Assembly (NCBI RefSeq): GCF_034259205.1
Contig: NZ_CP139487.1
Coordinates: forward strand, 3,348,001-3,412,000
From: Peredibacter starrii
GTDB lineage: Bacteria > Bdellovibrionota > Bacteriovoracia > Bacteriovoracales > Bacteriovoracaceae
Reading direction: 5' to 3'
DNA: 64,000 nt
This document shows, one piece after another, positions 1 through 64,000 of this stretch (within the stretch, counting starts at the first letter, position 1; each line of letters starts with the position of its first letter). A program made the position numbers and the translations under genes. The notes under the pieces were generated by a model. The model had not been told where the DNA came from, made no database searches, and was given only the letters and a program-made list of their open reading frames with translations.

Positions 1-1720
1 TCCCGGCGTAATAAAAATTTCCTTTGTCGATATAAGGATTCGTTACATACCCGCGGGCCACATAACCTTGAACAAGTCCAAGCTTAGTTAACCAGCGTAG
101 ACCAACACCCGGCGAGTACCACAGTCTCGGATCAATGTCCCAGGACTTCGCACCGAAATAAGCACTGTCGATGAACCCGAAGGCCTCTAGGGACTCAATT
201 ACAAAATAAGTCTTTCTCGCCTCTAGTTTGAGCTCAAGCTTGGTTAAAGCTCCAAGTCCATCATTATCCGGCAAGGTATTAAGGAGAAAGCCTCGAACAT
301 CATCACTTCCTCCTCCATAAAACTTAACCGAAGGTGGTAAGCTCTTTAACGTCACATCATCCGAGACCCAAGTCGTACCAGCATTGAAGCGATAGGCGCC
401 AATAATGGCCCCCTTCCCCACGAAGCCCAGCTCTTTCATTTCAGAGTAAGTTCCGTAAAGCATCAGGAGTGGATCAGTAAATCCAAGCGAAGGATGGCGA
501 AAATCAAAGTTGAATCCAAAGACACTTCCTTCTTGAGGATGAATATCAAAAAATTCATAGGAATGAGACATGAGCTGGCTACTGCCATTGATGTTTACCG
601 CAGAATAGGTCTTCGTATTTGGATCCACTTGAGCGTGATAAGTACTCGCTTCATAAGTGGGACCTAGAGTATAGGTCTGAAGATATCTGGGAGAATCATA
701 GGTCCATTTCATATGAGGTCTAAAACTCAACAGCGATTGTTCGTAATCAATCTGAGACTGACGACTTAATTCCACAACGGTGAAAAGAGATCTTCTAGGT
801 CTATTTTTCCAGAAAAATAAATCTGCGGTTCCATTTAAGGATTGAGACCTGACGGAGGCCTGAGCATTTAATGCCAGAATGGAGGCCATCGATTTGTAAC
901 GGTTATTTGACCAACGAAGCCTCGCCATTGGACCCAGTTCGGTACTCGCTCCAACTCCAAAGCGAATGGTGCGAGGTGGGCCCAGAATGAAGTATTGAGA
1001 CAGCTTAAAATCTTTCATGTCCGGAGAACAGTTATTCAGATAGTAAGTTCCCTGCATGACTTCCGCACGTAGAAGACGCTTCTCATTGAGCTTTAAGAGT
1101 TGATCACTAAAAGTGTCCTTCTCCTTATAGGGATAGTATCGGTCTAGCGCATTTTCATCCAGGCCCTTTATCTCTTCTTTATCAACTTCACCGAATGGAT
1201 AGGCCACTCCTTCATTTAAAGTGATTCGGACTTTTTGGAGTTCTGCATCTGCCATGACCTTGGGATCTGCACAGGGATAGCCTCTATCGCCCACAATTTT
1301 CTTTGATCTTTTTTCGAGAGCATCTAGTAGATTGGGATTTAAAATTTCTTTATTATAGCGGCGGTGAAGTTCCTTTTTGACCACATGCCTTTCTTTTTTA
1401 TTTTCTGTCTCAACATGAATTTTCTTCATCCGTCTTATAGGACCTGTGTCGACGTGCAAAACACCATCAATGGTTTCAAATTGAGGTTTTAAGAAACCAC
1501 GGGATTGCAGGAATGCCGTAAAGAAGTAGCTCGCCTGATAAGGAGGAATCACTTTATAGCTTTCGCTTTTAGGATCACCACAAACGAGAAGCTCTTCCGT
1601 TTCGGTGAGTTTCACATCCTCATCATGTCCATGGAGCACTACCGTGGGGCAGATATTCGTAGATGCATATGAATGAGAAATGGTGAGTAGAATGAGTAAG
1701 GAGAGCAACTTTATCTTCAT
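1..1720 (-). CDS. Omp85/TamA-like outer-membrane assembly protein (C-terminus off the left edge)
   Basis: An open frame of 573 codons runs from an ATG at 1718-1720 to the window edge without a stop. The product begins with a signal peptide (MKIKLLSLLILLTISHSYA), followed by a POTRA-like periplasmic region and then a beta-strand-rich region with alternating aromatic residues. Around plus positions 295-340 it carries the motif FYGGGSDDVRGF, which matches the GG..xVRGF signature of the BamA/TamA barrel (Bac_surface_Ag family). Proteins of this family insert or translocate proteins at the outer membrane; BamA has five POTRA domains and TamA three, and the short N-terminal part here (about 230 residues before the barrel) fits a TamA-like or reduced architecture better than BamA. 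Upstream, a divergent small exported protein starts at 1874. The remaining barrel strands and any partner such as TamB lie outside the window. Family call is firm, sub-family is inference. Confidence 0.8.
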   Translation of the reverse strand, partial: MKIKLLSLLILLTISHSYASTNICPTVVLHGHDEDVKLTETEELLVCGDPKSESYKVIPPYQASYFFTAFLQSRGFLKPQFETIDGVLHVDTGPIRRMKKIHVETENKKERHVVKKELHRRYNKEILNPNLLDALEKRSKKIVGDRGYPCADPKVMADAELQKVRITLNEGVAYPFGEVDKEEIKGLDENALDRYYPYKEKDTFSDQLLKLNEKRLLRAEVMQGTYYLNNCSPDMKDFKLSQYFILGPPRTIRFGVGASTELGPMARLRWSNNRYKSMASILALNAQASVRSQSLNGTADLFFWKNRPRRSLFTVVELSRQSQIDYEQSLLSFRPHMKWTYDSPRYLQTYTLGPTYEASTYHAQVDPNTKTYSAVNINGSSQLMSHSYEFFDIHPQEGSVFGFNFDFRHPSLGFTDPLLMLYGTYSEMKELGFVGKGAIIGAYRFNAGTTWVSDDVTLKSLPPSVKFYGGGSDDVRGFLLNTLPDNDGLGALTKLELKLEARKTYFVIESLEAFGFIDSAYFGAKSWDIDPRLWYSPGVGLRWLTKLGLVQGYVARGYVTNPYIDKGNFYYAG

Positions 1721-1873
1721 TCGAAAAGGAACTTATCACTCTGATCCTCGTCTGAAAATCAACAATCCATGACTCAAAGGTCTGGCGAAGTGCTTAAGGA
1801 AATTAAGATTAAATTGAACTGCACGAGCTATAAAAGAAATTGTATGTACGCTGCCACTTCCCAGGAGGAAACT

Positions 1874-2338
1874 ATGCGTGCATTAATTCTATTGGCCTTT
1901 CTTGTAAGTAGTCATGTTTTTGCAGGAGAATATGTTCCAAAGAAACTTCAATTTAACTTCTTAGGCGATGACATGGGTAATCGCATTTACTACAGATGCG
2001 AAGTGGTAAAAACTTTGGTGGCAAATCACCTTGAAAGCCTGGGTGCTATCTCAACCAACGTGAAGTGTTATGGTGGTTTGGAAGACTATGCACGCATGCC
2101 AGAATGGTCACCCATTACAGTGACTGCGCATTTCGAAGTTCCGGTACCAGCAGAAAACTCGACCCGCGAAGTAGTCGTCCTTAAAACTAAGGGTGTTGCC
2201 TCTGAAGATTGTTTTCTCAACACTTCTTTTCTTAAGACAGCGATCCCTTTTTTCCCAGGGGTCAAGATTCTTAAAAAATCGACTTCTTGTTTAAGTAACT
2301 ATTCTCGTTGGTCTTATACTGTCGAGATCGCAAAATAA
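1874..2338 (+). CDS. Small exported protein of unknown function
   Basis: Not recognised. I start it at the ATG at 1874 because it has a strong Shine-Dalgarno (aggagga, 1863-1869) and begins directly with a signal peptide (MRALILLAFLVSSHVFAGEY); the longer in-frame start at 1769 would bury the signal. The mature protein is about 137 residues with five cysteines (in the contexts YRCEV, VKCYG, EDCFL, TSCLS), which suggests disulphides in the periplasm. It stands alone between the divergent Omp85-like gene and a hairpin at 2355-2381. Confidence 0.65.
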   Translation: MRALILLAFLVSSHVFAGEYVPKKLQFNFLGDDMGNRIYYRCEVVKTLVANHLESLGAISTNVKCYGGLEDYARMPEWSPITVTAHFEVPVPAENSTREVVVLKTKGVASEDCFLNTSFLKTAIPFFPGVKILKKSTSCLSNYSRWSYTVEIAK

Positions 2339-2354
2339 AATAAGACACTTGCTA

Positions 2355-2381
2355 TAACCTCCGCTTCACTGGCGGAGGTTA
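2355..2381 (+). terminator. Stem-loop after the exported-protein gene
   Basis: A perfect 10-bp inverted repeat (taacctccgc / gcggaggtta) with a 7-base loop begins 16 bases after the stop at 2338. It lacks a T-run immediately 3' on the plus strand, so it may be a weak terminator or mRNA-stabilising hairpin. Confidence 0.5.
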
Positions 2382-2439
2382 ATCAGAGTAAAAGGCATTT
2401 CAATTTGTCTCATGCTGATCCACTTTTTAAGATGGCAGC

Positions 2440-3012
2440 ATGATCAATAAATTAATCATCCTACTATCTTTACTGACTGTTTTAATTTCTTGTGGAGGAG
2501 GAGGTTCCGGAAGCTCAAGCTCCTCTTCATCCAGTACTCCGACTCAAAACACTGAAACACCACAATCAAATCCCTTAAAGGAAGTTGACCTCCTTTCACC
2601 CAATGGCGACTCAATCCAGACAAGCATTGCATACACAAAGGATGATCAGCTGGAAGGGCTGCAAAATGTTCAGGACTCAGAATTTGCGGAGAACGAAGGG
2701 AAACTATTCTTTTATCTCAACGACAGCGCTCGAACTTTTTGGATGCCTAACACCTACTTCAATCTTGATATCATCTACCTTGATGAGGAGATGAAAATCA
2801 TAGATATCGTCTGGAATATGCCTCATTACACTGGCGATAATAATGAAGACATTCCAAGGGCCCCCACAATCACTAGTCGTCACGTTCTTGAAATGAAGGC
2901 CGGCTCTCCTATTTCTTCGAGTCTTGAAGTTGGTGACACACTCAAGTGGAACTCAACACTCACCTTAGATGAGACAGAATCACAAATTGCTGAGAGATTA
3001 GGAAATGAATGA
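2440..3012 (+). CDS. DUF192 family lipoprotein
   Basis: The N-terminus is a lipoprotein signal with lipobox around Cys18 (LISCGG), followed by a Gly/Ser linker of about 15 residues. Residues about 50-175 match the DUF192 (UPF0127) fold: conserved elements include GLQNV..., LFFYLND, RTFWMPNTYFNLDIIYLDE and the C-terminal VLEMKAG...GD. DUF192 proteins are small beta-rich proteins of unknown biochemical role, often exported. The gene overlaps the acetyltransferase gene downstream by 8 bases (3005-3012), implying co-transcription and coupled translation. The poly-serine linker is encoded by repetitive agctcc codons but is plainly coding. Confidence 0.8.
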   Translation: MINKLIILLSLLTVLISCGGGGSGSSSSSSSSTPTQNTETPQSNPLKEVDLLSPNGDSIQTSIAYTKDDQLEGLQNVQDSEFAENEGKLFFYLNDSARTFWMPNTYFNLDIIYLDEEMKIIDIVWNMPHYTGDNNEDIPRAPTITSRHVLEMKAGSPISSSLEVGDTLKWNSTLTLDETESQIAERLGNE

Positions 3013-3517
3013 AAAAGAAAAAATGCTTTCCGGTGATCTTTATTGGGCCGGAGATGAAGAACTTGTAAAAGATCGTGAGCGCTGTAAAGCGGCCCTCAAA
3101 GAGGAAAATACGAGAAGGCTTATTCCAAATGCACCAGAGAGTCTTTACATCCAATTTCCCTTTTATTGCGACTATGGTTACAACATCGACTGTGGTGAGA
3201 ATGTCTTCATTAATGCTAATTGCGTTTTTTTAGACGTGGCCAAGATCACGATTGGTTCACATGTACTTTTTGGACCGGCCGTTCAAATCTACACTGCTTC
3301 CCATCCACTGGATTATATGACCAGGAGAAAACTGGAATTCGCCAAACCAATTTCAATTGGCGACGACTCCTGGATCGGTGGGGGTGCCATCCTAATGCCA
3401 GGTGTGAGCATCGGTAATAGATGTGTCATCGGTGCAGGAGCGATTGTCACCAAAGACATACCGGATGATTCACTTGCTGTCGGTAATCCGGCAAAGGTCA
3501 TCAAGAAACTAATTTAA
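3005..3517 (+). CDS. maa: Maltose/galactoside-type sugar O-acetyltransferase
   Basis: This 170-residue protein aligns over its length with the NodL/LacA/Maa family of left-handed beta-helix acetyltransferases. It has the N-terminal Mac domain (KMLSGDLYWAGDEEL...R), the catalytic region FINANCVFLD and TASHPLD (catalytic His in the latter), and hexapeptide repeats ending SIGNRCVIGAGAIVTKDIPD and AVGNPAKVI. The family transfers acetyl from acetyl-CoA to sugar hydroxyls and acts as a cytoplasmic trimer. The sugar substrate cannot be told from sequence; the symbol is by family resemblance. It is translationally coupled to the DUF192 lipoprotein and shares a TTAA stop (3514-3517) with the convergent ctlX-like gene. 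Confidence 0.85.
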   Translation: MNEKEKMLSGDLYWAGDEELVKDRERCKAALKEENTRRLIPNAPESLYIQFPFYCDYGYNIDCGENVFINANCVFLDVAKITIGSHVLFGPAVQIYTASHPLDYMTRRKLEFAKPISIGDDSWIGGGAILMPGVSIGNRCVIGAGAIVTKDIPDDSLAVGNPAKVIKKLI

Positions 3518-4407
3518 AAGACCTCACCCATGAGGCAACGGGCACCACCGCCACCATAGGTTTCAATCGTATTTAGAGATGCATGCAGGATTTTACCTTC
3601 TTGAGAAAGTTGCTCTCGCTGTTCCGTTTTTAAACTATCATGGGCCCGGGTTGAGCATATCCAAAACTTCACTCCATTCTGATTTTGAAGGAGGAGCATG
3701 TTCCCATCAAAATTCTCCATTTGCTCGTGGGTGATATCAACAATTGCTTTGCCCGTTTCTGCAAAGGTCTTCGTCAGAAGAGCAAGTTCTGAAGGATTGC
3801 GAATGGATTCTATGTTGATAATAACGTTCTTCTTCCCCAAGGCCATCATCACATTCGTGTGATAAATCTGCTGTCCATTTTTGTCCACGGACTCAAAGGA
3901 CACAATTCGATATCCGGACTGCTCCGAAAATACGGTTAGAAGTTCCGGAGACGTTCTTGGAGCAAGACAAGCATAGGCAATCTTAAAGTCATGATCAAAA
4001 ATTAGACTTCCCGTACCTTCCAGATAAAGACCTCTCTCTCCATAGGACCGTAGATCGATAACTTCCTTTGCTTCTAATGCATCAATCACGTCTTGCCTGA
4101 ATTCACGGCGACGATTTGGAGCAAACATCGGGAAAAGAAAGACTCGTCCATCTGGCAATTTGCAAAACCAATTGTTGGGAAACAAAGCATCAGGAGTATT
4201 TTGTCCGGCCAGTTCTTCGAATTTCAAAATCTTTATTCCATGATCAGTGAGAACGTTTTGAAACCGATCAAACTCTAGTTGGGCCCTTGCCACAATTTCT
4301 GATTGAGACTCTACAGAAGAAGTATTTTGAAAACTATTCGACCCACTGGTCTCGGGATTTGAGCAAAAACTGAGGGGCCTTACCATGACAATTGTCGATG
4401 CATTCAT
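3514..4407 (-). CDS. ctlX: Amidinotransferase-fold hydrolase (CtlX-type)
   Basis: The 297-residue protein matches the citrulline utilisation hydrolase/arginine deiminase-related group of the amidinotransferase (pentein) superfamily. Diagnostic parts are the start MNASTIVMVRP, the substrate loop DALFPNNWF, the RREFR stretch, the catalytic His region IYHTNVMMALG, and the nucleophilic Cys291 in the C-terminal GGGGARCLMGE. These enzymes hydrolyse guanidino- or ureido-type substrates through a Cys-His-acid centre. No citrulline or arginine catabolic genes sit beside it, so its substrate here is open. It is a monocistronic gene convergent with the acetyltransferase. Confidence 0.82.
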   Translation of the reverse strand: MNASTIVMVRPLSFCSNPETSGSNSFQNTSSVESQSEIVARAQLEFDRFQNVLTDHGIKILKFEELAGQNTPDALFPNNWFCKLPDGRVFLFPMFAPNRRREFRQDVIDALEAKEVIDLRSYGERGLYLEGTGSLIFDHDFKIAYACLAPRTSPELLTVFSEQSGYRIVSFESVDKNGQQIYHTNVMMALGKKNVIINIESIRNPSELALLTKTFAETGKAIVDITHEQMENFDGNMLLLQNQNGVKFWICSTRAHDSLKTEQREQLSQEGKILHASLNTIETYGGGGARCLMGEVF

Positions 4408-4522
4408 TATTCAATCCTAACAAATCTAAAAAAATGATGGAAGCCCGTTTAAGGAAGTCAGTACCAGGGTTTAGAAAAATCTCTTTGTGTGTAAAAGTAT
4501 GGTCTCACACCTAGGAGGGATT

Positions 4523-5167
4523 ATGATCAAGGTACTTTTAGCAACAAATGATTCTATTCTCGAGAGAATGCTTCAGGTAACTCTCACCATAAACGGTCTA
4601 TCAGTCAACTCTGTGGCCGATTTGGATGGAATTACAGCTCAACTTAGAAAAGATGACTACAATATTCTTTTACTCGATAGAAACTTTTCAGATGCCGGCA
4701 TTCTGGTAAGACGGGAAGGATTCAAACTACCAGTTCTTGCCCTGACCAAAGCGCCAAAAGCATCTAGCGTGAAGGACATCGAATTTCTGGCCGATCCATT
4801 CGACTTCCCTTCTCTGAAACTAAAAATGAATGGCATGTTGAAGAAACGTTTCAATTTGAAAGAGAGAATAATTGAATCCGGGCAGCTTAAAATTGACGTC
4901 ATCAATCAACTCGCAACGATCAAGAACGAAGTGATCAATCTGGGTAAGGTTGAGTTTGCCATTCTGGTTTCGCTAAGTAGAAAAGCGGGGTCCATCGTTA
5001 CAAAGGAAAAATTACGAAGTGATCTCGAGGCCCAAGGGCAGTTCTTTAATACCGCGATCTATCACCACATCAAAGAACTGAAACGAAAACTCAAAGTGGC
5101 AACAGGTCAGGGCCTTAATATTAAGTTCGTGACAGGAGAAGGTTATCAATTGATGAACGAAGGATGA
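4523..5167 (+). CDS. Response regulator with degenerate receiver and OmpR-type winged helix
   Basis: The ATG at 4523 has an aggaggga ribosome site 5 bases upstream and gives 214 residues; a start at 4487 adds 12 unlikely residues. Residues 1-105 resemble a shortened receiver: Asp52 in ILLLDRNF sits at the phospho-acceptor site, but the acidic pair is reduced to N9-D10 and the conserved lysine of the K-P-F motif is replaced (LADPF at 89-93). Residues about 120-214 form a winged helix of the OmpR/PhoB type (LGKVEFAILVSLS..., IYHHIKELKRKL, FVTGEGYQL). It lies 18 bases before the alkD-like gene on the same strand. No kinase is adjacent. Likely a DNA-binding regulator with atypical or phosphorylation-independent control (inference). 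Confidence 0.78.
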   Translation: MIKVLLATNDSILERMLQVTLTINGLSVNSVADLDGITAQLRKDDYNILLLDRNFSDAGILVRREGFKLPVLALTKAPKASSVKDIEFLADPFDFPSLKLKMNGMLKKRFNLKERIIESGQLKIDVINQLATIKNEVINLGKVEFAILVSLSRKAGSIVTKEKLRSDLEAQGQFFNTAIYHHIKELKRKLKVATGQGLNIKFVTGEGYQLMNEG

Positions 5168-5185
5168 CTTTGATAGCATTAAAAA

Positions 5186-5887
5186 ATGAATGCTAAGTCC
5201 ATTATCAAAGACATCAAAAGTTATGCTGACCCTTCAAGGGCCAAAGAACTTCAACGTTACTTTAAAACTGGCAAAGGGGAATATGGAGAGGGAGATATTT
5301 TTATCGGCCTTACCGTTCCCCAAACCAGATCTTTGGCAAGAACTCATCAACAGGCATCTTTGGAAACAATAGCAGAATTATTGAAATCACCAATTCATGA
5401 AATAAGACTCTGTGCTCTTCTGATTCTGGTTCAGCAATTCAGCAAGGTCCTTGAGGAAGATCAAGAACGAATAGTCCGTTTTTATCTTCGTCACAAGAAG
5501 TATATCAATAATTGGGACTTGGTCGACTTGTCAGCACCTTCAATATTAGGTTCCTATGCTCTTCGCTCCCACGATTACGGCCTGATAAATAAGCTCATTA
5601 AGTCAAAACGTCTCTGGGACCGACGTATCGGGATGCTCTCGACTTTCCCTTTTATTAAAAAGGGCAAGGTCGACATCGTTTATCGGTTTGCTATTATCCT
5701 CATGGATGATCCGGAAGATCTCATGCATAAAGCAGCAGGGTGGATGCTCAGAGTGGCGGGTAAAAGAGATCCGGAAAGACTCCTCACATTCACTCAAAAA
5801 AATGCTAAGCGAATGCCCAGGACGATGCTGAGATACGCTATTGAAAAGTTCCCTCCTAAAAAAAGAAAGGAACTGTTAAGTCTTTAG
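5186..5887 (+). CDS. alkD: AlkD-type DNA alkylation repair glycosylase
   Basis: The 233-residue protein is an all-helical HEAT-like repeat protein of the AlkC/AlkD superfamily, which excises N3- and N7-alkylated purines without base flipping. The residues known to be essential in Bacillus cereus AlkD (Trp109, Asp113, Arg148) align with Trp110 and Asp114 in NNWDLVDL and Arg147 in LWDRRIGML. Other hallmarks are TVPQTRSLAR and HKAAGWMLR. Length is typical. It follows the degenerate response regulator by 18 bases and may share its transcript; the ribosome site is weak. Its stop overlaps that of the next, convergent gene by 4 bases. Confidence 0.85.
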   Translation: MNAKSIIKDIKSYADPSRAKELQRYFKTGKGEYGEGDIFIGLTVPQTRSLARTHQQASLETIAELLKSPIHEIRLCALLILVQQFSKVLEEDQERIVRFYLRHKKYINNWDLVDLSAPSILGSYALRSHDYGLINKLIKSKRLWDRRIGMLSTFPFIKKGKVDIVYRFAIILMDDPEDLMHKAAGWMLRVAGKRDPERLLTFTQKNAKRMPRTMLRYAIEKFPPKKRKELLSL

Positions 5888-6426
5888 TGCTTAGGAACTT
5901 TATAAGTCAGCTCTACTCCGCCAGTGCCTCTTTGTTGGACTGATTCAAGTATGAGAGGTGGATTTGTGAGTCTAGGGAACAGCGGAGCACCACCGCCAAT
6001 TGTGGTAGAGGCCACGTGCAGTTGCATTTCATCTAAGAGATTGGCATCATAAAACTTTCCAGCGAGTTCTCCCCCACCCATGATCCAAATTGTTTTGCCA
6101 TTGGCAATTTCAGACATTTTCTGATGAACCGGAACGACATCACCTCTTACGATTCGTATATCAGCGTTATCAATCAAAGGAAGATTCTCTTTAGAGGTAA
6201 AGACAAAACTCGGAACTTTATAAGGCCAAGATTCTTTGGACTTTGAGAGATGATCATACAGCCACATATAAGTAGTCGATCCCATGGCAAGGACTCCAAC
6301 ACTATTCACAAAATTTTCAATGACATTGCCCTCCGGCTCGCCGAATTGAAAGAGCCACTCAAGAGAATTATTTTTGTCAGCGATGTATCCATCCAGGCTT
6401 GTTGCCGCGAAGTAAATTGTCTTCAT
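5884..6426 (-). CDS. Dihydrofolate reductase-fold (RibD C-terminal-like) protein
   Basis: The 180-residue protein has the start MKTIYFAATSLDGYIAD, a VGVLAMGSTTYMWL stretch and the nucleotide-binding IWIMGGGELAGKFY plus DEMQLHVASTTIGGGAPLFP, typical of the RibD_C/YwjB/YyaP group of NADPH-binding reductases. These small stand-alone members are related to dihydrofolate reductase but few have known substrates. It is monocistronic and convergent with alkD. Confidence 0.82.
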   Translation of the reverse strand: MKTIYFAATSLDGYIADKNNSLEWLFQFGEPEGNVIENFVNSVGVLAMGSTTYMWLYDHLSKSKESWPYKVPSFVFTSKENLPLIDNADIRIVRGDVVPVHQKMSEIANGKTIWIMGGGELAGKFYDANLLDEMQLHVASTTIGGGAPLFPRLTNPPLILESVQQRGTGGVELTYKVPKH

Positions 6427-6511
6427 ATTGACCTCTGCAAATTTACTTTCATTCTACAGGGCAGGAATCTCATGAGTAAAGGTATTCACCGTACCCTGCA
6501 AGGAGTTAATT

Positions 6512-7165
6512 ATGAAATCAATTCTAGCTTCCTTACTTGTTCTTTCAATTCTCTCCGTAGGATGTTCCAGCGATAGTAAAAATAAAAAGACCATGGCGGG
6601 TGCAGGAATTGGGACTGCAGTCGGCGCAGGAGTGGGGGCCATTTTAGGAAAAGAAAAAGGCGCAGTGATCGGGGCCGCATTGGGTGCCGGGATTGGTGGA
6701 TATGCAGGACACAGAATGGACAAGCAGGCCGCAGAACTTGAAAAGATAGCCGAAACAAAACGCACTGAAATGGGACTCGTTACTAAACTCAAGAGTGATA
6801 TTTTATTCGACACCGGCAAAGCAGAGTTAAAAGCAAATGCTCAAACGAATCTTAAACAGATGGCGGATATTATGAAAAAGTATCCGGAAAATATTCTCAA
6901 CATCAAAGGCTATACAGACAACACTGGCAAATCCACAACAAACGAAAAATTATCTCAAAGTCGTGCAGACGCTGTTAGACAAGCGCTCATTAGAGATGGA
7001 ATGCCTGCCAATGTCATTAGCACGGAAGGAATGGGACCAGCTAATCCCATCGCCAGTAATAACTCTGCCGATGGAAGAAAGAAAAATCGCCGAGTCGAGA
7101 TTGAAATCACAGTGGATCAATCAAAGGTACCAAAAGAAAAGAAACAAGCTCAGGAAGAAAATTAA
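6512..7165 (+). CDS. OmpA-family lipoprotein with glycine zipper
   Basis: A strong ribosome site (aaggag) precedes the ATG. The product has a lipobox with Cys18 (LSVGCSS), a glycine-zipper segment at about 28-72 (GAGIGTAVGAGVGAILG...GIGGYAG) and an OmpA-like peptidoglycan-binding domain at about 90-205 (ILFDTGKAEL, IKGYTDNTG, LSQSRADAVRQAL, NRRVEIEI). This architecture is that of YiaD-type outer-membrane lipoproteins that tether the membrane to peptidoglycan. The C-terminal tail is Lys/Glu/Gln rich. A tiny convergent lipoprotein gene abuts its stop codon. Confidence 0.88.
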   Translation: MKSILASLLVLSILSVGCSSDSKNKKTMAGAGIGTAVGAGVGAILGKEKGAVIGAALGAGIGGYAGHRMDKQAAELEKIAETKRTEMGLVTKLKSDILFDTGKAELKANAQTNLKQMADIMKKYPENILNIKGYTDNTGKSTTNEKLSQSRADAVRQALIRDGMPANVISTEGMGPANPIASNNSADGRKKNRRVEIEITVDQSKVPKEKKQAQEEN

Positions 7166-7306
7166 TTACTCTTTCTGATAGAAACAACTGTTTCTGATAT
7201 CGGCCAAGGGATCATCCTTGATACATATCAATTGCTGAGGTTCTGTTCTTTTATCTGGACTGGCGCAAGAGACTAGAAACAATAGGAAAAGTATAGAAGT
7301 TTTCAT
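7166..7306 (-). CDS. Very small predicted lipoprotein (46 residues)
   Basis: Reading the minus strand from the ATG at 7304-7306 gives 46 codons and a TAA at 7166-7168. The N-terminus MKTSILFLLFLVSCASPDK is a complete lipoprotein signal with lipobox LVSC; the mature part is about 33 residues with two further cysteines. It ends exactly where the OmpA lipoprotein gene ends (7165), leaving no gap. The ribosome site is weak (gcggt). No family recognised; the signal sequence is the main support. Confidence 0.5.
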   Translation of the reverse strand: MKTSILFLLFLVSCASPDKRTEPQQLICIKDDPLADIRNSCFYQKE

Positions 7307-7390
7307 ACCGCATATAACGCAAACAATCTCCGCTTTGTGACGGCCTTAGGCGTCTCCCTAAGAATTAAACAAACCACTATGATGTGCTTG

Positions 7391-8134
7391 ATGAAATACA
7401 TCTGGATAATTCTTATTTTCCTATTCATCGATCAAGCCAAGGCACAACAGTACAACTCAGATAGTTGGCTCTCTAAGCCTCATGGAACAGTCACAGTTAT
7501 TCCTACGGTGGGAGAACGAAACTCTATGCTGATGTCGACTTTCTCTCTTTTCCCTGACTGGGAATTTACTTACGCAATTTATACTTACAACAAGGACGAT
7601 GACCCAAGAACAGATGATGGACACTCTACATCTTGGTACGCCAAGTACATGTTCTGGCAAAATGATGAGAAGAACGGAGGCGGATCCGTAAAATTTGGTA
7701 CCGGTATGTTTCCCGGCACGATTAAAGGAGAAAGCAGTTTCGATGATGCTTTCAACACCTATTGGGTAAATTTTCCATTCACCTTTCCCTTTGCCCATAA
7801 CAAGTTCTCTTGGGACATCATGCCAGGAGCAAGTGTTACACGAACCTATAAGCCCGATGATACAACCAATGCGCTGGGGTTCACCTACTCCACCCGTCTT
7901 GCTTATTATCCCTGGGATCAAATCTGGTCAATTGTGGGAGAGGTCTTCGGAACCGAAGGGCAAGTTTATGCTAAACCCGAATATAAGATTGGCCTTCGAT
8001 GGGAACCGAACCAATACGCAACATGGGCTTTGACCTACGGACAAGAGTTTAATGGCAATGAAGGAGCAGGTGTAGAATTTGGCGTGATGATTTTCACTCC
8101 ACAATTTGCTTGTTTTGGCCCATGCAAGAATTAA
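7391..8134 (+). CDS. Predicted outer-membrane beta-barrel protein
   Basis: I favour the ATG at 7391 because it starts a clean signal peptide (MKYIWIILIFLFIDQAKAQQ); ATGs at 7379 and 7382 are also possible and none has a clear ribosome site. The mature protein is rich in aromatic, alternating strands (WEFTYAIYTY, WYAKYMFW, YWVNFPFTFPF, YATWALTYGQEF) and resembles small barrel proteins of unknown function. It overlaps the uvrA2 start by 13 bases, so the two are probably co-transcribed. Confidence 0.65.
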   Translation: MKYIWIILIFLFIDQAKAQQYNSDSWLSKPHGTVTVIPTVGERNSMLMSTFSLFPDWEFTYAIYTYNKDDDPRTDDGHSTSWYAKYMFWQNDEKNGGGSVKFGTGMFPGTIKGESSFDDAFNTYWVNFPFTFPFAHNKFSWDIMPGASVTRTYKPDDTTNALGFTYSTRLAYYPWDQIWSIVGEVFGTEGQVYAKPEYKIGLRWEPNQYATWALTYGQEFNGNEGAGVEFGVMIFTPQFACFGPCKN

Positions 8135-10638
8135 AAGATCAGGGTTTCGTTAGAGTTCGCGGCGCTCGTGAGAACAATCTTAAAAATATCGATGTGGATA
8201 TCCCACGGGATGCCTTGGTTGTCTTCACCGGTGTATCGGGCTCTGGTAAATCATCTCTCGCCTTTGGTACTCTCTATGCTGAGGCCCAGAGGAGATACCT
8301 CGAATCAGTTTCTCCATACGCCCGAAGATTATTCAACCAAATGTCTGAGCCCGACGTGGATGAAATCGATGGTCTTCCACCTGCAGTGGCCCTGCAACAG
8401 CAAAGAGGAACTCCTTCTACTCGCTCTTCGGTTGGAAGTGTGACTTCACTTTCAAATTTACTTCGTCTTCTCTATTCGAGGGCCGGAACTTATCCACCTA
8501 AACAAACTATCATTTATGCAGAAGGATTTTCTCCTAATACTCCCGAAGGAGCATGTCCAGTTTGTCATGGTCTAGGAAAGATCTACGATGCGACTGAAAA
8601 GTCCATGGTGTTGGATGACTCGCTCAGTATTCGCGAGAAGGCCATCGCTGCCTGGCCCACTGCCTGGGGAGGACAAAATCTGCGGGATATTCTTGTAACT
8701 CTGGGCTTTGATATTGATGTGCCTTGGAAAAAACTTTCTAAGAAGGACCGTGACTGGATTCTTTTCACCGATGAGACACCATCGGTGCCTGTGTATGCCG
8801 GCTTCAATGCAAAGGAAGTCAAAGTGGCCCTTCGCTCTAAAATGGAGCCGAGTTATTATGGAAATTTTGTCAGTGCCAAGAACTATGTTTTAAATACTTT
8901 TGCCACCACTCAAAGTCAGCTTATGAAGAAAAGAGTGGCGAAATTTATGGTGAGTGCTCCTTGCTCAGAGTGTAAAGGGAAGCGTTTAAAAAAAGAGGCC
9001 CTCTCAGTCACTTTTGAGGGTCTGGATATAACTTCACTCTCCCAGCTTCCCCTTAAACAATTGAATCTCATGTTCTCATCCTATGCTGATGGGTCTTCGC
9101 CTGTTTTGAAGAAAATGAGTTCTAAACATCCAGAACAAGCATTGGCCGCCACAACTTTGGCCAGTGAGATCATGGCAAGGATTCAAGTCCTACTTGATCT
9201 GGGACTTGGCTATTTGTCGCTAGAACGAAGTACCCCTACACTATCTCCTGGAGAACTTCAGAGACTAAGACTCGCCAACCAAGTGCACTCGAATCTTTTT
9301 GGGGTCATCTATGTTTTGGATGAACCTTCCGCAGGACTTCACCCTTCAGACACAGAAGCACTCCTGAGAGCGTTTCAGCGACTAAAATCAGGAGGCAATT
9401 CTTTGTTTGTAGTTGAACATGAAATAGATGTGATTCATGCGGCAGATTGGATCGTAGATGTTGGACCTCTGGCCGGAGTTAATGGCGGAGAAGTTCTTTA
9501 CAGTGGCCCTCCTAGAGGACTCCTTAAAGTTTCAGAGTCAGTAACAAAGAACTATCTATTCGGAAAACACCAGTTCGAACAGAAGACAAAGCGTTCTGCA
9601 AGCGAATGGCTGCAACTCAGAAACCTTAAGCGCAATAATCTTGATGCTCTTGATATCGATTTTCCTCTCGGAGTTTTTACCAGCGTGACGGGAATCTCTG
9701 GTTCAGGAAAATCCACTCTCGTTGGACAACTCCTTGCGGGCCTGGTCTTAAAAGAATTGGGACACGAATCGGCCACAGATGAAGATGTTCCTGATCTTGA
9801 AGATTCGGTAATTGAAGAGCTACAAGGTGAAATTAAAACTGGCATGTCCCGAATTAAAAGACTCGTTCAAATTGACCAAAAACCCATTGGGAGAACTCCT
9901 CGTTCAAATCTAGCGACTTATACCGGACTTTTTGATTATGTTCGTAAACTTTTTGCGGAGACAAAACTCGCCAAATCCAGACGCTATGATGCGGGAAGAT
10001 TTTCATTCAACGTTTCCAAAGGTCGTTGTGAAAATTGCCAAGGTGAAGGTTTTGTCATGGTAGAGTTACTGTTCCTTCCAAGTGTTTATAGTCCATGTCC
10101 CATTTGTCAGGGGACGCGGTTTAATGCAAAAACTCTTGAGGTAAAATATAAGGGCAAGAATATTTCAGAGGTCCTCAAGCTTACAGTCGATGATGCCCTT
10201 TTATTTTTTGATAAAGAACCTCAGGTCATGAGATCTCTATCCATGTTAAAAGAAGTTGGTCTTGGTTACATTCAGCTAGGTCAACCTGCTACAGAACTCT
10301 CAGGGGGTGAGGCCCAGCGGGTGAAGCTCGCGACTGAACTTCAAAGGATTTCCAAAGGTGAGACGCTCTATATTTTGGACGAGCCCACAACTGGCCTTCA
10401 TCCCTCCGATGTGGAGAGACTTTTATCTCAACTGAATAAACTTGTGGACGCTGGCAATACGGTCATAATGGTTGAGCATGATATGAAGGTCATTGCTGAG
10501 AGTGATTGGATTATAGACATGGGACCTGGTGCTGGAGATGAGGGAGGAAAAATTGTGGTAACCGGCACTCCTGAAGTCGTGGCTCGTCATAAGAAAAGTT
10601 TGACCTCGAAGTATCTTCAGAATTTTATGGGGACTTAA
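8122..10638 (+). CDS. Class II UvrA (UvrA2-like) ABC ATPase lacking the UvrB-binding domain
   Basis: This 838-residue protein has two ABC modules: Walker [10 protein letters not shown] and GISGSGKST, signatures [12 protein letters not shown] and [12 protein letters not shown], Walker [13 protein letters not shown] and [12 protein letters not shown]. The DNA-binding zinc module near the second signature is intact (CENCQGEGF...CPICQGTRF). Between [10 protein letters not shown] and [11 protein letters not shown] only about 20 residues remain, where canonical UvrA (about 940 residues) has the roughly 115-residue UvrB-interaction domain and a second CxxC pair; this is the class II pattern, associated with tolerance to DNA-binding drugs rather than standard excision repair. 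I use the ATG at 8122; a TTG at 8110 is in frame. It overlaps the barrel gene upstream. Confidence 0.88.
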
Positions 10639-10669
10639 TATTTTAGGTCTCTAAACCGATAAGATACAT

Positions 10670-10870
10670 ATGAAAACATTTATCCTTTTTACGATTTTTC
10701 TTTCCCTCACCTCGTTTGCTGCTGAGGACCCGAGAAAGAAAATGGATTACGGTGATAAGCAACTTCTACAACGAGACGTTTGCAGAAAACCCATCGAGTA
10801 TCTTCAGACGAGATATCCTGATTTCACTAAGGAACAACTCGAGAAAATGAAATCGGAGTGTAAGTACTAA
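10670..10870 (+). CDS. Small exported protein (66 residues)
   Basis: A signal peptide (MKTFILFTIFLSLTSFAAED) precedes a mature peptide of about 48 charged residues containing two cysteines (RDVCRKP and the C-terminal SECKY). Unknown family. It follows uvrA2 by 31 bases on the same strand with no terminator between, but its ribosome site is weak. Confidence 0.55.
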   Translation: MKTFILFTIFLSLTSFAAEDPRKKMDYGDKQLLQRDVCRKPIEYLQTRYPDFTKEQLEKMKSECKY

Positions 10871-10910
10871 TCTCTTCCATCTTCCTTTCACTCTCTTTCG
10901 CTAAACCCCT

Positions 10911-11032
10911 TAAAAGATCACAATGTTTGCTTGATCATATTCCGGTTTGAATATACAAACATTGCATATGTTATTTAGAATTCTAGCTGCTCTCATTTAC
11001 CGAAGACCTAAAAGATCACGCAAACTTTTGCG
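10911..11032. repeat. Repeat-rich promoter region before the bestrophin-like gene
   Basis: Between the small exported gene and 11078 there is a perfect 9-bp inverted repeat (caatgtttg at 10921-10929, caaacattg at 10956-10964), an 11-bp direct repeat (taaaagatcac at 10911-10921 and 11009-11019), and a short palindrome (cgcaaa-ct-tttgcg, 11019-11032). They are operator-like; no known motif was recognised. Confidence 0.45.
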
Positions 11033-11077
11033 TTAGTTTCTGGCCCTTTCTTTGCTTCTCTTGCGAGAGGAGCCACT

Positions 11078-11836
11078 ATGGAAACGAACCAGTATACTCC
11101 CCTTTATATCTTCCTACTTTCGTTTTTCGTTTTAGTTGTCGTCTCTTACTTCGCCTATGGTTTCGGAAAGAAGATGAAACTCAAAGGCAAAATTAAAACC
11201 TCTCCCATCATTACACCAAGTGTACTGGGTCTACTTTCCCTGATTCTGAGCTTTTCATTCTCCATGTCTATTTCACGTTATGAGGAAAGAAGAAAACTCG
11301 TGATTCAAGAGGCCAATGCCATTCAAACCGCCTATCTCAGAGCGACAATCTTAAAACCAGTTCCTGGTATTGATGTGAGAAAACTTTATCGCGATTATCT
11401 CAACACTCGAATCAAGTTTTATGAGGCCCAAGACCTCGATAAAGAAATTAAGTACTCCGTAGAAGAGCAAAAGGATCTTTGGACTCACTATAAGAAAGTG
11501 ACTGAGAAAGACAGATCAGCAGTGGAGACTCTTTACGCTTATGCTCTTAATCCCATGCTTGATATAGCGACCACACGGAATTATACCCTAATGAGGACGC
11601 TACCCATTCAGATATACGCTCTCACACTCTTAATCGCCATTGTGGCCTTCACATCACTTAACTTTGACCGAGGTTTTAAGCACGAAGAGAATCACTGGAG
11701 CACAGGAGTAACCATTGCTCTATTCTGTGTCATTTTTACTTTCGTGTATGACATCGATCATTCCCGGGATGGCATGATTACGATTAGTCAGGATGCGATG
11801 TATGACATTAGGGACTTTATCAATAGCTACAACTAG
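11078..11836 (+). CDS. Bestrophin-like (DUF4239) integral membrane protein
   Basis: Ribosome site gagaggagcc just upstream. The 252-residue product has an N-terminal TM helix (about 10-30), a second at about 48-65 (VLGLLSLILSFSFSMSISRYEERRKLV), a cytoplasmic or periplasmic helical segment with QEANAIQTAYLRA, and two TM helices after residue 175 (PIQIYALTLLIAIVAFTSL and STGVTIALFCVIFTFVYDID). The order and the RR..V..EANAI..AYLR motif match the DUF4239 family, a bestrophin-related group of unknown transport function. It is monocistronic and ends before a strong terminator. Confidence 0.75.
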   Translation: METNQYTPLYIFLLSFFVLVVVSYFAYGFGKKMKLKGKIKTSPIITPSVLGLLSLILSFSFSMSISRYEERRKLVIQEANAIQTAYLRATILKPVPGIDVRKLYRDYLNTRIKFYEAQDLDKEIKYSVEEQKDLWTHYKKVTEKDRSAVETLYAYALNPMLDIATTRNYTLMRTLPIQIYALTLLIAIVAFTSLNFDRGFKHEENHWSTGVTIALFCVIFTFVYDIDHSRDGMITISQDAMYDIRDFINSYN

Positions 11837-11916
11837 ATTACTTTATTACCTCAAATTGCTCTTTTTCTTTAAACTGCAATAGTTGCATCTTTAAGTTGAT
11901 CAACGATAAAAAATAA

Positions 11917-11940
11917 AAAGGCCACCCTAGGGTGGCCTTT
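11917..11940. terminator. Bidirectional rho-independent terminator
   Basis: A perfect 24-bp palindrome (aaaggccaccct/agggtggccttt) sits between the convergent bestrophin-like and outer-membrane protein genes, with A-rich and T-rich flanks suited to both directions. Confidence 0.85.
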
Positions 11941-11967
11941 ATCTATCAAATTATCTGTCTAAAAAAA

Positions 11968-12924
11968 CTAGAATGTATTGATGTAAGCGCTGATACCAAG
12001 GTTCGTTCTGTCATCACGGATGTCTGACGGAATAAACTGAATGTTCGGGTAAAGGAAGATATCACGAGAAAGTGAAATACCTACACCGAACGACTGATAC
12101 ACAACACGCTTCTCGTATGTGTCCCAGGCCATCTCACGAGTTTGTTGATAAACCTGCCAGCCCCAAAGAGTTCTTAGGTTGAATGTATCGTTGATCACGT
12201 ATTCAAGTACTGGGTAAAGCTGCCAAACGTTTTTAGCAAGACCTTGATTTGTTTTATCGAAAGAGTAACCAGTCCATTCGAACGTAGCACCACCAGATAG
12301 ACCGAAATCACCAATATCTCTCATCCATGTAGATGCGATATCGTAACTAGCACGGTAACCGGCCTGACGCTGTTGAGTGTTCGTAATAAGTGTTGGAGTA
12401 AGTTGAGTTACAACTTGGAAACCCCAAACGCGAGCTAGGTTTGTATAGATTAGATTCGGGTCACTTACAGTAACGTCTTGCTTAGTTTTGTTGAACTCTT
12501 TTTTAAGAGCTGGATCATTTGTTTTGATGCTTGAGTTGAACGGAGTATTCATGAATACACCGGTACCAAGTGTTAAGCTGTTAAGAGGATTGAAACGGTA
12601 TCTAAGACCAACGTTAGCAGTTAGATATTGAAGAGTGAGGGCATCAGCACCAGAAGTAATGTTGGGTCTTTGAGCAGCACCTGGCTTCTCTACCGAACCA
12701 CCTTGGTAATTGATAGCAAAGTTACCAGACCATTTAGAAAGTGAACCACTTGAAGCACGAAGACGGCGGTTAGTAATAACCTGGTCAGCTTCATCCACTT
12801 TGCCTGGTTTGGCAGCAGGAGTAGTTTCTGTTTTTTCCTCTTTCTTTTCAGTTTTAGCTTCTTGAGCGAAGGCTGAGAGTGAGAGACCTAGGATCATCGC
12901 GATCAGTAAAAGAGACTTGGACAT
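11968..12924 (-). CDS. Predicted outer-membrane protein
   Basis: Starts with a signal peptide (MSKSLLLIAMILGLSLSAFAQ) after a ribosome site (agaggt). Residues about 22-55 are a charged Lys/Glu/Thr linker (EAKTEKKEEKTETTPAAKPG). The rest is composed of amphipathic strands (NFAINYQGG, LTANVGLRYRF, SLTLGTGVFMN, TLWGWQVYQQ) and the chain ends in ISAYINTF, with a C-terminal phenylalanine typical of BAM substrates. No family recognised. It is separated from the downstream-lying kinase gene by about 150 AT-rich bases that probably hold its promoter. Confidence 0.75.
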   Translation of the reverse strand: MSKSLLLIAMILGLSLSAFAQEAKTEKKEEKTETTPAAKPGKVDEADQVITNRRLRASSGSLSKWSGNFAINYQGGSVEKPGAAQRPNITSGADALTLQYLTANVGLRYRFNPLNSLTLGTGVFMNTPFNSSIKTNDPALKKEFNKTKQDVTVSDPNLIYTNLARVWGFQVVTQLTPTLITNTQQRQAGYRASYDIASTWMRDIGDFGLSGGATFEWTGYSFDKTNQGLAKNVWQLYPVLEYVINDTFNLRTLWGWQVYQQTREMAWDTYEKRVVYQSFGVGISLSRDIFLYPNIQFIPSDIRDDRTNLGISAYINTF

Positions 12925-13078
12925 TGAATTACCTCTACAATTTTTTATTGAGGAATAGAGAGTAATTGTTGGTTTTCGATTTTGTAAGAAAAAAAAAGAG
13001 ATTTCTTAATTTTTTCTTGTGATTTGTTGTAGAGAATTTCACAAAATCTTACATTTCTAACAAAATTTTAATCTCAGA

Positions 13079-14419
13079 TTAATGTGTGAAAGAATCCTCA
13101 CAGGGGATCCAAAAACCAAAGGTCGACCCCACGCCTACATGGCTTTCGACGAAAACTTTGCCTTTATGGGCCTCAACGACCTCTTTCACATTCGCGAGAC
13201 CCCTTCCGCTACTTTCTTCACCGGCGGTTGGTTTAGTACTGGTCTTTCCATGCTCAGTGAAAAGATTTTGTATTTCTGATTCCGGAACTCCGAGGCCCTC
13301 ATCTTTGACAGTAAGATAAAGCCTTTTACGGGCCCAATCCATCCGAACTTTCATTTCAATTTGTGAGTGTGGATTCGAGAATTTGATTGCGTTCGAGACA
13401 TAATTTAAAATAGCGAGCTTGATGAGGGCCATATCAAATATTCCATGCCGAGGAAGGTTTTCATCTCGCTCAAGTGTGAATCCAATATCTTTTCTTCTGG
13501 CCATGGAAATAGAATCATCTTCCACTTCTTCCAAAAAACGATCGATATCATTTGAGGTCAAAGTTAATTGTCTTACCTCTTTCTTTAAGTAGACCAGTTC
13601 CTCAATCGTTTTCATCATAGAATCAGTGTTTCGCTTTAGTATCGAATATACGTGTTTCGAATTCTTTCCCAATTGTTGGTACCGCTCACCTTTTTCAAGT
13701 AGAGACAAATATCCTCTGATCACTGTCAAAGGATTATTGAGATCGTGAATAATATTTTTGAATAATTTTTCCACAGAAGAGCTTCGGGCCAGCGCCTTTT
13801 TCATTTGGCCGTGGAAGACAATTAAAGATATCCCCTCCGCCACTTCCTGAAAGAGCTGCACATGTGATTCAATATAAGTACCTGTTGAGTTGCTCGAGAA
13901 AAAAAGAAGTCCTATGTTCTGATTTTCTACGACTGAAGGACAAATAAGAGAAGATTTCAGTCCTTCTTTAATGGCCAGATTTAAAGTTGCAGATTGAGGA
14001 TAGGAAACACACAGCTTCTCCAGATCGTTAATGATAACGGGACTGTTCTTCGCTAGTATTTGCTGGATGAGTAAATCATCCTCGACCCTAATCGAATAAT
14101 TTTGGTGCAAGAACTTAATTTTAGATTTTGACTTTACCCAGATAATCCTTAGTGCGTCTCCCTCTTCTTCCAAAATCGCCACCCCGATCCTGTCAAAGGG
14201 AATGACTGAATCCAGACTTTTAAAAAGTGAATCAAGGATATACTCAGAGTACTCACCCTTATTAAGCTTGTGATGGATTGATGCGAAGATTCTACCCAAT
14301 TCCGATTTTACCTTCACGAATCGTTTCATTTCCTCGAGCAATTTATCAAACTTCTGAATGTCCTCTTCTAGTGTTTTTTCTGAGATATGATAAGGATCAA
14401 AGAACTGCATATTATCCAC
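13079..14419 (-). CDS. GAF-domain sensor histidine kinase, soluble
   Basis: The GTG at 14417-14419 is preceded by aggagg at a spacing of 6, better than the ATG four codons in. The 446-residue protein has no TM segment. Residues about 30-205 form a GAF-type sensor domain (LDSVIPFDRIGVAILEE..., GLKSSLICPSV). The dimerisation/phosphoacceptor helix carries HDLNNPLTVIRGYLSLL (His near residue 225), and the HATPase part has N (YVSNAIKFSN), DEGLGVPESEI and GRGLANVKEVVEAHKG. It is monocistronic and no cognate regulator is adjacent. Confidence 0.9.
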   Translation of the reverse strand: MDNMQFFDPYHISEKTLEEDIQKFDKLLEEMKRFVKVKSELGRIFASIHHKLNKGEYSEYILDSLFKSLDSVIPFDRIGVAILEEEGDALRIIWVKSKSKIKFLHQNYSIRVEDDLLIQQILAKNSPVIINDLEKLCVSYPQSATLNLAIKEGLKSSLICPSVVENQNIGLLFFSSNSTGTYIESHVQLFQEVAEGISLIVFHGQMKKALARSSSVEKLFKNIIHDLNNPLTVIRGYLSLLEKGERYQQLGKNSKHVYSILKRNTDSMMKTIEELVYLKKEVRQLTLTSNDIDRFLEEVEDDSISMARRKDIGFTLERDENLPRHGIFDMALIKLAILNYVSNAIKFSNPHSQIEMKVRMDWARKRLYLTVKDEGLGVPESEIQNLFTEHGKTSTKPTAGEESSGRGLANVKEVVEAHKGKVFVESHVGVGSTFGFWIPCEDSFTH

Positions 14420-14621
14420 TAAGTTCCTCCTGCATTAGACAGTGTATGAAGGAGAGCGTGAACTTGTTAAGGTGAGGTGCCTAAGAATGTTGCAGTCAAA
14501 AACTAGTTAAACAATCGTGTTAATCTTAAACGGATACGCTAACTAAGTTTTGCTCTGGATCATGATACCGACCATGTCGGATGGATTATTTTTTTGCAGG
14601 GGCCTTGCGACCCCAAGCAAT

Positions 14622-14954
14622 TTATTGTCGGACCTCGGTTTGTTTTTCTTTAGTGTCTGTACCTCTAAGAAAAGTTTGAAGTCCCGTTGTCGTTGGATCC
14701 AAGACGGTCTTGACCTCAGAGATCTTATCAATAGGAAAATTTGCCTGTTTAGCGTGTTCACGGAGAATGTTTTCATCGTTCGCAAGATAAACACAATACA
14801 CCTTGTCACCTGTCACATAGGATTCTCTCCACTGAATATCTGGGCCAAGATTTCTTAGAATTTCATTCGAAGACCCGGTCATTTTTCTAAAATCATCCTC
14901 TGATGAATTACCGACGCCTTCTAAATTTCTCTCAATAATATATTTCTTAAGCAT
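14622..14954 (-). CDS. DUF4242 (nickel-binding-like) small protein
   Basis: I start at the ATG at 14952-14954 because it has a perfect aggagg at a spacing of 5; an upstream start (15017) is in frame without such a site. The 110-residue product has MLKKYIIERNLEGVGNSS, IQWRESYVTGDKVYCVYLANDENILREHAKQANFPIDKISEVKTV, which matches the DUF4242 family of about 90-residue ferredoxin-like proteins. Function unknown; some members are described as nickel-binding. The C-terminal tail is charged. About 200 bases between its stop and the kinase start at 14419 hold only a short hairpin (ccga-ccatg-tcgg near 14565). Confidence 0.75.
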   Translation of the reverse strand: MLKKYIIERNLEGVGNSSEDDFRKMTGSSNEILRNLGPDIQWRESYVTGDKVYCVYLANDENILREHAKQANFPIDKISEVKTVLDPTTTGLQTFLRGTDTKEKQTEVRQ

Positions 14955-15039
14955 ATAAACCTCCTGTTTAATAGGACTCTCAACCCTAATACTCTGAGCT
15001 TTTATAGGCTTATACACCTGAACTTTCAGTGAAGATTAT

Positions 15040-15246
15040 TTACCGACTAATTGGTTTAATAAGATGCTCCAGTCCATTTAATTTGATCTCATATAATAGA
15101 CCTAAAAGTTTCCCCAACTCTCCTTCAGGAAGACCATTAGTATAAAACCAAACAACATAAGGTTCTGGGAGATCTATAAGTGGAACACCTTTGTATTTAC
15201 CAAAAGGCATAGTCATTAACTTAAGCTTTTCTAATTCATTCATCAT
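15040..15246 (-). CDS. DUF3820 family small protein
   Basis: This 68-residue protein carries the DUF3820 signature MPFGKYKGVPLIDLPEPYVVWF followed by LPEGELGKLLGLLYEIKLNGL. Proteins of this family are small, soluble and of unclear role (annotated as putative quorum-sensing-regulated virulence factors in some genomes). Its start overlaps the stop of the pentapeptide gene upstream by 4 bases (ATGA at 15243-15246), so translation is likely coupled. Confidence 0.82.
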   Translation of the reverse strand: MMNELEKLKLMTMPFGKYKGVPLIDLPEPYVVWFYTNGLPEGELGKLLGLLYEIKLNGLEHLIKPISR

Positions 15247-15830
15247 ACAACTTTAACACCCATCATTGAGATCATTCCAAGTGCTTCTTGCATTGGAATT
15301 TTTGCGTCCAAGAGATTATTGTCCTTAGGATTTAAGGCAATATTGATTGAATATGAGAAATCGCACTTCGAAAGATTGGTTTTGCCAAATGAAGTTCCTT
15401 GAAAATCACATTCCTTAAAAATACTTCCCGAAAAGTCACTGTCCGTAAAATCACAGTCTCGAACTCGGCAGTTGATCATCTCTCCTCGCTTCAACTTTAA
15501 CCGACTAAAATTTCCATAGCGAAGTTCGCAATCAGAAAAATGGATCAGAGAAAGTTCACTTGCGCCCGACCATTCTATACCTACCAGTTTTGATCCTTCG
15601 AATTTACAATCACGGAAGTTGGACCTGGAAATTTTCACATTACTCATGTCACAGTTCTTGAATTTACAATCTACAAATCTTGACCGGGACAGATCTGCTG
15701 TCTGGAAATTAACTCCGGAAAAAGTGCAACCTTCATGGCCTCGATCGGTAAGATCAAGTTCCTGCAGATTGAAATTCTGAATGGTCGTAAATTCGAGGTC
15801 GGCTTGATCTAGAAATTCTTCAACGGTCAT
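15243..15830 (-). CDS. Qnr-like pentapeptide repeat protein
   Basis: The start at 15830 has an aaggag ribosome site at a spacing of 6 and gives 195 residues; an upstream in-frame ATG at 15941 adds 37 residues with no site. From about residue 28 to 165 the chain is built of A(D/N)LXX/CxF-type five-residue coils (TFSGVNFQTADLSRSRFVDCKF, RDCKFEGSKL, RDCDFTDSDFSGSIFKECDF), predicting a right-handed quadrilateral beta-helix. Length and Cys/Phe pattern resemble McbG/Qnr DNA-mimic proteins that protect gyrase, but that function is inference. It is the first gene of a two-gene unit with DUF3820. Confidence 0.82.
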   Translation of the reverse strand: MTVEEFLDQADLEFTTIQNFNLQELDLTDRGHEGCTFSGVNFQTADLSRSRFVDCKFKNCDMSNVKISRSNFRDCKFEGSKLVGIEWSGASELSLIHFSDCELRYGNFSRLKLKRGEMINCRVRDCDFTDSDFSGSIFKECDFQGTSFGKTNLSKCDFSYSINIALNPKDNNLLDAKIPMQEALGMISMMGVKVV

Positions 15831-16061
15831 TTTCGCTCCTTTGCGATGTTTAAGTTGCAAAGAACTATTAAGCGGAGTGAGTTTCACGCGCATAACAGTT
15901 TCCTGCTTTGCCGTGGGTGTTCCGCTTAGGGCGAATCTCATACCTCAATGGAGAGGGACAACTGGACTAACCAAACCAGTTTGTGATTTTCGGATATAGG
16001 TAGTATAGGACGGTTTTGGACGTTACGAAAAGTTGAATTTCGAACGTCCAATGGTGAAAAT

Positions 16062-16448
16062 TTAAGCGAATGTTGTTTGAACTTCTCTCGCCATCTTTGA
16101 TTCAACGGCCTTCATTGCGGCCAAACAGATAGAATATGAAGGACTTTCAGAAACTGCGGCCCCGGCGTCCACGAAATTACCGGCGCTAAGATAAGAAATA
16201 AAATCTGCTGGTGATACAAACCCCTCAGATTTACCGGCCAAGGCAAACCATTGGCCACCCTCAATCGGGATTAAGGAAATATTCAATTTTTTGGCCACCT
16301 CATAGGCAGCACCAATTTCTTTTGTATATTCTCTAAGTGGTCTCTCCCCAGCGGGAGTGACTTCCGTCGGTACTTTTCTTTTGATGACGACTTCGTGATT
16401 GAAGATATGTTTTGCAATTAAAGTATCTAGCTCTCTACCTGGTCTCAT
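16062..16448 (-). CDS. Phage ABA sandwich domain-like protein
   Basis: The 128-residue protein begins RPGRELDTLIAKHIF, has EIGAAYEVAKKL in the middle and ends with YSICLAAMKAV, the pattern of the 'phage ABA sandwich' domain (start REIDALVAEKVFG, then A..VVEKL, then AICLAALKA). That domain occurs in many phage and phage-derived proteins of unknown role. The region between (LIPIEGGQWFALAGKSEGFV) fits its central sheet. No other phage gene is nearby, so it is an orphan or domesticated copy. Match is by pattern memory, hence moderate confidence. Confidence 0.6.
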   Translation of the reverse strand: MRPGRELDTLIAKHIFNHEVVIKRKVPTEVTPAGERPLREYTKEIGAAYEVAKKLNISLIPIEGGQWFALAGKSEGFVSPADFISYLSAGNFVDAGAAVSESPSYSICLAAMKAVESKMAREVQTTFA

Positions 16449-16545
16449 GGGCCTTCCTTTAATGGTTTGTCGGAGTATATGGAGTTGGAGCTAAAAGTGA
16501 CCTTAAAGTATTCTAAAGGTGATTTAATAATAAAAAAATTACAGA

Positions 16546-17106
16546 CTAATGAAACTTCTCACCGTTCTCTAGCATCTGAATGATCTTATTAATCCACCTT
16601 TCACGAGTTTCCGCCTTCTTTGAGTTCTGCAGGCGATAAACTATGGCAAAGATATTCTGCTTGTTCAGTGTTTTGAAAAACTCGGCGGCCCTCTTTTTCT
16701 TTTTGAGTGCTTTCAGGAAGTCTTCCGGGGCCTTAGCATTTTTTGGTGAATCATAGGCCATGTCCCAGCGTCCATCGGCCTTGGCCTCTTCAATGGCCTT
16801 AAGCCCTGATTCTGTCATGTATCCAAGCTTTATGAGTCGCTCGACGTTTTCTGTATTAATTTTAGACCATTTGCTTTTTTTGGTTCGAGGCGTGTAGCGG
16901 TTTGTGTAACTGAGTTCATCAATGGCCTGTCTGACTCCATCAATCCATCCAAAGCACAGGGCCTCATCAATCGCCTGGGCCGGGGTGATACCTGTTTTCC
17001 CTGAATCTTTTTTGTAGAAACCTATCCAGATCTCGGTCTTCTTATCATGATTTTTTTCGAGCCAGGTTCTAAAAGCTTGCTGAGTTTTGAAATATTTTAT
17101 GGTCAT
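16546..17106 (-). CDS. YdeI/OmpD-associated family protein
   Basis: The 186-residue protein shows the YdeI pattern: start with FKTQQAFRTWLEKNHDKKTEIWIGFYKK, then ITPAQAIDEALCFGWIDGVRQ, YTNRYTPRTKKSKWSKINTENVERLI and a C-terminal basic helix region (LKKKKRAAEFFKTLNKQNIFAIVYRLQNSKKAETRERWI). The family is linked to bacteriocin or antimicrobial-peptide resistance in some species, but its biochemical activity is unknown. It is the third gene of a kinase-receiver-ydeI unit, its ATG overlapping the receiver stop by 4 bases (17103-17106). Confidence 0.85.
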   Translation of the reverse strand: MTIKYFKTQQAFRTWLEKNHDKKTEIWIGFYKKDSGKTGITPAQAIDEALCFGWIDGVRQAIDELSYTNRYTPRTKKSKWSKINTENVERLIKLGYMTESGLKAIEEAKADGRWDMAYDSPKNAKAPEDFLKALKKKKRAAEFFKTLNKQNIFAIVYRLQNSKKAETRERWINKIIQMLENGEKFH

Positions 17107-17471
17107 TGAAAAGTATACTTTTTTATCTTTTCCAGGAGAATATCAAGGTTGAACGGTTTTTCCACCCAATCAATTGCATTCACGTCTCTCGCCCTTTGTT
17201 CAGCATCTACCGCTGCAGTTGCCACAATAATGGGAGCCCTCTCTTTAAAATTCTCTGAATATGCCCTGGCAAATTCCCAGCCGTTCATCTTCGGCATCTT
17301 CATATCAAGAAGAAGAAGATCCGGCATGGGAGTGTTATTCAAAAGTTCCAAGGCGACCAGGCCATTTCCCGCAATCAGAACATCATAACCTTCAACCTCA
17401 AGGAAATCCTTTAAGGTGTGAAGAATGACCTTTTCGTCTTCAATGATAAGAATTGTTTTTGAATCAGTCAT
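17103..17471 (-). CDS. Single-domain response regulator (CheY-like)
   Basis: This 122-residue protein is a stand-alone receiver: acidic pocket IEDEKV, phospho-acceptor Asp in DLLLLDMKMPKMNG, conserved Ala/Thr (ATAAVD) and Lys-Pro-Phe (WVEKPFNLDILLEKI). All catalytic residues are present. It overlaps the PAS kinase gene upstream and the YdeI gene downstream by 4 bases each, so it is very likely phosphorylated by that kinase (inference from gene order). It has no output domain. Confidence 0.92.
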   Translation of the reverse strand: MTDSKTILIIEDEKVILHTLKDFLEVEGYDVLIAGNGLVALELLNNTPMPDLLLLDMKMPKMNGWEFARAYSENFKERAPIIVATAAVDAEQRARDVNAIDWVEKPFNLDILLEKIKKYTFQ

Positions 17472-19345
17472 TTGGTCTCTCTTGGAAGTTCAAAATAAAA
17501 GCAACAACCACTTCCCTCTTTACTGGTTACTCCGATCGTACCTTTATGAAGAGCAATGATTTCTCGAGAAATGAATAGTCCCAGTCCCAGACCACCGGCC
17601 TTGTCGGCAAACTCACTTTCTCCTCTGGAGAATGGTGCAAACAGAACTTTTTGCTGTTCTTCAGAAATTCCTTCCCCGTAGTCCTTGACCGATACTCTGA
17701 CCTTCTCAGGGTTTTTCTCAACAATGATATCGATGGGAGAATCCTCAGGCGTGTACTTGATGGCATTATCAACGAGATTAGAGATGACTTGAAAAACTCT
17801 GAGATTATCAATGTTCAGTTCGATGGTCTCGCTTGGGGCAGATAAATTAATTCTTCGATTGGGTTCACGAAGTCTGAACTCTTCGATGCATTGTTGAATC
17901 ATGCCAACGATATTCGACTTTGAGGGCCTCAGCACCAGTACTCCACGCTCAAGCCTCGAAACGTCCAAAAGCTCAACTACGAGTTGAGAGATTCGATCCA
18001 CTTGTGATTTAAGACGATCCAAGGTCGAAAGATCGACGGGCGTCCCTTTATCAAATTTTTTCTTCGCAAGTTGAACGAGTAGCGAGAATGCACTCACAGG
18101 AGTTCTCAGCTCATGAGCGGCTATATCTAAGAATCTTGATTTGATATTGACAGCATCTTCAGCTGCCTTCAGGGCGGCCTTTAATTTAATTTCGGCCTGT
18201 TTCTTCTCGGTGATATCTTGGGTGGTTCCATATAGTTCAGTGATCTTACCTGAAGCATCTCTCTTGGCCCCTCCATAAGCAGTAACATAACGACTGCTTC
18301 CATCCGGCAGGATATATTCCATGTCTAACTGATATGGCTCACCTGTCTTTAAACAATTCGAAACCGCTGCCTGCAATCTCTCCCAGCTCTCGGGAGCGTG
18401 AATTTTGGCGATTTCTGCATAGTTTGGTGCAGGTTTACTTGGATCAAGTCCAGACATGCGATACATCTCTTCTGACCAGATCACAATATCAGGCTCAATG
18501 ATCCAACTCCAAACGCCAATATGAGCAAGAGCATAGGTCTTACTCAGCTGCTCTGCCAGATCTTTCACTTTCTGCTCAGCATGTCTTCTAAGTGTGATGT
18601 CTTTTACACTCGCAAGATACATGATGATGTTATTGTTTTTATCTTTCACTGTAGATGGAGCAACGATAACGGGAAATCGTTCACCATTTTTTCGCATGAA
18701 AATTAACTCAAAGTTGCTTCCATCTTCATTCAACGTTTTTTGAAAAGCATTATTAATGCTCTCATATTCCTCAGGTGGCCAGTACGGAAACGGGGGAGTT
18801 GTTCCAACAATTTCGTCTTTAGAAAACCCTGTCATCTGACAAAAGGCCGGGTTTACATCCAATTGCTTGCCGTTCTTATCAAGCACGGCGAAGCCATCGA
18901 GCATTGAATCAAACATGCTTCGAGTGAGATTCAGCTGATCGTTGAGCTTTTCTTCGATGTGTTTTTGTTCCGAGATATCGGCAAAGTTAACAACGATATA
19001 TTTCAGCTTCCCCTCATTATCGAATTCCGGATGAGCGTTACAAATGACCCATACAGGACGAGATAGTTCTGATCTCACAACACCGAGAATAAAAGTTTTG
19101 AGAGATTTGTGAGTGGACAAGACCTGCCCCACTGGATATTCACTCTGAGGCATGTCAGTTCCATCTTCTCTAATAAATCTCCAGTGCGGATCAGTAATTG
19201 CTTTCCCCCGCATCTGCTCCATTGTAAGCCCTAATAATTTGAGTGCTGTCGGATTAGCGGAAACGACATGGGTATCAGCGTCGTGAATTACGACTCCGGT
19301 ATTGAAATTCTCATATAGGACATCAAACTTTGAATAACGTTCCAT
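17468..19345 (-). CDS. Multi-PAS sensor histidine kinase
   Basis: The 625-residue protein has no TM segment. Three PAS domains are seen at about residues 1-125 (NTGVVIHDADTHVVSANPTALKLLG), 135-260 (MLDGFAVLDKNGKQLDVNPAFCQMTGFSKDEI) and 262-395 (LAHIGVWSWIIEPDIVIWSEEMYRMSG), two followed by PAC motifs (YLASVKDITLRR, LYGTTQDITEKK). The HisKA helix has IAAHELRTPVSAFSLLVQLA (His near 412) and the ATPase domain VDNAIKYTPED, VKDYGEGISEEQ and GGLGLGLFISREIIALHKG. It heads an operon with a receiver and a YdeI protein through successive 4-base overlaps. Confidence 0.92.
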   Translation of the reverse strand: MERYSKFDVLYENFNTGVVIHDADTHVVSANPTALKLLGLTMEQMRGKAITDPHWRFIREDGTDMPQSEYPVGQVLSTHKSLKTFILGVVRSELSRPVWVICNAHPEFDNEGKLKYIVVNFADISEQKHIEEKLNDQLNLTRSMFDSMLDGFAVLDKNGKQLDVNPAFCQMTGFSKDEIVGTTPPFPYWPPEEYESINNAFQKTLNEDGSNFELIFMRKNGERFPVIVAPSTVKDKNNNIIMYLASVKDITLRRHAEQKVKDLAEQLSKTYALAHIGVWSWIIEPDIVIWSEEMYRMSGLDPSKPAPNYAEIAKIHAPESWERLQAAVSNCLKTGEPYQLDMEYILPDGSSRYVTAYGGAKRDASGKITELYGTTQDITEKKQAEIKLKAALKAAEDAVNIKSRFLDIAAHELRTPVSAFSLLVQLAKKKFDKGTPVDLSTLDRLKSQVDRISQLVVELLDVSRLERGVLVLRPSKSNIVGMIQQCIEEFRLREPNRRINLSAPSETIELNIDNLRVFQVISNLVDNAIKYTPEDSPIDIIVEKNPEKVRVSVKDYGEGISEEQQKVLFAPFSRGESEFADKAGGLGLGLFISREIIALHKGTIGVTSKEGSGCCFYFELPRETK

Positions 19346-19424
19346 AAGGTAGACATTATCAACGATACAGCAGAATCCAGACTTAATTTTACAAAAAATT
19401 AAGGTTTTACAGGTCTTTTCACCC

Positions 19425-19430
19425 TATAAT
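19425..19430 (+). promoter_or_regulatory. Candidate -10 element of purU
   Basis: A consensus TATAAT lies 31 bases before the purU start codon. No good -35 hexamer is at 16-18 bases upstream, so the promoter call rests on the -10 and position only. Confidence 0.4.
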
Positions 19431-19461
19431 TTATCTATCCACCTCTACAGAAGAAACGACC

Positions 19462-20295
19462 ATGAACCACGTCTTGCTCATCAATAGCCGAGACCAAAAA
19501 GGACTCATTTCTAAAATTTCTACCATCCTTTATCAAAACGATCTCAATATTGTGGAAATGAAAGAACATGTGGATCGTGCATCCGATACCTTCTATATGC
19601 GTTGTGAATTTACCGGAGATGGAAACATCGAGGCGATAAAAGATAAAATTAAGAAGGAACTTCCGGCCAATGCGCAGTTGACTCTCAATCCAAAGAAGAA
19701 GAAAGACGTTGTGATTTTGGCGACGAAGGAGCATCACTGCCTAAGTGATATCCTTATCCGTCATTATTTTTCAGAACTTGATATTGAGATCAAATGTGTC
19801 ATTGCCAATCATACAAACCTTAAAGAACTTGTGAATAAATTTGGGATTGAGTTCGTGCACATTAGTCATGAAAACAAAACCAAAGAGGCCTTTGAACAAG
19901 AAATTCTGGATTACACGAAGAAGTTCAATCCCGATTACCTGGTACTGGCGAAATTCATGCGGATTCTGTCTTCAAATTTCGTGAAACATTATCCAAACAA
20001 GATCATCAATATCCATCACTCATTTTTGCCTGCCTTCATCGGAGCAAATCCTTACCGTCAGGCCTATGAAAGAGGTATTAAGATCATCGGGGCCACTTCC
20101 CACTTTGTGACGGATGAATTGGACCAAGGTCCAATCATTTCCCAGAAAACCATTCAAGTGGACCACTCATTTTCAGCGGAAGACATGAAAAAGGCCGGAC
20201 GAGACACTGAACGGCTCGCCCTTGCTGAGGCCCTCAATCACGCTATTGATGACCGGATATTTGTGATGGGAAATAAAACGGTGATTCTGACTTAA
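19462..20295 (+). CDS. purU: Formyltetrahydrofolate deformylase
   Basis: The 277-residue protein has an N-terminal ACT domain (about 1-80: VLLINSRDQKGLISKISTILYQNDLNIVEM.EHVD) followed by a formyltransferase-fold domain with ILATKEHHCLSDIL, the catalytic IINIHHSFLPAFIGANPYRQAYERG, and the essential aspartate in DELDQGPII. PurU hydrolyses 10-formyl-THF to formate and THF, balancing one-carbon pools. Length and motif order match the family throughout. It is monocistronic; its TAA stop overlaps the convergent barrel gene at a TTAA. Confidence 0.93.
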   Translation: MNHVLLINSRDQKGLISKISTILYQNDLNIVEMKEHVDRASDTFYMRCEFTGDGNIEAIKDKIKKELPANAQLTLNPKKKKDVVILATKEHHCLSDILIRHYFSELDIEIKCVIANHTNLKELVNKFGIEFVHISHENKTKEAFEQEILDYTKKFNPDYLVLAKFMRILSSNFVKHYPNKIINIHHSFLPAFIGANPYRQAYERGIKIIGATSHFVTDELDQGPIISQKTIQVDHSFSAEDMKKAGRDTERLALAEALNHAIDDRIFVMGNKTVILT

Positions 20296-20783
20296 AAGTT
20301 GTAATGCAGACCGAGCATCAGATCTCCATCAATCCCAGTATCTTGAATGATATTGGCAGTCAGGTTTCCTTTTAGAAAGAGTTCCAATGGAACTTCTTTG
20401 AATTCATGGAAAAGACCTAAAGTTCCGCTTGGGCCTAGATGAAAATGATCGTCATGATCATGATGGCGATGATTGTGATCATGGTCATTGAAGGCCAATC
20501 TTGCACCTAATCCATAAAACCAACCAAATCGGACCTTCTCAATACTAAGAGTGTTTCTTCTCCAAGTGTAGTGAGAAGCTAATTGAAGATCATCGTCATC
20601 TCCAAAGTCATAGGCAAGGGTCGTATGGACAGTCACATCCTGACGTAAAAAATAATTTACAGACAGACCGGTTGGGGCACCAATGACAGCTCCTACTCCG
20701 AGCTTTTTGGCCTGGGCCAATTCAGGAAGCATTAAGAGTGAAAACATGAGCCATGGAACGATACGAAGCTTCGATTTAATCAC
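20292..20783 (-). CDS. Small outer-membrane protein with a His/Asp-rich loop
   Basis: After a signal peptide (to about residue 25, PELAQAKK) the 163-residue protein is a run of amphipathic strands and ends GDLMLGLHYNF, with the C-terminal phenylalanine of a barrel. Between two strands it has an 18-residue loop (FNDHDHNHRHHDHDDHFH), almost all His, Asp and Asn, which would bind divalent metal at the cell surface or periplasmic turn. The mgtC-like gene lies 30 bases upstream on the same strand. Unknown family; metal binding is inference from composition. Confidence 0.72.
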   Translation of the reverse strand: MIKSKLRIVPWLMFSLLMLPELAQAKKLGVGAVIGAPTGLSVNYFLRQDVTVHTTLAYDFGDDDDLQLASHYTWRRNTLSIEKVRFGWFYGLGARLAFNDHDHNHRHHDHDDHFHLGPSGTLGLFHEFKEVPLELFLKGNLTANIIQDTGIDGDLMLGLHYNF

Positions 20784-20813
20784 ATTAATTCCTTTGTAAT
20801 TTTTGAACTAGTA

Positions 20814-21539
20814 TTAAGGAGAAAGCTGTAATGAATATGGAGCCTGGATTTCTATTTTTTTAACGTATCGTTGAGTGGCGAGCTCGCTTAAAAATCTTTG
20901 ATGGGGCCTGTGTCTTGTCGACAATTGAATTCTCCATAATTGCACTACGTCCTGCTGGTCCTGCATCACTTCTACCTTGTGACCCCAATCCATAATGATC
21001 TCTCGGACGAGAATGGGACCTTTGCCATCCAGATTGTCCACGTGAATCATATAGTAGACCCATTCATGTTCAAATAACGTTTTTTTATCCAGATAAGTTG
21101 GAATCCACAGAAGGACAAAAATCAAAAAAGTAACACTCAACCCGAAGACAAAATATCCCAGGCCGAACACCATTCCCACTGCGGCCGTGGCCCAGATTCC
21201 AGCGGCGGTAGTAAGACCGTTAATGACTCTACCCGAACGAAAAACCGCACCTGCACCCAGGAAACCTACTCCGGTCACAATCTGCGCCGGTATACGAGCT
21301 CCATCCATCATCATTTGCTGGTGATCAAATAACCGAGAAGTGAGAGTAAATACACAGGCCCCCATAGCGACCATCGCAAAAGTTCTTAGCCCTGCCGCTT
21401 TCTGAGCCTTTTCTCGCTCTTTTCCTACGACGATGCCTGAGAAGATGGCACCAAGACAGCTAAAAAAATAAGAAAATACCAATGGGATATGATCGAACAA
21501 ATTATAAAGAAAGAAATCGTTGAGAAGTTCTAAACGCAT
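20814..21539 (-). CDS. mgtC: MgtC/SapB family membrane protein
   Basis: The 241-residue protein shows the MgtC N-terminal membrane domain: SCLGAIFSGIVVGKEREKAQKAAGLRTFAMVAMGACVFTL, then RIPAQIVTGVGFLGAGAVFRSG..VNGLTTAAGIWATAAVGMVFGLGYF, and a further TM (GLSVTFLIFVLLWIP). The C-terminal 80 residues are a soluble ACT-like domain. The family is linked with growth at low Mg2+ and with modulation of F-type ATPase; transport itself is not established. It is probably co-transcribed with the His/Asp-rich barrel protein downstream. Confidence 0.9.
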   Translation of the reverse strand: MRLELLNDFFLYNLFDHIPLVFSYFFSCLGAIFSGIVVGKEREKAQKAAGLRTFAMVAMGACVFTLTSRLFDHQQMMMDGARIPAQIVTGVGFLGAGAVFRSGRVINGLTTAAGIWATAAVGMVFGLGYFVFGLSVTFLIFVLLWIPTYLDKKTLFEHEWVYYMIHVDNLDGKGPILVREIIMDWGHKVEVMQDQQDVVQLWRIQLSTRHRPHQRFLSELATQRYVKKIEIQAPYSLQLSP

Positions 21540-21654
21540 AATGCCCCTAAAAAAATAAGGAATGTAATCGATGAATGATGAAGGAACGAATTTAGAAGAG
21601 TGAGGCCGTGAGCCCGTGTTTCCATGATTTCATAAAATGATTTTAGCTAACTGA

Positions 21655-23094
21655 TTAATGAATGGAAATTGAATTATCTTTATCCATAATTTCTGCAATT
21701 AAATGGTCGTAAAAATCAGTCACCCGTTGTTCTTTATCGGAACCATTATAAATAAAACTAAAAGCAACTAAAGTGCCATCATTTTTCTTAGCGTAACCAC
21801 CTAGGGCAATGGCGCCGGTAATAAATCCTGTTTTTGCCTTTACCCACTCTACTTTTGTAGAAGCGATCTTTCTCTTTTTTAAAGTCCCATCGACCCCTGC
21901 GACAGGCAGTGACTGCATGAAGACTTCATGTTGTTGCTTGTTACTAGCGATCCCTTGAAGAATTTTCAGCATATTGGCTGAAGAAATCTGATTTTGTGGG
22001 CTAAGACCTGATGGACTCACAAATGAGTACCCTTGTGGCGTCATCGCGAGACTCTTTGTTTCTTGATTGATGATCTTCACACCCTCAAAGATGGAACCTT
22101 GCTTATGATTTTTTACGGCAATTGCCTTTGCCAGCATTTCGGCCACATGGTTATTTGAATCTTTATTGAGGTCAGATAAAATTCCAAGCGTGTTTTTACC
22201 TCGATATTCCGCTAAGGCAAGTCCCGCACTCGGTGCCACTCCATTTAAAATTTTGCCGCTGATAGATATGCCCTGTTTCTTTAGACCATAGATAAGGTTG
22301 TGCCCTGACCAAAGATCGGGATCTGTGATATTTCTTTCAAATACTAAAGAACCATGTCCCTGCCCTAAACTACCTCTTAAAAGCAGGATATTTTCGCCAT
22401 TTTTCTTGCGGCGTCTTTCAGCAATAACATCATTCGATCTTCCGCTTTTTGTTCTGATATGGCCTGATACTCTAACGTAATCATTTGGTGGGAAGACATC
22501 GACTTTCGCTTTCTCGCCATTTTTACCGGGAGTAATCGTGACCTTAATCGAGTTCCAATTGTAGGACATGGCCCCTACGGGAGCGTCGTAGATAAAGTCC
22601 GCGCGCTTATCCCCACGAGATTCATCATAACGAACATTATCGAAGTAAGAGTCATCGACAATGATGTCCCCTGTGATTTTTTTTACGCCTTTCTTCTTTA
22701 GGGCCAAGATGAGTTCGCTCATCCCTTCCGGGCCAAAGGAAGGATCACCTCCACCGATCAAGTAGAGATTCCCTTCAAGAGTCGAATTCACAATTCTACC
22801 ATCGGTCTTGATTCTGGTAATGAATTGATGATCCAAGGAGAAGTTTTGAAGGACCGAGTATGATGTAACGACCTTCGACAGAGAAGCCAGAGTCAGCTTT
22901 TTGTTCGAATTGATATCAATTAATGTTTCTTTCTTACCGCCCACTTTGACCGTGAGAATAGAAAGTTTATCCGGTGAGATCTGGAATTTTTTAGCAAGAT
23001 TTAAAGCTTCAGATTGCAATGTTTGAGCAAATAGACCGGTTGTTAAGCCACAAAATAAAAATGTCGAGGTGAATTTAAAAAACATTTCAGTCAT
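21655..23094 (-). CDS. dacB: D-alanyl-D-alanine carboxypeptidase/endopeptidase (PBP4 type)
   Basis: The 479-residue exported protein has the three active-site motifs of class C low-molecular-weight PBPs: S71-L-S-K74 in LTLASLSKVV, SNN in DSNNHVAEML (about residue 310), and KTG in VKAKTGFITG (about 420). The insert domain between (DSYFDNVRYDESR..., VGAMSYNWNSIKVTITPG) is as in DacB. It trims and cleaves peptide cross-links in periplasmic peptidoglycan. Signal peptide ends near residue 24 (LFAQ). It is monocistronic; the 115 bases after its stop hold no gene. Confidence 0.92.
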   Translation of the reverse strand: MTEMFFKFTSTFLFCGLTTGLFAQTLQSEALNLAKKFQISPDKLSILTVKVGGKKETLIDINSNKKLTLASLSKVVTSYSVLQNFSLDHQFITRIKTDGRIVNSTLEGNLYLIGGGDPSFGPEGMSELILALKKKGVKKITGDIIVDDSYFDNVRYDESRGDKRADFIYDAPVGAMSYNWNSIKVTITPGKNGEKAKVDVFPPNDYVRVSGHIRTKSGRSNDVIAERRRKKNGENILLLRGSLGQGHGSLVFERNITDPDLWSGHNLIYGLKKQGISISGKILNGVAPSAGLALAEYRGKNTLGILSDLNKDSNNHVAEMLAKAIAVKNHKQGSIFEGVKIINQETKSLAMTPQGYSFVSPSGLSPQNQISSANMLKILQGIASNKQQHEVFMQSLPVAGVDGTLKKRKIASTKVEWVKAKTGFITGAIALGGYAKKNDGTLVAFSFIYNGSDKEQRVTDFYDHLIAEIMDKDNSISIH

Positions 23095-23168
23095 CTCACG
23101 GATTAAAAGATAACTATAACTTGATTCAGGTTTTTTTGCCAGTAAACCACGATTTCAGAGTGATTTGC

Positions 23169-24080
23169 TCACATAACTACAAACTCTTGTTTTCTGAACA
23201 TTCTAGTTAAAAGTGCGGTCAAAATAATAAGAGCACCAATGATTTGCTGCAATTCCATTTTCTCATTAAAGATAAAAGCTCCCCATAGAACGGCCGAAAT
23301 CGGCTCCAGCATCATAATCAGAGAAAATTCGGTGCTCTTAATTTTTTGTAGGGCGGATAGTTCCAAGGTCAACGGAAGGACAGTGCTTATCATGGCAATT
23401 CCAGCAATGATCATCATCTGATTCATCGTGATATCGCCCATGACCTTAAGCTCTGACCGATAGAAAAGTAGTAAAGACAAGGCACCAAAAGTAATAATGT
23501 ACATAGATGAAACAAGTGGATTCACCCGGTTCTGTACCTTCCCTGAAATCATAATGTAAAAGGCATAAATAATGGCGGACGCTATTCCTGCTATGGCCGC
23601 GGTCATCTCATGAACTTTAATTTGACCACCCAGGAGCAAAACCAATCCAAAAGCAGCTAATAAAAGAGACCCAACTTCGTGCTTGGTTAATTTATGTTTG
23701 GTGAAGATGCACGAAAACAAAGTCACCCAGAATGGATACGTATAAAGAATTAAAGACGCCATTGTCAGGCTTAGACCCTTAATGGAATAGAGATAAGTGA
23801 TAGACATAAGCCCGTAACCACATACTCCCAGTAAAGCAAAAATTCCAATCTGCTTTGCAGGTAGAAGTACTGATTTACGACGAAATGAGAGAAGTAATAT
23901 CCAAAGGAATAATGACGCTACCAAAAATCGATAAGACAATAATTGCCCAACCGTGAAGCCAGATTTGAAGGCCAACTTTCCAAACACCCCTAAAAGCCCA
24001 AAACAAAACGCAGTTAGTGAGGCCTCAATCATTCCAATAAAATATTGATTTGTTGTTTTCATTTGTTCGAATTGTAGCAT
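23169..24080 (-). CDS. EamA/DMT-family transporter
   Basis: The 303-residue protein has ten predicted TM helices in two five-helix EamA repeats: FGLLGVFGKLAFKSGF...LLSYRFLVASLFLW in the first, YAFYIMISGKVQN...STEFSLIMMLEPISAVLWGAFIFNEKMELQQIIGALIILTA in the second. The closing EP..A..WG....E motif is typical. Drug/metabolite transporters of this type export amino acids or other small molecules; the substrate is not predictable. Upstream, the methyltransferase gene diverges from it with 20 bases between the starts. Confidence 0.88.
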   Translation of the reverse strand: MLQFEQMKTTNQYFIGMIEASLTAFCFGLLGVFGKLAFKSGFTVGQLLSYRFLVASLFLWILLLSFRRKSVLLPAKQIGIFALLGVCGYGLMSITYLYSIKGLSLTMASLILYTYPFWVTLFSCIFTKHKLTKHEVGSLLLAAFGLVLLLGGQIKVHEMTAAIAGIASAIIYAFYIMISGKVQNRVNPLVSSMYIITFGALSLLLFYRSELKVMGDITMNQMMIIAGIAMISTVLPLTLELSALQKIKSTEFSLIMMLEPISAVLWGAFIFNEKMELQQIIGALIILTALLTRMFRKQEFVVM

Positions 24081-24100
24081 TTTTAGAATAGAATGACTTT

Positions 24101-25183
24101 ATGATTACTAGGTCAATTACTGATATAAAGCGCTACCCCCTGAAAAAGAATGATTTGCTTCAGGGCTGGGACGCCGCTGATTCCCTCATTCTTGAACATA
24201 TTAAATCTCTGGATCTAACTGGTAAGCGCATACTCATTATTAACGATCAGTTCGGGGCCTTAAGCTGTGGCCTTTACGGCCATGACATCACCAGCTACAC
24301 AGACTCCTATGTCAGCTATCGTGGAATACTTTTCAATAGCGAGCAGCAAATCACGCCGATTAGCAATCTCAAAGATCTTTCCGGGATATACGATTACGTT
24401 CTTCTTCAAATTCCAAAGAACATGTCTTTCCTGGAAGATATCCTGATTCACTTAACGAATCACCTTCTTCCTCATAGCAAACTGATTTGTGGATCAATGG
24501 TAAAGCACCTTGCCCCAACAAGCTTTGATCTAATAAATAAATATATCGGCACAACCTCTACTAGTCTTGCTGTGAAGAAGGCCCGACTGGTATTTGCAAA
24601 TTTTGAGAAAGCGAAGGTCCCGAATATCTATCCACAGAAGATCAAGATGGATGGGTTTGAAAAAATTTTTACCAATCATTCAAACCTATTCAGTCGTGAG
24701 AAATTGGACATTGGAACCCGTTTTTTTCTTGAGCATATCCCTAAAGGCGACTTCAATGCGATTCTTGATCTTGGCTGCGCAAATGGCATCATTGGCATCA
24801 AGGCCAAGGAGTTAAATCCGAAGGCCCAGATTCATTACAGCGATGAATCCTTTATGGCGATCTTAAGTGCAAAAGAAAATTACCAAAATCATTTTACAGA
24901 TGAACCCGTTCTTCACTGGACCAATTGCTACGAAGATGGCGCCAAGAACTCTCTCGATCTCATCTTGTGTAATCCCCCATTCCACCAAGGAACAACAGTG
25001 GGAGACTTCATCGCGACTCAGATGTTTAAAGATGGCCACAACGCTTTAAAGAAAGGCGGATCAATTCGAGTGATTGGGAATTCTCACCTGGGCTATCAGG
25101 TAAAACTCAAACAGATATTTGGAAATTCCAAAATCGTTGCCACCAATAACAAGTTCATGATTGTGGACGCGCAAAAGATTTAG
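24101..25183 (+). CDS. rlmG: RsmC/RlmG-type rRNA guanine-N2 methyltransferase
   Basis: The 360-residue protein has a degenerate N-terminal MTase-like domain and a C-terminal catalytic domain with SAM motif ILDLGCANGIIGIKAKELNP, the acidic residue in IHYSDES, and the N-P-P-F catalytic motif (LILCNPPFHQG). The tail IGNSHLGYQVKLKQIFGNSKIVATNNKFMI resembles RlmG (23S G1835) more than RsmC (16S G1207), but the two are close; symbol is by best resemblance. It starts 20 bases from the divergent EamA gene. Confidence 0.82.
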   Translation: MITRSITDIKRYPLKKNDLLQGWDAADSLILEHIKSLDLTGKRILIINDQFGALSCGLYGHDITSYTDSYVSYRGILFNSEQQITPISNLKDLSGIYDYVLLQIPKNMSFLEDILIHLTNHLLPHSKLICGSMVKHLAPTSFDLINKYIGTTSTSLAVKKARLVFANFEKAKVPNIYPQKIKMDGFEKIFTNHSNLFSREKLDIGTRFFLEHIPKGDFNAILDLGCANGIIGIKAKELNPKAQIHYSDESFMAILSAKENYQNHFTDEPVLHWTNCYEDGAKNSLDLILCNPPFHQGTTVGDFIATQMFKDGHNALKKGGSIRVIGNSHLGYQVKLKQIFGNSKIVATNNKFMIVDAQKI

Positions 25184-25203
25184 ATCCAAGGCCATAGTTC
25201 TTT

Positions 25204-26661
25204 TTAATATTGAATGCTCGTTGGTATCTCATCGACTGGCATGTAATTTTTTATTGTCAGCTTACTTTCAATTTCTTTCATGCGCTTTTTGAAATCACTG
25301 ACATGCTGATTGAGATGAGGTTGTTTAAAACCATAATCAACTTTCATGAGATCACTCACGTTCCATGTTTCATAGAACAAACGATTCGCCATGATCCATT
25401 TTGTTTGATCAATAATCGTCAGGGCCTTTTTGTGATTGAATTTAAAATCAGGATTTTTAAATTCAGGGCTGCCGATTCGTAAACGCATTGGATTGTGATA
25501 AACAGGAATTTCCGAATATGTTCTATGATCAGTGGCGTGTCCGAGAGTTAAATCCCAGATTAAAACCGCCACGGCCTTGACAAAATTATCTCTCTCCCAA
25601 ATTTCTACTCCATCCGGAAAGCTCGGCATGAAGGAATTAATATAATTCGCCCATTGAGTGACGACTTCATCTCCGCGTGGGATTTCCTTTAAAACATTTT
25701 TCGCCAATTCATAATAGGCCGGATAATAGGCATCATGAAAATTGCCAAAATCAGAGAGACACTTTTTTGGGCCAGATAGTGGATAAGTATATGGCTGATA
25801 AGATGGATTTCCTTTAATCCCTTTGTACCCAACGACTAAAAGGTCGCGTAGACTTTCACTGGTTGCAGGGAAAGGTCCGTAAATCATCCACCATTTATTT
25901 TCCAGTAGCGATGTTGGATTGTTCAAAACCTGGTAATCCAACTTCAATGTAATATCGAAATGAGGAATTAAAAATTGAAATAGCAGGTGATCTGTCGGTA
26001 CTGACGTTTTGGTAATGGCATTAATAGCATCCATTGGAAAATGGAGCTTTGGGTGTTCCACGACATTGATATGAACAGAGGCCCCTTGAATACAAATGAA
26101 TTTTGCAAGCGCCCAGAGATCTCCGTCATTGGGATCGACAACATAATTGCGAAGATTGATCGCCACTGGTTTTGCGTTCTTCCCATCGACCTCAAAGAGC
26201 GTAATGGATTTTTCACAGTGAAGTCCTTCGATAGGAGTCAATAAATCCATCGCCGAAAAATCGACCACATAATAAGTTTTCGATCTGTCGATATAACCAG
26301 AGAAGATTTTTCTTACGTTGAATGAAAGCTCATCCTTCAAATATTTTGCATAACAAGTATGGAAGAACAGATTTTTAAACTCTTCATTACTCAGAGGCTT
26401 TAATCCTCCATACCAAAGAGATCTACATAAAGCTCTTGGAGTATAAAATGCCAGATCCCATAAATAACGTGATCCAACTTTCATCCACCATCTGAATGTC
26501 TCAGAGAAAGGCAAATGTAAAACTGCAGGGACTTCCCCTATTGGGTGATTGGCAGATGGTTGAGGCCATGGGCCACCACGATTGTATAAAAACTTTTGTG
26601 GGGGCAATTCATTGAGATCTTTTTCGAGTTCTGGATTCTCTAATTTAAGGGCCGAAGACAT
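25204..26661 (-). CDS. Short lipoxygenase-fold protein
   Basis: The 485-residue protein has no signal peptide. Its central helix resembles the lipoxygenase iron helix: W183ALAK187 then H197, H203, H207 and D211 (VHINVVEHPKLHFPMD), followed by DHLLFQFLIPHFDITLKLDY like the HPxxxLLxPH region. A second motif near the end, LTLGHATDH (H375, H379), occupies the place of the third iron histidine and its N partner, and the chain ends EIPTSIQY where lipoxygenases end G-I-P-N-S-I-x-I with the terminal carboxylate as ligand. Lipoxygenases dioxygenate polyunsaturated fatty acids. It is short for the family (bacterial members are about 600-700 residues), the first His pair spacing differs and the terminal residue is Tyr, so activity is uncertain. 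Confidence 0.68.
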   Translation of the reverse strand: MSSALKLENPELEKDLNELPPQKFLYNRGGPWPQPSANHPIGEVPAVLHLPFSETFRWWMKVGSRYLWDLAFYTPRALCRSLWYGGLKPLSNEEFKNLFFHTCYAKYLKDELSFNVRKIFSGYIDRSKTYYVVDFSAMDLLTPIEGLHCEKSITLFEVDGKNAKPVAINLRNYVVDPNDGDLWALAKFICIQGASVHINVVEHPKLHFPMDAINAITKTSVPTDHLLFQFLIPHFDITLKLDYQVLNNPTSLLENKWWMIYGPFPATSESLRDLLVVGYKGIKGNPSYQPYTYPLSGPKKCLSDFGNFHDAYYPAYYELAKNVLKEIPRGDEVVTQWANYINSFMPSFPDGVEIWERDNFVKAVAVLIWDLTLGHATDHRTYSEIPVYHNPMRLRIGSPEFKNPDFKFNHKKALTIIDQTKWIMANRLFYETWNVSDLMKVDYGFKQPHLNQHVSDFKKRMKEIESKLTIKNYMPVDEIPTSIQY

Positions 26662-26809
26662 AGAATGGCTCTCCTCATTTTAATTGCGAGAAACTATTCG
26701 CTAGAGAGATTATGAGAACGATGTGTCTTTTCACGAACTCAAGATTTCTTAATGAACGTTTTTGCCTAGTATCTCCATGGATTTATTGAGTTTAATCAAA
26801 TTGCCGTAA

Positions 26810-26830
26810 AATAAGTGTTAAACACTTATT
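26810..26830. promoter_or_regulatory. Inverted repeat before the phosphodiesterase gene
   Basis: Perfect 9-bp inverted repeat (aataagtgt-taa-acacttatt) ending 17 bases before the ATG at 26848. It could be an operator or an mRNA hairpin close to the ribosome site. Confidence 0.5.
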
Positions 26831-26847
26831 AATAACGAGAGTTAAAC

Positions 26848-28134
26848 ATGCACTATTTTTTGCTACTTAGTTGTTTTCTGTTCTCTACCCATACGTTTGC
26901 AAGCAAACGAGTCCTTGTGGTTTCTTGGGATGGTTTTCGTCCTGATTTTCTCACATCGGATACATTCAAAACTCCGAATACCAGAAAATTAATGAATGAA
27001 GGCGCCTACTCTTTGGATTTGGAATCTGTTAACCCTACTGTTACTTATCCTAATCACACTACGATGGTTACGGGTGTTCCATCATCTGTTCATGGAATTT
27101 TATCAAACACCGTTTTTGATTCAGCGAAAGGTCCGCTTGCGGCCTGGTATTGGGAAAGTAATAAAATCAAAACTCAACCTCTTTGGAAGCAAGCTTATGA
27201 AGAAGGCAAAAAAACTTCTATCCTTGGTTGGCCAGTAACCGTTGGAGGAAAAGCGACATGGTTTTTTCCGGAAATCTTTGCAGTTGCAGGAATGACTAAA
27301 ACAAATGAAGAGCTCATTAGAACAGCAAGCGATCCGGCCGCTCTCAAAGAAGTTGAGACTGCACTTAATGAGAAAATTCCAACAGAGAACGAGCTTCCTC
27401 ATGATCAGTGGTTGGTCAAAGCGGCAATCTATTTAGAGAATAAGCACCATCCTGACCTGCAACTAGTTCACCTTGCAAATGTGGATCATTGGCAACATGA
27501 ATCAGGTATCAACTCAAAGGAAACCATCGCTTCAGTTGAAGAAATGGATCGTCAGATTGGAGAAATAAGTGCGGCGGCCAAGAAAGAAAATGTATGTCTT
27601 ATTGTATTGGGAGATCACGGCCACGCGGATTTTCAATCAGTGTACAACATCAATTTTATTTTTAAGAAACATGGTCTGCTCAATATTAATGAGAAGAAAG
27701 AACTTGTTTCCTGGAAAGCAGTTGCTCACTCAAGCGGCGGGATGGCCGCTATTTATCTAAAACCTGAAGCTGATCGAAAAGCAGTTGAGAAGGTCCTCAA
27801 AAATGAATTAAAAAACGGCTTTGAAATTCTATCAAAAAATGGGTTTAAAACTCTCAACATCTATCCTGATGCTGACTTTGTTGTGATCGCCAAAATTGGA
27901 TACGGCATTAGCGGCGGTTTCAATAAGGACAAAGAAATCGACGTACAAACGACAACACATGCTAACCATGGATACTTGAGTTCATTGAAAGAAATGAAGA
28001 CTGTATTTTTGGCAAGCGGCTGTGGAATCAAACCAAAGAACATTGGAAAGATGAGTATGCTTCAAGTTGCTCCGACGATTGCTAAATTGTTGGGAATGAA
28101 GCTCAAGGCAGCGAAGAGTAAACCCGTGCTGTAA
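26848..28134 (+). CDS. Secreted NPP-type alkaline phosphatase-superfamily phosphodiesterase
   Basis: The 428-residue protein has a signal peptide (to about residue 18, HTFASKR) and the nucleotide pyrophosphatase/phosphodiesterase motifs in order: metal Asp28 in VSWDGFRPDFL, nucleophile Thr66 in NPTVTYPNHTTMVTG, metal residues in LANVDHWQHESG, LGDHGHADF and the final His in THANHGYLSS. These zinc enzymes cleave phosphodiester or pyrophosphate bonds of nucleotides or lipids, in the periplasm or outside the cell. Gene is monocistronic, with an inverted repeat upstream and a strong terminator downstream. Confidence 0.88.
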   Translation: MHYFLLLSCFLFSTHTFASKRVLVVSWDGFRPDFLTSDTFKTPNTRKLMNEGAYSLDLESVNPTVTYPNHTTMVTGVPSSVHGILSNTVFDSAKGPLAAWYWESNKIKTQPLWKQAYEEGKKTSILGWPVTVGGKATWFFPEIFAVAGMTKTNEELIRTASDPAALKEVETALNEKIPTENELPHDQWLVKAAIYLENKHHPDLQLVHLANVDHWQHESGINSKETIASVEEMDRQIGEISAAAKKENVCLIVLGDHGHADFQSVYNINFIFKKHGLLNINEKKELVSWKAVAHSSGGMAAIYLKPEADRKAVEKVLKNELKNGFEILSKNGFKTLNIYPDADFVVIAKIGYGISGGFNKDKEIDVQTTTHANHGYLSSLKEMKTVFLASGCGIKPKNIGKMSMLQVAPTIAKLLGMKLKAAKSKPVL

Positions 28135-28161
28135 ACAGCTTCCAAAGATACCATTAAAACA

Positions 28162-28190
28162 AAAAGCCTCACCGAAGTGAGGCTTTTTTT
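28162..28190 (+). terminator. Rho-independent terminator of the phosphodiesterase gene
   Basis: Stem aaaagcctcac / gtgaggctttt with a cgaa tetraloop, followed by a T-run to 28190. Confidence 0.9.
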
Positions 28191-28205
28191 ATCAATGTAA
28201 AATTA

Positions 28206-28631
28206 TTAATACAAATTCATGGCCAAATAGATATAAGAAATTGCAATTCCTATGCACAGCGGACTGTAAAATAACCTGTTATAGTGAACAAAAATTTCAG
28301 TCCATTTATTTTCAAAGTATGGAAGATATCCCCCTAGTCCTCTGATAAGAAAAATGATTGCAACCAGATAATTTAGAAATGGTAGATAGCTCCGTCCAGG
28401 GAAGGATGCATCTCGAATGCTAATGAAAGGAATTATTCCAGCTATGGTTAATCCTGAGGCCACTGTGTAACAAGCGCGGATTGAGGGAAACTTCTTTCCT
28501 TTGCCAAAGACTTTGTCGATAAGATCTTGCCTATCTACTCCTGGCCAATTTCCACCATGACCCCAATAAATGTGGATGGCAGCTAAAATTAGTAGAATGA
28601 CCATAATGAAAAGAGCAAAAGTATTTATCAT
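28206..28631 (-). CDS. DUF3995 integral membrane protein
   Basis: The ATG at 28629-28631 is chosen because the hydrophobic start MINTFALFIMVILLILAAIHIYWGHGG matches the DUF3995 family start; the longer frame from 28751 reads through a terminator hairpin. The 141-residue product has four TM helices, with the conserved HIYWGHGGNWPG and C-terminal RLFYSPLCIGIAISYIYL. Function unknown. It lies downstream of the arsenic operon but is separated from it by a terminator at 28698-28725. Confidence 0.75.
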   Translation of the reverse strand: MINTFALFIMVILLILAAIHIYWGHGGNWPGVDRQDLIDKVFGKGKKFPSIRACYTVASGLTIAGIIPFISIRDASFPGRSYLPFLNYLVAIIFLIRGLGGYLPYFENKWTEIFVHYNRLFYSPLCIGIAISYIYLAMNLY

Positions 28632-28697
28632 TCCCCTAGTATAGTTAGATGAATGTACGATTGAATTTAAATTATTGAACTTTGTAAAAACGGTCAA

Positions 28698-28725
28698 AAA
28701 AAAGGATCCAAGTGGATCCTTTTTT
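28698..28725. terminator. Terminator after the arsenic operon
   Basis: Stem aaaaaaggatcca / tggatcctttttt with a 2-base centre; A- and T-runs on both sides suit either direction. It lies 70 bases after the aquaporin stop on the minus strand. Confidence 0.8.
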
Positions 28726-28794
28726 AAATGGCGCACCAATCGGCGGGCCAATACGAACTTTCACATACAACATACTGATTACAAGTAAATAACA

Positions 28795-29442
28795 TCAAGT
28801 CTGAGGAATCGCTCTTAATACAACCCAAGCCACTATTGCTCCCAGTAGCTGTGCTGCAACAAATGGAAGATAATGATTAATTGCCATGCCTCCAAAGGAG
28901 TTAGTAAAGTTTCGCGCAAAGGTAACTGCCGGATTGGCAAATGAAGTTGAGGAAGTAAACCAGTAAGCAGAAGTAATATAGGCTGCAACACTCATAGGTG
29001 CAAACTCAACATGTTTTTTCCCTGCTAAGGCTATCGTGCAAATTAGACCAAATGTCGCAATCACTTCAGACAACAGTAAATGACTCCCTAAACGTTCAAT
29101 TTCTGAAAGCTGAAAAACTGGTAATTGAAAAATAACATGAGTAAGAATCACTCCCAAATACGCACCCGCCATTTGAGCTAAAATATAGCCAACAACTAGT
29201 TTTCGATCAATTTGCCCCCATAACATTTCTACCAGACTCACAACAGGGTTGATATGCGCACCTGAAATAGGGCCCAGGCACTGAATGAGAACAAAGAGAC
29301 CTGCCCCAGTGGCCAGAGAGTTTGCTAATAGTGCGAGTCCAACTTGCCCTGGGAATAAATTTTGCCCCATAATTCCTGAGCCAAGGACAATCATGACAAG
29401 AAATGCTGTTCCTAAAAATTCCGATACTATTTTTGCTTTCAT
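28795..29442 (-). CDS. aqpS: Aquaglyceroporin-type channel of the arsenic operon
   Basis: The 215-residue protein has six TM helices and both NPA-type boxes: GAHINPVVSLVEM in the first half and SFANPAVTFARNFT in the second; the first box is NPV instead of NPA. MIP-family channels in ars operons (AqpS) conduct arsenite out of the cell after arsenate reduction, replacing an ArsB pump. Its start overlaps the arsC stop by one base, and it is the last gene of the merR-arsI-arsC-aqpS unit. Confidence 0.87.
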   Translation of the reverse strand: MKAKIVSEFLGTAFLVMIVLGSGIMGQNLFPGQVGLALLANSLATGAGLFVLIQCLGPISGAHINPVVSLVEMLWGQIDRKLVVGYILAQMAGAYLGVILTHVIFQLPVFQLSEIERLGSHLLLSEVIATFGLICTIALAGKKHVEFAPMSVAAYITSAYWFTSSTSFANPAVTFARNFTNSFGGMAINHYLPFVAAQLLGAIVAWVVLRAIPQT

Positions 29443-29867
29443 TATTTATTGCCAAGGATTTGAGGAAGCTTTTTGATCGAAGCTTCAATCTCATCTCTTA
29501 CTCTCCGGTAAACATTGAGTACTTCTCCTTCATCTTTAATATCTTTCGTCAAAGCAGGTGGATCTTGAAAACCCACATGAATAATTGTCCCGCTAGGAAA
29601 ATATGGACAAGTCTCTTTGGCAGCATCACATACCGTTATAACATAATCAAATTTTACATCTGGAAGTTCTTCAACCGTTTTGGAGTGATGTGATGAAATA
29701 TCGACTCCAACCTCTTCCATCACTTTCATTGCTCTAACATTCATACCGTGCTTCTGTGTTCCGGCAGAATATACATTAAATACTTCTCCCCAATACTTTC
29801 GACAAAACCCTTCTGCCATTTGTGAACGACACGAGTTTCCAGTACAAAGAAACATGATATTTTTCAT
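29442..29867 (-). CDS. arsC: Thioredoxin-coupled arsenate reductase
   Basis: The 141-residue protein matches the low-molecular-weight phosphatase-like ArsC family: P-loop C8-TGNSC-R14-S, and the redox pair Cys80 and Cys87 in VITVCDAAKETCPYFPSG; all three reductase cysteines are present. It reduces arsenate to arsenite with thioredoxin as electron donor. ArsI lies just upstream (5 bases between) and the arsenite channel just downstream, so it sits in the expected pathway order. Confidence 0.93.
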   Translation of the reverse strand: MKNIMFLCTGNSCRSQMAEGFCRKYWGEVFNVYSAGTQKHGMNVRAMKVMEEVGVDISSHHSKTVEELPDVKFDYVITVCDAAKETCPYFPSGTIIHVGFQDPPALTKDIKDEGEVLNVYRRVRDEIEASIKKLPQILGNK

Positions 29868-29872
29868 AAAGC

Positions 29873-30322
29873 CTAACAGCAGCTTTTAACAGTGGATGTT
29901 TTTGGAACACAACAAGCACTTGTGGTAACCTTAGGAGTCTTTGGCTTTTCACTATATACTTCAGCATCGGCCATCGTTTGATATGTTTCCCAAGCAATAC
30001 CTGATGGGTCTTTCACCCAAGCCTTATTTGATTCAGCGTAACAGCAAGTTGTTGTTCCTTCTCCATAGACACCCAAATCCGCATTCTTTAGACGTTCAGT
30101 CAGTTCAGAGAGTTCATTGCCTTCATCAACTTGAAATCCAAGATGATCTACACCTTCTTCATTTGAGCGAGTAGAAATAGCAAAATTAATTCTGGGATCT
30201 TCAAGCATCCACTTTGCGTAATCTTCTTTCTGCTTTGTTGGTTTTTGCCCAAAAAGAGTTGAATAAAATTGAACTGATTGATGAATATCTTTTACACCGA
30301 CGTGAATATGAAATCGTTTCAT
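29873..30322 (-). CDS. arsI: ArsI/CadI-family glyoxalase-fold C-As lyase
   Basis: The 149-residue protein is a vicinal-oxygen-chelate (glyoxalase/bleomycin-resistance) fold: RFHIHVGVKDIHQSVQFYSTLFG, DHLGFQVDEG, and KDPSGIAWETY. The vicinal cysteines C93-C94 in GTTTCCYAESNKAW are the arsenic-binding pair of ArsI; His60 and Glu112 are at the iron-ligand positions. ArsI demethylates trivalent organoarsenicals such as methylarsenite; CadI homologues respond to cadmium. The C-terminal tail adds two more Cys pairs (SACCVP and KSCC). A strong aaggagg site precedes the ATG, and it follows merR by 13 bases. Confidence 0.87.
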   Translation of the reverse strand: MKRFHIHVGVKDIHQSVQFYSTLFGQKPTKQKEDYAKWMLEDPRINFAISTRSNEEGVDHLGFQVDEGNELSELTERLKNADLGVYGEGTTTCCYAESNKAWVKDPSGIAWETYQTMADAEVYSEKPKTPKVTTSACCVPKTSTVKSCC

Positions 30323-30335
30323 AAAATCCTCCTTC

Positions 30336-30752
30336 TTAACATTTGCAGCCTAATCCGGCCGCAAAACATTCTTGAACTTTGTATTGTTTAACTTGATCCT
30401 GGCTGGCATCACAAGCGCATGCTAACTTCTCTAAGCTTGCTTTCATTCTATTTAGATCGGCGATCTTTGCCTTTATCTCTTCAATCTTCGCTTCAGTTTT
30501 AACTTTTACAGTTCCACAGGTCATTCTTGGTTTTGTATTTAGCTCAAGTAGTTCTTTGACCTCATTAAGCGTAAATCCTAAATCCTGAGCACGTTTAATG
30601 AACCCAATCCTCTGTGCATCTTCTTCGTTGTAAGTTCTGAATGCACCAGTTGCTTTTGGTTCTCGAAGTAGATTTTTTCTCTGGTAGAAACGCACTGTCT
30701 CTACTCCTACTCCTGCCATCTCTGCTAATTTACCGATTGTTATCTTTTCCAT
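30336..30752 (-). CDS. merR: MerR-family metal-sensing regulator
   Basis: The 138-residue protein has a MerR winged helix (TIGKLAEMAGVGVETVRFYQRKNLL...AFRTYNEEDAQRI), a long dimerisation helix with EIKAKIADLNRMKASLEKL, and cysteines at 79, 112, 114, 129, 136 and 138. Cys79, Cys112/114 and a C-terminal Cys resemble the three ligand positions of mercury MerR (82, 117, 126). It is the first gene of an arsenic operon that has no mercury genes, so I infer that it senses arsenite or a related soft metal. Its own promoter carries a perfect dyad (30760-30790), implying autoregulation. The symbol names the family, not the ligand. Confidence 0.85.
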   Translation of the reverse strand: MEKITIGKLAEMAGVGVETVRFYQRKNLLREPKATGAFRTYNEEDAQRIGFIKRAQDLGFTLNEVKELLELNTKPRMTCGTVKVKTEAKIEEIKAKIADLNRMKASLEKLACACDASQDQVKQYKVQECFAAGLGCKC

Positions 30753-30759
30753 AAATCTA

Positions 30760-30790
30760 TATTAACATCCGTACTATAGTACGGAGTCAA
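30760..30790 (-). promoter_or_regulatory. MerR-type promoter and operator of the arsenic operon
   Basis: On the minus strand a -35 TTGACT (30785-30790) and a -10 TTAATA (30760-30765) are separated by 19 bases; taking TAATAT instead gives 20. The long spacer holds a perfect 16-bp palindrome (ccgtactatagtacgg, 30769-30784). Overlong spacing with a central dyad is the classic arrangement for activation by DNA distortion by a MerR regulator. The expected start site lies within a few bases of the merR ATG at 30752. Confidence 0.87.
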
Positions 30791-30869
30791 CACGCTATTT
30801 ATTGAAGCGTTTTAAAAAAGATAGTTACTGGATTAAATAAGTTCGTATTTGGTAGCGAATAGTGAGGAA

Positions 30870-30946
30870 TGGCGCACCCTGAGAGATTCGAACTCCCGAC
30901 CAATTGGTTCGAAGCCAACTACTCTATCCAGCTGAGCTAAGGGTGC
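30870..30946 (-). tRNA. tRNA-Arg (anticodon TCG)
   Basis: A complete cloverleaf reads on the minus strand: acceptor GCACCCT/AGGGTGC, D stem GCTC/GAGT, anticodon stem GTTGG/CCAAT with loop CTTCGAA (anticodon at 30910-30912), T arm GGGAG-TTCGAAT-CTCTC, discriminator G and an encoded CCA. No other tRNA is adjacent. Confidence 0.95.
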
Positions 30947-30991
30947 GTTGCCAGAAATCTTACTAATTCCGCCAATCTCTGGCCAGAAGAA

Positions 30992-31921
30992 CTACTTTAA
31001 GACTTGGTTTTTTGGAGTTTCATGTCTCAACGCGGCCAACAGATTTTCGGCCGCCACTCTCACCATCCCCACTCTTGTAGCATCGGTAGCAGACCCAATA
31101 TGCGGAGTGAGAACAACGTTTTTAAGCTCAAATAATGGCGAGGTCATAGGTAGCGGCTCGACCTCGAACACATCCAGACCAGCGGCTCTGATCTCCTTAT
31201 TCTTGAGCGCTTCGTACAATGCCGCTTCATCCACAATTGGCCCACGAGCAGCATTAATAAGAATCGCGTCCTTCTTCATTAACTCAAGCTCACGTTTGCC
31301 AATTAAACCCTTAGTCTCTGAACTTAAGGGCAAGATCACCATCACGAAGTCAGACGTCTTTAAAAGCTCATCTAGACCCATATGGGTCGCTGGAAAGGGC
31401 AAGTGGTTCTTTTTCGTGCGAGTATGGTAACTGATCGTCATATCAAAACCAAAATGAGCACGCTTGGCGATGGCCTGGCCAATACCACCAAGACCAATGA
31501 GACCCAGTCTTTTTCCATGAATATCAGTTCCAAAAATTTCTTCTGTAACTCCACCCTTCCAATTCCCCGACTTCATCCATTCCTGGGCCTCGGGAATTCT
31601 TCGAGCAGTTGCCATGAGTAAGCCAAAAGCAAGATCCGCTGTGGTTTCATTCAAAACATGCGGAGTATTCGTAAGAACAATTCCTCGTTCTTTAATTAAG
31701 TTCAGATCACAACCATCGTACCCTACCGAAGTGAGAGCAATGACTTTCAAATTAGGAGCGGCATCCAGAAAAGCTTTGTCCGCTTTAAGTCCCAACCCAA
31801 AAATGGCCTTGGCCTCTTTCAAGTATTCCGGAAATTTCGGATCATTCATTTCAACGCAGACAACGTCCTTAACAAGCTCTTTAGCAACGGACTTCATCCA
31901 TTTATTCGTATACAAAATCAT
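30992..31921 (-). CDS. D-2-hydroxyacid dehydrogenase
   Basis: I use the ATG at 31919-31921 (309 residues); a TTG at 31942 is in frame but lies in the terminator of the gene upstream. The protein has the family's Rossmann motif LGLIGLGGIGQAIAKRA, signature VMVILPLSSETKGLIGKRELELMK, catalytic Arg in NAARGPIVDEAAL, Glu in DVFEVEP and the H in TPHIGSAT. It reduces 2-keto acids such as glyoxylate or hydroxypyruvate with NAD(P)H (GhrB-like); substrate preference cannot be told. Monocistronic. Confidence 0.88.
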   Translation of the reverse strand: MILYTNKWMKSVAKELVKDVVCVEMNDPKFPEYLKEAKAIFGLGLKADKAFLDAAPNLKVIALTSVGYDGCDLNLIKERGIVLTNTPHVLNETTADLAFGLLMATARRIPEAQEWMKSGNWKGGVTEEIFGTDIHGKRLGLIGLGGIGQAIAKRAHFGFDMTISYHTRTKKNHLPFPATHMGLDELLKTSDFVMVILPLSSETKGLIGKRELELMKKDAILINAARGPIVDEAALYEALKNKEIRAAGLDVFEVEPLPMTSPLFELKNVVLTPHIGSATDATRVGMVRVAAENLLAALRHETPKNQVLK

Positions 31922-31940
31922 TTGGGATTCCCAGAAAATC

Positions 31941-31962
31941 AAAAGGGCCCGAAGGCCCCTTT
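31941..31962 (-). terminator. Terminator after the LysM protein gene
   Basis: On the minus strand the stem aaaggggcc / ggccctttt closes a TTCG tetraloop and runs into TTTTGATTTT, immediately after the LysM gene stop at 31965. Confidence 0.85.
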
Positions 31963-31964
31963 GA

Positions 31965-34271
31965 TTATTGTTGTTCTTTCTTCTCGACGTTCAGAAGTTC
32001 ATCAACTTCTTCCACATCAAACTCGGTCAGGCCGAATGGATTGTCTTTCGAGTTCAGATCTTCATCAAGGTAGCGCTTACCAAGGTTCTCTTCAATTTCT
32101 TCAAGAGAGTCTTGATCCACATTTCCACGTTTCTTCTCGATGTCGTTTAAGTTCTCGTTCTCAAGAAGCTTATCTTCATCAAGTTTAGCATCATTCAGAA
32201 TCGTCTCAGCTTCTTCAATTTCATTCTCAAGACGCTCAAGGGCCTTCAGATCCTTCTCAGAATCTTTAATGACTGACTTCTCGCGCTCTTGTCTTTCAAG
32301 TTCTGCAAGCTCATCCTCAGTTAATTGAATCTTATCTGCTTGCTTCAATAGATCATCATTCAGATTTTCAAGATTCAGGTCAACATCAAGCTCTTCCAAG
32401 GCCTTACCACCCATAAGCTCTTTATCGCCCTTAGACTTTTGTCCACGAGCTTTGATTTCTCTCAGGTAAGATTCTTTGGTCTTAGTGATTGCAATATCAC
32501 CAGCATAGAAATCACGGATTGAATTGACCACAAGTGCTGTTGCAAAGTTATCTGTCAGAGTAATAATCGCAAGTTCACCCAACTTATATGTTGGCTGATC
32601 TGTGATGTTCTTATCTGTTAATCGATCTTTGAAACCATAAACTTCGAATACGTTCCCCATTTCAACGCCATCGGCACGACCGCGATCCAGGTAAACAACG
32701 TCACCCATTCCAAGAATCGTCTGCATTGGCTGATACGGAGCAAGAATTGCGGCCTCTACCAGACGCGAATTATACGTTTTTGTAATGCGATCAATTTTCG
32801 GTGTGTAGGCCGTGATACGGTCACCACGCTGAGGAGTTCCTGAAACTTCAACAAACTCCACTTCCCACTTATCTTTAATCTTACGAATAAGTTTGATCTG
32901 ACCCACGATTGAATACTTGTAACCTTCGCGGTCTGAATTTTTGTGCTTAACTTTTCCACCACTCGAATAAACCGAGAACATATCACCCGGAAGTGCGTTC
33001 ACAGTTTCATCGAATTGAACGTATGCGTGATCGGCCTTCACAAAGAAAATGTTCTCATCCGGACCGTTAGTAATTGAACCAAAGTCCTGAACGATATTCG
33101 TTGAAACGAAAGTGCTTAGATAAAAGCCCTCTTTAACAGAATAGAAAATACGTGAGTTTTTATCAAAACCAGTACGGTCGTAGTTCTTTGGAAGAATCAG
33201 GCTGATTTCATCACGAGGCGGCTCGTAGTTCTCATACTCACGGTTAAGCGCTTGCTCTCCCGCTTGAGTCAGATCATCCATGGTTTCTTCAGAAGCGTAT
33301 TGGAAATAAACACCCTGATTCTGAAGTTCACTCTTCTCATCCATCCATGCCGGCTTCACGTCTTCACCGAAGTTAGCAAGATCAGAAGCGTTCTGAGTGC
33401 CTTTGGCCCCCGGAGCTGCATTCAATTCATCTTCAGTAAACGTACCAAGTTTCACATCCGGAGCAACCGAGCTACTACCAGTTGTAAATGAAAGCACCAT
33501 TCCCGGCTCAATAAAGTGCGGATTGGTGATGTATGAGTTCAAAGACCAGATTTTTGGATAATAAAAACCAGATCCAAATAAACGTTTTGAGATTTTAAAT
33601 AACCAGTCGTCTTTCACAACTGTATATGAATCAACTTTGGCAGCAGTCGCCACTTCGTTCCATTCATTATCTGAAATTTGGCCTTGAATGTTTTGAGCAA
33701 GCCCAAGAAGATCACGCTCTTCACGACCAACATCAAAGATCTCAGGCTCAGCAGGTTTTTTCTCGGCAGTTGCAGTCGATGCCGACGGGATTACCGGTGT
33801 TGGTTCTTCTTTTTTAACTGTCTCAACAGACGGTGTTGGTTCGCCCATATCATTGGTCAGGGCCTCTAGATCATCGTCAGCTTTTTCTAGTGAAGTGTTC
33901 TCAGCTGTTTCCGAAGTTTCAACCGGAAGTTCTTCCAGAGTTTCAGTTCCAGGAGTTGTACCAAGATCGTTCGTCGCAGTTTCAGTTGTTGATTCACTTG
34001 GCTCAAGGGCATCAAGATCAACTGTTTCAGATGAAATGTTTTCAGTGGGAGCGGGAGTTGTTGTTTCAATGGAAGCTGAATCCATCGCAGTAGGTTCAGT
34101 CGCCTCAGGAGCAACAGTCTCTGAAACTTCCTTCACCTCTTCCGTAGATCCTTCATCATTTAATAAGGTCTGAAGATCATCATCCCCAAGATCTTCCTGC
34201 GCCATCAAACTTCCCGACGTATTCGCCAGAAGTAGAGCAACTAGAATCAGAACCTTACTTTCTTTTTTCAA
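31965..34271 (-). CDS. Large acidic LysM-domain exported protein
   Basis: The frame opens with TTG (34269-34271), 3 bases after the upstream lipoprotein stop, with AAGAGAA as a weak ribosome site; no ATG gives the signal peptide (to about residue 24, SGSLMAQ). Residues about 25-200 are a Glu/Thr/Ser-rich low-complexity segment. A LysM domain lies at about 212-266 (YTVVKDDWLFKISKRLFGSGFYYPKIWSLNSYI). A beta-rich middle region follows (about 360-610), with repeated features such as VYSSGGKVKH and VEMGNVFEVYGF, and the last 140 residues are a highly acidic predicted coiled coil. Binding to peptidoglycan by LysM is likely; the overall role is unknown. It forms a pair with the TPR lipoprotein upstream. 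Confidence 0.75.
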   Translation of the reverse strand: MKKESKVLILVALLLANTSGSLMAQEDLGDDDLQTLLNDEGSTEEVKEVSETVAPEATEPTAMDSASIETTTPAPTENISSETVDLDALEPSESTTETATNDLGTTPGTETLEELPVETSETAENTSLEKADDDLEALTNDMGEPTPSVETVKKEEPTPVIPSASTATAEKKPAEPEIFDVGREERDLLGLAQNIQGQISDNEWNEVATAAKVDSYTVVKDDWLFKISKRLFGSGFYYPKIWSLNSYITNPHFIEPGMVLSFTTGSSSVAPDVKLGTFTEDELNAAPGAKGTQNASDLANFGEDVKPAWMDEKSELQNQGVYFQYASEETMDDLTQAGEQALNREYENYEPPRDEISLILPKNYDRTGFDKNSRIFYSVKEGFYLSTFVSTNIVQDFGSITNGPDENIFFVKADHAYVQFDETVNALPGDMFSVYSSGGKVKHKNSDREGYKYSIVGQIKLIRKIKDKWEVEFVEVSGTPQRGDRITAYTPKIDRITKTYNSRLVEAAILAPYQPMQTILGMGDVVYLDRGRADGVEMGNVFEVYGFKDRLTDKNITDQPTYKLGELAIITLTDNFATALVVNSIRDFYAGDIAITKTKESYLREIKARGQKSKGDKELMGGKALEELDVDLNLENLNDDLLKQADKIQLTEDELAELERQEREKSVIKDSEKDLKALERLENEIEEAETILNDAKLDEDKLLENENLNDIEKKRGNVDQDSLEEIEENLGKRYLDEDLNSKDNPFGLTEFDVEEVDELLNVEKKEQQ

Positions 34272-34274
34272 ATC

Positions 34275-34979
34275 TTATTCTCTTGTCTCAAAAACATCGT
34301 TTAGCATCGATGTGTATTGGTCTTTCTTATTTGCGATACCAAGTTTTTCAGTGCAAATCACTGCATACTTAAGAGCATCAAGGACCACACCTGATTCAGC
34401 GTTCTTATTAATAATGTCCTCAAAAACCTGAAGGGCCAAATCATACTGGCCACGACCTAGTAGCAACTCTCCGATCTGGAACTTTGCACGTACCTTAACT
34501 GGAGAGACAGCTTGGTTTTCAAGTTGCTGGAAAATTTTTGTGGCCTCACCTGGGTTGGAAGCTTTAAGCGCTAACCCACGACGGTAAAGACTTAGCTGAG
34601 ACTCAACATCATCAGGAACCTGAATAGGAGCTGATGGCTGAGAAGGAGCTGCTGCACCAACACCCGCAGGTGGAAATACATTCACAGTTTCTGTTTCAAC
34701 ATTTGAAGAAGGTTGAGCGAAGTTTTCACTCTGCGTGCGCTGAAGTTCATCTACTAAAGTATCCTGACTTCCAGGAGGCCTCTCTTTTAGAGCTTCATAT
34801 TTTTTTGATAATTCTTCGTATTTAACTAGAAGTTGATCATATTGAGCACGAGGCACTGTACGGGACGTACGCTTCATTTGTTTCTCATCATCTTCCACGA
34901 GTGAGCGCTCAAGATCGCGATACCACGAACATGAACTCAACAAGATAAGCGTTGCCACAGGTATCAAACTATATTTCAA
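34275..34979 (-). CDS. TPR-like lipoprotein paired with the LysM protein
   Basis: I assign the TTG at 34977-34979 as start: it has GGAGG at a spacing of 5 and gives the lipoprotein signal MKYSLIPVATLILLSSCSW with Cys17. The in-frame ATG at 34991 places that ribosome site inside the gene. After a charged coiled-coil segment (about 45-75) and a Pro/Ala/Ser linker, residues about 120-230 hold TPR-like helices (LYRRGLALKASNPGEATKIFQQLENQ, KFQIGELLLGRGQYDLALQVFEDII). It is 3 bases upstream of the LysM gene and probably forms an envelope complex with it (inference). Confidence 0.75.
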   Translation of the reverse strand: MKYSLIPVATLILLSSCSWYRDLERSLVEDDEKQMKRTSRTVPRAQYDQLLVKYEELSKKYEALKERPPGSQDTLVDELQRTQSENFAQPSSNVETETVNVFPPAGVGAAAPSQPSAPIQVPDDVESQLSLYRRGLALKASNPGEATKIFQQLENQAVSPVKVRAKFQIGELLLGRGQYDLALQVFEDIINKNAESGVVLDALKYAVICTEKLGIANKKDQYTSMLNDVFETRE

Positions 34980-35065
34980 AGCGTCCTCCATGACATAACT
35001 TCTTAAATTTTTTGACTTTCCCTATCTAATATCTTATTTCCTAATCCATCTAAGTCAAGGAATCT

Positions 35066-35335
35066 ATGTCGCGCACCTATCAACAGAGTAAAACTCTCTA
35101 CTATACTCGCCTAAGAGTGGCGAAGGATGATGCATTTTTCATCTACTTCACCTTCGAATCGAATGAAGGGCTGTGCTTCTTTTCTACCGCTGACGAATCG
35201 TTGAAGGGTGCTTACCGAGATATCGATGTCCGCTGCCCTATTGAGGCAAAGGAAAACTTAAAGGCCCTCATCGCAAGACTCCAGACCGAGATGCGCCTGG
35301 ATGTCTTGGTTGAAGAAGAGATTATAGATTCTTAA
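35066..35335 (+). CDS. Small conserved protein (possibly DUF4911)
   Basis: The 89-residue protein contains LYYTRLRVAKDDAFFIYFTFESNEGLCFFSTAD and a C-terminal helix LKALIARLQTEMRLDVLVEEE, which resembles the short DUF4911 family (a beta-alpha fold of unknown role); the match is from memory and modest. It starts 86 bases after the divergent lipoprotein gene and overlaps the convergent peroxiredoxin gene by 14 bases. Confidence 0.6.
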   Translation: MSRTYQQSKTLYYTRLRVAKDDAFFIYFTFESNEGLCFFSTADESLKGAYRDIDVRCPIEAKENLKALIARLQTEMRLDVLVEEEIIDS

Positions 35336-35939
35336 AAAAGTTTAGAATGTCCTGGTGATGGGTCTTCGTATCCACTTTATGCATCACGTGCACAATCTTA
35401 CCAGTTTTATCAATTAAAAAACTCTGACGAAGAATTCCCATAAATTCACGGCCCATAAACTTTTTAAGTCCCCACGATCCGTAGGCCTCAATCACTTTAC
35501 GGTCTTCATCAGAAAGAAGTGTGAAGTTCAAATGTTGCTTCTCTTCAAACTGCTTCAGCTTTTTAACTGGATCTGCACTGATCCCTAGAACCACGATCTC
35601 AGAGTCTTTTAACTTTTGATCAGAATTTCTGATCTCGCAGGCCTGAACAGTACAACCTGGAGTCATCGCCTTTGGATAAAAATAAACCACCACATTCATG
35701 CCCTTAAAGTCATGCAGAGAAACTGAGTTTCCATTCTGATCTAGCAGAGTGAAATCCGGGGCCATGTCACCTGGCTTTAATGTATGAGATTTAATCACAG
35801 AGGCCGATTGTTTTTTAGCTGATACTTTCTTAGTCACTTTCTTCGTTGGGGCTTTCTTCGTGACCTTCTTTACTGCTTTTTTAGCAGGAGCTTTTTTGGT
35901 CACTTTCTTTGCAACTTTTTTCGTAGCTTTCTTCGCCAT
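35322..35939 (-). CDS. bcp: Bacterioferritin-comigratory-type peroxiredoxin with histone H1-like N-terminal tail
   Basis: The ATG at 35937-35939 has a GGGA-type site 7 bases upstream; an earlier start would add 6 residues. Residues 1-44 are almost wholly Lys, Ala, Val, Thr and Pro in KKVTKKAPxKK repeats, like histone H1 C-terminal or AlgP-type nucleoid tails. From about residue 50 the chain is a BCP/PrxQ peroxiredoxin: PGDMAPDFTLLDQNG, catalytic Cys96 and resolving Cys101 in TPGCTVQACEIR, and SFLIDKTGKIV. It reduces peroxides with thioredoxin. Neither end is frameshifted. The tail probably binds DNA (inference). Stop region overlaps the convergent small gene. Confidence 0.88.
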   Translation of the reverse strand: MAKKATKKVAKKVTKKAPAKKAVKKVTKKAPTKKVTKKVSAKKQSASVIKSHTLKPGDMAPDFTLLDQNGNSVSLHDFKGMNVVVYFYPKAMTPGCTVQACEIRNSDQKLKDSEIVVLGISADPVKKLKQFEEKQHLNFTLLSDEDRKVIEAYGSWGLKKFMGREFMGILRQSFLIDKTGKIVHVMHKVDTKTHHQDILNFFKNL

Positions 35940-35950
35940 ATTCTTCCCTT

Positions 35951-36682
35951 TTACCATTGGTCACGCATGCTTCTTAACTTCACAAATAAATCCTTATCCG
36001 CAGACATTCCTAACTGATGTTGAATCTCAGCGGAGTCCAATCTGAAAAAAGGATTTACTTTCATTTCTTCCTCTAAGCTTACCGCAGGTAAATCTTCTGT
36101 GCTCATATTTTTTAACTCATAGATTCTGTCTTTAATGAGCTTATTCTCCGGCTCAACTGTTAAGGCGAATTCCAGATTGCGTAGACGATAATCATGTCCT
36201 GGATACAAAAGTGTATCTTTCGGAAGCTCTTTCAACATCTTGGTAGTGGTATAGAGACTTCCTACGTCCCCTCCACCACGACAATTTCCTACCCCGGAGT
36301 TAAATAAGGTATCGCCCGAGAAGAGGGCCAAAGGAGTGTTGTCCTGTTTCCACAGGAAGGCCTGATGGTCCATGGTATGGCCAGGAGTATCCAGACTCTC
36401 CAAGACAAAGTTCTCACTGAGTTTCAGCTTTTCAGCATTTTTGAGTTTACGCACTTCTGCGTTAAACGCCTCCATCAATGGCGCGTTACCTCGAATATGA
36501 TCAAAGTGCTGATGGGTATTTAATATTCCCTTCAAGACGAGACCATTTTTTTTGATATAATCAATTATCGGGGCCGCTTCGAAAGGATCAATCACCCATG
36601 CATGATCGGTGTGGTTATCATGAATCAGATAACTGTAGTTTCGAAGATCATTGTAGGCGTAGAAAGTTTTAACCAGGATCAT
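35951..36682 (-). CDS. gloB: Hydroxyacylglutathione hydrolase (glyoxalase II-like)
   Basis: The 243-residue metallo-beta-lactamase-fold protein has the THxHxDH motif (NTHQHFDHIRGN, His57, His59, Asp61, His62), the second-metal His in DTPGHTMDHQ, Asp in SGDTLFNSGVGNCRGG and His in LYPGHDYRLRN. This matches glyoxalase II, which hydrolyses S-lactoylglutathione in methylglyoxal detoxification. No glyoxalase I gene is present here. The start ATG (36680-36682) is one base from that of the divergent M48 gene, and its stop is 11 bases before the peroxiredoxin start. Confidence 0.87.
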   Translation of the reverse strand: MILVKTFYAYNDLRNYSYLIHDNHTDHAWVIDPFEAAPIIDYIKKNGLVLKGILNTHQHFDHIRGNAPLMEAFNAEVRKLKNAEKLKLSENFVLESLDTPGHTMDHQAFLWKQDNTPLALFSGDTLFNSGVGNCRGGGDVGSLYTTTKMLKELPKDTLLYPGHDYRLRNLEFALTVEPENKLIKDRIYELKNMSTEDLPAVSLEEEMKVNPFFRLDSAEIQHQLGMSADKDLFVKLRSMRDQW

Positions 36683-36683
36683 T

Positions 36684-37934
36684 ATGGAAAACCTTTATAG
36701 TTATTATACCCAAGTTCTTTTTTTGACCTGTGTGGTAGTCAATCATCTGTTTGAAATATACCTGTCTCGCAGGCAAGTGACCACTCTTGAAAAAAGCCGT
36801 GGCGATGTGCCCAGTGAATTTCGCTCTTTTCTGACTCTGGCAGACCATCAGAAGGCCATTAGCTATGCCACAGCGAAGTTACGCTTGGGTCAAATGCGTC
36901 TCGTCTATGATTGCATCCTTCTCTTTTATTGGTTCCCGTTCAGAGGAGCAGAAAATCTCTATCGTGCTCTGCCTTTAGCGGACATGCATAAAGAAGTCGC
37001 TTTTCTAGTCAGCTTCATGCTGATCCAAGGTCTTCTTAATCTGCCTTGGACAATTTATTCGACATTTGTTCTGGAAGAGCGTTTTGGTTTTAACCGCTCT
37101 ACTCCTAAACTCTTCATCACTGACAGATTAAAAGGTCTCGTACTTGCCGGTGTGATCGGTATCCCAGCAATCTACGGCATCATTTCGATCTTCATGAGTC
37201 TTGGCCAATACTGGTGGTTAATTAGCTTTATCGCTCTAACTTTATTTCAATTCACTCTGGTTTGGTTGTATCCAACAGTGATCGCTCCCCTCTTCAATAA
37301 ATTTAAACCGCTGGAGGGCGAAGATCTGAAACATGGAATTGAAAATCTGGTGAACCGTGCCGGATTTAATGCCAAGGAAGTTTTTGTGATGGACGCTTCG
37401 AAGAGAAGCTCTCATGGAAATGCTTACTTCACAGGTTTTGGAAAAAATAAACGTGTGGTGTTTTTTGATACGCTTCTAAAAGATTTAAGCACCCAGGAAA
37501 TTCTCGCGATTCTCGCTCACGAATTGGGTCACATGAAATTAAAACATATTCCTAAATCACTAATCACTTCTTTGGTGCTTTCATTTCTTGGTTTTTGGCT
37601 CATGGGTACACTCTCGAATGTAAATTGGTTTTATACCGGTCACTTTATTCGAATCGTCTCACCGGCCGTGTTATTTCTCCTCTTTATTGAAGTCATCCCT
37701 ATATACACTTTCTGGTTTGGCCCGATCTTTTCATGGATTTCTCGTAAGCGTGAATTTGAAGCAGATGAGTATGCAGCGGGAGAAACGAAGGCCGAGGATC
37801 TAATTTCAGGTTTGCTTAAACTTTATCGTGAAAACGCCAGCCCGGTAGTGACAGATAAAATCTATTCAGGATTCTATCACTCTCACCCACCGGCACTGGA
37901 GCGTATTAAAAAACTAGAATCATTCAAAAGATAG
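36684..37934 (+). CDS. M48 family membrane metalloprotease (Ste24-like)
   Basis: The 416-residue protein has several TM helices and the zinc motif HELGHMKLKH (about residue 280) with the third ligand in EFEADEYAAG. The ordering of TM segments and the C-terminal SHPPALERIKKL match CAAX prenyl protease 1/Ste24. Bacterial members cut misfolded or modified membrane proteins, not prenylated ones. The start codon is 1 base from that of gloB on the other strand, so its promoter must lie inside gloB. Confidence 0.9.
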   Translation: MENLYSYYTQVLFLTCVVVNHLFEIYLSRRQVTTLEKSRGDVPSEFRSFLTLADHQKAISYATAKLRLGQMRLVYDCILLFYWFPFRGAENLYRALPLADMHKEVAFLVSFMLIQGLLNLPWTIYSTFVLEERFGFNRSTPKLFITDRLKGLVLAGVIGIPAIYGIISIFMSLGQYWWLISFIALTLFQFTLVWLYPTVIAPLFNKFKPLEGEDLKHGIENLVNRAGFNAKEVFVMDASKRSSHGNAYFTGFGKNKRVVFFDTLLKDLSTQEILAILAHELGHMKLKHIPKSLITSLVLSFLGFWLMGTLSNVNWFYTGHFIRIVSPAVLFLLFIEVIPIYTFWFGPIFSWISRKREFEADEYAAGETKAEDLISGLLKLYRENASPVVTDKIYSGFYHSHPPALERIKKLESFKR

Positions 37935-38771
37935 ACCCGTCAGACTCTGACGGAGAAAATTAAGATATGGCTTCTTGTACTTCTCAACCTCGTTGTGAAG
38001 TTCATGATAGCCATCATCAACAACCTTGACCTGGGCGTTCTTTTCTACTTTTTTAAAGTAAGTTGTGATCGCCTTAGGATTCACCAGCACATCGCCAGTT
38101 CCAATTGATACGTAAAGCGGACATTCTGCTCTGAGTGGACGTGAGAAAGTATCACGAGCGGTCTTCAATAGTTCGAAGAAGAGCTTGGTATGAATTTTAA
38201 GTAAGCAAAGTTCATCCTTGATATAACTCTCATACACACGACTATCATGAGAAAGCTTTTTCAAATCAAGTAGACCTTGCAGAGGCACAGTTGGAAACTT
38301 TGAAAGACTATCCAACATGAACTTCGGCGAATTCGAAAATAATGGGCCCATAAGTCCGGGAGCGGCAACCGCCGGAGAGCTTAGAAACACAGTATCCGGA
38401 TAAAACTGAGGATCGGCCATGTTCTGAAGGTATGAGGCCGTGATCAATCCGCCCATTGAATGACCAAACAAAGTATAGTTAGTCATACTGAATTCTTTCT
38501 TAAGGTAGCCCACAACAGAATGAAGATCTTTTAGGAAAAATTGGAAGTCGTCCACGTAAGCACGCTTCCCACCACTCTTACCGTGACCACGAAGATCGTA
38601 AATGGCGATGTTAAAATTCTGGGAAAAGAGCTTAAGGATGAACTCATGGCGCCCTGAATGTTCGCCAAGACCGTGAGTAACGATCAACCATTTTGAGCTG
38701 CCAGTTTCACGGATGAGACATTTTAATATAGTTCCATCAAAGGAAATGATGTCTCTGTATTCATTATTCAT
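37920..38771 (-). CDS. Alpha/beta hydrolase, monoglyceride lipase-like
   Basis: The 283-residue protein shows THGLGEHSGRHEF (oxyanion region), IYDLRGHGKSGG, and the nucleophile elbow in LFGHSMGGLI; an acidic residue and the His in DDGYHELHNEVEK complete the triad. This is the serine-aminopeptidase S33/lysophospholipase group, which includes monoacylglycerol lipases. No signal peptide. It overlaps the M48 gene by 15 bases, convergently. Confidence 0.87.
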   Translation of the reverse strand: MNNEYRDIISFDGTILKCLIRETGSSKWLIVTHGLGEHSGRHEFILKLFSQNFNIAIYDLRGHGKSGGKRAYVDDFQFFLKDLHSVVGYLKKEFSMTNYTLFGHSMGGLITASYLQNMADPQFYPDTVFLSSPAVAAPGLMGPLFSNSPKFMLDSLSKFPTVPLQGLLDLKKLSHDSRVYESYIKDELCLLKIHTKLFFELLKTARDTFSRPLRAECPLYVSIGTGDVLVNPKAITTYFKKVEKNAQVKVVDDGYHELHNEVEKYKKPYLNFLRQSLTGLSFE

Positions 38772-38796
38772 AAAATTCCTTTATAATAATCTTAAT

Positions 38797-39177
38797 ATGT
38801 ATTGCCCAGTATGCTTTCAAAACACAATGAAGATTCGCTCCAACGGAGTTATCAAGCTCGCCTTCAATGGTAAGTCGAGAAATACGTCGCTCTATACTTA
38901 TAATCTCCAAAAAGAGACCCAAGAGCAACTCTTGCAGAAACTTCGAGAGAAGATCGTCGATTTCTTTAGCTTCTATTCGGAATTCAACAATAAGACCCCG
39001 ATTAAAAACTTCGAGGCCTACTCAGCAGATTTCATGTGCACGAATGGCTGTAAGCTTGACATGATGAGCACCAAAGTCAGCGTGGTGGGAGTTGTGTATC
39101 CTGGACCTGTGGTCAAGGCCATGCTTCAGGAAGAAGGCAAAAAGTTTGGAATCGATATTGAAGTCAACTTCAACTAG
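38797..39177 (+). CDS. Small protein with a split zinc-ribbon-like cysteine set
   Basis: Starting at the ATG at 38797, the 126-residue product begins MYCPVCFQNTMKIRSNGVI and later has FMCTNGCKLDMMS. The CPVC and CTNGC pairs about 70 residues apart could form one zinc site with the intervening domain as an insertion. No known family. A 26-base gap separates it from the lipase start, and its TAG stop overlaps the convergent lipoprotein gene by 4 bases. Confidence 0.6.
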   Translation: MYCPVCFQNTMKIRSNGVIKLAFNGKSRNTSLYTYNLQKETQEQLLQKLREKIVDFFSFYSEFNNKTPIKNFEAYSADFMCTNGCKLDMMSTKVSVVGVVYPGPVVKAMLQEEGKKFGIDIEVNFN

Positions 39178-40163
39178 ATCTTCGCCTTAATCTTAATCTC
39201 AAATTCCAAAAAGCCCTTTAACTGAAAGTCTTTCGGTGCGTTCTTTGGATCGATATAGGCGTCGACTTTGATCGCGTTGTTTTTCATCAGCATAGGAATG
39301 AGATTCACGTCCGGAACTTTTAGATCCAAACAAACTTCATCACGACATGGATTGATTTCACCAATACCCAAAGACTCGACCTGAGAAGAATCTTCGGCAA
39401 GTTTTGTTTTGAACATCTCTTCCATGATTGGATCTTTTTTCACTTCTACTAGAATTGATTTACTCAAAGTGTGCGCACGCTTTAAGTAACGAGCGTGATT
39501 TTCTTCCAGATACTTCCTGGTCATATTCGGTTTATCAGTCTGAATAATAAAGATCTTACCCACGTTCTCATTTTGAAGTGAGGCCTTCTTTTCTTCCTGA
39601 TTATATTTCAGAAGTAAAAGACCTTCCGAGTTCCTCTCCCACTCCGCCGCATGCTGGTCACGCTCCTTCTTAAAGAGCGATCTGAATGTAGAGAGTTCTT
39701 TATCGCTAAAATCATCTGTTTCAATGACTGGTTCCCACGAATCACTTTTGCGATCTAAATGAGTGGAGCTGATCTTCACAGCTACTCGACGAAGAAATTC
39801 GAAATTCTCTTTTTTCTTTTCCGCTTCAATGAAAAAGAAAATTCTCTTCACTTTAATAGAGGCCAGGTATTCGGAAGGAATCTCCGGAATAGGTTGAATT
39901 AAAGTCAGTCGCGTTTTCCCTGCACCCATTGAAGCACCAATATTCATGAGGGCACTAACGAATCCACGGAACAGTGGATTGATATCTGAAACGCTTGAGC
40001 GAAATGAAGAAATAGATTTCTCTGAAAGAGGTACCACGATCGGCACAGTCACATGCGAGCCATCCCCCAGGGTCTCAACCGCAGTATGGGTCTTAATTGT
40101 GCTCTTTTTCCCGCAACTAGCGGCAATAAGAAGAAGGCTCAGCAGTAAATAACTCTTATTCAT
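39174..40163 (-). CDS. Lipoprotein of unknown function
   Basis: The 329-residue protein begins with a lipoprotein signal (MNKSYLLLSLLLIAASCGKK, Cys17). The mature protein is soluble, rich in Lys and Glu, with two cysteines in INPCRDEVCLDL. Sections such as YLASIKVKRIFFFIEAEKKK and KDAQLKGFLEFEIKIKAKI-like strands (QLKGFLEFEIKIKAKI) suggest a beta fold. No family recognised. Confidence 0.65.
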   Translation of the reverse strand: MNKSYLLLSLLLIAASCGKKSTIKTHTAVETLGDGSHVTVPIVVPLSEKSISSFRSSVSDINPLFRGFVSALMNIGASMGAGKTRLTLIQPIPEIPSEYLASIKVKRIFFFIEAEKKKENFEFLRRVAVKISSTHLDRKSDSWEPVIETDDFSDKELSTFRSLFKKERDQHAAEWERNSEGLLLLKYNQEEKKASLQNENVGKIFIIQTDKPNMTRKYLEENHARYLKRAHTLSKSILVEVKKDPIMEEMFKTKLAEDSSQVESLGIGEINPCRDEVCLDLKVPDVNLIPMLMKNNAIKVDAYIDPKNAPKDFQLKGFLEFEIKIKAKI

Positions 40164-40233
40164 GTGATAACCCTATGAAAAGACTTGTTTTTTAAGGAAT
40201 TATAGCAAACCGTACAAAGTTTTGAGGGTGCCC

Positions 40234-40284
40234 TGTCAAAATTACACAGCACCATGTCAAAAGTTCACACGCACCCCGTCATCA
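40234..40284 (+). promoter_or_regulatory. Tandem operator-like repeats before the outer-membrane protein gene
   Basis: Three phased copies of a cacc..GTCAaaa element are present: tgtcaaaattacacagcacc (40234-40253), tgtcaaaagttcacacgcacc (40255-40275), and a weaker cgtcatcaatt (from 40277). GTCA cores are 21 and 22 bases apart, i.e. two helical turns. The array ends about 40 bases before the ATG at 40326. Confidence 0.55.
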
Positions 40285-40325
40285 ATTAAAATCGATTCAT
40301 CTAACAACGAAGTTCGGGGAATCTG

Positions 40326-41540
40326 ATGAAGAAGCTCATTACATTGATGGCCTTTACTCTTTCTCTTACTGCCTACGGGCAGGCCTGGAAAACACTCCCG
40401 AAAGGTGTGAGGATTCTAGGTTACCGAAACGTTACCACCTCTAAAGTTAAAGAGAACTATAACCAGTTCCGTTCGGGCACTCCGCTTGGAGCTCAATTTC
40501 GTATTGATGCCGGAACGTTAAATAGCTTGGCCAATAATATTGTTATTCCGGGCCAGGACATTAACTCTGATGCCTATAACAACTTTCTCGTTGGTGAATA
40601 TAAAGTAGATGCTGAAGCTCAATTCAACGTTCAGGGTCTGGGTTTTGGTTACGGAATCACTAACAACATCATGGTTTATGCTCAGATCGCTTATTACGAT
40701 GCCAAAGTAAGAACAGATATTAGAAGAACAAAGAAGAACACCTACTCTCAAACTGGTGAAATTCTTCACGGCGGAAATGGCGGTCTTGCTGACGATACTC
40801 TCGCAGATAATATGAATAACCTTCCGGACGTAAACGAAGGTGTCATCCAATCCGCAATTACGAATCACTACGGTTATAAACCTATCGGTGACTGGTACGG
40901 TAAAGGCTATGACGATATGGAAACCGGTATCATGGCGAAGGTCATTGATCGCGGTGTTTGGGGACTTATGCTTTACCCAGGTGTGGTTCTTCCAACTGGT
41001 TACCAGGATGATCCGGATATCCTTCAAGACGTTGGATTTGGTGACGGACAATTCGATCTGTTTGGTGAAATGGCCACAGGTTATGTGGTGAACGATAAAC
41101 TAAGTTTCGGAACAACTCTTCGTTATACATATCAGGCCCCAACAACGAAGAAACTTCGCATTCCAGAGTCACGTGACTTCACGCTTTCGCCAAATAAAGG
41201 CAGCTTTGACGTGAAATACGGTGACCGTATTAACTGGATGCTGAGCTCGACGTTCTTTATTAATGACTGGGTCTCATTCACACCGATGTACCGTTTTATG
41301 TACCAGATGCAATCACAGTACGACTCTAAGTACGTTGATGCGAATGAATTTCTGTCTTATAACTCGGATAAACAAGAACACCAGGTGCAGCTGACATCAA
41401 CACTTTCTTCGATTCAGCCATTTTTGAAGAAGAAGTTTGCCCTACCGGCACAGATCAACATGAACTTAGTTAAAACTGTGACCGGTAAGAACGTACCAAA
41501 CGTTAGTCGTTTTGAATTAGAGCTGAGAATGCTCTTCTAG
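40326..41540 (+). CDS. Predicted outer-membrane beta-barrel (porin or transporter)
   Basis: The 404-residue protein has a signal peptide (MKKLITLMAFTLSLTAYGQ) and many amphipathic strands (VQGLGFGYGITNNIMVYAQIAYYDAKV, TFFINDWVSFTPMYRFMYQM) ending SRFELELRMLF with C-terminal Phe. A Tyr/Trp-rich motif (KPIGDWYGKGYDDMETGI) sits in the middle. No family recognised, but it fits an outer-membrane transport protein. Its stop overlaps the convergent OmpR-type regulator gene at a CTAG (41537-41540). Confidence 0.72.
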   Translation: MKKLITLMAFTLSLTAYGQAWKTLPKGVRILGYRNVTTSKVKENYNQFRSGTPLGAQFRIDAGTLNSLANNIVIPGQDINSDAYNNFLVGEYKVDAEAQFNVQGLGFGYGITNNIMVYAQIAYYDAKVRTDIRRTKKNTYSQTGEILHGGNGGLADDTLADNMNNLPDVNEGVIQSAITNHYGYKPIGDWYGKGYDDMETGIMAKVIDRGVWGLMLYPGVVLPTGYQDDPDILQDVGFGDGQFDLFGEMATGYVVNDKLSFGTTLRYTYQAPTTKKLRIPESRDFTLSPNKGSFDVKYGDRINWMLSSTFFINDWVSFTPMYRFMYQMQSQYDSKYVDANEFLSYNSDKQEHQVQLTSTLSSIQPFLKKKFALPAQINMNLVKTVTGKNVPNVSRFELELRMLF

Positions 41541-42205
41541 AGAACGATTTTGTAACCAGTACCCCAAACTGTTTCGATACCGATATTGATTTTGTTCATT
41601 TTCTTACGGAGTGAGAAAATGTGCACATCAATATTTCTAGCAGTCATATCCATCTCTTTGTCGAACTGATTGATCAGCTCTTCACGAGTGCTGGCATTGG
41701 TCTGGTGCTTATAAAGGTGGTTAAAGATGATGAACTCACGTGAAGTAAGATTCACTGTCACACCGTCTTTAATGACTGAATGAGCTTCAGGGATCAGCTT
41801 AAGGCCAACATTCATCAGGTTGTCCTGAAGTGAACTTACTTTGGCATGAGCGTTACCCACTCTCACGAGAAGCTCTTCGTAGTTGAATGGTTTTGTGATG
41901 TAGTCATCAGCACCGCTCTGAAGGCCCTCAATGATTTGATCTGATTTGTTATAGGCAGACATCATAAAGATCGGAGAGATCTTGTCCTTAAGACGAATGG
42001 TGCGAATAATATCGATTCCCTTAATTCCTGGTAAATTCCAATCTACAAGGTACACGCAATGATCTGGACGTGTTTTGGCCGAAAAAAATTCCTCCGCGGA
42101 TAAATACGCATTTACCGTGAACTGGTGTTTCTCGAGCAAGTAGCGTAGCGACTCCACAATTTCTTTTTCGTCTTCAATGATCACAATTGTTTTTTTCATT
42201 TCCAT
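41537..42205 (-). CDS. OmpR/PhoB-family response regulator
   Basis: The 222-residue protein has a complete receiver (acidic triad IIEDEKE, phospho-Asp in YLVDWNLPGIKG, Ser/Thr in MMSAYNKS and Lys in YITKPFNYEELLVRV) and an OmpR-type winged helix (VNLTSREFIIFNHLYKH, RNIDVHIFSLRKKM, VWGTGYKI). An ATG two codons in may be the true start. No kinase gene is adjacent, so its partner is elsewhere. It lies convergent with an outer-membrane protein gene, which might be its target (inference, weak). Confidence 0.9.
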   Translation of the reverse strand: MEMKKTIVIIEDEKEIVESLRYLLEKHQFTVNAYLSAEEFFSAKTRPDHCVYLVDWNLPGIKGIDIIRTIRLKDKISPIFMMSAYNKSDQIIEGLQSGADDYITKPFNYEELLVRVGNAHAKVSSLQDNLMNVGLKLIPEAHSVIKDGVTVNLTSREFIIFNHLYKHQTNASTREELINQFDKEMDMTARNIDVHIFSLRKKMNKINIGIETVWGTGYKIVL

Positions 42206-42458
42206 CCAACTATTACTTACGTGATTAATCTAAAGATCTGTCCGTGATTTCCTAATCATGGGCACATTTAGAATATAGTAAATTATCTATCAAAAATCAC
42301 TGTGACAGAATGCGAAATTCACGCAAAAACCACGTCTTTACGCATATTTAGCATTAATTTTACCTTAACCTATAAAGAAATTTTTAATCAATTAATTTTG
42401 GCGTTCTAAGAATTTAAGGATGTTAAGAGATCGAAAATAATTTGGGGGGTCGGATATA

Positions 42459-42534
42459 TGGTGGGCGTTGAGGGGATCGAACCCCCGACATCTACCTTGT
42501 AAGGGTAGCGCTCTCCCAGCTGAGCTAAACGCCC
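42459..42534 (-). tRNA. tRNA-Val (anticodon TAC)
   Basis: Cloverleaf on the minus strand: acceptor GGGCGTT/AACGCCC, D arm GCTCAGCTGGGAGAGC, anticodon stem CTACC/GGTAG with loop CTTACAA (anticodon at 42499-42501), T arm GGGGG-TTCGATC-CCCTC, discriminator A and encoded CCA. The 250 bases between it and the OmpR-type regulator start are AT-rich and hold no gene that I can see. Confidence 0.96.
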
Positions 42535-42594
42535 ATATGTCCGTTTTGGAGACCCTATATTAAGAATTTGGATTATTTTTGTCAAACAGAAAAA

Positions 42595-42623
42595 GGCCTT
42601 AAGACATTATTTTTCTTAAGGCC
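42595..42623 (-). terminator. Terminator after the giant coiled-coil gene
   Basis: A 10-bp inverted repeat (ggccttaaga / tcttaaggcc) with a 9-base loop, followed on the minus strand by a short T-run, begins 12 bases after the gene stop. Confidence 0.8.
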
Positions 42624-42634
42624 CTCAAAATTTA

Positions 42635-45600
42635 CTATTCCGGCTTAATTTGGAGCTCTTGTGAGTGCACTACTCTGCCCCCGTTCTTCACTGTAAGGCG
42701 CAGTTTAAGCGTCTTGCCTTTAGAGGCCTTATTCAGCTTGTACGTGAACGTTAATTTCTTTGAAGCGCCTCTGCTCAGTAGCTCTGTGACAGAAGGTTTC
42801 GCAATGAGATCAACGAACTTTGTATCGATCTCTTCAAGAGTTGCTTCGTAACCTTGATCAACACCAGCGAACTTAGGTCTGATCGTGAGGTCTACATCGT
42901 GTTTCTTCGTTACAAGAATAACAGAGATGTTCGGAGTCGAATCAAAATCAACTGAAGCATCAATTGAAGGATTCACTTTAACTTCTGTTTCTACACGGAA
43001 CTTCTCTACACGATTAGCGCGGTAGTGGTTTCCTGGGTGAACGATCTCACCGGCCACAATGACTTTTGAACCAGGAACAGCACTGTCACTCACTCTAAGA
43101 TTCATCACTGAAAGATCTGTATGAGAACGAGGAGCAACTGTCGTAAGAGGGGCCTCTCTTCTAGTCGTGGTTACGTTAGAGCTCATCTCTGTGACTTTCA
43201 CAAGGCTGTTTCCAAGCGAGGCCTGACTACCTACGTTTTTCACCAGCATTTTAAGAGTCATGTCCGCACTTGGTGAAATGCCGTAAGTTGCATCAGTAGT
43301 TAACTTCGCTTTCTCTTTTAAAGTTAGGGCAGCATTCTGATTCAAGTGTTCTTGAACTAGATTAATTGCCTCATCTTCAACGCGAGCAGTTTCGCCTGGA
43401 ATATTTGCATTGTACTGAGCATTCTCAGAGCGAGCAAAAGACTGCTGATAGATTTCTTTTTTACCAGTCGCAACTCCCACGTCCTTACCAACTGCTGTAG
43501 CTTCTTTCAGGTAGCCAGGGTATAGGCGGGCAAGTTCAGATTCAAACACAGAATTCACCTGAGCATTGAAGGTCACAGTGTAATCGCGATTGAAAGCTTC
43601 TAAGTGAGAAGCATTGTAGAGCGAAGTGTATCTAAGAACGTAAGAGCCCTTACATGCCTCTACGAAATCTTTAACGTTCTTATAAACCGCTGAACAGTCG
43701 GCCTTCTGTGAGTTTTCACCGGCAGCTGGAACAGCGTAGACGTTTTGAGCAACTGAAAGCTTCTTACGAAGATTTTGAACTTCTTTAATTTCAAGGGCAG
43801 ACTGTTCAATCAAAGTATCAAGCGAAGAAACGATCTTGGCAGCATCGTTAATTTCAGCTTGAGAAAGACTTGGAATAGACTCTTCAAGGACCCTTGCCAT
43901 TGATTGAATCTGAGAAATATTCTGCTCAATCATCGCGGCCACTAGGACTTTTTGAGACGTTTCATCTTCTTTCAGGCGACGCTCAAGCTCTTCTAAGTAG
44001 AACTCAGGCTTAAGTACTAAGTTGGCGTGATCTTTTGCACGACGAGCACCGGCCACTCTACCATCGGCGTCCCCTTTCTGAGCGTCCGGAGTCGATGCCA
44101 TACCGATATCAAAACCAGTGGCGAAACCAGCGATCTCCCCACGAACATAACCGCGACGGAGAGCTTCCCACTTCCCTGCCGCAGAAGCGTTTTCAGAAGC
44201 AAGTTTATTGGCCTTGGTTTTAGCATCAATACTTCCGGCCTTCTGACCATCGATCGCACCAATTTGCGCCTTCTCTTCACCAAGCTTTTGCGACTGAGCA
44301 AGGTAGTTTTGATAAAGGGCAAGACGGTTTTGGTATTGAGTATTTGCTTCGTCTGCATTTTTCTGAGCAGTGTTGCGTGCTGTTTCCGCTGCCACAACTT
44401 TTGGAGTCACGACTTTTAGATCATTACGTAACTTAGGCAGTTCAGTCGCAATCGTGGCAATGTCCTGATCGTTGATTTTAATTTCTTCTGTTGCTCCAGC
44501 AACATCTCTCTCGGCATTGCTCTTCTGATTCCGAAGGGACTCTAACTTACGAAGAGAATCCTGGTTGTAGCGTGCAAGAGCATCGCGATTACGAACTTCT
44601 TCATTAAGTTGATTACGAAGTTGTGCAATCAGGCGGTCTGATTGATTAAGATCCTGGCTTACGACATCAAGAGCTGCCTGGGCACTGCCAAGTTCTCTCT
44701 CGATTGTGATACGGTCCTGGCGAATACGGGCAAGAAGACGTTGCTCACGATCAATTTCACTACGTTTTTGTGCCACCACTTGATCCATCTGACGAGCTTC
44801 CTGTTCGTTACGACGAAGGTTTTGGGGAAGTTCGTTAATCGCCTTTTCCATCTCAGCGATTCGTTGATTGAGTTTATTTGTTTCAGCGTCCAGACGCTGA
44901 ATCTCACCTTTAAGAGTATTAGCAAGAGCTGATAGTGCCACTTCCTGCTGAGAAAGCTGCGCCACTTTTTGTGCTGATGGGGCCTTCTGTGCCTCAAGAG
45001 CATTGACTTCAGACTCCAGGGCCGCAATTTGTTGTGCCAGACCTGAATTGGCCTGAGAGCGCTCAGCAATGACAAGGTCATTATTCGCAATCGTTGCCCG
45101 AGCGGCATTGATTTCAGCTTGAAGAGCAGTGTTCGTGCTTTGGATATTTGAGATCTGAGTATTAAGAGAATTGATCTCCGCTTGCTTAGGAGCAATTGAG
45201 GCATTCAGCTGCTCAGTTTCTTTCGCCAGACGGTTAATTTCGTTACGCTGGCCTTGGACTGAAGCATATGTGCGTTCAATCTCACCACGAAGACGAGCAA
45301 CCTCACCTTGGTTACCAGCTCTCTGGGCCTCAATAAGGCGCTTATTTAAGGCCTCAATTTGCTGCATAGTTGGAGCCACCTGAGCTTCCAAAGAGGCCTT
45401 AGCGGCGTTATTTGACTGAATTTTAGCGGTCACTGAAGATGTCTCTGCTACCAGGGCATCACGACGAGCGATTTTAGTGGCAGCGTCTGAGCTATTAATA
45501 CGGGCCTGATTCTGAGCGATCTTCTGGTTAAGAGCATTGTTCTCTGCCTGAAGCTTTGCAATCTCAGGAGAAAGGCGACCTAGTTCAGCTCTTAGGACAT

Positions 45601-46393
45601 TTAACTGGGCCTTTTTAGGATTAAGAGCGGCATCGATTTGGGCCAGCTTCCCTTGTTCAGCTGAAAGCTCAGTTCTGATTCCTGGAAGTCTTGATTCAGC
45701 ATCGGCCAGTTGAGTGCGCTTAATCGCTAGAGTTGAATTATTTTGATTAACGCTATTTCTGACTTGTACAACTTCATTCTTAAAGCGTTCAGCATCTTTT
45801 GTTAATTGAACGCGTTCACGATCGAGGTCTTGTCTCTTTTGAGCGGCTGCATTCATTTCATTCGTGAGACGATTTAAAACACCCACTGACTGGTTCTCTT
45901 CACGAATCTCATTTTGGAGACGAGCGTTGATACGTGCCACATCTGAGGCAATTTGATTTCTACGAGCAAGGATGGTTTGGTTACGAGCACCTTCATCACC
46001 AAGATCGCGCTGGAGACGGGCGATCATGGCATCAATCTGTCGAAGGTCTTCAGCGATCTTAGAGAGAACACCTTCAAGACCAGCAATGTCCATATTCAAG
46101 CGCTCTAATTCTGATTTCTTCTGAGCAATGAGATTTCTTAGTTCCTCATTACGTTGAGGTAGACCTACCTGATCTCTTTCCATCTCTCCGATGGTTTTTT
46201 CGATCTCGGCCTTCTGGGAAGCAAGCTTCTCGTATTCAGCAATTTTCTGATTAAGGACCTGATCTAGATTCTGGTACACCTTCAAATACTGAGGGTGGTT
46301 AATCTCGTCTGGAAGACTTTGAGCAAAAGCTTGTCCAGAGAGGATCATCGAAGCAATCAAAGACGCCTTAACCGCAAATGCCGTGGTTTTCAT
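42635..46393 (-). CDS. 1252-residue exported coiled-coil protein
   Basis: A signal peptide (MKTTAFAVKASLIASMILSGQAFAQ) precedes about 660 residues of near-continuous heptad-like sequence rich in Gln, Glu, Asn, Arg and Leu (for example QIASDVARINARLQNEIREEN, VQGQRNEINRLAKETEQLNA), with no Pro for long stretches: a very long coiled coil. From about 710 a Gly-periodic linker (GYVRGEIAGFATGFDIGM) follows, then a helical region with a Cys pair (KADCSAVYKNVKDFVEACKG, about 900) and, from about 1040, beta-rich domains (SADMTLKMLVKNVGSQASLG..., KLTFTYKLNKASKGKTLKLRL). No family recognised. Monocistronic, with its own terminator. Probably a periplasmic or surface structural protein. Confidence 0.75.
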   Translation of the reverse strand: MKTTAFAVKASLIASMILSGQAFAQSLPDEINHPQYLKVYQNLDQVLNQKIAEYEKLASQKAEIEKTIGEMERDQVGLPQRNEELRNLIAQKKSELERLNMDIAGLEGVLSKIAEDLRQIDAMIARLQRDLGDEGARNQTILARRNQIASDVARINARLQNEIREENQSVGVLNRLTNEMNAAAQKRQDLDRERVQLTKDAERFKNEVVQVRNSVNQNNSTLAIKRTQLADAESRLPGIRTELSAEQGKLAQIDAALNPKKAQLNVLRAELGRLSPEIAKLQAENNALNQKIAQNQARINSSDAATKIARRDALVAETSSVTAKIQSNNAAKASLEAQVAPTMQQIEALNKRLIEAQRAGNQGEVARLRGEIERTYASVQGQRNEINRLAKETEQLNASIAPKQAEINSLNTQISNIQSTNTALQAEINAARATIANNDLVIAERSQANSGLAQQIAALESEVNALEAQKAPSAQKVAQLSQQEVALSALANTLKGEIQRLDAETNKLNQRIAEMEKAINELPQNLRRNEQEARQMDQVVAQKRSEIDREQRLLARIRQDRITIERELGSAQAALDVVSQDLNQSDRLIAQLRNQLNEEVRNRDALARYNQDSLRKLESLRNQKSNAERDVAGATEEIKINDQDIATIATELPKLRNDLKVVTPKVVAAETARNTAQKNADEANTQYQNRLALYQNYLAQSQKLGEEKAQIGAIDGQKAGSIDAKTKANKLASENASAAGKWEALRRGYVRGEIAGFATGFDIGMASTPDAQKGDADGRVAGARRAKDHANLVLKPEFYLEELERRLKEDETSQKVLVAAMIEQNISQIQSMARVLEESIPSLSQAEINDAAKIVSSLDTLIEQSALEIKEVQNLRKKLSVAQNVYAVPAAGENSQKADCSAVYKNVKDFVEACKGSYVLRYTSLYNASHLEAFNRDYTVTFNAQVNSVFESELARLYPGYLKEATAVGKDVGVATGKKEIYQQSFARSENAQYNANIPGETARVEDEAINLVQEHLNQNAALTLKEKAKLTTDATYGISPSADMTLKMLVKNVGSQASLGNSLVKVTEMSSNVTTTRREAPLTTVAPRSHTDLSVMNLRVSDSAVPGSKVIVAGEIVHPGNHYRANRVEKFRVETEVKVNPSIDASVDFDSTPNISVILVTKKHDVDLTIRPKFAGVDQGYEATLEEIDTKFVDLIAKPSVTELLSRGASKKLTFTYKLNKASKGKTLKLRLTVKNGGRVVHSQELQIKPE

Positions 46394-46501
46394 TTTTTTC
46401 TCCGTGTAAATGAAATCTGGAGAATGATATATGATTTCGGGAATTTGCTGGGGCGCCGGTGTAAAGATTACAAGTTTAGGATAAAGGGCTGATTTAAAAT
46501 G

Positions 46502-46528
46502 AAAAAGGCCCGGTATTTCTACCGGGCC
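46502..46528 (-). terminator. Terminator after lon
   Basis: Stem ggcccggta / taccgggcc with a tetraloop, followed on the minus strand by five Ts, 18 bases after the lon stop. Confidence 0.88.
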
Positions 46529-46546
46529 CCATGGAGATGACTAATT

Positions 46547-48955
46547 TTAGTTAGCAACTTCTAGGTTCGCTTCACCATCAAGAACCTTAAGCGCACGCGC
46601 TTTCATGAACTCTTCAGGTTTAGTTAAGTTCAGAGCTACACGAAGAACTTCTTCGGCCTCTGAAACTGGGCGAATCTCGATGCCCTCTTTGATTTCATCA
46701 GGGATCTTCACGATATCTTTCTCGTTCTTCTTAGGAATGATCACAGTTGTGATACCTGCTTGTTTAGCAGCAAGGATCTTCTCCTTTAGACCACCGATTG
46801 GAAGAACACGACCGCGAAGTGAAATCTCACCAGTCATTGCTACGTCCTGACGAACAGGGATGTTAGCAATAGCTGAAGTAAGGGCCGTCGCCATCGTAAT
46901 ACCAGCTGATGGACCGTCCTTCGGAGTAGCTCCATCTGGTACGTGGATGTGGATATCATTCTTCGAGTACCACTCGTGATCTACACCAAGACGGTTAGAG
47001 ATCGAGCGAACATATGAAAGGGCCGCCGAAGCTGATTCTCTCATTACGTCTTTAAGGTTACCCGTTACCTGAATCTTACCGTTACCTGGAACAGTCACAA
47101 CTTCGATATTAAGAAGTTCACCACCTACTGACGTCCAAGCAAGACCGTTCACTAGACCAACCTGAGGCTGCTCTTCGATTCCAGTTCTGTCGAACTTGAT
47201 AGGTCCAAGATATTTATCAAGGTTCTTCTCAGTGATTGAGAATTTACGACCCTCTTTGATATCTTCAGTAACAACTTCTGTTGCAACTTTACGAGCGATT
47301 GTATTCATTAAGCGCTCAAGCTCACGAACACCCGCTTCTTTTGTATAACCACGAACAACTGTTGAGAAAATCTTATCAGTTAGTGTCACTGGGTAGTTTT
47401 TAAGACCGTGAGACTCAACCGCTTTCGGAAGAAGGTACTTCTTCGCAATCTGCATTTTCTCATCAGGTGTATAACCCGCGATATGGATGATTTCCATACG
47501 GTCACGAAGTGGACCAGGGATAGCACCTAGATCGTTGGCAGTCATAATGAACATAACTTTTGAAAGGTCATATTCACACTCAATATAATGGTCACCGAAA
47601 GTCTTGTTCTGACCTGGGTCTAGAACCTCAAGCATCGCTGCTCCTGGGTCACCACGGAAGTCAGAAGACATTTTATCGATCTCATCCAACAGGATCACTG
47701 GGTTCGATGTTCCCGCTTTTTTAAGAGCGTGAATGATCTTACCTGGCATTGCACCTACGTATGTACGACGGTGACCGCGGATCTCAGCTTCATCACGTAC
47801 GCCACCAAGAGAGATACGTACGAATTTACGGCCAAGAGATTCAGCAAGTGATTTTGCAATCGATGTTTTACCTACACCCGGAGGACCTGCAAGACACAGA
47901 AGTGTTCCGCGAGTATCGTCCTTAACAAGAGCGCGTACAGCAAGGTATTCAACGATACGCTCTTTAACATCATTTAGTCCGTAGTGATCAGCATCGAGAA
48001 TTTCTTTTGCTTTTGCTACAGAGTTATCGTCCTGAGTGTACTCGTCCCAAGGAAGAGAAATCATCCAGTCGATATAGTTACGTACCACTGCTGCTTCAGC
48101 AGACATTGGTGACATAGACTTAAGTTTACGAAGTTCTTTGTTCGCCTTCTCGCGAGCGTCTTCAGGCATTTTCTTAGCGCGAAGTTTTTCTTCCATCTCT
48201 GCAACGTCAGACTTCTCGTCTTTGTTACCAAGTTCTTTCTGAATGGCATTCATCTGCTCGTTCAGGTAGTACTCTTTTTGAGATTTTTCCATCTGTGTTT
48301 TCACACGAGAACGGATGCGCTTCTCAACGTTGATGATTTCGATTTCACCCTGCATCTTCTCAAGAAGAAGTTGTAGACGTGTATCAACGTTAACTGCATT
48401 TAGAATGTCTTGCTTCTCAGGGATCTTCATCGTCAAGTGAGCAACAATAATGTCGGCCAGACGAGAAGGATCTGTGATCGAAGAGATGCTCATAAGAAGT
48501 TCAGGAGGAATTCTCTTATTAAGCTTCACGTATTGTTCGAAGATGTTCTTCACAGATCTCATTGAAGCTTCAACTTCAACGTCTGATTCGATGACGTCCG
48601 CACACTTCTCTACTTCAGAGTAGTAACCATCGTTTTCACAACGGAAGCTCTTAATACGAGCGCGGTATTTACCTTCGATTAAAACTTTTACTGTATTGTC
48701 CGGTAGACGAAGCATCTGAATGATACTTACCACCGTACCGATATCGTAAACGTCTTCTCTTTCTGGATTTAAAACTGAGGCATCTTTCTGTGTAACAAGG
48801 AAGAGCTCATTGCCGTTCTTAGCTGCTTTCTCTAGCGCCGAAATTGATTTCTCTCGGCCTACGAAAAGTGGCACTACCATGTGAGGGAAAATGATCACAT
48901 CACGTAGTGGAAGGAGAGGAAAGTTATTAACAGCTTCAGACTTCTTATCGGACAT
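46547..48955 (-). CDS. lon: ATP-dependent Lon protease
   Basis: The 802-residue protein has the N-terminal substrate-binding domain (FPLLPLRDVIIFPHMVVPLFVGR), the AAA module with Walker A LAGPPGVGKTSIAKSLAES and Walker B VILLDEIDKM, arginine region RDRMEIIHIAGYT, and the C-terminal protease domain with the catalytic Ser in PKDGPSAGITMATAL and Lys in LKEKILAAKQAG. Standard bacterial LonA length. A strong aggaggt site precedes the ATG. The 18-bp palindrome at 48990-49007 lies in its leader, suggesting separate control from clpX upstream. Confidence 0.97.
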   Translation of the reverse strand: MSDKKSEAVNNFPLLPLRDVIIFPHMVVPLFVGREKSISALEKAAKNGNELFLVTQKDASVLNPEREDVYDIGTVVSIIQMLRLPDNTVKVLIEGKYRARIKSFRCENDGYYSEVEKCADVIESDVEVEASMRSVKNIFEQYVKLNKRIPPELLMSISSITDPSRLADIIVAHLTMKIPEKQDILNAVNVDTRLQLLLEKMQGEIEIINVEKRIRSRVKTQMEKSQKEYYLNEQMNAIQKELGNKDEKSDVAEMEEKLRAKKMPEDAREKANKELRKLKSMSPMSAEAAVVRNYIDWMISLPWDEYTQDDNSVAKAKEILDADHYGLNDVKERIVEYLAVRALVKDDTRGTLLCLAGPPGVGKTSIAKSLAESLGRKFVRISLGGVRDEAEIRGHRRTYVGAMPGKIIHALKKAGTSNPVILLDEIDKMSSDFRGDPGAAMLEVLDPGQNKTFGDHYIECEYDLSKVMFIMTANDLGAIPGPLRDRMEIIHIAGYTPDEKMQIAKKYLLPKAVESHGLKNYPVTLTDKIFSTVVRGYTKEAGVRELERLMNTIARKVATEVVTEDIKEGRKFSITEKNLDKYLGPIKFDRTGIEEQPQVGLVNGLAWTSVGGELLNIEVVTVPGNGKIQVTGNLKDVMRESASAALSYVRSISNRLGVDHEWYSKNDIHIHVPDGATPKDGPSAGITMATALTSAIANIPVRQDVAMTGEISLRGRVLPIGGLKEKILAAKQAGITTVIIPKKNEKDIVKIPDEIKEGIEIRPVSEAEEVLRVALNLTKPEEFMKARALKVLDGEANLEVAN

Positions 48956-48989
48956 AGCACCTCCTGCGCCTTACTGTCTTCATTTGATG

Positions 48990-49007
48990 TACCTCATGCA
49001 TGAGGTA
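48990..49007. promoter_or_regulatory. Perfect palindrome before lon
   Basis: An 18-bp perfect palindrome (tacctcatgcatgaggta) lies 35 bases upstream of the lon ATG. It is not a CIRCE (HrcA) or CtsR-type site. Operator-like, or a leader hairpin. Confidence 0.55.
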
Positions 49008-49050
49008 TCATAAAAATAAGTATCCCATGAATTTGTGAACGAACAGAAGA

Positions 49051-49082
49051 AAAAAAAAGGCCCGGTAAAAGATTCCCGGGCC
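49051..49082 (-). terminator. Terminator after clpX
   Basis: Seven-bp stem (ggcccgg / ccgggcc) with a 10-base loop followed on the minus strand by eight or nine Ts; it separates clpX from lon. Confidence 0.83.
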
Positions 49083-49146
49083 GACTGACATTAATGATTA
49101 CTTCTAGTTATTTGTTGTTTAGCAACAAGTAAGGAGTTTCGAGAAT

Positions 49147-50463
49147 TTATGATGCGTTCTCGATTTTCTTGGCCGCTTTGGCACCGGCCTTGGACTCAAG
49201 CTTCTTCTTACGATCCCCTTCCTCAAGAATCGGTTTGCCTTCACCTGTAATCGCTTCCTTAGTAATGATACATTTAGCGACTTTATCGTTGCCTGGCAGG
49301 TCATACATCACATCCAGCATCACCTGCTCAATGATTGAACGCAGACCACGGGCACCGGTTTTTCTGTGTAGAGCAGTTTGGGCAATTTCTTTAACTGCAT
49401 CTTCAGTGAATTCCAGATCAATTCCGTCAAACTCGAAAAGCTTTTGATACTGCTTCACAATTGCGTTTTTTGGTTCAGTAAGAATTGATACAAGCGCTGC
49501 CTCATCCAACTCTTCCAGCATCGCCGTCACAGGTAGACGTCCGATGAATTCAGGAATTAGACCGAATCTCACTAAATCTTCCGGCTCAATTGAACCTAGT
49601 TTTTCTAAGTGAGACTTCTCTTTCTTCTCATTCGTATTAACTGCAGTCAGACCTACTGACTTAGACTTCGTCATACGCTTCTCGATGATCTTATCAAGAC
49701 CTACGAAAGCACCAGCACAGATGAAAAGAATGTTACGAGTATCAACCTGGATATACTCTTGTTGAGGGTGCTTACGTCCGCCTTTCGGTGGAACATTTGC
49801 AACAGATCCTTCAACTAGTTTTAGAAGTGCTTGTTGTACACCTTCACCCGATACGTCACGAGTGATAGATGGGTTTTCAGATTTACGGGCAATCTTATCG
49901 ATCTCATCCACGTAAACGATACCACGCTGAGCACGCTCAACATCGAAATCACAGTTTTGAAGAAGTGAAAGAATTACGTTCTCCACGTCCTCACCTACGT
50001 AACCAGCTTCAGTAAGTGTCGTAGCATCTGCGATCGCAAATGGAACGTTCAAAAACTTCGCCAGAGACTGAGCGATAAGCGTCTTACCAGAACCTGTTGG
50101 ACCAGCAAGAAGGATGTTTGATTTCGCAAGTTCCACTTCCTCATCACGAGTCGCGGCCTTGTATGAAATACGTTTGTAGTGGTTGTGTACCGCTACCGAA
50201 ATAATTTTCTTAGCGCGATCCTGGCCAATAACATATTGATCAAGGTGAAGCTTGATCTCGTGTGGCTTCGGAACGTTATCAGTAGCAGTCTTAGCAACTG
50301 TCTTCACTGAATCTTCGAAGATAATGTCATTACAGAGCTCAATACACTCGTCACAGATGTACACACCTGGACCTGCGATTAGCTTCTTCACTTCTTTCTG
50401 GGACTTCCCGCAGAAGTTACAGTTTAAACTACCGTAAGTTCCGCCTGCTTTTTCTTTCGTCAT
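49147..50463 (-). CDS. clpX: ClpX ATPase subunit of the ClpXP protease
   Basis: The 438-residue protein has the N-terminal zinc finger (CNFCGKSQ...[10 protein letters not shown], four Cys), Walker [19 protein letters not shown], Walker [13 protein letters not shown], pore loop motif within [18 protein letters not shown], and the sensor-2 region [23 protein letters not shown]. Near-standard length; the C-terminal 30 residues are Lys/Glu/Ala-rich and extend beyond the usual end. It unfolds tagged proteins and feeds them to ClpP, whose gene lies 21 bases upstream. Confidence 0.97.
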
Positions 50464-50484
50464 AATTGCCTTTTCGCTAAGTGA

Positions 50485-51105
50485 TTAAGCTTTTTTCAAC
50501 TTGCCTTTAGGGATAATAATATTGTCGATCAAACCGAACTCTTTTGCCTTCTCCGGACTTAAATAATTGTCACGGTCACAGGCCTTCTCAACCTCTTCGT
50601 ATTTACGTCCAGTGTGCTTTACGTAAATATTGTTCAATTGTTTCTTTAGGTCGAGGATTTCTTTTGCTTGAATTTCAATATCCGTCGCCTGTCCTCGGGC
50701 ACCACCCAGTGGTTGGTGGATCATAATTCTCGAGTGAGGCATCGAGTATCTGTGTCCAGCTTCCCCTGCTTGAAGAAGAAGAGAACCCATTGAGGCCGCT
50801 AAGCCCACGCAATAAGTGTAAACCGGACATGTTACGTGTTGCATAGTATCGTAGATACCAAGACCAGCATACACAGAACCGCCTGGAGAATTGATGTAGA
50901 AATGGATTGGAGCTTCAGGGTCAGATTGCTCTAGGAAAAGCATCTGAGCAACCAGAAGGTTTGCTACCGTATCGTTCACTTCTGTACCAAGGAAAATAAT
51001 TCGATCCAGAAGTAGTCGCGAGTAAATATCGTATTGTCGCTCTCCACGAGCTGTTTGTTCGATTACAATTGGATTAGGGATATAACCCATAGTCGAGATA
51101 GTCAT
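50485..51105 (-). CDS. clpP: ClpP protease subunit
   Basis: The 206-residue protein has the catalytic Ser in [16 protein letters not shown], His in [15 protein letters not shown] and the catalytic Asp within [13 protein letters not shown]. It is the tetradecameric serine protease of ClpXP. A ribosome site aaggaaaaa precedes the ATG. Gene order is clpP-clpX, then a terminator, then lon, the usual cluster without trigger factor (tig) in this window. A small hairpin with a bulge (ggtt-ga-gaac / gttcaacc) lies at 51128-51148 in its leader. Confidence 0.97.
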
Positions 51106-51256
51106 TGCTTTTTCCTTTTCCCCGAATGGTTGAGAACTTTGTTCAACCTTATCGGAAAATACTTAGATTTCTTGAGCTTAAATTTAACCATATCTGCGGT
51201 TAGTTAAAAGATGGGCACAGAACTCCAAATTTCAAGGGGAAAGGAAACATCTAGTC

Positions 51257-51285
51257 TTGAATTATTTAGCACTTGGGTCTAAATT
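51257..51285 (+). promoter_or_regulatory. Sigma-70-type promoter of the 2-Cys peroxiredoxin gene
   Basis: TTGAAT (51257-51262) and TAAATT (51280-51285) with a 17-base spacer, 60 bases before the ATG at 51345. Confidence 0.6.
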
Positions 51286-51344
51286 TCTGGGGTCCACGTT
51301 TCAATCCTGAAATTGGTTTAACCCTTTCTTTTAAGGAGTCTCAC

Positions 51345-51929
51345 ATGTCACGTTTAGTTGGTAATCCAGCTCCGTATTTCAAAGCATCTGCCCTGGTTAA
51401 TGGCGCAGAAAAAACAATCTCTCTAGATGACTACAAAGGTAAGTGGAAAGTTCTATTTTTCTACCCTCTAGACTTCACATTCGTATGTCCAACTGAGCTA
51501 GTGGCGTACTCTGAAGCTGCAGATAAATTCAAGGCCATGAACTGCGAACTTATCGCTTGTTCAGTAGACTCATTCTTCTCTCACCTAGCTTGGACAAAAC
51601 AACCTCGTAACGATGGTGGTCTTGGTGAAGTTAAGTACCCAATCATCGCTGACCTTGATAAGAAAGTAGCTCGTGATTACGAAGTTCTTGTTAACGATGG
51701 CGTTGCTCTTCGTGGTCTATTCATCATCGACGACAACAACGTTGTTCAGCACTCTACAATCAACAACCTTTCAGTGGGCCGTAACGTTGAAGAAACTCTA
51801 CGTCTTGTTGAAGCTTATCAGTACACAGCTAAGTCGGGCGAAGTTTGCCCAGCTAACTGGAAAAAAGGTGCTGATACTATGAAGCCAGATACTGCTGGTT
51901 CAAAAGCATGGTTCAAAAAGAACGCTTAG
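51345..51929 (+). CDS. Typical 2-Cys peroxiredoxin (AhpC/Prx1 type)
   Basis: The ATG at 51345 has aaggag at a good spacing and gives 194 residues; an earlier in-frame start at 51273 reads through the promoter. The protein has the peroxidatic Cys in YPLDFTFVCPTELVAYSE, the resolving Cys in GEVCPANWKKG, and the C-terminal Trp/Phe helix (GSKAWFKKNA). It reduces hydrogen peroxide and alkyl peroxides with thioredoxin or AhpF. Monocistronic, with its own promoter and terminator; its codon use is notably uniform, as expected for a highly expressed gene. Confidence 0.94.
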   Translation: MSRLVGNPAPYFKASALVNGAEKTISLDDYKGKWKVLFFYPLDFTFVCPTELVAYSEAADKFKAMNCELIACSVDSFFSHLAWTKQPRNDGGLGEVKYPIIADLDKKVARDYEVLVNDGVALRGLFIIDDNNVVQHSTINNLSVGRNVEETLRLVEAYQYTAKSGEVCPANWKKGADTMKPDTAGSKAWFKKNA

Positions 51930-51997
51930 GTTTCTGATCGATCGCGGACGGCCAGTCCTCCGGATCGAATACCTGACGAAAAAATTCGGTGACTATT

Positions 51998-52022
51998 AGG
52001 GGGGCCAAAAGCCCCCTTTTTT
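51998..52022 (+). terminator. Terminator after the 2-Cys peroxiredoxin gene
   Basis: GC-rich stem (ggggggc / gccccc) with a small loop and a T-run to 52022. Confidence 0.9.
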
Positions 52023-52139
52023 ATGTTTAGACGCCAATTGTCACCATGTAATTTGCGCATAACGCCGGTAAATTATTCAGTTTCTAGCCCCGCGCTATCA
52101 GTAATCTTTACAAAAGCTGAAGATAAAATTCTCAACTCC

Positions 52140-52168
52140 TTGTCGAAAATCAAGAGACTCCATATAAC
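52140..52168 (+). promoter_or_regulatory. Candidate sigma-70 promoter
   Basis: TTGTCG (52140-52145) and TATAAC (52163-52168) separated by 17 bases, about 110 bases before the small gene at 52281. The rest of the 260-base gap from 52022 shows nothing else I can name. Confidence 0.45.
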
Positions 52169-52280
52169 AGGCCCATTAAAAACGAACGAAATCTGAGTGC
52201 ACTAAATTGGCCTCAGGTTTGAATTTCACTAGGTACGGATCCTGGCCATGAAGACCTACGATCCATTTAAATGAGGGGAT

Positions 52281-52556
52281 ATGACAAAGTTGAACGTAGT
52301 AAGTTTAGTGGAATTCAAGGAATTGAAAGAATTGAAGCGTGCTGAAGAGTCGTACAAACTCTACTTAAAATCACTCGGCAATTCTCAGCTCGAAATTGAA
52401 GTTAATAGCCTGCTTGAAGAATTCTCCGGCGATGCCTATGGGAAGGACTTCTTCACGAAAGGTCAGTTGATACTTAAAGAAATCTCTTCGCGTGTGCAGC
52501 CTACCGTTAAGGCGAAGATCGAAAAACTATCTCAAGATACTCTCAGACTTTTATAA
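52281..52556 (+). CDS. Small helical protein of unknown function
   Basis: A gagggg site precedes the ATG. The 91-residue product is charged and helical (LVEFKELKELKRAEESYKLYLKSLGNS, EVNSLLEEFSG), without a signal peptide or cysteine. It is followed by a terminator at 52570. Unrecognised. Confidence 0.6.
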   Translation: MTKLNVVSLVEFKELKELKRAEESYKLYLKSLGNSQLEIEVNSLLEEFSGDAYGKDFFTKGQLILKEISSRVQPTVKAKIEKLSQDTLRLL

Positions 52557-52569
52557 TCCAAAAAAATAA

Positions 52570-52587
52570 GGGGACCTTCCGGTCCCC
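52570..52587. terminator. Hairpin between convergent small genes
   Basis: Stem ggggacc / ggtcccc with a ttcc loop. On the minus strand it is followed by TTATTTTTT, so it best serves the gene ending at 52597; on the plus strand it may also act. Confidence 0.8.
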
Positions 52588-52596
52588 TCATAAAAC

Positions 52597-52908
52597 TTAC
52601 TGTCTTCTCGCATCTTCCTGATGAGCACTTAAGTTTGAATCGGTATTTTTTGTGCCGGCGCTACTTTGTTTTTGTCTTTCTTTGGTATGATTAGATTCAC
52701 TGCCTTTGGAACCACCCACTCCACTACGATCGAAATCATTTTCTTTGTGAACGAGCTTTCCAGAATGAACTTCTGAGCCTCTACCAGTATTGCGTTCTGA
52801 TTCAGCATTTTTTTTATCTTCTTGATCTTCATAGGCGTCGTATCCTGACTTAATGGTTTTGTTGTTCCTCGAAGGATTACGAAATGGCTCAACATTTTCA
52901 TTAATCAT
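52597..52908 (-). CDS. Small disordered hydrophilic protein
   Basis: The ATG at 52906-52908 has ggagg at a spacing of 6 and gives 103 residues; the longer frame from 53037 lacks a site. The product is almost entirely hydrophilic (Lys, Glu, Asn, Ser, Gly, His, Asp), with no predicted fold, e.g. GYDAYEDQEDKKNAESERNT and SGVGGSKGSESNHTKERQKQ. Such composition resembles stress-linked disordered proteins. Next to Dps and OmpA-type genes on the other strand. Function unknown. Confidence 0.6.
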   Translation of the reverse strand: MINENVEPFRNPSRNNKTIKSGYDAYEDQEDKKNAESERNTGRGSEVHSGKLVHKENDFDRSGVGGSKGSESNHTKERQKQSSAGTKNTDSNLSAHQEDARRQ

Positions 52909-53126
52909 GTGAACCTCCGGACAATAAAAGATGAAGCAGATGTGATGCCAAAAAAAGTCCCTGTTATTTTCTGGATTTGAAATAAAAAGCTCTGTTAAAC
53001 CAATCACTGCGTAAGGGGAAAATCTCCCCGAATGCATGTCATTTTTAAAGCTAACTTTCTGAAACTGATGTGAAAAAGAGTGGCTTCAAAATTGCTCCCT
53101 TCTCACTATGTCCAATGGAGGAATAG

Positions 53127-53687
53127 ATGAGACTTTTGCTAATTGTTCCCTTCATTATTTTGGCCAGCTGCGCGCATGAAGAGAAAAAAAAGACCCCTGC
53201 TGATGAACCGTCAAATCCTGCGACTGTGGCCGGAACTCGCTATACCACGCTGGAATTTTCGAAAGGGAAATCAGAACTCACAACTGCCAGCAAAGAGAAT
53301 CTCAAAAACTTCCTGGCAAAAAGCCACCAAACGAAAAAGGCCATTGGTGACATTAGAATTCTCGCCTGGGCAGACACTGAATATCCAAATGACAAAAAAG
53401 ATGTGCCTAAAAGCCAGGTGATCCTTGCCTCTGAACGAGCGCAGGAGATCAGAGATTATCTGGAAGTAGAACTCAGAGAAGTGAATGATATCGATGCATA
53501 TAACATGGCCAAGAGACCCGATCTCTTAAGCAAGATGTTCCGAAGTGATGAGTATGACGTAAAAAAAGCATTTGAAACCACAGGTACAACTGCCACTCGC
53601 CTGCCAGACGGTTCTGTCTCTTACACCAAGGCCTCAAAGGCCATCGTGATCATTGATTACGAAGGGACAGAGGACAATTTAAAATAG
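53127..53687 (+). CDS. OmpA-like lipoprotein
   Basis: Starts with a lipoprotein signal (MRLLLIVPFIILASCAHE, Cys15). The mature part resembles an OmpA C-terminal domain: LEFSKGKSELTTASKENLKNFL, IGDIRILAWADTE and SQVILASERAQEIRDYLE, but with a long insert before the final strand (TGTTATRLPDGSVSYTKASKAIVIIDYEG). Nine bases separate it from dps, so the two are probably one transcript. The peptidoglycan-contact residues are not clearly conserved. Confidence 0.75.
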   Translation: MRLLLIVPFIILASCAHEEKKKTPADEPSNPATVAGTRYTTLEFSKGKSELTTASKENLKNFLAKSHQTKKAIGDIRILAWADTEYPNDKKDVPKSQVILASERAQEIRDYLEVELREVNDIDAYNMAKRPDLLSKMFRSDEYDVKKAFETTGTTATRLPDGSVSYTKASKAIVIIDYEGTEDNLK

Positions 53688-53696
53688 GAGGATTTT

Positions 53697-54212
53697 ATGG
53701 CGAACAAAATTGAAGCGGAGTTTTCAGAGCCAACAATCAATATTGGTATCAGCGAAAAAGACCGTAAACTTGTTTGTCGAGGTCTGAATAAACTCCTCGC
53801 GGACTCTTACCTTCTGTATTTAAAGACCCAAAACTATCACTGGAACGTTACTGGTAAGATGTTTCGCTCTCTTCACACACTCTTTGAAGAGCAGTACCAG
53901 GAGCTCGCGGCCGCAGTGGATGAAATCGCGGAAAGAATCAGAGCATTGGGAGAATTTGCTCCTGGTTCATTCTCAAGTTTTGCCCGCGTGACATCCATTA
54001 AAGAAGAATCCAGCATTCCAACTGCGGAAGAAATGATTCATAACCTGGTAGTTGGAAACGAAGCAGTAGTGACGACCGCCAGAGAAATTATTTCTCTCAC
54101 TGATGAATGTGAAGATGACGTGACTGCGGATCTATTGGTTGATCGTATGCAGATCCATGAAAAGAACGCCTGGATGCTTAGAAGTATGATTGCATCCAGC
54201 AAACATCATTAA
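53697..54212 (+). CDS. dps: Dps-family DNA-protecting ferritin
   Basis: A strong aggagg site precedes the ATG. The 171-residue protein carries the Dps core: KTQNYHWNVTGKMFRSLHTLFEEQYQELAAAVDEIAERIRALG with ferroxidase residues His48, His60, Glu64, Asp75 and Glu79 in the inter-subunit positions, and a closing helix MQIHEKNAWMLRSMI. Dps forms a dodecamer that stores iron, removes hydrogen peroxide and binds DNA. Its stop overlaps that of the convergent hybrid kinase by 4 bases. It is likely co-transcribed with the OmpA lipoprotein. Confidence 0.94.
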   Translation: MANKIEAEFSEPTINIGISEKDRKLVCRGLNKLLADSYLLYLKTQNYHWNVTGKMFRSLHTLFEEQYQELAAAVDEIAERIRALGEFAPGSFSSFARVTSIKEESSIPTAEEMIHNLVVGNEAVVTTAREIISLTDECEDDVTADLLVDRMQIHEKNAWMLRSMIASSKHH

Positions 54213-55285
54213 CCGATTGTTGTTTTGATATTTTCCACCAGGCCCGTTAAATCAATGGGCTTGGTGATGATCTCCCGATAAAGATTTTTCTCCTTAATAT
54301 CTTTTGGGGTGGCAGAGATCATAATGGACGGACAGTCCTGAAGACCTAGTTCATTTTTTCGTTGAACAAATTCACTCCCCTTCATTTCATCCATATGAAA
54401 GTCCACCAGGAAAAGATGTGGTTTGTGATTGAAACTCACAAGACTCTCAAGCGCCAGGAGAGGACTTTGAAACGGATAGAGGGTGTACCCTTCTTTCTCC
54501 AATGCCCAACAAATGACATCTCGTAAATCATCATCATCATCCACGACATAGATGACTTTCCGTTGAGCACATTTGGGAAGATTGAAAGTAAACAGGGCGC
54601 CTGTCTGAGGAAGATTTTGGGCCGTTATCTGGCCTTTGTGGGCCTCAATAATGGTCTTACAAATAAAAAGTCCAAGACCCGTTCCTGTGCCATTTTGGGA
54701 TTTTGAGGTCCAATATTTCTCGAACACATGGGAAAGATCACTCTCCTTCATGCCTGGACCAGAATCACTTATATAGAAAACATAATCATCCGCCCGGCCC
54801 TCCAGGTTGAGATGGATCACGCCTCCTTTCGGAGTGAATTTGATGGCGTTATTCAGAAGATTGGAAATGACCTGAAACATTTTATTGCGGTCAATAAAGA
54901 GGAGACTTTCACTCTCAGGAGTTGTGACTTTAAGAATCTGATCTTTTTCACGGGCCAGAGGTCTTAGTGAATCGATCACATCATGGAGTAGCTTTTTTAA
55001 ATTAACTTCGTGCTTTTGAAGATGAGTGAGACTGCTTTCAGATTTATTTTTTTCCAACAGATCACTGATCAGGGTCTTTAATCGATCCGTGGTTTTTAAA
55101 ATCCTGCCGGCCTGAATTTTAACTTCTTCACTTAGGACCGATTTGCCACTTCTCTCTGCTGCTCGAATGAGCAATTGAGTCTCAAGTTGGATGGCACTGA
55201 GAGGATTTTTTATGTCGTGAGATACGATTGCCAGCATTTGCTCTTTCGAGGCAATGGCATCATACCCTTCTTTTAAACGATCCAT
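54209..55285 (-). CDS. Hybrid histidine kinase with C-terminal receiver and no sensor domain
   Basis: The 358-residue protein begins almost at the phospho-acceptor: His in VSHDIKNPLSAIQLETQLL (about residue 24). The ATPase domain has LNNAIKFTPKGG, SDSGPGMKESDLSHVFEKYW and GTGTGLGLFICKTIIEAHKG. Residues about 240-358 are a receiver (VVDDDDDLRDVICWAL, phospho-Asp in PHLFLVDFHMDEMKGSEFV, MISATP, ITKPIDL). Sensory input must come from another protein or from the two small genes upstream, which overlap or abut it. Soluble. Likely feeds the HPt encoded at 55823 (inference). Confidence 0.9.
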   Translation of the reverse strand: MDRLKEGYDAIASKEQMLAIVSHDIKNPLSAIQLETQLLIRAAERSGKSVLSEEVKIQAGRILKTTDRLKTLISDLLEKNKSESSLTHLQKHEVNLKKLLHDVIDSLRPLAREKDQILKVTTPESESLLFIDRNKMFQVISNLLNNAIKFTPKGGVIHLNLEGRADDYVFYISDSGPGMKESDLSHVFEKYWTSKSQNGTGTGLGLFICKTIIEAHKGQITAQNLPQTGALFTFNLPKCAQRKVIYVVDDDDDLRDVICWALEKEGYTLYPFQSPLLALESLVSFNHKPHLFLVDFHMDEMKGSEFVQRKNELGLQDCPSIMISATPKDIKEKNLYREIITKPIDLTGLVENIKTTIG

Positions 55286-55487
55286 AAAAATCCTTATCGG
55301 CCGGAGTCAACACTTGGGACTTGGGAGATATATTGAGTTTCTGTTCTCTTAATTTCGACAATTTGTGGGCCAGGATCTTGAGCTGCAATTGATCTGTGAC
55401 TGAAGACAAAAGTATGAGCATGACCTCTTCGGTGGCAGGCTTAACTTTTGTCTTAGAATTAGGATTGATTAATTTTGGCAGGCCCAT
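55260..55487 (-). CDS. Small protein overlapping the hybrid kinase start
   Basis: The 75-residue frame (MGLPKLINPNSKTKVKPATEEVML...) overlaps the hybrid kinase start by 26 bases and has no clear ribosome site. It begins 4 bases after the stop of the next small gene upstream, so it could be coupled by re-initiation. No family. It may be a real small regulator or chance frame; kept because it fills the gap in an operon-like run. Confidence 0.4.
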   Translation of the reverse strand: MGLPKLINPNSKTKVKPATEEVMLILLSSVTDQLQLKILAHKLSKLREQKLNISPKSQVLTPADKDFYGSFKRRV

Positions 55488-55491
55488 GGGA

Positions 55492-55677
55492 CTAATTATT
55501 GAATGCTCCAGAGTCTAGAATGACTCTCAATTTGAGGGATTTTTCTTCGTTAGATGATTTCGGATTGTGATCTTCCAGCAGACCGTACCCTAAGAGTTTC
55601 TTAAGAGACTCCTGCAAAAGACGATTCTGGCCTTTTGAAAGTGGGTTACGTTTATCTTTTTTCGATGATGCTTGCAT
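55492..55677 (-). CDS. Small basic protein upstream of the hybrid kinase
   Basis: The ATG at 55675-55677 has CGGAG at a spacing of 5 and opens a 61-residue product, MQASSKKDKRNPLSKGQNRLL..., basic in its first half (KKDKRNPLSKGQNRLLQESLKK). No family recognised. It is the first of three closely packed minus-strand frames ending in the hybrid kinase. About 140 bases before it hold no gene. Confidence 0.45.
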   Translation of the reverse strand: MQASSKKDKRNPLSKGQNRLLQESLKKLLGYGLLEDHNPKSSNEEKSLKLRVILDSGAFNN

Positions 55678-55822
55678 GGACACTCCGGGATTATTTACCT
55701 CATCCCAAAAGCAAAGGCGGTGCCGGCCTTTGTAAGATCAAAACATGTGAAATCTGGTTGAAGTCGAAAAACTTCGAGGCAAGTCAGGACAATTTTGGGG
55801 CATTTTGATTGGGGCAAAAAGG

Positions 55823-56107
55823 CTAAGCGTGGATTGAAGATTGAGCATTAGCAATTGCTGATTCCATCTTCTCGACGAGAATTTTAACTCTTTCTTTATC
55901 TTGTTTTTTGGCTGCCTTTTCTATCTCAAGGCCAATGAATGCAATTTGAGGAACATCAAAAGTAACGGCGTTACCTTTGACCTGATGACCGAGTTTAACT
56001 GCGAGAGTGTAGTCTCCCTGATCGAGAGATACTTTTAACTTTTCTATGTCCTGAATTCGGCGGCTCAAGTACTTAATCTTTAATTCAACTGGCACTTGCA
56101 TGAGCAT
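55823..56107 (-). CDS. Stand-alone HPt phosphotransfer protein
   Basis: The 94-residue helical protein has the HPt signature: His41 in KLGHQVKGNAVTFDVPQIAFIGLEIEKAAKK, with the HxxKG pattern. HPt proteins carry phosphate from a hybrid kinase receiver to a final response regulator. The nearest hybrid kinase is the gene at 54209-55285, same strand, about 540 bases downstream. Start could be the second ATG, two codons in; no good ribosome site is seen. Confidence 0.83.
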   Translation of the reverse strand: MLMQVPVELKIKYLSRRIQDIEKLKVSLDQGDYTLAVKLGHQVKGNAVTFDVPQIAFIGLEIEKAAKKQDKERVKILVEKMESAIANAQSSIHA

Positions 56108-56290
56108 TCTTTTTTAGGGTTCTTAAAAGTTGCGCGGATAATATAGAAACTTGCCCCACAGGGACATTTAAGAGTGTCTAAATTTTGGACTTCTTAAAAC
56201 TTATGGTGGAAAAAATTTCAAAAACCACCAATGCGATTCAAAAAAAGAGGATAATTCCCCAAAAAATATTTAGTCCGGAGACTAAAGATC

Positions 56291-56824
56291 ATGAAAATCA
56301 TTGGTTTATTGCTGCTGTTTATTGCTTTCGTAGCATGCGATCCCTATGGTTTTGGATTCAAAAAAAATCCTGCTTACGTTCTGAACGAAGGCTTCACGGC
56401 ATTGCAAAATAATGATCTTCCGGCCCTTCTGGAAGTCATCGGAAAAGAGGCCCTTTGTGTGTACGGAAATGAGAAGGGCATTCAGTATCTAAAAGACAAT
56501 CTCGACATCAATATCGATAACGTAAAAATGATTCCGAAGGTTCTTACATCCAAGCATCACAACTCCCCTCAGTTCGTCGGATTCTGGTCGTATTACAGCG
56601 AACGATATCAGGTAGAGGTCCAAGACCAAACCACAAAAGAAATCCCTGTTAAGGCCATTATTGACTGTAATTACGGTACTGATGGAGCGAAAGAAGAAAA
56701 GTTGATCGAGCTGAATCCTAAAAAGTATAAAGTTAAAGAATGTCGTTTAACGAAATTCATCCCGACTAAGTTTAGGCCTCTGCCGATTTCTGAGAAATGT
56801 CTTCCGCTCAAAGTGGATCTATAA
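56291..56824 (+). CDS. Lipoprotein of unknown function
   Basis: A GGAG site lies upstream. The 177-residue product has a lipobox (MKIIGLLLLFIAFVACDPYG, Cys16). The mature part has three further cysteines (EALCVYG, IIDCNYG, KECRLTK) and one near the end (SEKCLP), suggesting disulphides. No family recognised. Its last 6 bases overlap the convergent PilZ gene. Confidence 0.65.
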   Translation: MKIIGLLLLFIAFVACDPYGFGFKKNPAYVLNEGFTALQNNDLPALLEVIGKEALCVYGNEKGIQYLKDNLDINIDNVKMIPKVLTSKHHNSPQFVGFWSYYSERYQVEVQDQTTKEIPVKAIIDCNYGTDGAKEEKLIELNPKKYKVKECRLTKFIPTKFRPLPISEKCLPLKVDL

Positions 56825-57388
56825 CCACTGAAGGCTTTTATAATCGTGAGTGACCTGCGCTCTTAGTTGGGCGATCTTTTCGATGTCATTATACCCAAGA
56901 ATTTTGGCCAGTGTGCGTGCTCTCATCTTCGTTTCATCGTCCGTATTAAACGAATCAATCATTGTCTGAAGATAGATCAGATTTGAAGAAAAGGTCGAAA
57001 CATAATCTTCGATATACTTCTGCTCATTTGGAGAGATACGAATGAATTCAAGGCCAAATCGAGAGCGGAAAATGTTGTCGAGATTCTTAGAAAGCTCTTC
57101 TCTTCTCACCATCCGCGCCTTGGCACGAATAACATGTCGAGAGAAAAGATCCCTTGAGAAAGTCTGCATTTTTAAAATGGAAAAGTTTTTAAGTGCCGGT
57201 AGCTGAGGAAGAGAAATCATCAAAGGCACTTCATCGGTCTCAGGGAAGCTCGGGAGTTCATCTAAAAGAATTCCTCCCTCTGAGATATTCAGCGCATGTG
57301 CTTTAAGCACATAAGAACCATCAGCGTAGAGCACACTTTCCTTAAACGGAGCTCGTAAATGTCTACGCTGATAGCTTTTCTTTATCAT
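56819..57388 (-). CDS. PilZ-domain c-di-GMP effector
   Basis: The 189-residue protein has the PilZ motif RRHLRAPF (residues 8-15) and, about 20 residues later, NISEGGILL, the (D/N)xSxxG element; together these bind cyclic di-GMP. The C-terminal half is helical (LDNIFRSRFGLEFI, ARTLAKILGYNDIEKIAQLRAQVT) with no other domain recognised. Its ATG overlaps the PIN-PhoH stop by 4 bases, so the two are translationally coupled. Confidence 0.85.
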   Translation of the reverse strand: MIKKSYQRRHLRAPFKESVLYADGSYVLKAHALNISEGGILLDELPSFPETDEVPLMISLPQLPALKNFSILKMQTFSRDLFSRHVIRAKARMVRREELSKNLDNIFRSRFGLEFIRISPNEQKYIEDYVSTFSSNLIYLQTMIDSFNTDDETKMRARTLAKILGYNDIEKIAQLRAQVTHDYKSLQWL

Positions 57389-58704
57389 AGTAACTTAGAA
57401 GCAATCTCCGAAAGCGGCGAACGTTCACCCACAGAAAGTTTCACGTGAGCTACGATCTCCTCACCTTTTAACTTATCGATCGTGTAAACAAGACCGTTAT
57501 TAAGTGAATCAAGGTAAGGGTTATCGATCTGTTCAGAGTCACCTGTAAGAACGATCTTAGTTCCTTCACCGGCACGAGTGATAATGGTTTTAATCTCGTG
57601 CGGAGTTAAGTTCTGAGACTCGTCCACAATCATGTACTGCTGAGGAAGAGAACGACCACGGATATAAGTCAGAGGCTCAACGTGAAGAAGACCTTGGTTG
57701 ATAAGTTCATCCCAAGTCGTCATTTCGTTACGAGCGCGCTGGTTACCAAATAGGAAATCGATGTTATCGAAGATCGGCTGCATCCAAGGACCAAGTTTTT
57801 CATTGATGTCACCTGGTAGGAAACCCAGGTCACGACCCATCGGAACGATCGGACGAGAAACCAGAACTCGCGAGTAGTTCTGCTTCGTGATTGCACACTC
57901 TAGACCAGCTGCAATTGCTAGAAGAGTTTTACCTGTACCGGCCTTACCAACCAGAGACACAAGATTGATCTCATTATTTAAAAGAGCATCGAGGGCAAAC
58001 TGCTGCTCAATGTTTTTAGGGTGAATGCCCCAAACGCCTTCTTTTGGCTTAATCAAAGGAACGATTCCGCCTTTTTTAGCGTGGAAGCGTCCAAGAACCT
58101 TTTTGAAAGGATTATTTTTATCTACCAGAATTAGGTATTCATTCGGATAGATGCTTGGGATATCACCTGGCTCTAGTTTCAAGAATCTTTCTTTCTCGAA
58201 CTCTTCGATTTTCTCCAGATCGAAAGGAACTTGTCTTTGACCAGAGTAAAGCTCATCAACTGTAACGTCAGTTGTTTCGTAATCTTCAGCGTGAATGTTT
58301 ACCGCATCTGATTTAATACGAAGGTTAATGTCTTTCGTAATAAGAGTAACGTTCTCGCCTGCTTCTTTCAAATTAAGGGCAGATGCCAGAATGATGTTGT
58401 CATTCAGATCAAGTTTTAGACCAGCGCCTGCCGGACCTTTGTATTCTTTTGTTACAGAGATCTGAAGTGTTCCGCCGTGTTCAAGAGTTACTCCCTTGAA
58501 TAGTGAACCTTCCGTTCTGAATCCATCAATCAAACGTGAGAAATAACGGGCGTTACGACCGTTTTCGTTCTGATCTTTTTTGAATCGATCTAGTTCTTCG
58601 ATGACTGTGAGTGGGATGAATACTTTGTTGTTAGGGCCGAATTTGTTGATAGCTAAGGGATCAAGTAACAAGACGTTAGTGTCCAGAATGAACGTTTTAT
58701 TCAA
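57385..58704 (-). CDS. PIN-PhoH ATPase fusion (PhoH2-like)
   Basis: The 439-residue protein begins with a PIN-type RNase domain (TFILDTNVLLLDPLA, Asp8; LTVIEELDRFKK; LDLNDNIILASAL, about 1-125) and ends with a PhoH ATPase (about 240-439) carrying Walker A LVGKAGTGKTLLAIAAGLE, PMGRDLGFLPGDINEKLGPW, Walker B YMIVDESQNLTP and LTGDSEQIDNPYL. PhoH2-type proteins act as RNA helicase/ribonucleases. In this family no antitoxin is always required; none is visible here. It is the first gene of a two-gene unit with PilZ. Confidence 0.92.
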   Translation of the reverse strand: MNKTFILDTNVLLLDPLAINKFGPNNKVFIPLTVIEELDRFKKDQNENGRNARYFSRLIDGFRTEGSLFKGVTLEHGGTLQISVTKEYKGPAGAGLKLDLNDNIILASALNLKEAGENVTLITKDINLRIKSDAVNIHAEDYETTDVTVDELYSGQRQVPFDLEKIEEFEKERFLKLEPGDIPSIYPNEYLILVDKNNPFKKVLGRFHAKKGGIVPLIKPKEGVWGIHPKNIEQQFALDALLNNEINLVSLVGKAGTGKTLLAIAAGLECAITKQNYSRVLVSRPIVPMGRDLGFLPGDINEKLGPWMQPIFDNIDFLFGNQRARNEMTTWDELINQGLLHVEPLTYIRGRSLPQQYMIVDESQNLTPHEIKTIITRAGEGTKIVLTGDSEQIDNPYLDSLNNGLVYTIDKLKGEEIVAHVKLSVGERSPLSEIASKLL

Positions 58705-58753
58705 AGTAGTCCTCCAATCCGTGGGGGTGTGTGCTTGAAATTAGGATAAAAAA

Positions 58754-59869
58754 TTAAGCATCGAATGAAAAGTCGAATAATGAGAGATATAGAACGAATC
58801 TGCGAGATTTAATCTGTTTGTACTTAGAACCGAGTTCCATGTCATAAAAACCAGCAGTTACTTTCATAAAGGCCATATCGACTGTCGCACCATAGCTGTA
58901 GTAGCCGCTATTCATCCCGGCCATTAGCGAGAGTCCCGGAACTCCCACTTCGGCACCGAATCTAAGCCTCTTCCCGAAATCCATTTCCTCGTTCAGTGCT
59001 CTCACGTCGGCCGAAAGAATATAGTGAAAAATCTTAAAATCCTGACCGGCGGCGAGACCGAAATTAATCTGGTCACGAATATCGGCCACCTGCAAATTGT
59101 CCGGATGACTCTGCTCTTTAAAATTAGTTCCCGTGATATCCAGGGCGGCCAAGCTAGCTACGAATTGTGAATTTCCACTTCGGGTCACATGTTCTAAACC
59201 CGCATCAAATCCATAACCCACACCTTTCACACGTCCCAGGGTTTTTAAAACTTTTTCAAGTTCATCTTTACCTAAAGAGTCAACTACTACAGGGCCGGCC
59301 AGGGCAAGAGTATCTCTTACTCCCGTTCGTTCCAGATATTTGGCACTGATCCCTAGTGAGGTCTGCGAGCCCTGTGAATTTTTGCGACTAAGTCTTCCCG
59401 GGCCGATCGGAATTCCGATACCCATCATCACCCCACGATCTGAACGAAGATCCAGATCAAGCATCGGGTGAGCACGGTTTCTTAAAAGAACATCGTAACT
59501 TTCATTCGCCAGAAAGGTCACACCAATATTGAAGAGTTTGAATCCCGGGGCAATACCACCAGAAGCATGGGCCGGGTAATCCATGAGAACTTTCGACGCT
59601 CCGACAGGTTCATCGGGAAAATCCTTAAACCGATCCATATCGTTAAGGATATTCGTCCCGTGAAATTGTGGGTTCACCGGATTGAGAGTGAAGTCTCTTT
59701 TATGACGAGCAAGTGCCGCTGGATTATAGAATAATGTAAATTCGTCATCGTTAACTGCGGTAAATGCATCTCCCATCAATAGTCCACGGGGAGAGCGCAT
59801 GGTATAAGGCGTATCAAATGCGAAGGCGGCAGAAGTAAATAAGGTGATTGAGAGGAGCCACCACTTCAT
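58754..59869 (-). CDS. Predicted outer-membrane protein of the PorV/UPF0164-like type
   Basis: After a signal peptide (MKWWLLSITLFTSAAFAFDT) the 371-residue protein has RGLLMGDAFTAVNDDEFTLFYNPAALA, the typical start of PorV/FadL-like barrels, then many amphipathic strands and a C-terminal LYLSLFDFSFDA. Function unknown; outer-membrane location is likely. Its ATG overlaps the stop of the lipoprotein gene by 4 bases (59866-59869), so the pair is coupled. Confidence 0.75.
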   Translation of the reverse strand: MKWWLLSITLFTSAAFAFDTPYTMRSPRGLLMGDAFTAVNDDEFTLFYNPAALARHKRDFTLNPVNPQFHGTNILNDMDRFKDFPDEPVGASKVLMDYPAHASGGIAPGFKLFNIGVTFLANESYDVLLRNRAHPMLDLDLRSDRGVMMGIGIPIGPGRLSRKNSQGSQTSLGISAKYLERTGVRDTLALAGPVVVDSLGKDELEKVLKTLGRVKGVGYGFDAGLEHVTRSGNSQFVASLAALDITGTNFKEQSHPDNLQVADIRDQINFGLAAGQDFKIFHYILSADVRALNEEMDFGKRLRFGAEVGVPGLSLMAGMNSGYYSYGATVDMAFMKVTAGFYDMELGSKYKQIKSRRFVLYLSLFDFSFDA

Positions 59870-60810
59870 TGAAGACCTGTTTCAAACACCAGGGAATAAA
59901 GATACTCCATGTCGTTCAAATTTGAGGCGGTATTCATGGCGGTCTCACACTGAGACTGAGACGTCATATTAATTAATGTTCCGAGACCAGCGGCAACTGC
60001 CGCAGTTTTGAAAGTACTCACCTGAGCTGAAATATCTTCGAGCTTAGCGAGTTCACTACTTCCACTTAAGTCTAAGTTATCCAGGATATCGAGAACATTC
60101 GTCACAAGCATCAGACCTTCACAAAGTCTGCGCTTAGCATTTGAAAGATTTGCTGCCGCAAAAGACAGATCCGGGTGACCATCGGTATTGCTGTTACAAA
60201 CTCCACCGACACCACTTGTGATCACGGTTTGTGCCCTTGGATCAGTGTAATTAATGAAACAAGAGTTAGTGTTTGTTCCTTGTCCTTTGTCTCCATCAGC
60301 ATCTGCATTGCCGTAGAAGTTTAAAAACTTTCCGAGATTCACAACGTTCAGCATGAGCGCCTGAACACTCAAGTCCCCTGCTTTACGAGCTCCGAATTTT
60401 GTCACACGTGCATCGTGAGTCACAGTGGTCGTTGCACCAAGAATGGTATTGATACCAGTTCTGATGGCGACATAGTTATCTGAATCGGCCGCCGTTTCGG
60501 GAGAGAGACTCATGCTCGCAATGGATTTCATGATGGCGGCAGGAGTTCCAGTTGAAAGTCCACTTAAGTCATTTGAGATAAATTCAACTTCGTCGTAGTT
60601 GGCCTTACATGAATAGGCCGAGGCGAGAACTTGAACATAAATGGGATTGGCCAAATCACTGGCATCTTGAAGAACTTCAAGTGCGGCATCACACTCGCCA
60701 GACGATAAATGAGACAGGGCCACATCAATCGCCTCTGCTGTTTTCTCTTCAGGTTTTTGAGCACAGCTAGTGAGAACAAAAAGTATAAAAATGATAAAAA
60801 GTGAGCGCAC
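59866..60810 (-). CDS. Lipoprotein with TPR-like helices, paired with a barrel
   Basis: The 314-residue protein has a lipobox (FVLTSCAQKP, Cys16) and Ala-rich helical repeats (IDVALSHLSSGECDAALEVLQDASDLANPIYVQVLASAYSCKA) of TPR character, with several cysteines (ECDAA, YSCKA, NSCFINY, VCNSN, RLCEG, SQCET). It probably partners the barrel protein encoded just downstream (inference from the 4-base overlap). No exact family recognised. Confidence 0.72.
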   Translation of the reverse strand: MRSLFIIFILFVLTSCAQKPEEKTAEAIDVALSHLSSGECDAALEVLQDASDLANPIYVQVLASAYSCKANYDEVEFISNDLSGLSTGTPAAIMKSIASMSLSPETAADSDNYVAIRTGINTILGATTTVTHDARVTKFGARKAGDLSVQALMLNVVNLGKFLNFYGNADADGDKGQGTNTNSCFINYTDPRAQTVITSGVGGVCNSNTDGHPDLSFAAANLSNAKRRLCEGLMLVTNVLDILDNLDLSGSSELAKLEDISAQVSTFKTAAVAAGLGTLINMTSQSQCETAMNTASNLNDMEYLYSLVFETGLQ

Positions 60811-60879
60811 GTTTCCCCCTAAATAAATTATAAACCAGAGGGAAATTGGCCCAAACCCGGGCCAAAAGTGCCAGCTTCG

Positions 60880-62094
60880 TTAGAACTTGTTTAAATACCT
60901 GACGATTTTAGTAATGGCCTCTTGGAAAGGCACCTCTTCAATAACCAGTGAGATTCTCGCGGTATTGGGAATTCCGAAATCAACTCCCGGAACAACCGTG
61001 ATGCCTTCATTATTAAGAAGCTCGTCGGCAATCTGATAGGAATGATCCTCGTCCCCAGGAAACCGCTTGAACATCGGCGTGCGGGAGAAATCGATCATAA
61101 AATAGAAAGCTGAAGTAGATTGATACCAACAGTGACCAAGATTCGCCTCGCGAAACTTTTCTCTCAAAGTCGCAGCGTTAGTACGAATGTGATTTTTTAC
61201 CGGAGTTAAGAAACTCTCCAGGAAATGCAGATCAAAATCCAAAAGCGCCCGTTGCGCGAGACTGTTTGGTCCAGAAGTTGTCTGGCCCTGAATTCTTCCC
61301 ATCGCCTGCACAACGTCCGCAGGAGCAATCGCCCAACCAATTCGAAGTCCGGTCGCTGCCAGAGTTTTAGAAATCGCATGAACGATGATCGTGCGCTCAA
61401 GCAGTGAGCGATCAAATTGATAGAAGTAAGTTGGCTTAGGATCAAAGTAACTAATATCTGAATACACTTCATCTGAGATCGCCACGATGTGAGGGTTCTC
61501 TTTTAGTAATTCAGCAAATTCTCTCATCCATGATTCAGAATAATGAACTCCAGATGGATTATTCGGACTGTTTACAATGATGGCCTTAGTACGAGGAGAA
61601 ATAATTTTTCTGATGTCTTCGATCGCCGGAACGAAGGCATCGAACACATTCGACTTCACCACCATCGGTACTCCACCCCAGAATTTAATCATCTCAGGAT
61701 AAGACACCCAATAAGGAGCGAGTAGAATCACTTCATCACCTGGATCAATGATGGCGCCCAAAGCATTATAGATAGAATGCTTGGAACCGTTGCTCACAAT
61801 CACATCCATATCGTTTTCCACTGTTTCCAGCGAAAGACGACGGGAATCGGTGAAAAATTTTAGCAGTTTTTTTCTAAGAGCAGGAAATCCCGCTGATGGA
61901 GAATACTGATAACTCTTCAGAAAGTTTAATTGGTGATGAATTTTTTCAATAAACTCAGAAACTGGCTTAATCGGTAGCTGCCCACCTGATAGATTGTAGA
62001 TGACTTTCCCCTCTTCAGTGAGTTGGATCGCCTTCTCGTTGAGCTTCATCGTAATACTATCTGATATACCTTTGACTCTGGAACTTAAAAGCAT
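60880..62094 (-). CDS. Class I/II PLP-dependent aminotransferase
   Basis: The 404-residue fold-type I enzyme has a GQLPIKP start region, VSNGSKHSIYNALGAIIDPGDEVILLAPYWVSY, NSPNNPSGVHYSESWMREF, DEVYSDISYFD and the PLP-lysine motif HAISKTLAATGLRIGWAIAP (Lys near residue 243), with R in NTARISLV. The group is aspartate-type aminotransferase (AspC/PatA-like); the amino donor is not decided here. It is 5 bases after coaD on the same strand. Confidence 0.88.
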   Translation of the reverse strand: MLLSSRVKGISDSITMKLNEKAIQLTEEGKVIYNLSGGQLPIKPVSEFIEKIHHQLNFLKSYQYSPSAGFPALRKKLLKFFTDSRRLSLETVENDMDVIVSNGSKHSIYNALGAIIDPGDEVILLAPYWVSYPEMIKFWGGVPMVVKSNVFDAFVPAIEDIRKIISPRTKAIIVNSPNNPSGVHYSESWMREFAELLKENPHIVAISDEVYSDISYFDPKPTYFYQFDRSLLERTIIVHAISKTLAATGLRIGWAIAPADVVQAMGRIQGQTTSGPNSLAQRALLDFDLHFLESFLTPVKNHIRTNAATLREKFREANLGHCWYQSTSAFYFMIDFSRTPMFKRFPGDEDHSYQIADELLNNEGITVVPGVDFGIPNTARISLVIEEVPFQEAITKIVRYLNKF

Positions 62095-62099
62095 CTTGC

Positions 62100-62582
62100 T
62101 TAATCCTTAATCTTCTTCATCTCTTCGTGAACCAAAGGCGGAACAAACGAAGTAATGTCTCCATTATGATTATAAACTTCCTTCACTAGCGAGCTTGAAA
62201 TGTAATAAAGCTTTTCACTCGTCATAAGGAAAACCGTATCGCAATCAGGATTGATCTTACGATTCATTGAGGCCATCTGAAATTCAATCTCAAAATCACC
62301 CGTTGGACGAAGACCTCTGACAATCGAACCGATTTTATTCTGGCGAGCATACTCAACGATCAAACCGCCCCAGCTATCAACTTTAACTTTCGGTTCATGC
62401 GCGAAAAGTTTTTTCAGAACATTCACACGCTGTTCACTAGTCATGAATGGTTTTTTGTTGGGAGATACGGCAACGAGAACAACGATCTCATCAAAAATCT
62501 TGATGGCCCGTTGAACGATGTCGAGGTGACCGTTAGTAAATGGGTCGAAAGTACCGGCGTACAACGCACGTTTCTTTTCCAA
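62100..62582 (-). CDS. coaD: Phosphopantetheine adenylyltransferase
   Basis: The 160-residue protein has the nucleotidyltransferase motif ALYAGTFDPFTNGHLDIVQRA, KVDSWGGLIVEYARQ, IVRGLRPTGDFEIEFQMASMNR and the C-terminal helix SSSLVKEVYNHNGD. It makes dephospho-CoA from phosphopantetheine and ATP. The start is a TTG (62580-62582) with AAGGA 7 bases upstream, since the family begins only a few residues before ALYAGTFDP. The rsmD gene lies 37 bases upstream, a common pairing. Confidence 0.95.
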   Translation of the reverse strand: MEKKRALYAGTFDPFTNGHLDIVQRAIKIFDEIVVLVAVSPNKKPFMTSEQRVNVLKKLFAHEPKVKVDSWGGLIVEYARQNKIGSIVRGLRPTGDFEIEFQMASMNRKINPDCDTVFLMTSEKLYYISSSLVKEVYNHNGDITSFVPPLVHEEMKKIKD

Positions 62583-62619
62583 GCGGAAATCCTTTGGAGA
62601 TTAAACTATAGGTCTAATC

Positions 62620-63201
62620 TTATACCAATTTGCCGACGACGACAAAATGATCGCCCTGTTCCACTTTTTTAATAACTGATTGGAATGCTCCCGTGACGAG
62701 ATCGATCTTTGGACCTTTGAGGCGGTCGGATTCAACCCACACTTCACCCTGGAAGTTCATCTCTTTTAAGATCTTCAGAACATCAAAGTAAAGAGCATGG
62801 TTTTCATAGGGAGGATCGAAGAAAAGAATCACATTTTCTGTTTCCGGTAACTGATACTGAAGCTCTTTTTGGACCCAGTTTTTTGCGTCCAAGTTAGTGA
62901 CAGTGATCATGTCCGGTTCAAATTTAAAGGCCTTTTCTAGATTGGCCTTGTTATCTTTCAAGGTAAGAAATGCCCCTCTCATGGAATCGTTCACAAAGAC
63001 TTTTTGTGAACCACGAGAAAGTGCCTCATAACCCATGGCCCCTGAGCCCGCACAAAGATCCACGAAAATATATTCGTCCATGTGTTGGCGCCAGTCGAAA
63101 AGTTTACGTTTAATGAGAACAGAAGTTGGCCGGGTGGAATCGGCCTTAGGAGTTGCCAAAGGATATCCTCTGGCAATTCCACCTAAGATCTTTATAGACA
63201 T
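62620..63201 (-). CDS. rsmD: 16S rRNA (guanine-966-N2) methyltransferase
   Basis: The 193-residue protein has the RsmD start ILGGIARGYPLATPK...TRPTSVLIKRKLFDW, SAM motif FVDLCAGSGAMGYEALSRG and catalytic ILFFDPPYENHALYF. It methylates G966 of 16S rRNA at N2. It starts 3 bases after the stop of the small acidic protein gene, without a good ribosome site, so translation is probably coupled to it. Downstream is coaD. Confidence 0.94.
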   Translation of the reverse strand: MSIKILGGIARGYPLATPKADSTRPTSVLIKRKLFDWRQHMDEYIFVDLCAGSGAMGYEALSRGSQKVFVNDSMRGAFLTLKDNKANLEKAFKFEPDMITVTNLDAKNWVQKELQYQLPETENVILFFDPPYENHALYFDVLKILKEMNFQGEVWVESDRLKGPKIDLVTGAFQSVIKKVEQGDHFVVVGKLV

Positions 63202-63204
63202 TGA

Positions 63205-63627
63205 TTAAGCAGCTTTTTTACGAGAAGTAGTTTCCGCAGATACTGGCACAGTAAATTTCATACCGCCATCCATTTCGATGTTAAGCCCTGATTCTGTTAC
63301 TTCCAGGCAAACAACTTTGCCGCCGATATCGAATTGAAGTTCCAGGGAAAGATTACCCTGAACTTTAAAACTCATCGATGTCGATGCCGGAGATGATGAC
63401 TGAACAGGAGCTGGAGCAGGTGCTGGTTTTGGCGCGGCCCTCTTTGATTCTAAAGATACTGGCGCAGGTGCAGCAACTGGAATGGCTTCCTTCTCCTCCA
63501 TATGGGCGAGTTCCTCCAGAACCGATGAAGTTGCATGAACTTCCTCTTCGCCTGAAAAATCCTCTTCTAAGGCTTCAATTTCTTTCATGATGTCTGAAAG
63601 CTCTTGGTCGTTGAAGCTTTTATCCAT
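63205..63627 (-). CDS. Acidic Pro/Ala-rich protein of unknown function
   Basis: A gggag site at a spacing of 7 precedes the ATG at 63625-63627. The 140-residue product is acidic at the N-terminus (DIMKEIEALEEDFSGEEEV), then a Pro/Ala linker (about 72-100), then a beta-rich segment LSLELQFDIGGKVVCLEVTESGLNIEMDGGMKFTVPV. It starts the four-gene unit with rsmD, coaD and the aminotransferase. No family recognised. Confidence 0.65.
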   Translation of the reverse strand: MDKSFNDQELSDIMKEIEALEEDFSGEEEVHATSSVLEELAHMEEKEAIPVAAPAPVSLESKRAAPKPAPAPAPVQSSSPASTSMSFKVQGNLSLELQFDIGGKVVCLEVTESGLNIEMDGGMKFTVPVSAETTSRKKAA

Positions 63628-63689
63628 ATCGCACTCCCGTAGGTGTAATTTATTTAATTATAAAGCTCACTTACCTATTCGGCACAATG

Positions 63690-63732
63690 CGACTAAACTT
63701 TAGGAAAATCGTCTTTTTTAGTCGTCTTTTTT
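63690..63732. repeat. Repeats in the divergent promoter region at the right end
   Basis: An 8-bp inverted repeat (cgactaaa at 63690-63697, tttagtcg at 63717-63724) and a 10-base direct repeat (cgtctttttt at 63710-63719 and 63723-63732) lie between the acidic gene and the gene starting at 63826. Possible control sites of both. Confidence 0.35.
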
Positions 63733-63825
63733 CATGACAAAAACACTGGGATAACCCATAATCTTGTCTCCCAATTAATTAATGTTTTCAATAGTTTTGC
63801 TTTACTGGACAGGAGTTTAGTCCCT

Positions 63826-64000
63826 TTGAGTAATAAAACCTTCTTTGCTTCGCAATGGCTAAATAAGGATATCGAGTCTCTCGAAGACTCGGCCGCTATT
63901 GCTATAGATCAAGAAGTGCCTGAAGTATTTCATGTCAAAGGACGTTTCCCTACTTTCATTCCTGGCCCACGTTTAGCTCGCACTCCCGAAGTAAGCGATC
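63826..64000 (+). CDS. Start of an unrecognised gene, cut by the window edge
   Basis: From a TTG at 63826-63828 (with AGGAG at 63811-63815, 10 bases upstream) the frame runs open for 58 codons to the window end: it begins SNKTFFASQWLNKDIESLED and continues with PEVFHVKGRFPTFIPGPRLA. There is no signal peptide and no family is recognised from this short part. The start codon choice is tentative. Confidence 0.4.
   Translation, partial: MSNKTFFASQWLNKDIESLEDSAAIAIDQEVPEVFHVKGRFPTFIPGPRLARTPEVSD

Follow-up and report, generated by a model that had tools for sequence, protein, structure and literature searches.

A rare sister clade of the lipoxygenases with a rebuilt putative metal site and a possible link to bacterial signalling proteins

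In this study we describe a protein family, here named xLOX, which on sequence grounds is an undescribed and rare sister clade of the lipoxygenases (LOXs), comprising about 70 sequences from four phyla and lacking a Pfam or NCBIfam model. It was met in a stretch of 64,000 nucleotides of Peredibacter starrii (the window, positions 3348001-3412000 of a 4.15-Mb single-contig genome), where an uninterrupted minus-strand open reading frame of 485 codons with an ATG start occupies positions 25204-26661, its stop codon lying at 25204-25206; the plus strand of this interval is rich in stops. Our preferred reading, which we hold with moderate confidence, is that xLOX is a LOX sister clade with a rebuilt putative metal site, that it handles lipids and that its output is read by a signalling protein.

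Results

The Pfam lipoxygenase model PF00305 matches the window protein with 12.7 bits, below the gathering cut-off of 23.6 bits. Matches are weak in 16 of 19 members, a single relative lying above the cut-off (26.1 bits), and NCBIfam assigned a family to neither the window protein nor five relatives. A PDB sequence search with the window protein alone was suggestive at most (E 0.28). The LOX fold and a common ancestry with LOXs, both proposed in a sequence-only reading of the gene, are confirmed by structural models and profile comparison. AlphaFold2 gave a model with pLDDT 84.9 and pTM 0.86 from 19 sequences and one with pLDDT 93.5 and pTM 0.91 from 53. The sequence-only reading had also suggested comparing a predicted structure with those of LOXs; when this was done, 132 PDB chains matched in Foldseek at E <= 0.001 and the best 50 of these 132 were all LOXs, with no unrelated fold among them. 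Superposition on human 12-LOX (8GHB) yielded Z 31.1 over 444 of 485 residues (rmsd 2.8). Residue 485 of the model pairs with the chain ends of 8GHB (residue 663), Cyanothece lipoxygenase 2 (CspLOX2, 5MED; residue 569), Pseudomonas LoxA (685) and soybean LOX-1 (839), and in the structural alignment it meets the terminal residue in nearly all LOXs among the matches listed. Both His helices are modelled with confidence, and residue 485 falls on the ligating terminus of LOXs. In a profile-profile comparison (hhalign) with a classical set of 23 myxobacterial LOXs, gathered via PF00305, the E value was 4.8e-25 over 351 columns; unaided, the family profile retrieves classical LOXs from the PDB (E 7.5e-6) and from genomes (E 1e-4 to 5e-15). 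Residues ~10-485 all align with the LOX catalytic domain (12-LOX chain residues 117 onward), so that the PLAT beta-barrel is absent, as had been predicted from the sequence. No signal peptide is evident in the window protein.

Conservation was counted over 53 aligned homologues, each of at least 450 residues. Among these, 22 columns are invariant, including H203, H207, H234, H375, D378, H379 and Q484, and of the His residues in the window protein, 16 in all, five are invariant (H203, H207, H234, H375, H379). The residues quoted earlier from the sequence (W183ALAK187, H197, H203, H207, D211, FQFLIPHF at 228-235, H375-ATD-H379 and EIPTSIQY) all bear the numbers then given to them. H197, then counted among the ligands, is His in 13 of 53 homologues and has to be struck from the candidates. 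The coordinates that follow are window positions on the minus strand. The first ligand helix begins with W183ALAK187 (26101-26115), W and K each being kept in 50/53 xLOX proteins and in 23/23 and 15/23 classical LOXs, respectively. It leads to H203-PKL-H207-FPM-D211 (26029-26055), the putative first metal-ligand pair, in which H203 and H207 are present in 53/53 and the proline after the first His is nearly invariant (P204, 47/53). H207 shares its column with the latter ligand His of the classical first pair (23/23). The other classical His of this pair (23/23) aligns to position 202, where xLOX has V, T or E, and the xLOX His stands one residue later, at 203; the first pair thus reads H-x3-H in 53/53 xLOX proteins as against H-x4-H in the classical set. 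A one-residue shift of the first His pair had been suspected before; the altered spacing stands, while the shift itself touches the first ligand His alone.

H234 of the IPH motif (25960-25962) corresponds to the conserved PH of classical LOXs (53/53 xLOX, 22/23 classical). The putative second metal-ligand pair, H375-AT-D378-H379 (25525-25539), has each of its named residues in 53/53; H375 occupies the third-ligand column and H379 the fourth, which holds Asn in 20 and His in 3 of 23 classical LOXs, and the spacing H-x3-H (53/53) fits the classical H-x3-[NHS] rule. At the C-terminus, EIPTSIQY (25207-25230) contains the invariant Q484 and ends in Tyr485, whose carboxylate is the putative fifth ligand. 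The last residue is aromatic in 52/53 xLOX proteins (Tyr 31, Phe 21, Ser 1), whereas the classical set has Ile 21, Leu 1 and Val 1 of 23. The departure from Ile that the sequence-only reading had pointed out is thus real, and structural alignment puts Tyr485 on the iron-ligating last residue of solved LOXs. Eight held-out Myxococcota members, a set not fully independent because some of them come from genomes identical or close to loci already counted, all carry H-x3-H-[FL], H-x3-H and an end in -Q[YF]; a distant outlier (L151) has HAWSH, HAADH and the end -ICF. The conserved putative ligand set is, by these alignments, corrected to H203/H207 and H375/H379 plus the C-terminal Tyr/Phe, and, with good support, the four His and the terminal carboxylate would coordinate a single non-haem Fe or Mn ion.

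Two positions around this site differ as well. The column scored as the second-shell Gln, which we take to be the equivalent of Q697 in soybean LOX-1, is Tyr or Phe in 51/53 xLOX proteins, and V245 (25927-25929), aligned to the Ala/Gly stereo-switch (Coffa site), is Val in 53/53, with Ala in 21/23 classical LOXs. Therefore LOX chemistry is possibly altered or lost. The ligand helices of classical LOXs contain pi-helical bulges, as seen in crystal structures, and in xLOX such a bulge has plausibly been lost or reshaped through the deletion of one residue. HMMER places the deletion between H203 and H207, hhalign just before H197; the modelled helix is broken exactly at H203 in the pLDDT 93.5 model and continuous in the pLDDT 84.9 model.

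A search of named genomes gave 46 xLOX loci. The family occurs in Bdellovibrionota, Bacteroidota (Algoriphagus, Flammeovirga), Myxococcota and Pseudomonadota (Polaromonas, Halomonas, Paracoccaceae, Cocleimonas), and is rare: of 145 related genomes 17 have homologues, as do 8 of the 237 Myxococcota genomes searched (E < 1e-100) and, in the surroundings of Algoriphagus, 1 of 295, namely the central one. No relatives were found on plasmid records. The closest named relatives of the window protein are 71% (L020, a Bacteriovorax sp. MAG), 65% (L025) and 58% (L021 and L022) identical. In a quick tree with long branches, a branch with support 100 separates 54 xLOX members from 24 other LOXs. Searching 129 genomes of the class of the window organism with PF00305 returned the xLOX family alone, with one match over the cut-off. 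We found no literature linking LOX with Bacteriovorax or Bdellovibrio.

A second xLOX copy (L018; L107:6466-7878) lies at 1189423-1190874 of the window genome; it is 39% identical and ends in IQF. This paralogue adjoins an aldehyde dehydrogenase gene (Pfam) as well as thiolase-like and alpha/beta hydrolase-like genes (by eye), and its neighbourhood is partly kept within the genus of the window organism. Two further loci hold other lipid-related genes. The xLOX gene of Algoriphagus boseongensis is divergent from one for a LOX of ordinary type (L043:3517-5679; 721 residues; PF00305 44.9 bits) with HFTGTH and HTWIN motifs and a terminal Ile. At the myxobacterial locus L153, the gene immediately after the outlier xLOX encodes a cNMP-binding patatin phospholipase with an NTE P-loop-like domain; a further LOX (3136-5070; PF00305 40.7 bits) is encoded ~4 kb away. 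The latter LOX also has a weak N-terminal match to a transthyretin-like (TTR-52) domain.

Signalling genes are frequent next to xLOX. Since G+C-rich loci can add false ORFs, rank 1 was set against ranks 3-5, and Pfam confirmed the domains in examples. Signalling domains (HK, cyclase, kinase, RR, SpoIIE) occupied 21 of 88 immediate neighbour positions versus 6 of the 175 positions at ranks 3-5 (Fisher p 8e-7), in statistics that ignore kinship, use simple ORF calls and rely on domain profiles built partly from the neighbours themselves. The type of partner varies with the lineage. Bdellovibrionota have 6TM histidine kinases separated by gaps of a few bases (for example L020, L029, L033), and the Halobacteriovorax group has a Pkinase-AAA-GAF-HATPase protein of ~1690 residues one gene away. 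Algoriphagus, Cocleimonas and others carry a Pkinase-AAA-GAF-cyclase of 1700-1800 residues, usually 10-85 bases downstream, whereas a 7TMR-DISM cyclase adjoins xLOX in Polaromonas and Sulfuriferula, a SpoIIE partner is found in a Cytophagales genome and a hybrid HK-receiver in a Zetaproteobacterium. Passive synteny explains this poorly because the output module swaps while xLOX stays. An adjacent signalling gene is absent at many Myxococcota loci, at Flammeovirga loci and at the syntenic Bacteriovoracaceae loci, and in no case did we see xLOX fused to an output domain.

A single membrane sensor common to all partners was considered and rejected: the Zetaproteobacterial kinase and a 243-aa protein of the Halobacteriovorax group do not look related to the Bdellovibrionota 6TM domain, and the apparent relatedness of that domain to the one in the Cytophagales SpoIIE protein is modest (83% probability). 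In the Halobacteriovorax group xLOX is separated from the giant Pkinase-AAA-GAF-kinase by an apparent membrane protein of ~245 residues with no Pfam match (L021:7426-8157, L022:7426-8157, L140:6080-6823). A conserved neighbour of ~190 residues recurs in Myxococcota (L154:7881-8453, L156:8103-8678, L157:7536-8114, L049:5288-5869) and has no Pfam or NCBIfam match.

The window xLOX is itself without a signalling neighbour, being flanked by a convergent methyltransferase (24101-25183, PF05175) and a divergent phosphodiesterase (26848-28134, PF01663). On the minus strand at 28795-30752 we noted, by eye, an apparent arsenic-type operon with a MerR-like regulator, a glyoxalase-like protein with a Cys-rich tail, an ArsC-like phosphatase and an aquaporin-like channel. 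An orthologue of the kinase adjacent to xLOX at L020 is encoded at 1455194-1456474 of the window genome (53% identity, E 3.6e-152; next best 2e-41). Hence this kinase, whose orthologue stands beside xLOX in the closest relatives, is the likely partner in the window organism, as far as sequence comparison can tell. Among the 145 relatives the 6TM-kinase domain is present in 14 of the 17 xLOX genomes versus 15 of the 128 others, kinship being ignored in this count.

Discussion

The aromatic terminus and the H-x3-H site, as read from the alignments, set xLOX apart from every reviewed lipoxygenase. A 2026 review of LOX catalysis still gives all lipoxygenases three fixed His, one His, Asn or Ser, and a last residue that is Ile or, in rare cases, Val (PMC13059375). 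We have filed xLOX as a sister clade rather than as classical lipoxygenases because the spacing and terminus that we tested fall outside the definition of the latter. Some caution on novelty is advised by LOX1 of Myxococcus fulvus, whose first cluster is numbered His372 and His376 (PMC6612559) and would be H-x3-H too if that numbering holds.

Several known systems resemble xLOX in part. CspLOX2 was the top Foldseek match among the matches listed (E 2e-14, TM 0.74 by query length) and also the best PDB match of the sequence profile, with its residue 569 aligned to the xLOX C-terminus; however, it has H-x4-H and a second cluster H-x3-N, is ~80 residues longer and is 13-15% identical. Fungal Mn-lipoxygenases (5FNO, 5FX8) share the fold (Z 27-28), the absence of the beta-barrel and a terminus other than Ile. 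Their His spacing is ordinary. They are fungal enzymes and, unlike xLOX, end not in an aromatic residue but in Val (PMC13059375). The top structural Z scores (29.7-31.1) belong to the mammalian 12/15-lipoxygenases (8GHB, 3RDE, 1LOX), which use four His and the terminal carboxylate as ligands (PMC11011848), a scheme that matches the one proposed here; they differ in having a PLAT domain, H-x4-H, an Ile terminus and the Ala/Gly switch. In its role xLOX might be compared with eLOX3 (ALOXE3), a fatty acid hydroperoxide isomerase of LOX fold working downstream of an ordinary LOX, whose hydroperoxide it uses (PMC13059375). This likeness is a lead only, and eLOX3 has the classical ligands and a PLAT domain.

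How might such a protein work? In the mechanism that we propose, and with good support, a one-residue deletion in the ligand helix would have turned H-x4-H into H-x3-H and remodelled the segment bearing the first two ligands. With moderate support, xLOX would be cytosolic and handle a fatty acid or a fatty-acid hydroperoxide, the latter possibly made by another enzyme, and might act as an oxygenase, a hydroperoxide isomerase or a redox-active receptor. A signalling protein, either membrane-borne or of several domains, would then, again with moderate support, read its product or bound state, the candidate readers being the 6TM histidine kinase, the kinase-AAA-GAF-kinase or -cyclase, the 7TMR-DISM cyclase and the SpoIIE phosphatase.

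It might instead be, in line with the fatty acid dioxygenase of the sequence-only reading, that xLOX is a conventional fatty-acid dioxygenase that tolerates the altered spacing and terminus and makes hydroperoxides as other LOXs do. The fold is the same, the ligand positions correspond, and W183, H234 and the TL-x-L stretch following it are common to classical LOXs; the genes kept beside the paralogue (aldehyde dehydrogenase, thiolase-like, alpha/beta hydrolase-like) would be compatible with lipid oxidation. We regard this as rather unlikely in view of the exchange of the Ala/Gly switch for an invariant Val, of the second-shell Gln for Tyr/Phe and of Ile for Tyr/Phe, and because the gene surroundings speak for signalling. 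A dioxygenase would moreover be redundant in the two genomes that already encode an ordinary LOX nearby, and the class of the window organism is without an ordinary LOX (129 genomes, PF00305).

The changed second shell could also mean that catalysis has been given up, xLOX being a catalytically dead or redox-sensing receptor of LOX fold that binds a lipid or responds to O2, NO or redox state as the soluble input subunit of the neighbouring kinase or cyclase. The rare, patchy distribution would suit this, as would the differing classes of output module across phyla, which are expected of an exchangeable sensor. Yet all ligand positions together with D378 and Q484 are strictly kept at 27-70% identity, suggesting selection for a reactive metal, and a fusion to an output domain would be looked for in vain among our sequences; we find this possibility doubtful, to the same degree as the dioxygenase. 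As to a functionless remnant of an ordinary LOX, decaying or cut short, which the sub-cut-off Pfam score and the shorter chain might suggest, we dropped it as extremely improbable, contradicted by the conservation pattern: the ORF is intact, close orthologues exist, the motifs are invariant over four phyla in a separate clade, and the altered site is the rule throughout the family, neither an isolated oddity nor the truncation that the sequence-only reading had offered as one option.

We therefore return to xLOX as a lipid-handling protein whose output is read by a signalling partner. The lipid side of this reading is in keeping with the ordinary LOX beside xLOX in Algoriphagus and with the LOX and patatin phospholipase around the outlier at L153. 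From sequence and gene context its role is likely metal-dependent oxylipin chemistry or sensing that feeds a signalling protein. A more specific version, which we put forward tentatively and would not bet on, is that the rebuilt site of this four-phylum LOX branch serves as the chemical input of signalling, an oxylipin being made or sensed there and the adjacent kinase, cyclase or phosphatase reporting it.

Bacterial LOXs have been placed in under 0.5% of species (PMC6612559). Such counts probably omit xLOX, because most of its members escape surveys with classical models. An entire clade with a different His spacing and an aromatic terminus suggests that there are alternative ways to build a LOX site, and xLOX offers a natural comparison for the effects of the ligand helix and the terminal residue on the redox tuning of the metal. 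Judging from its neighbours, xLOX may belong to a bacterial lipid-signalling system. The neighbourhoods turn enzyme-coupled oxylipin signalling in bacteria into a concrete, testable proposal, and the lineages concerned include some that prey on other bacteria.
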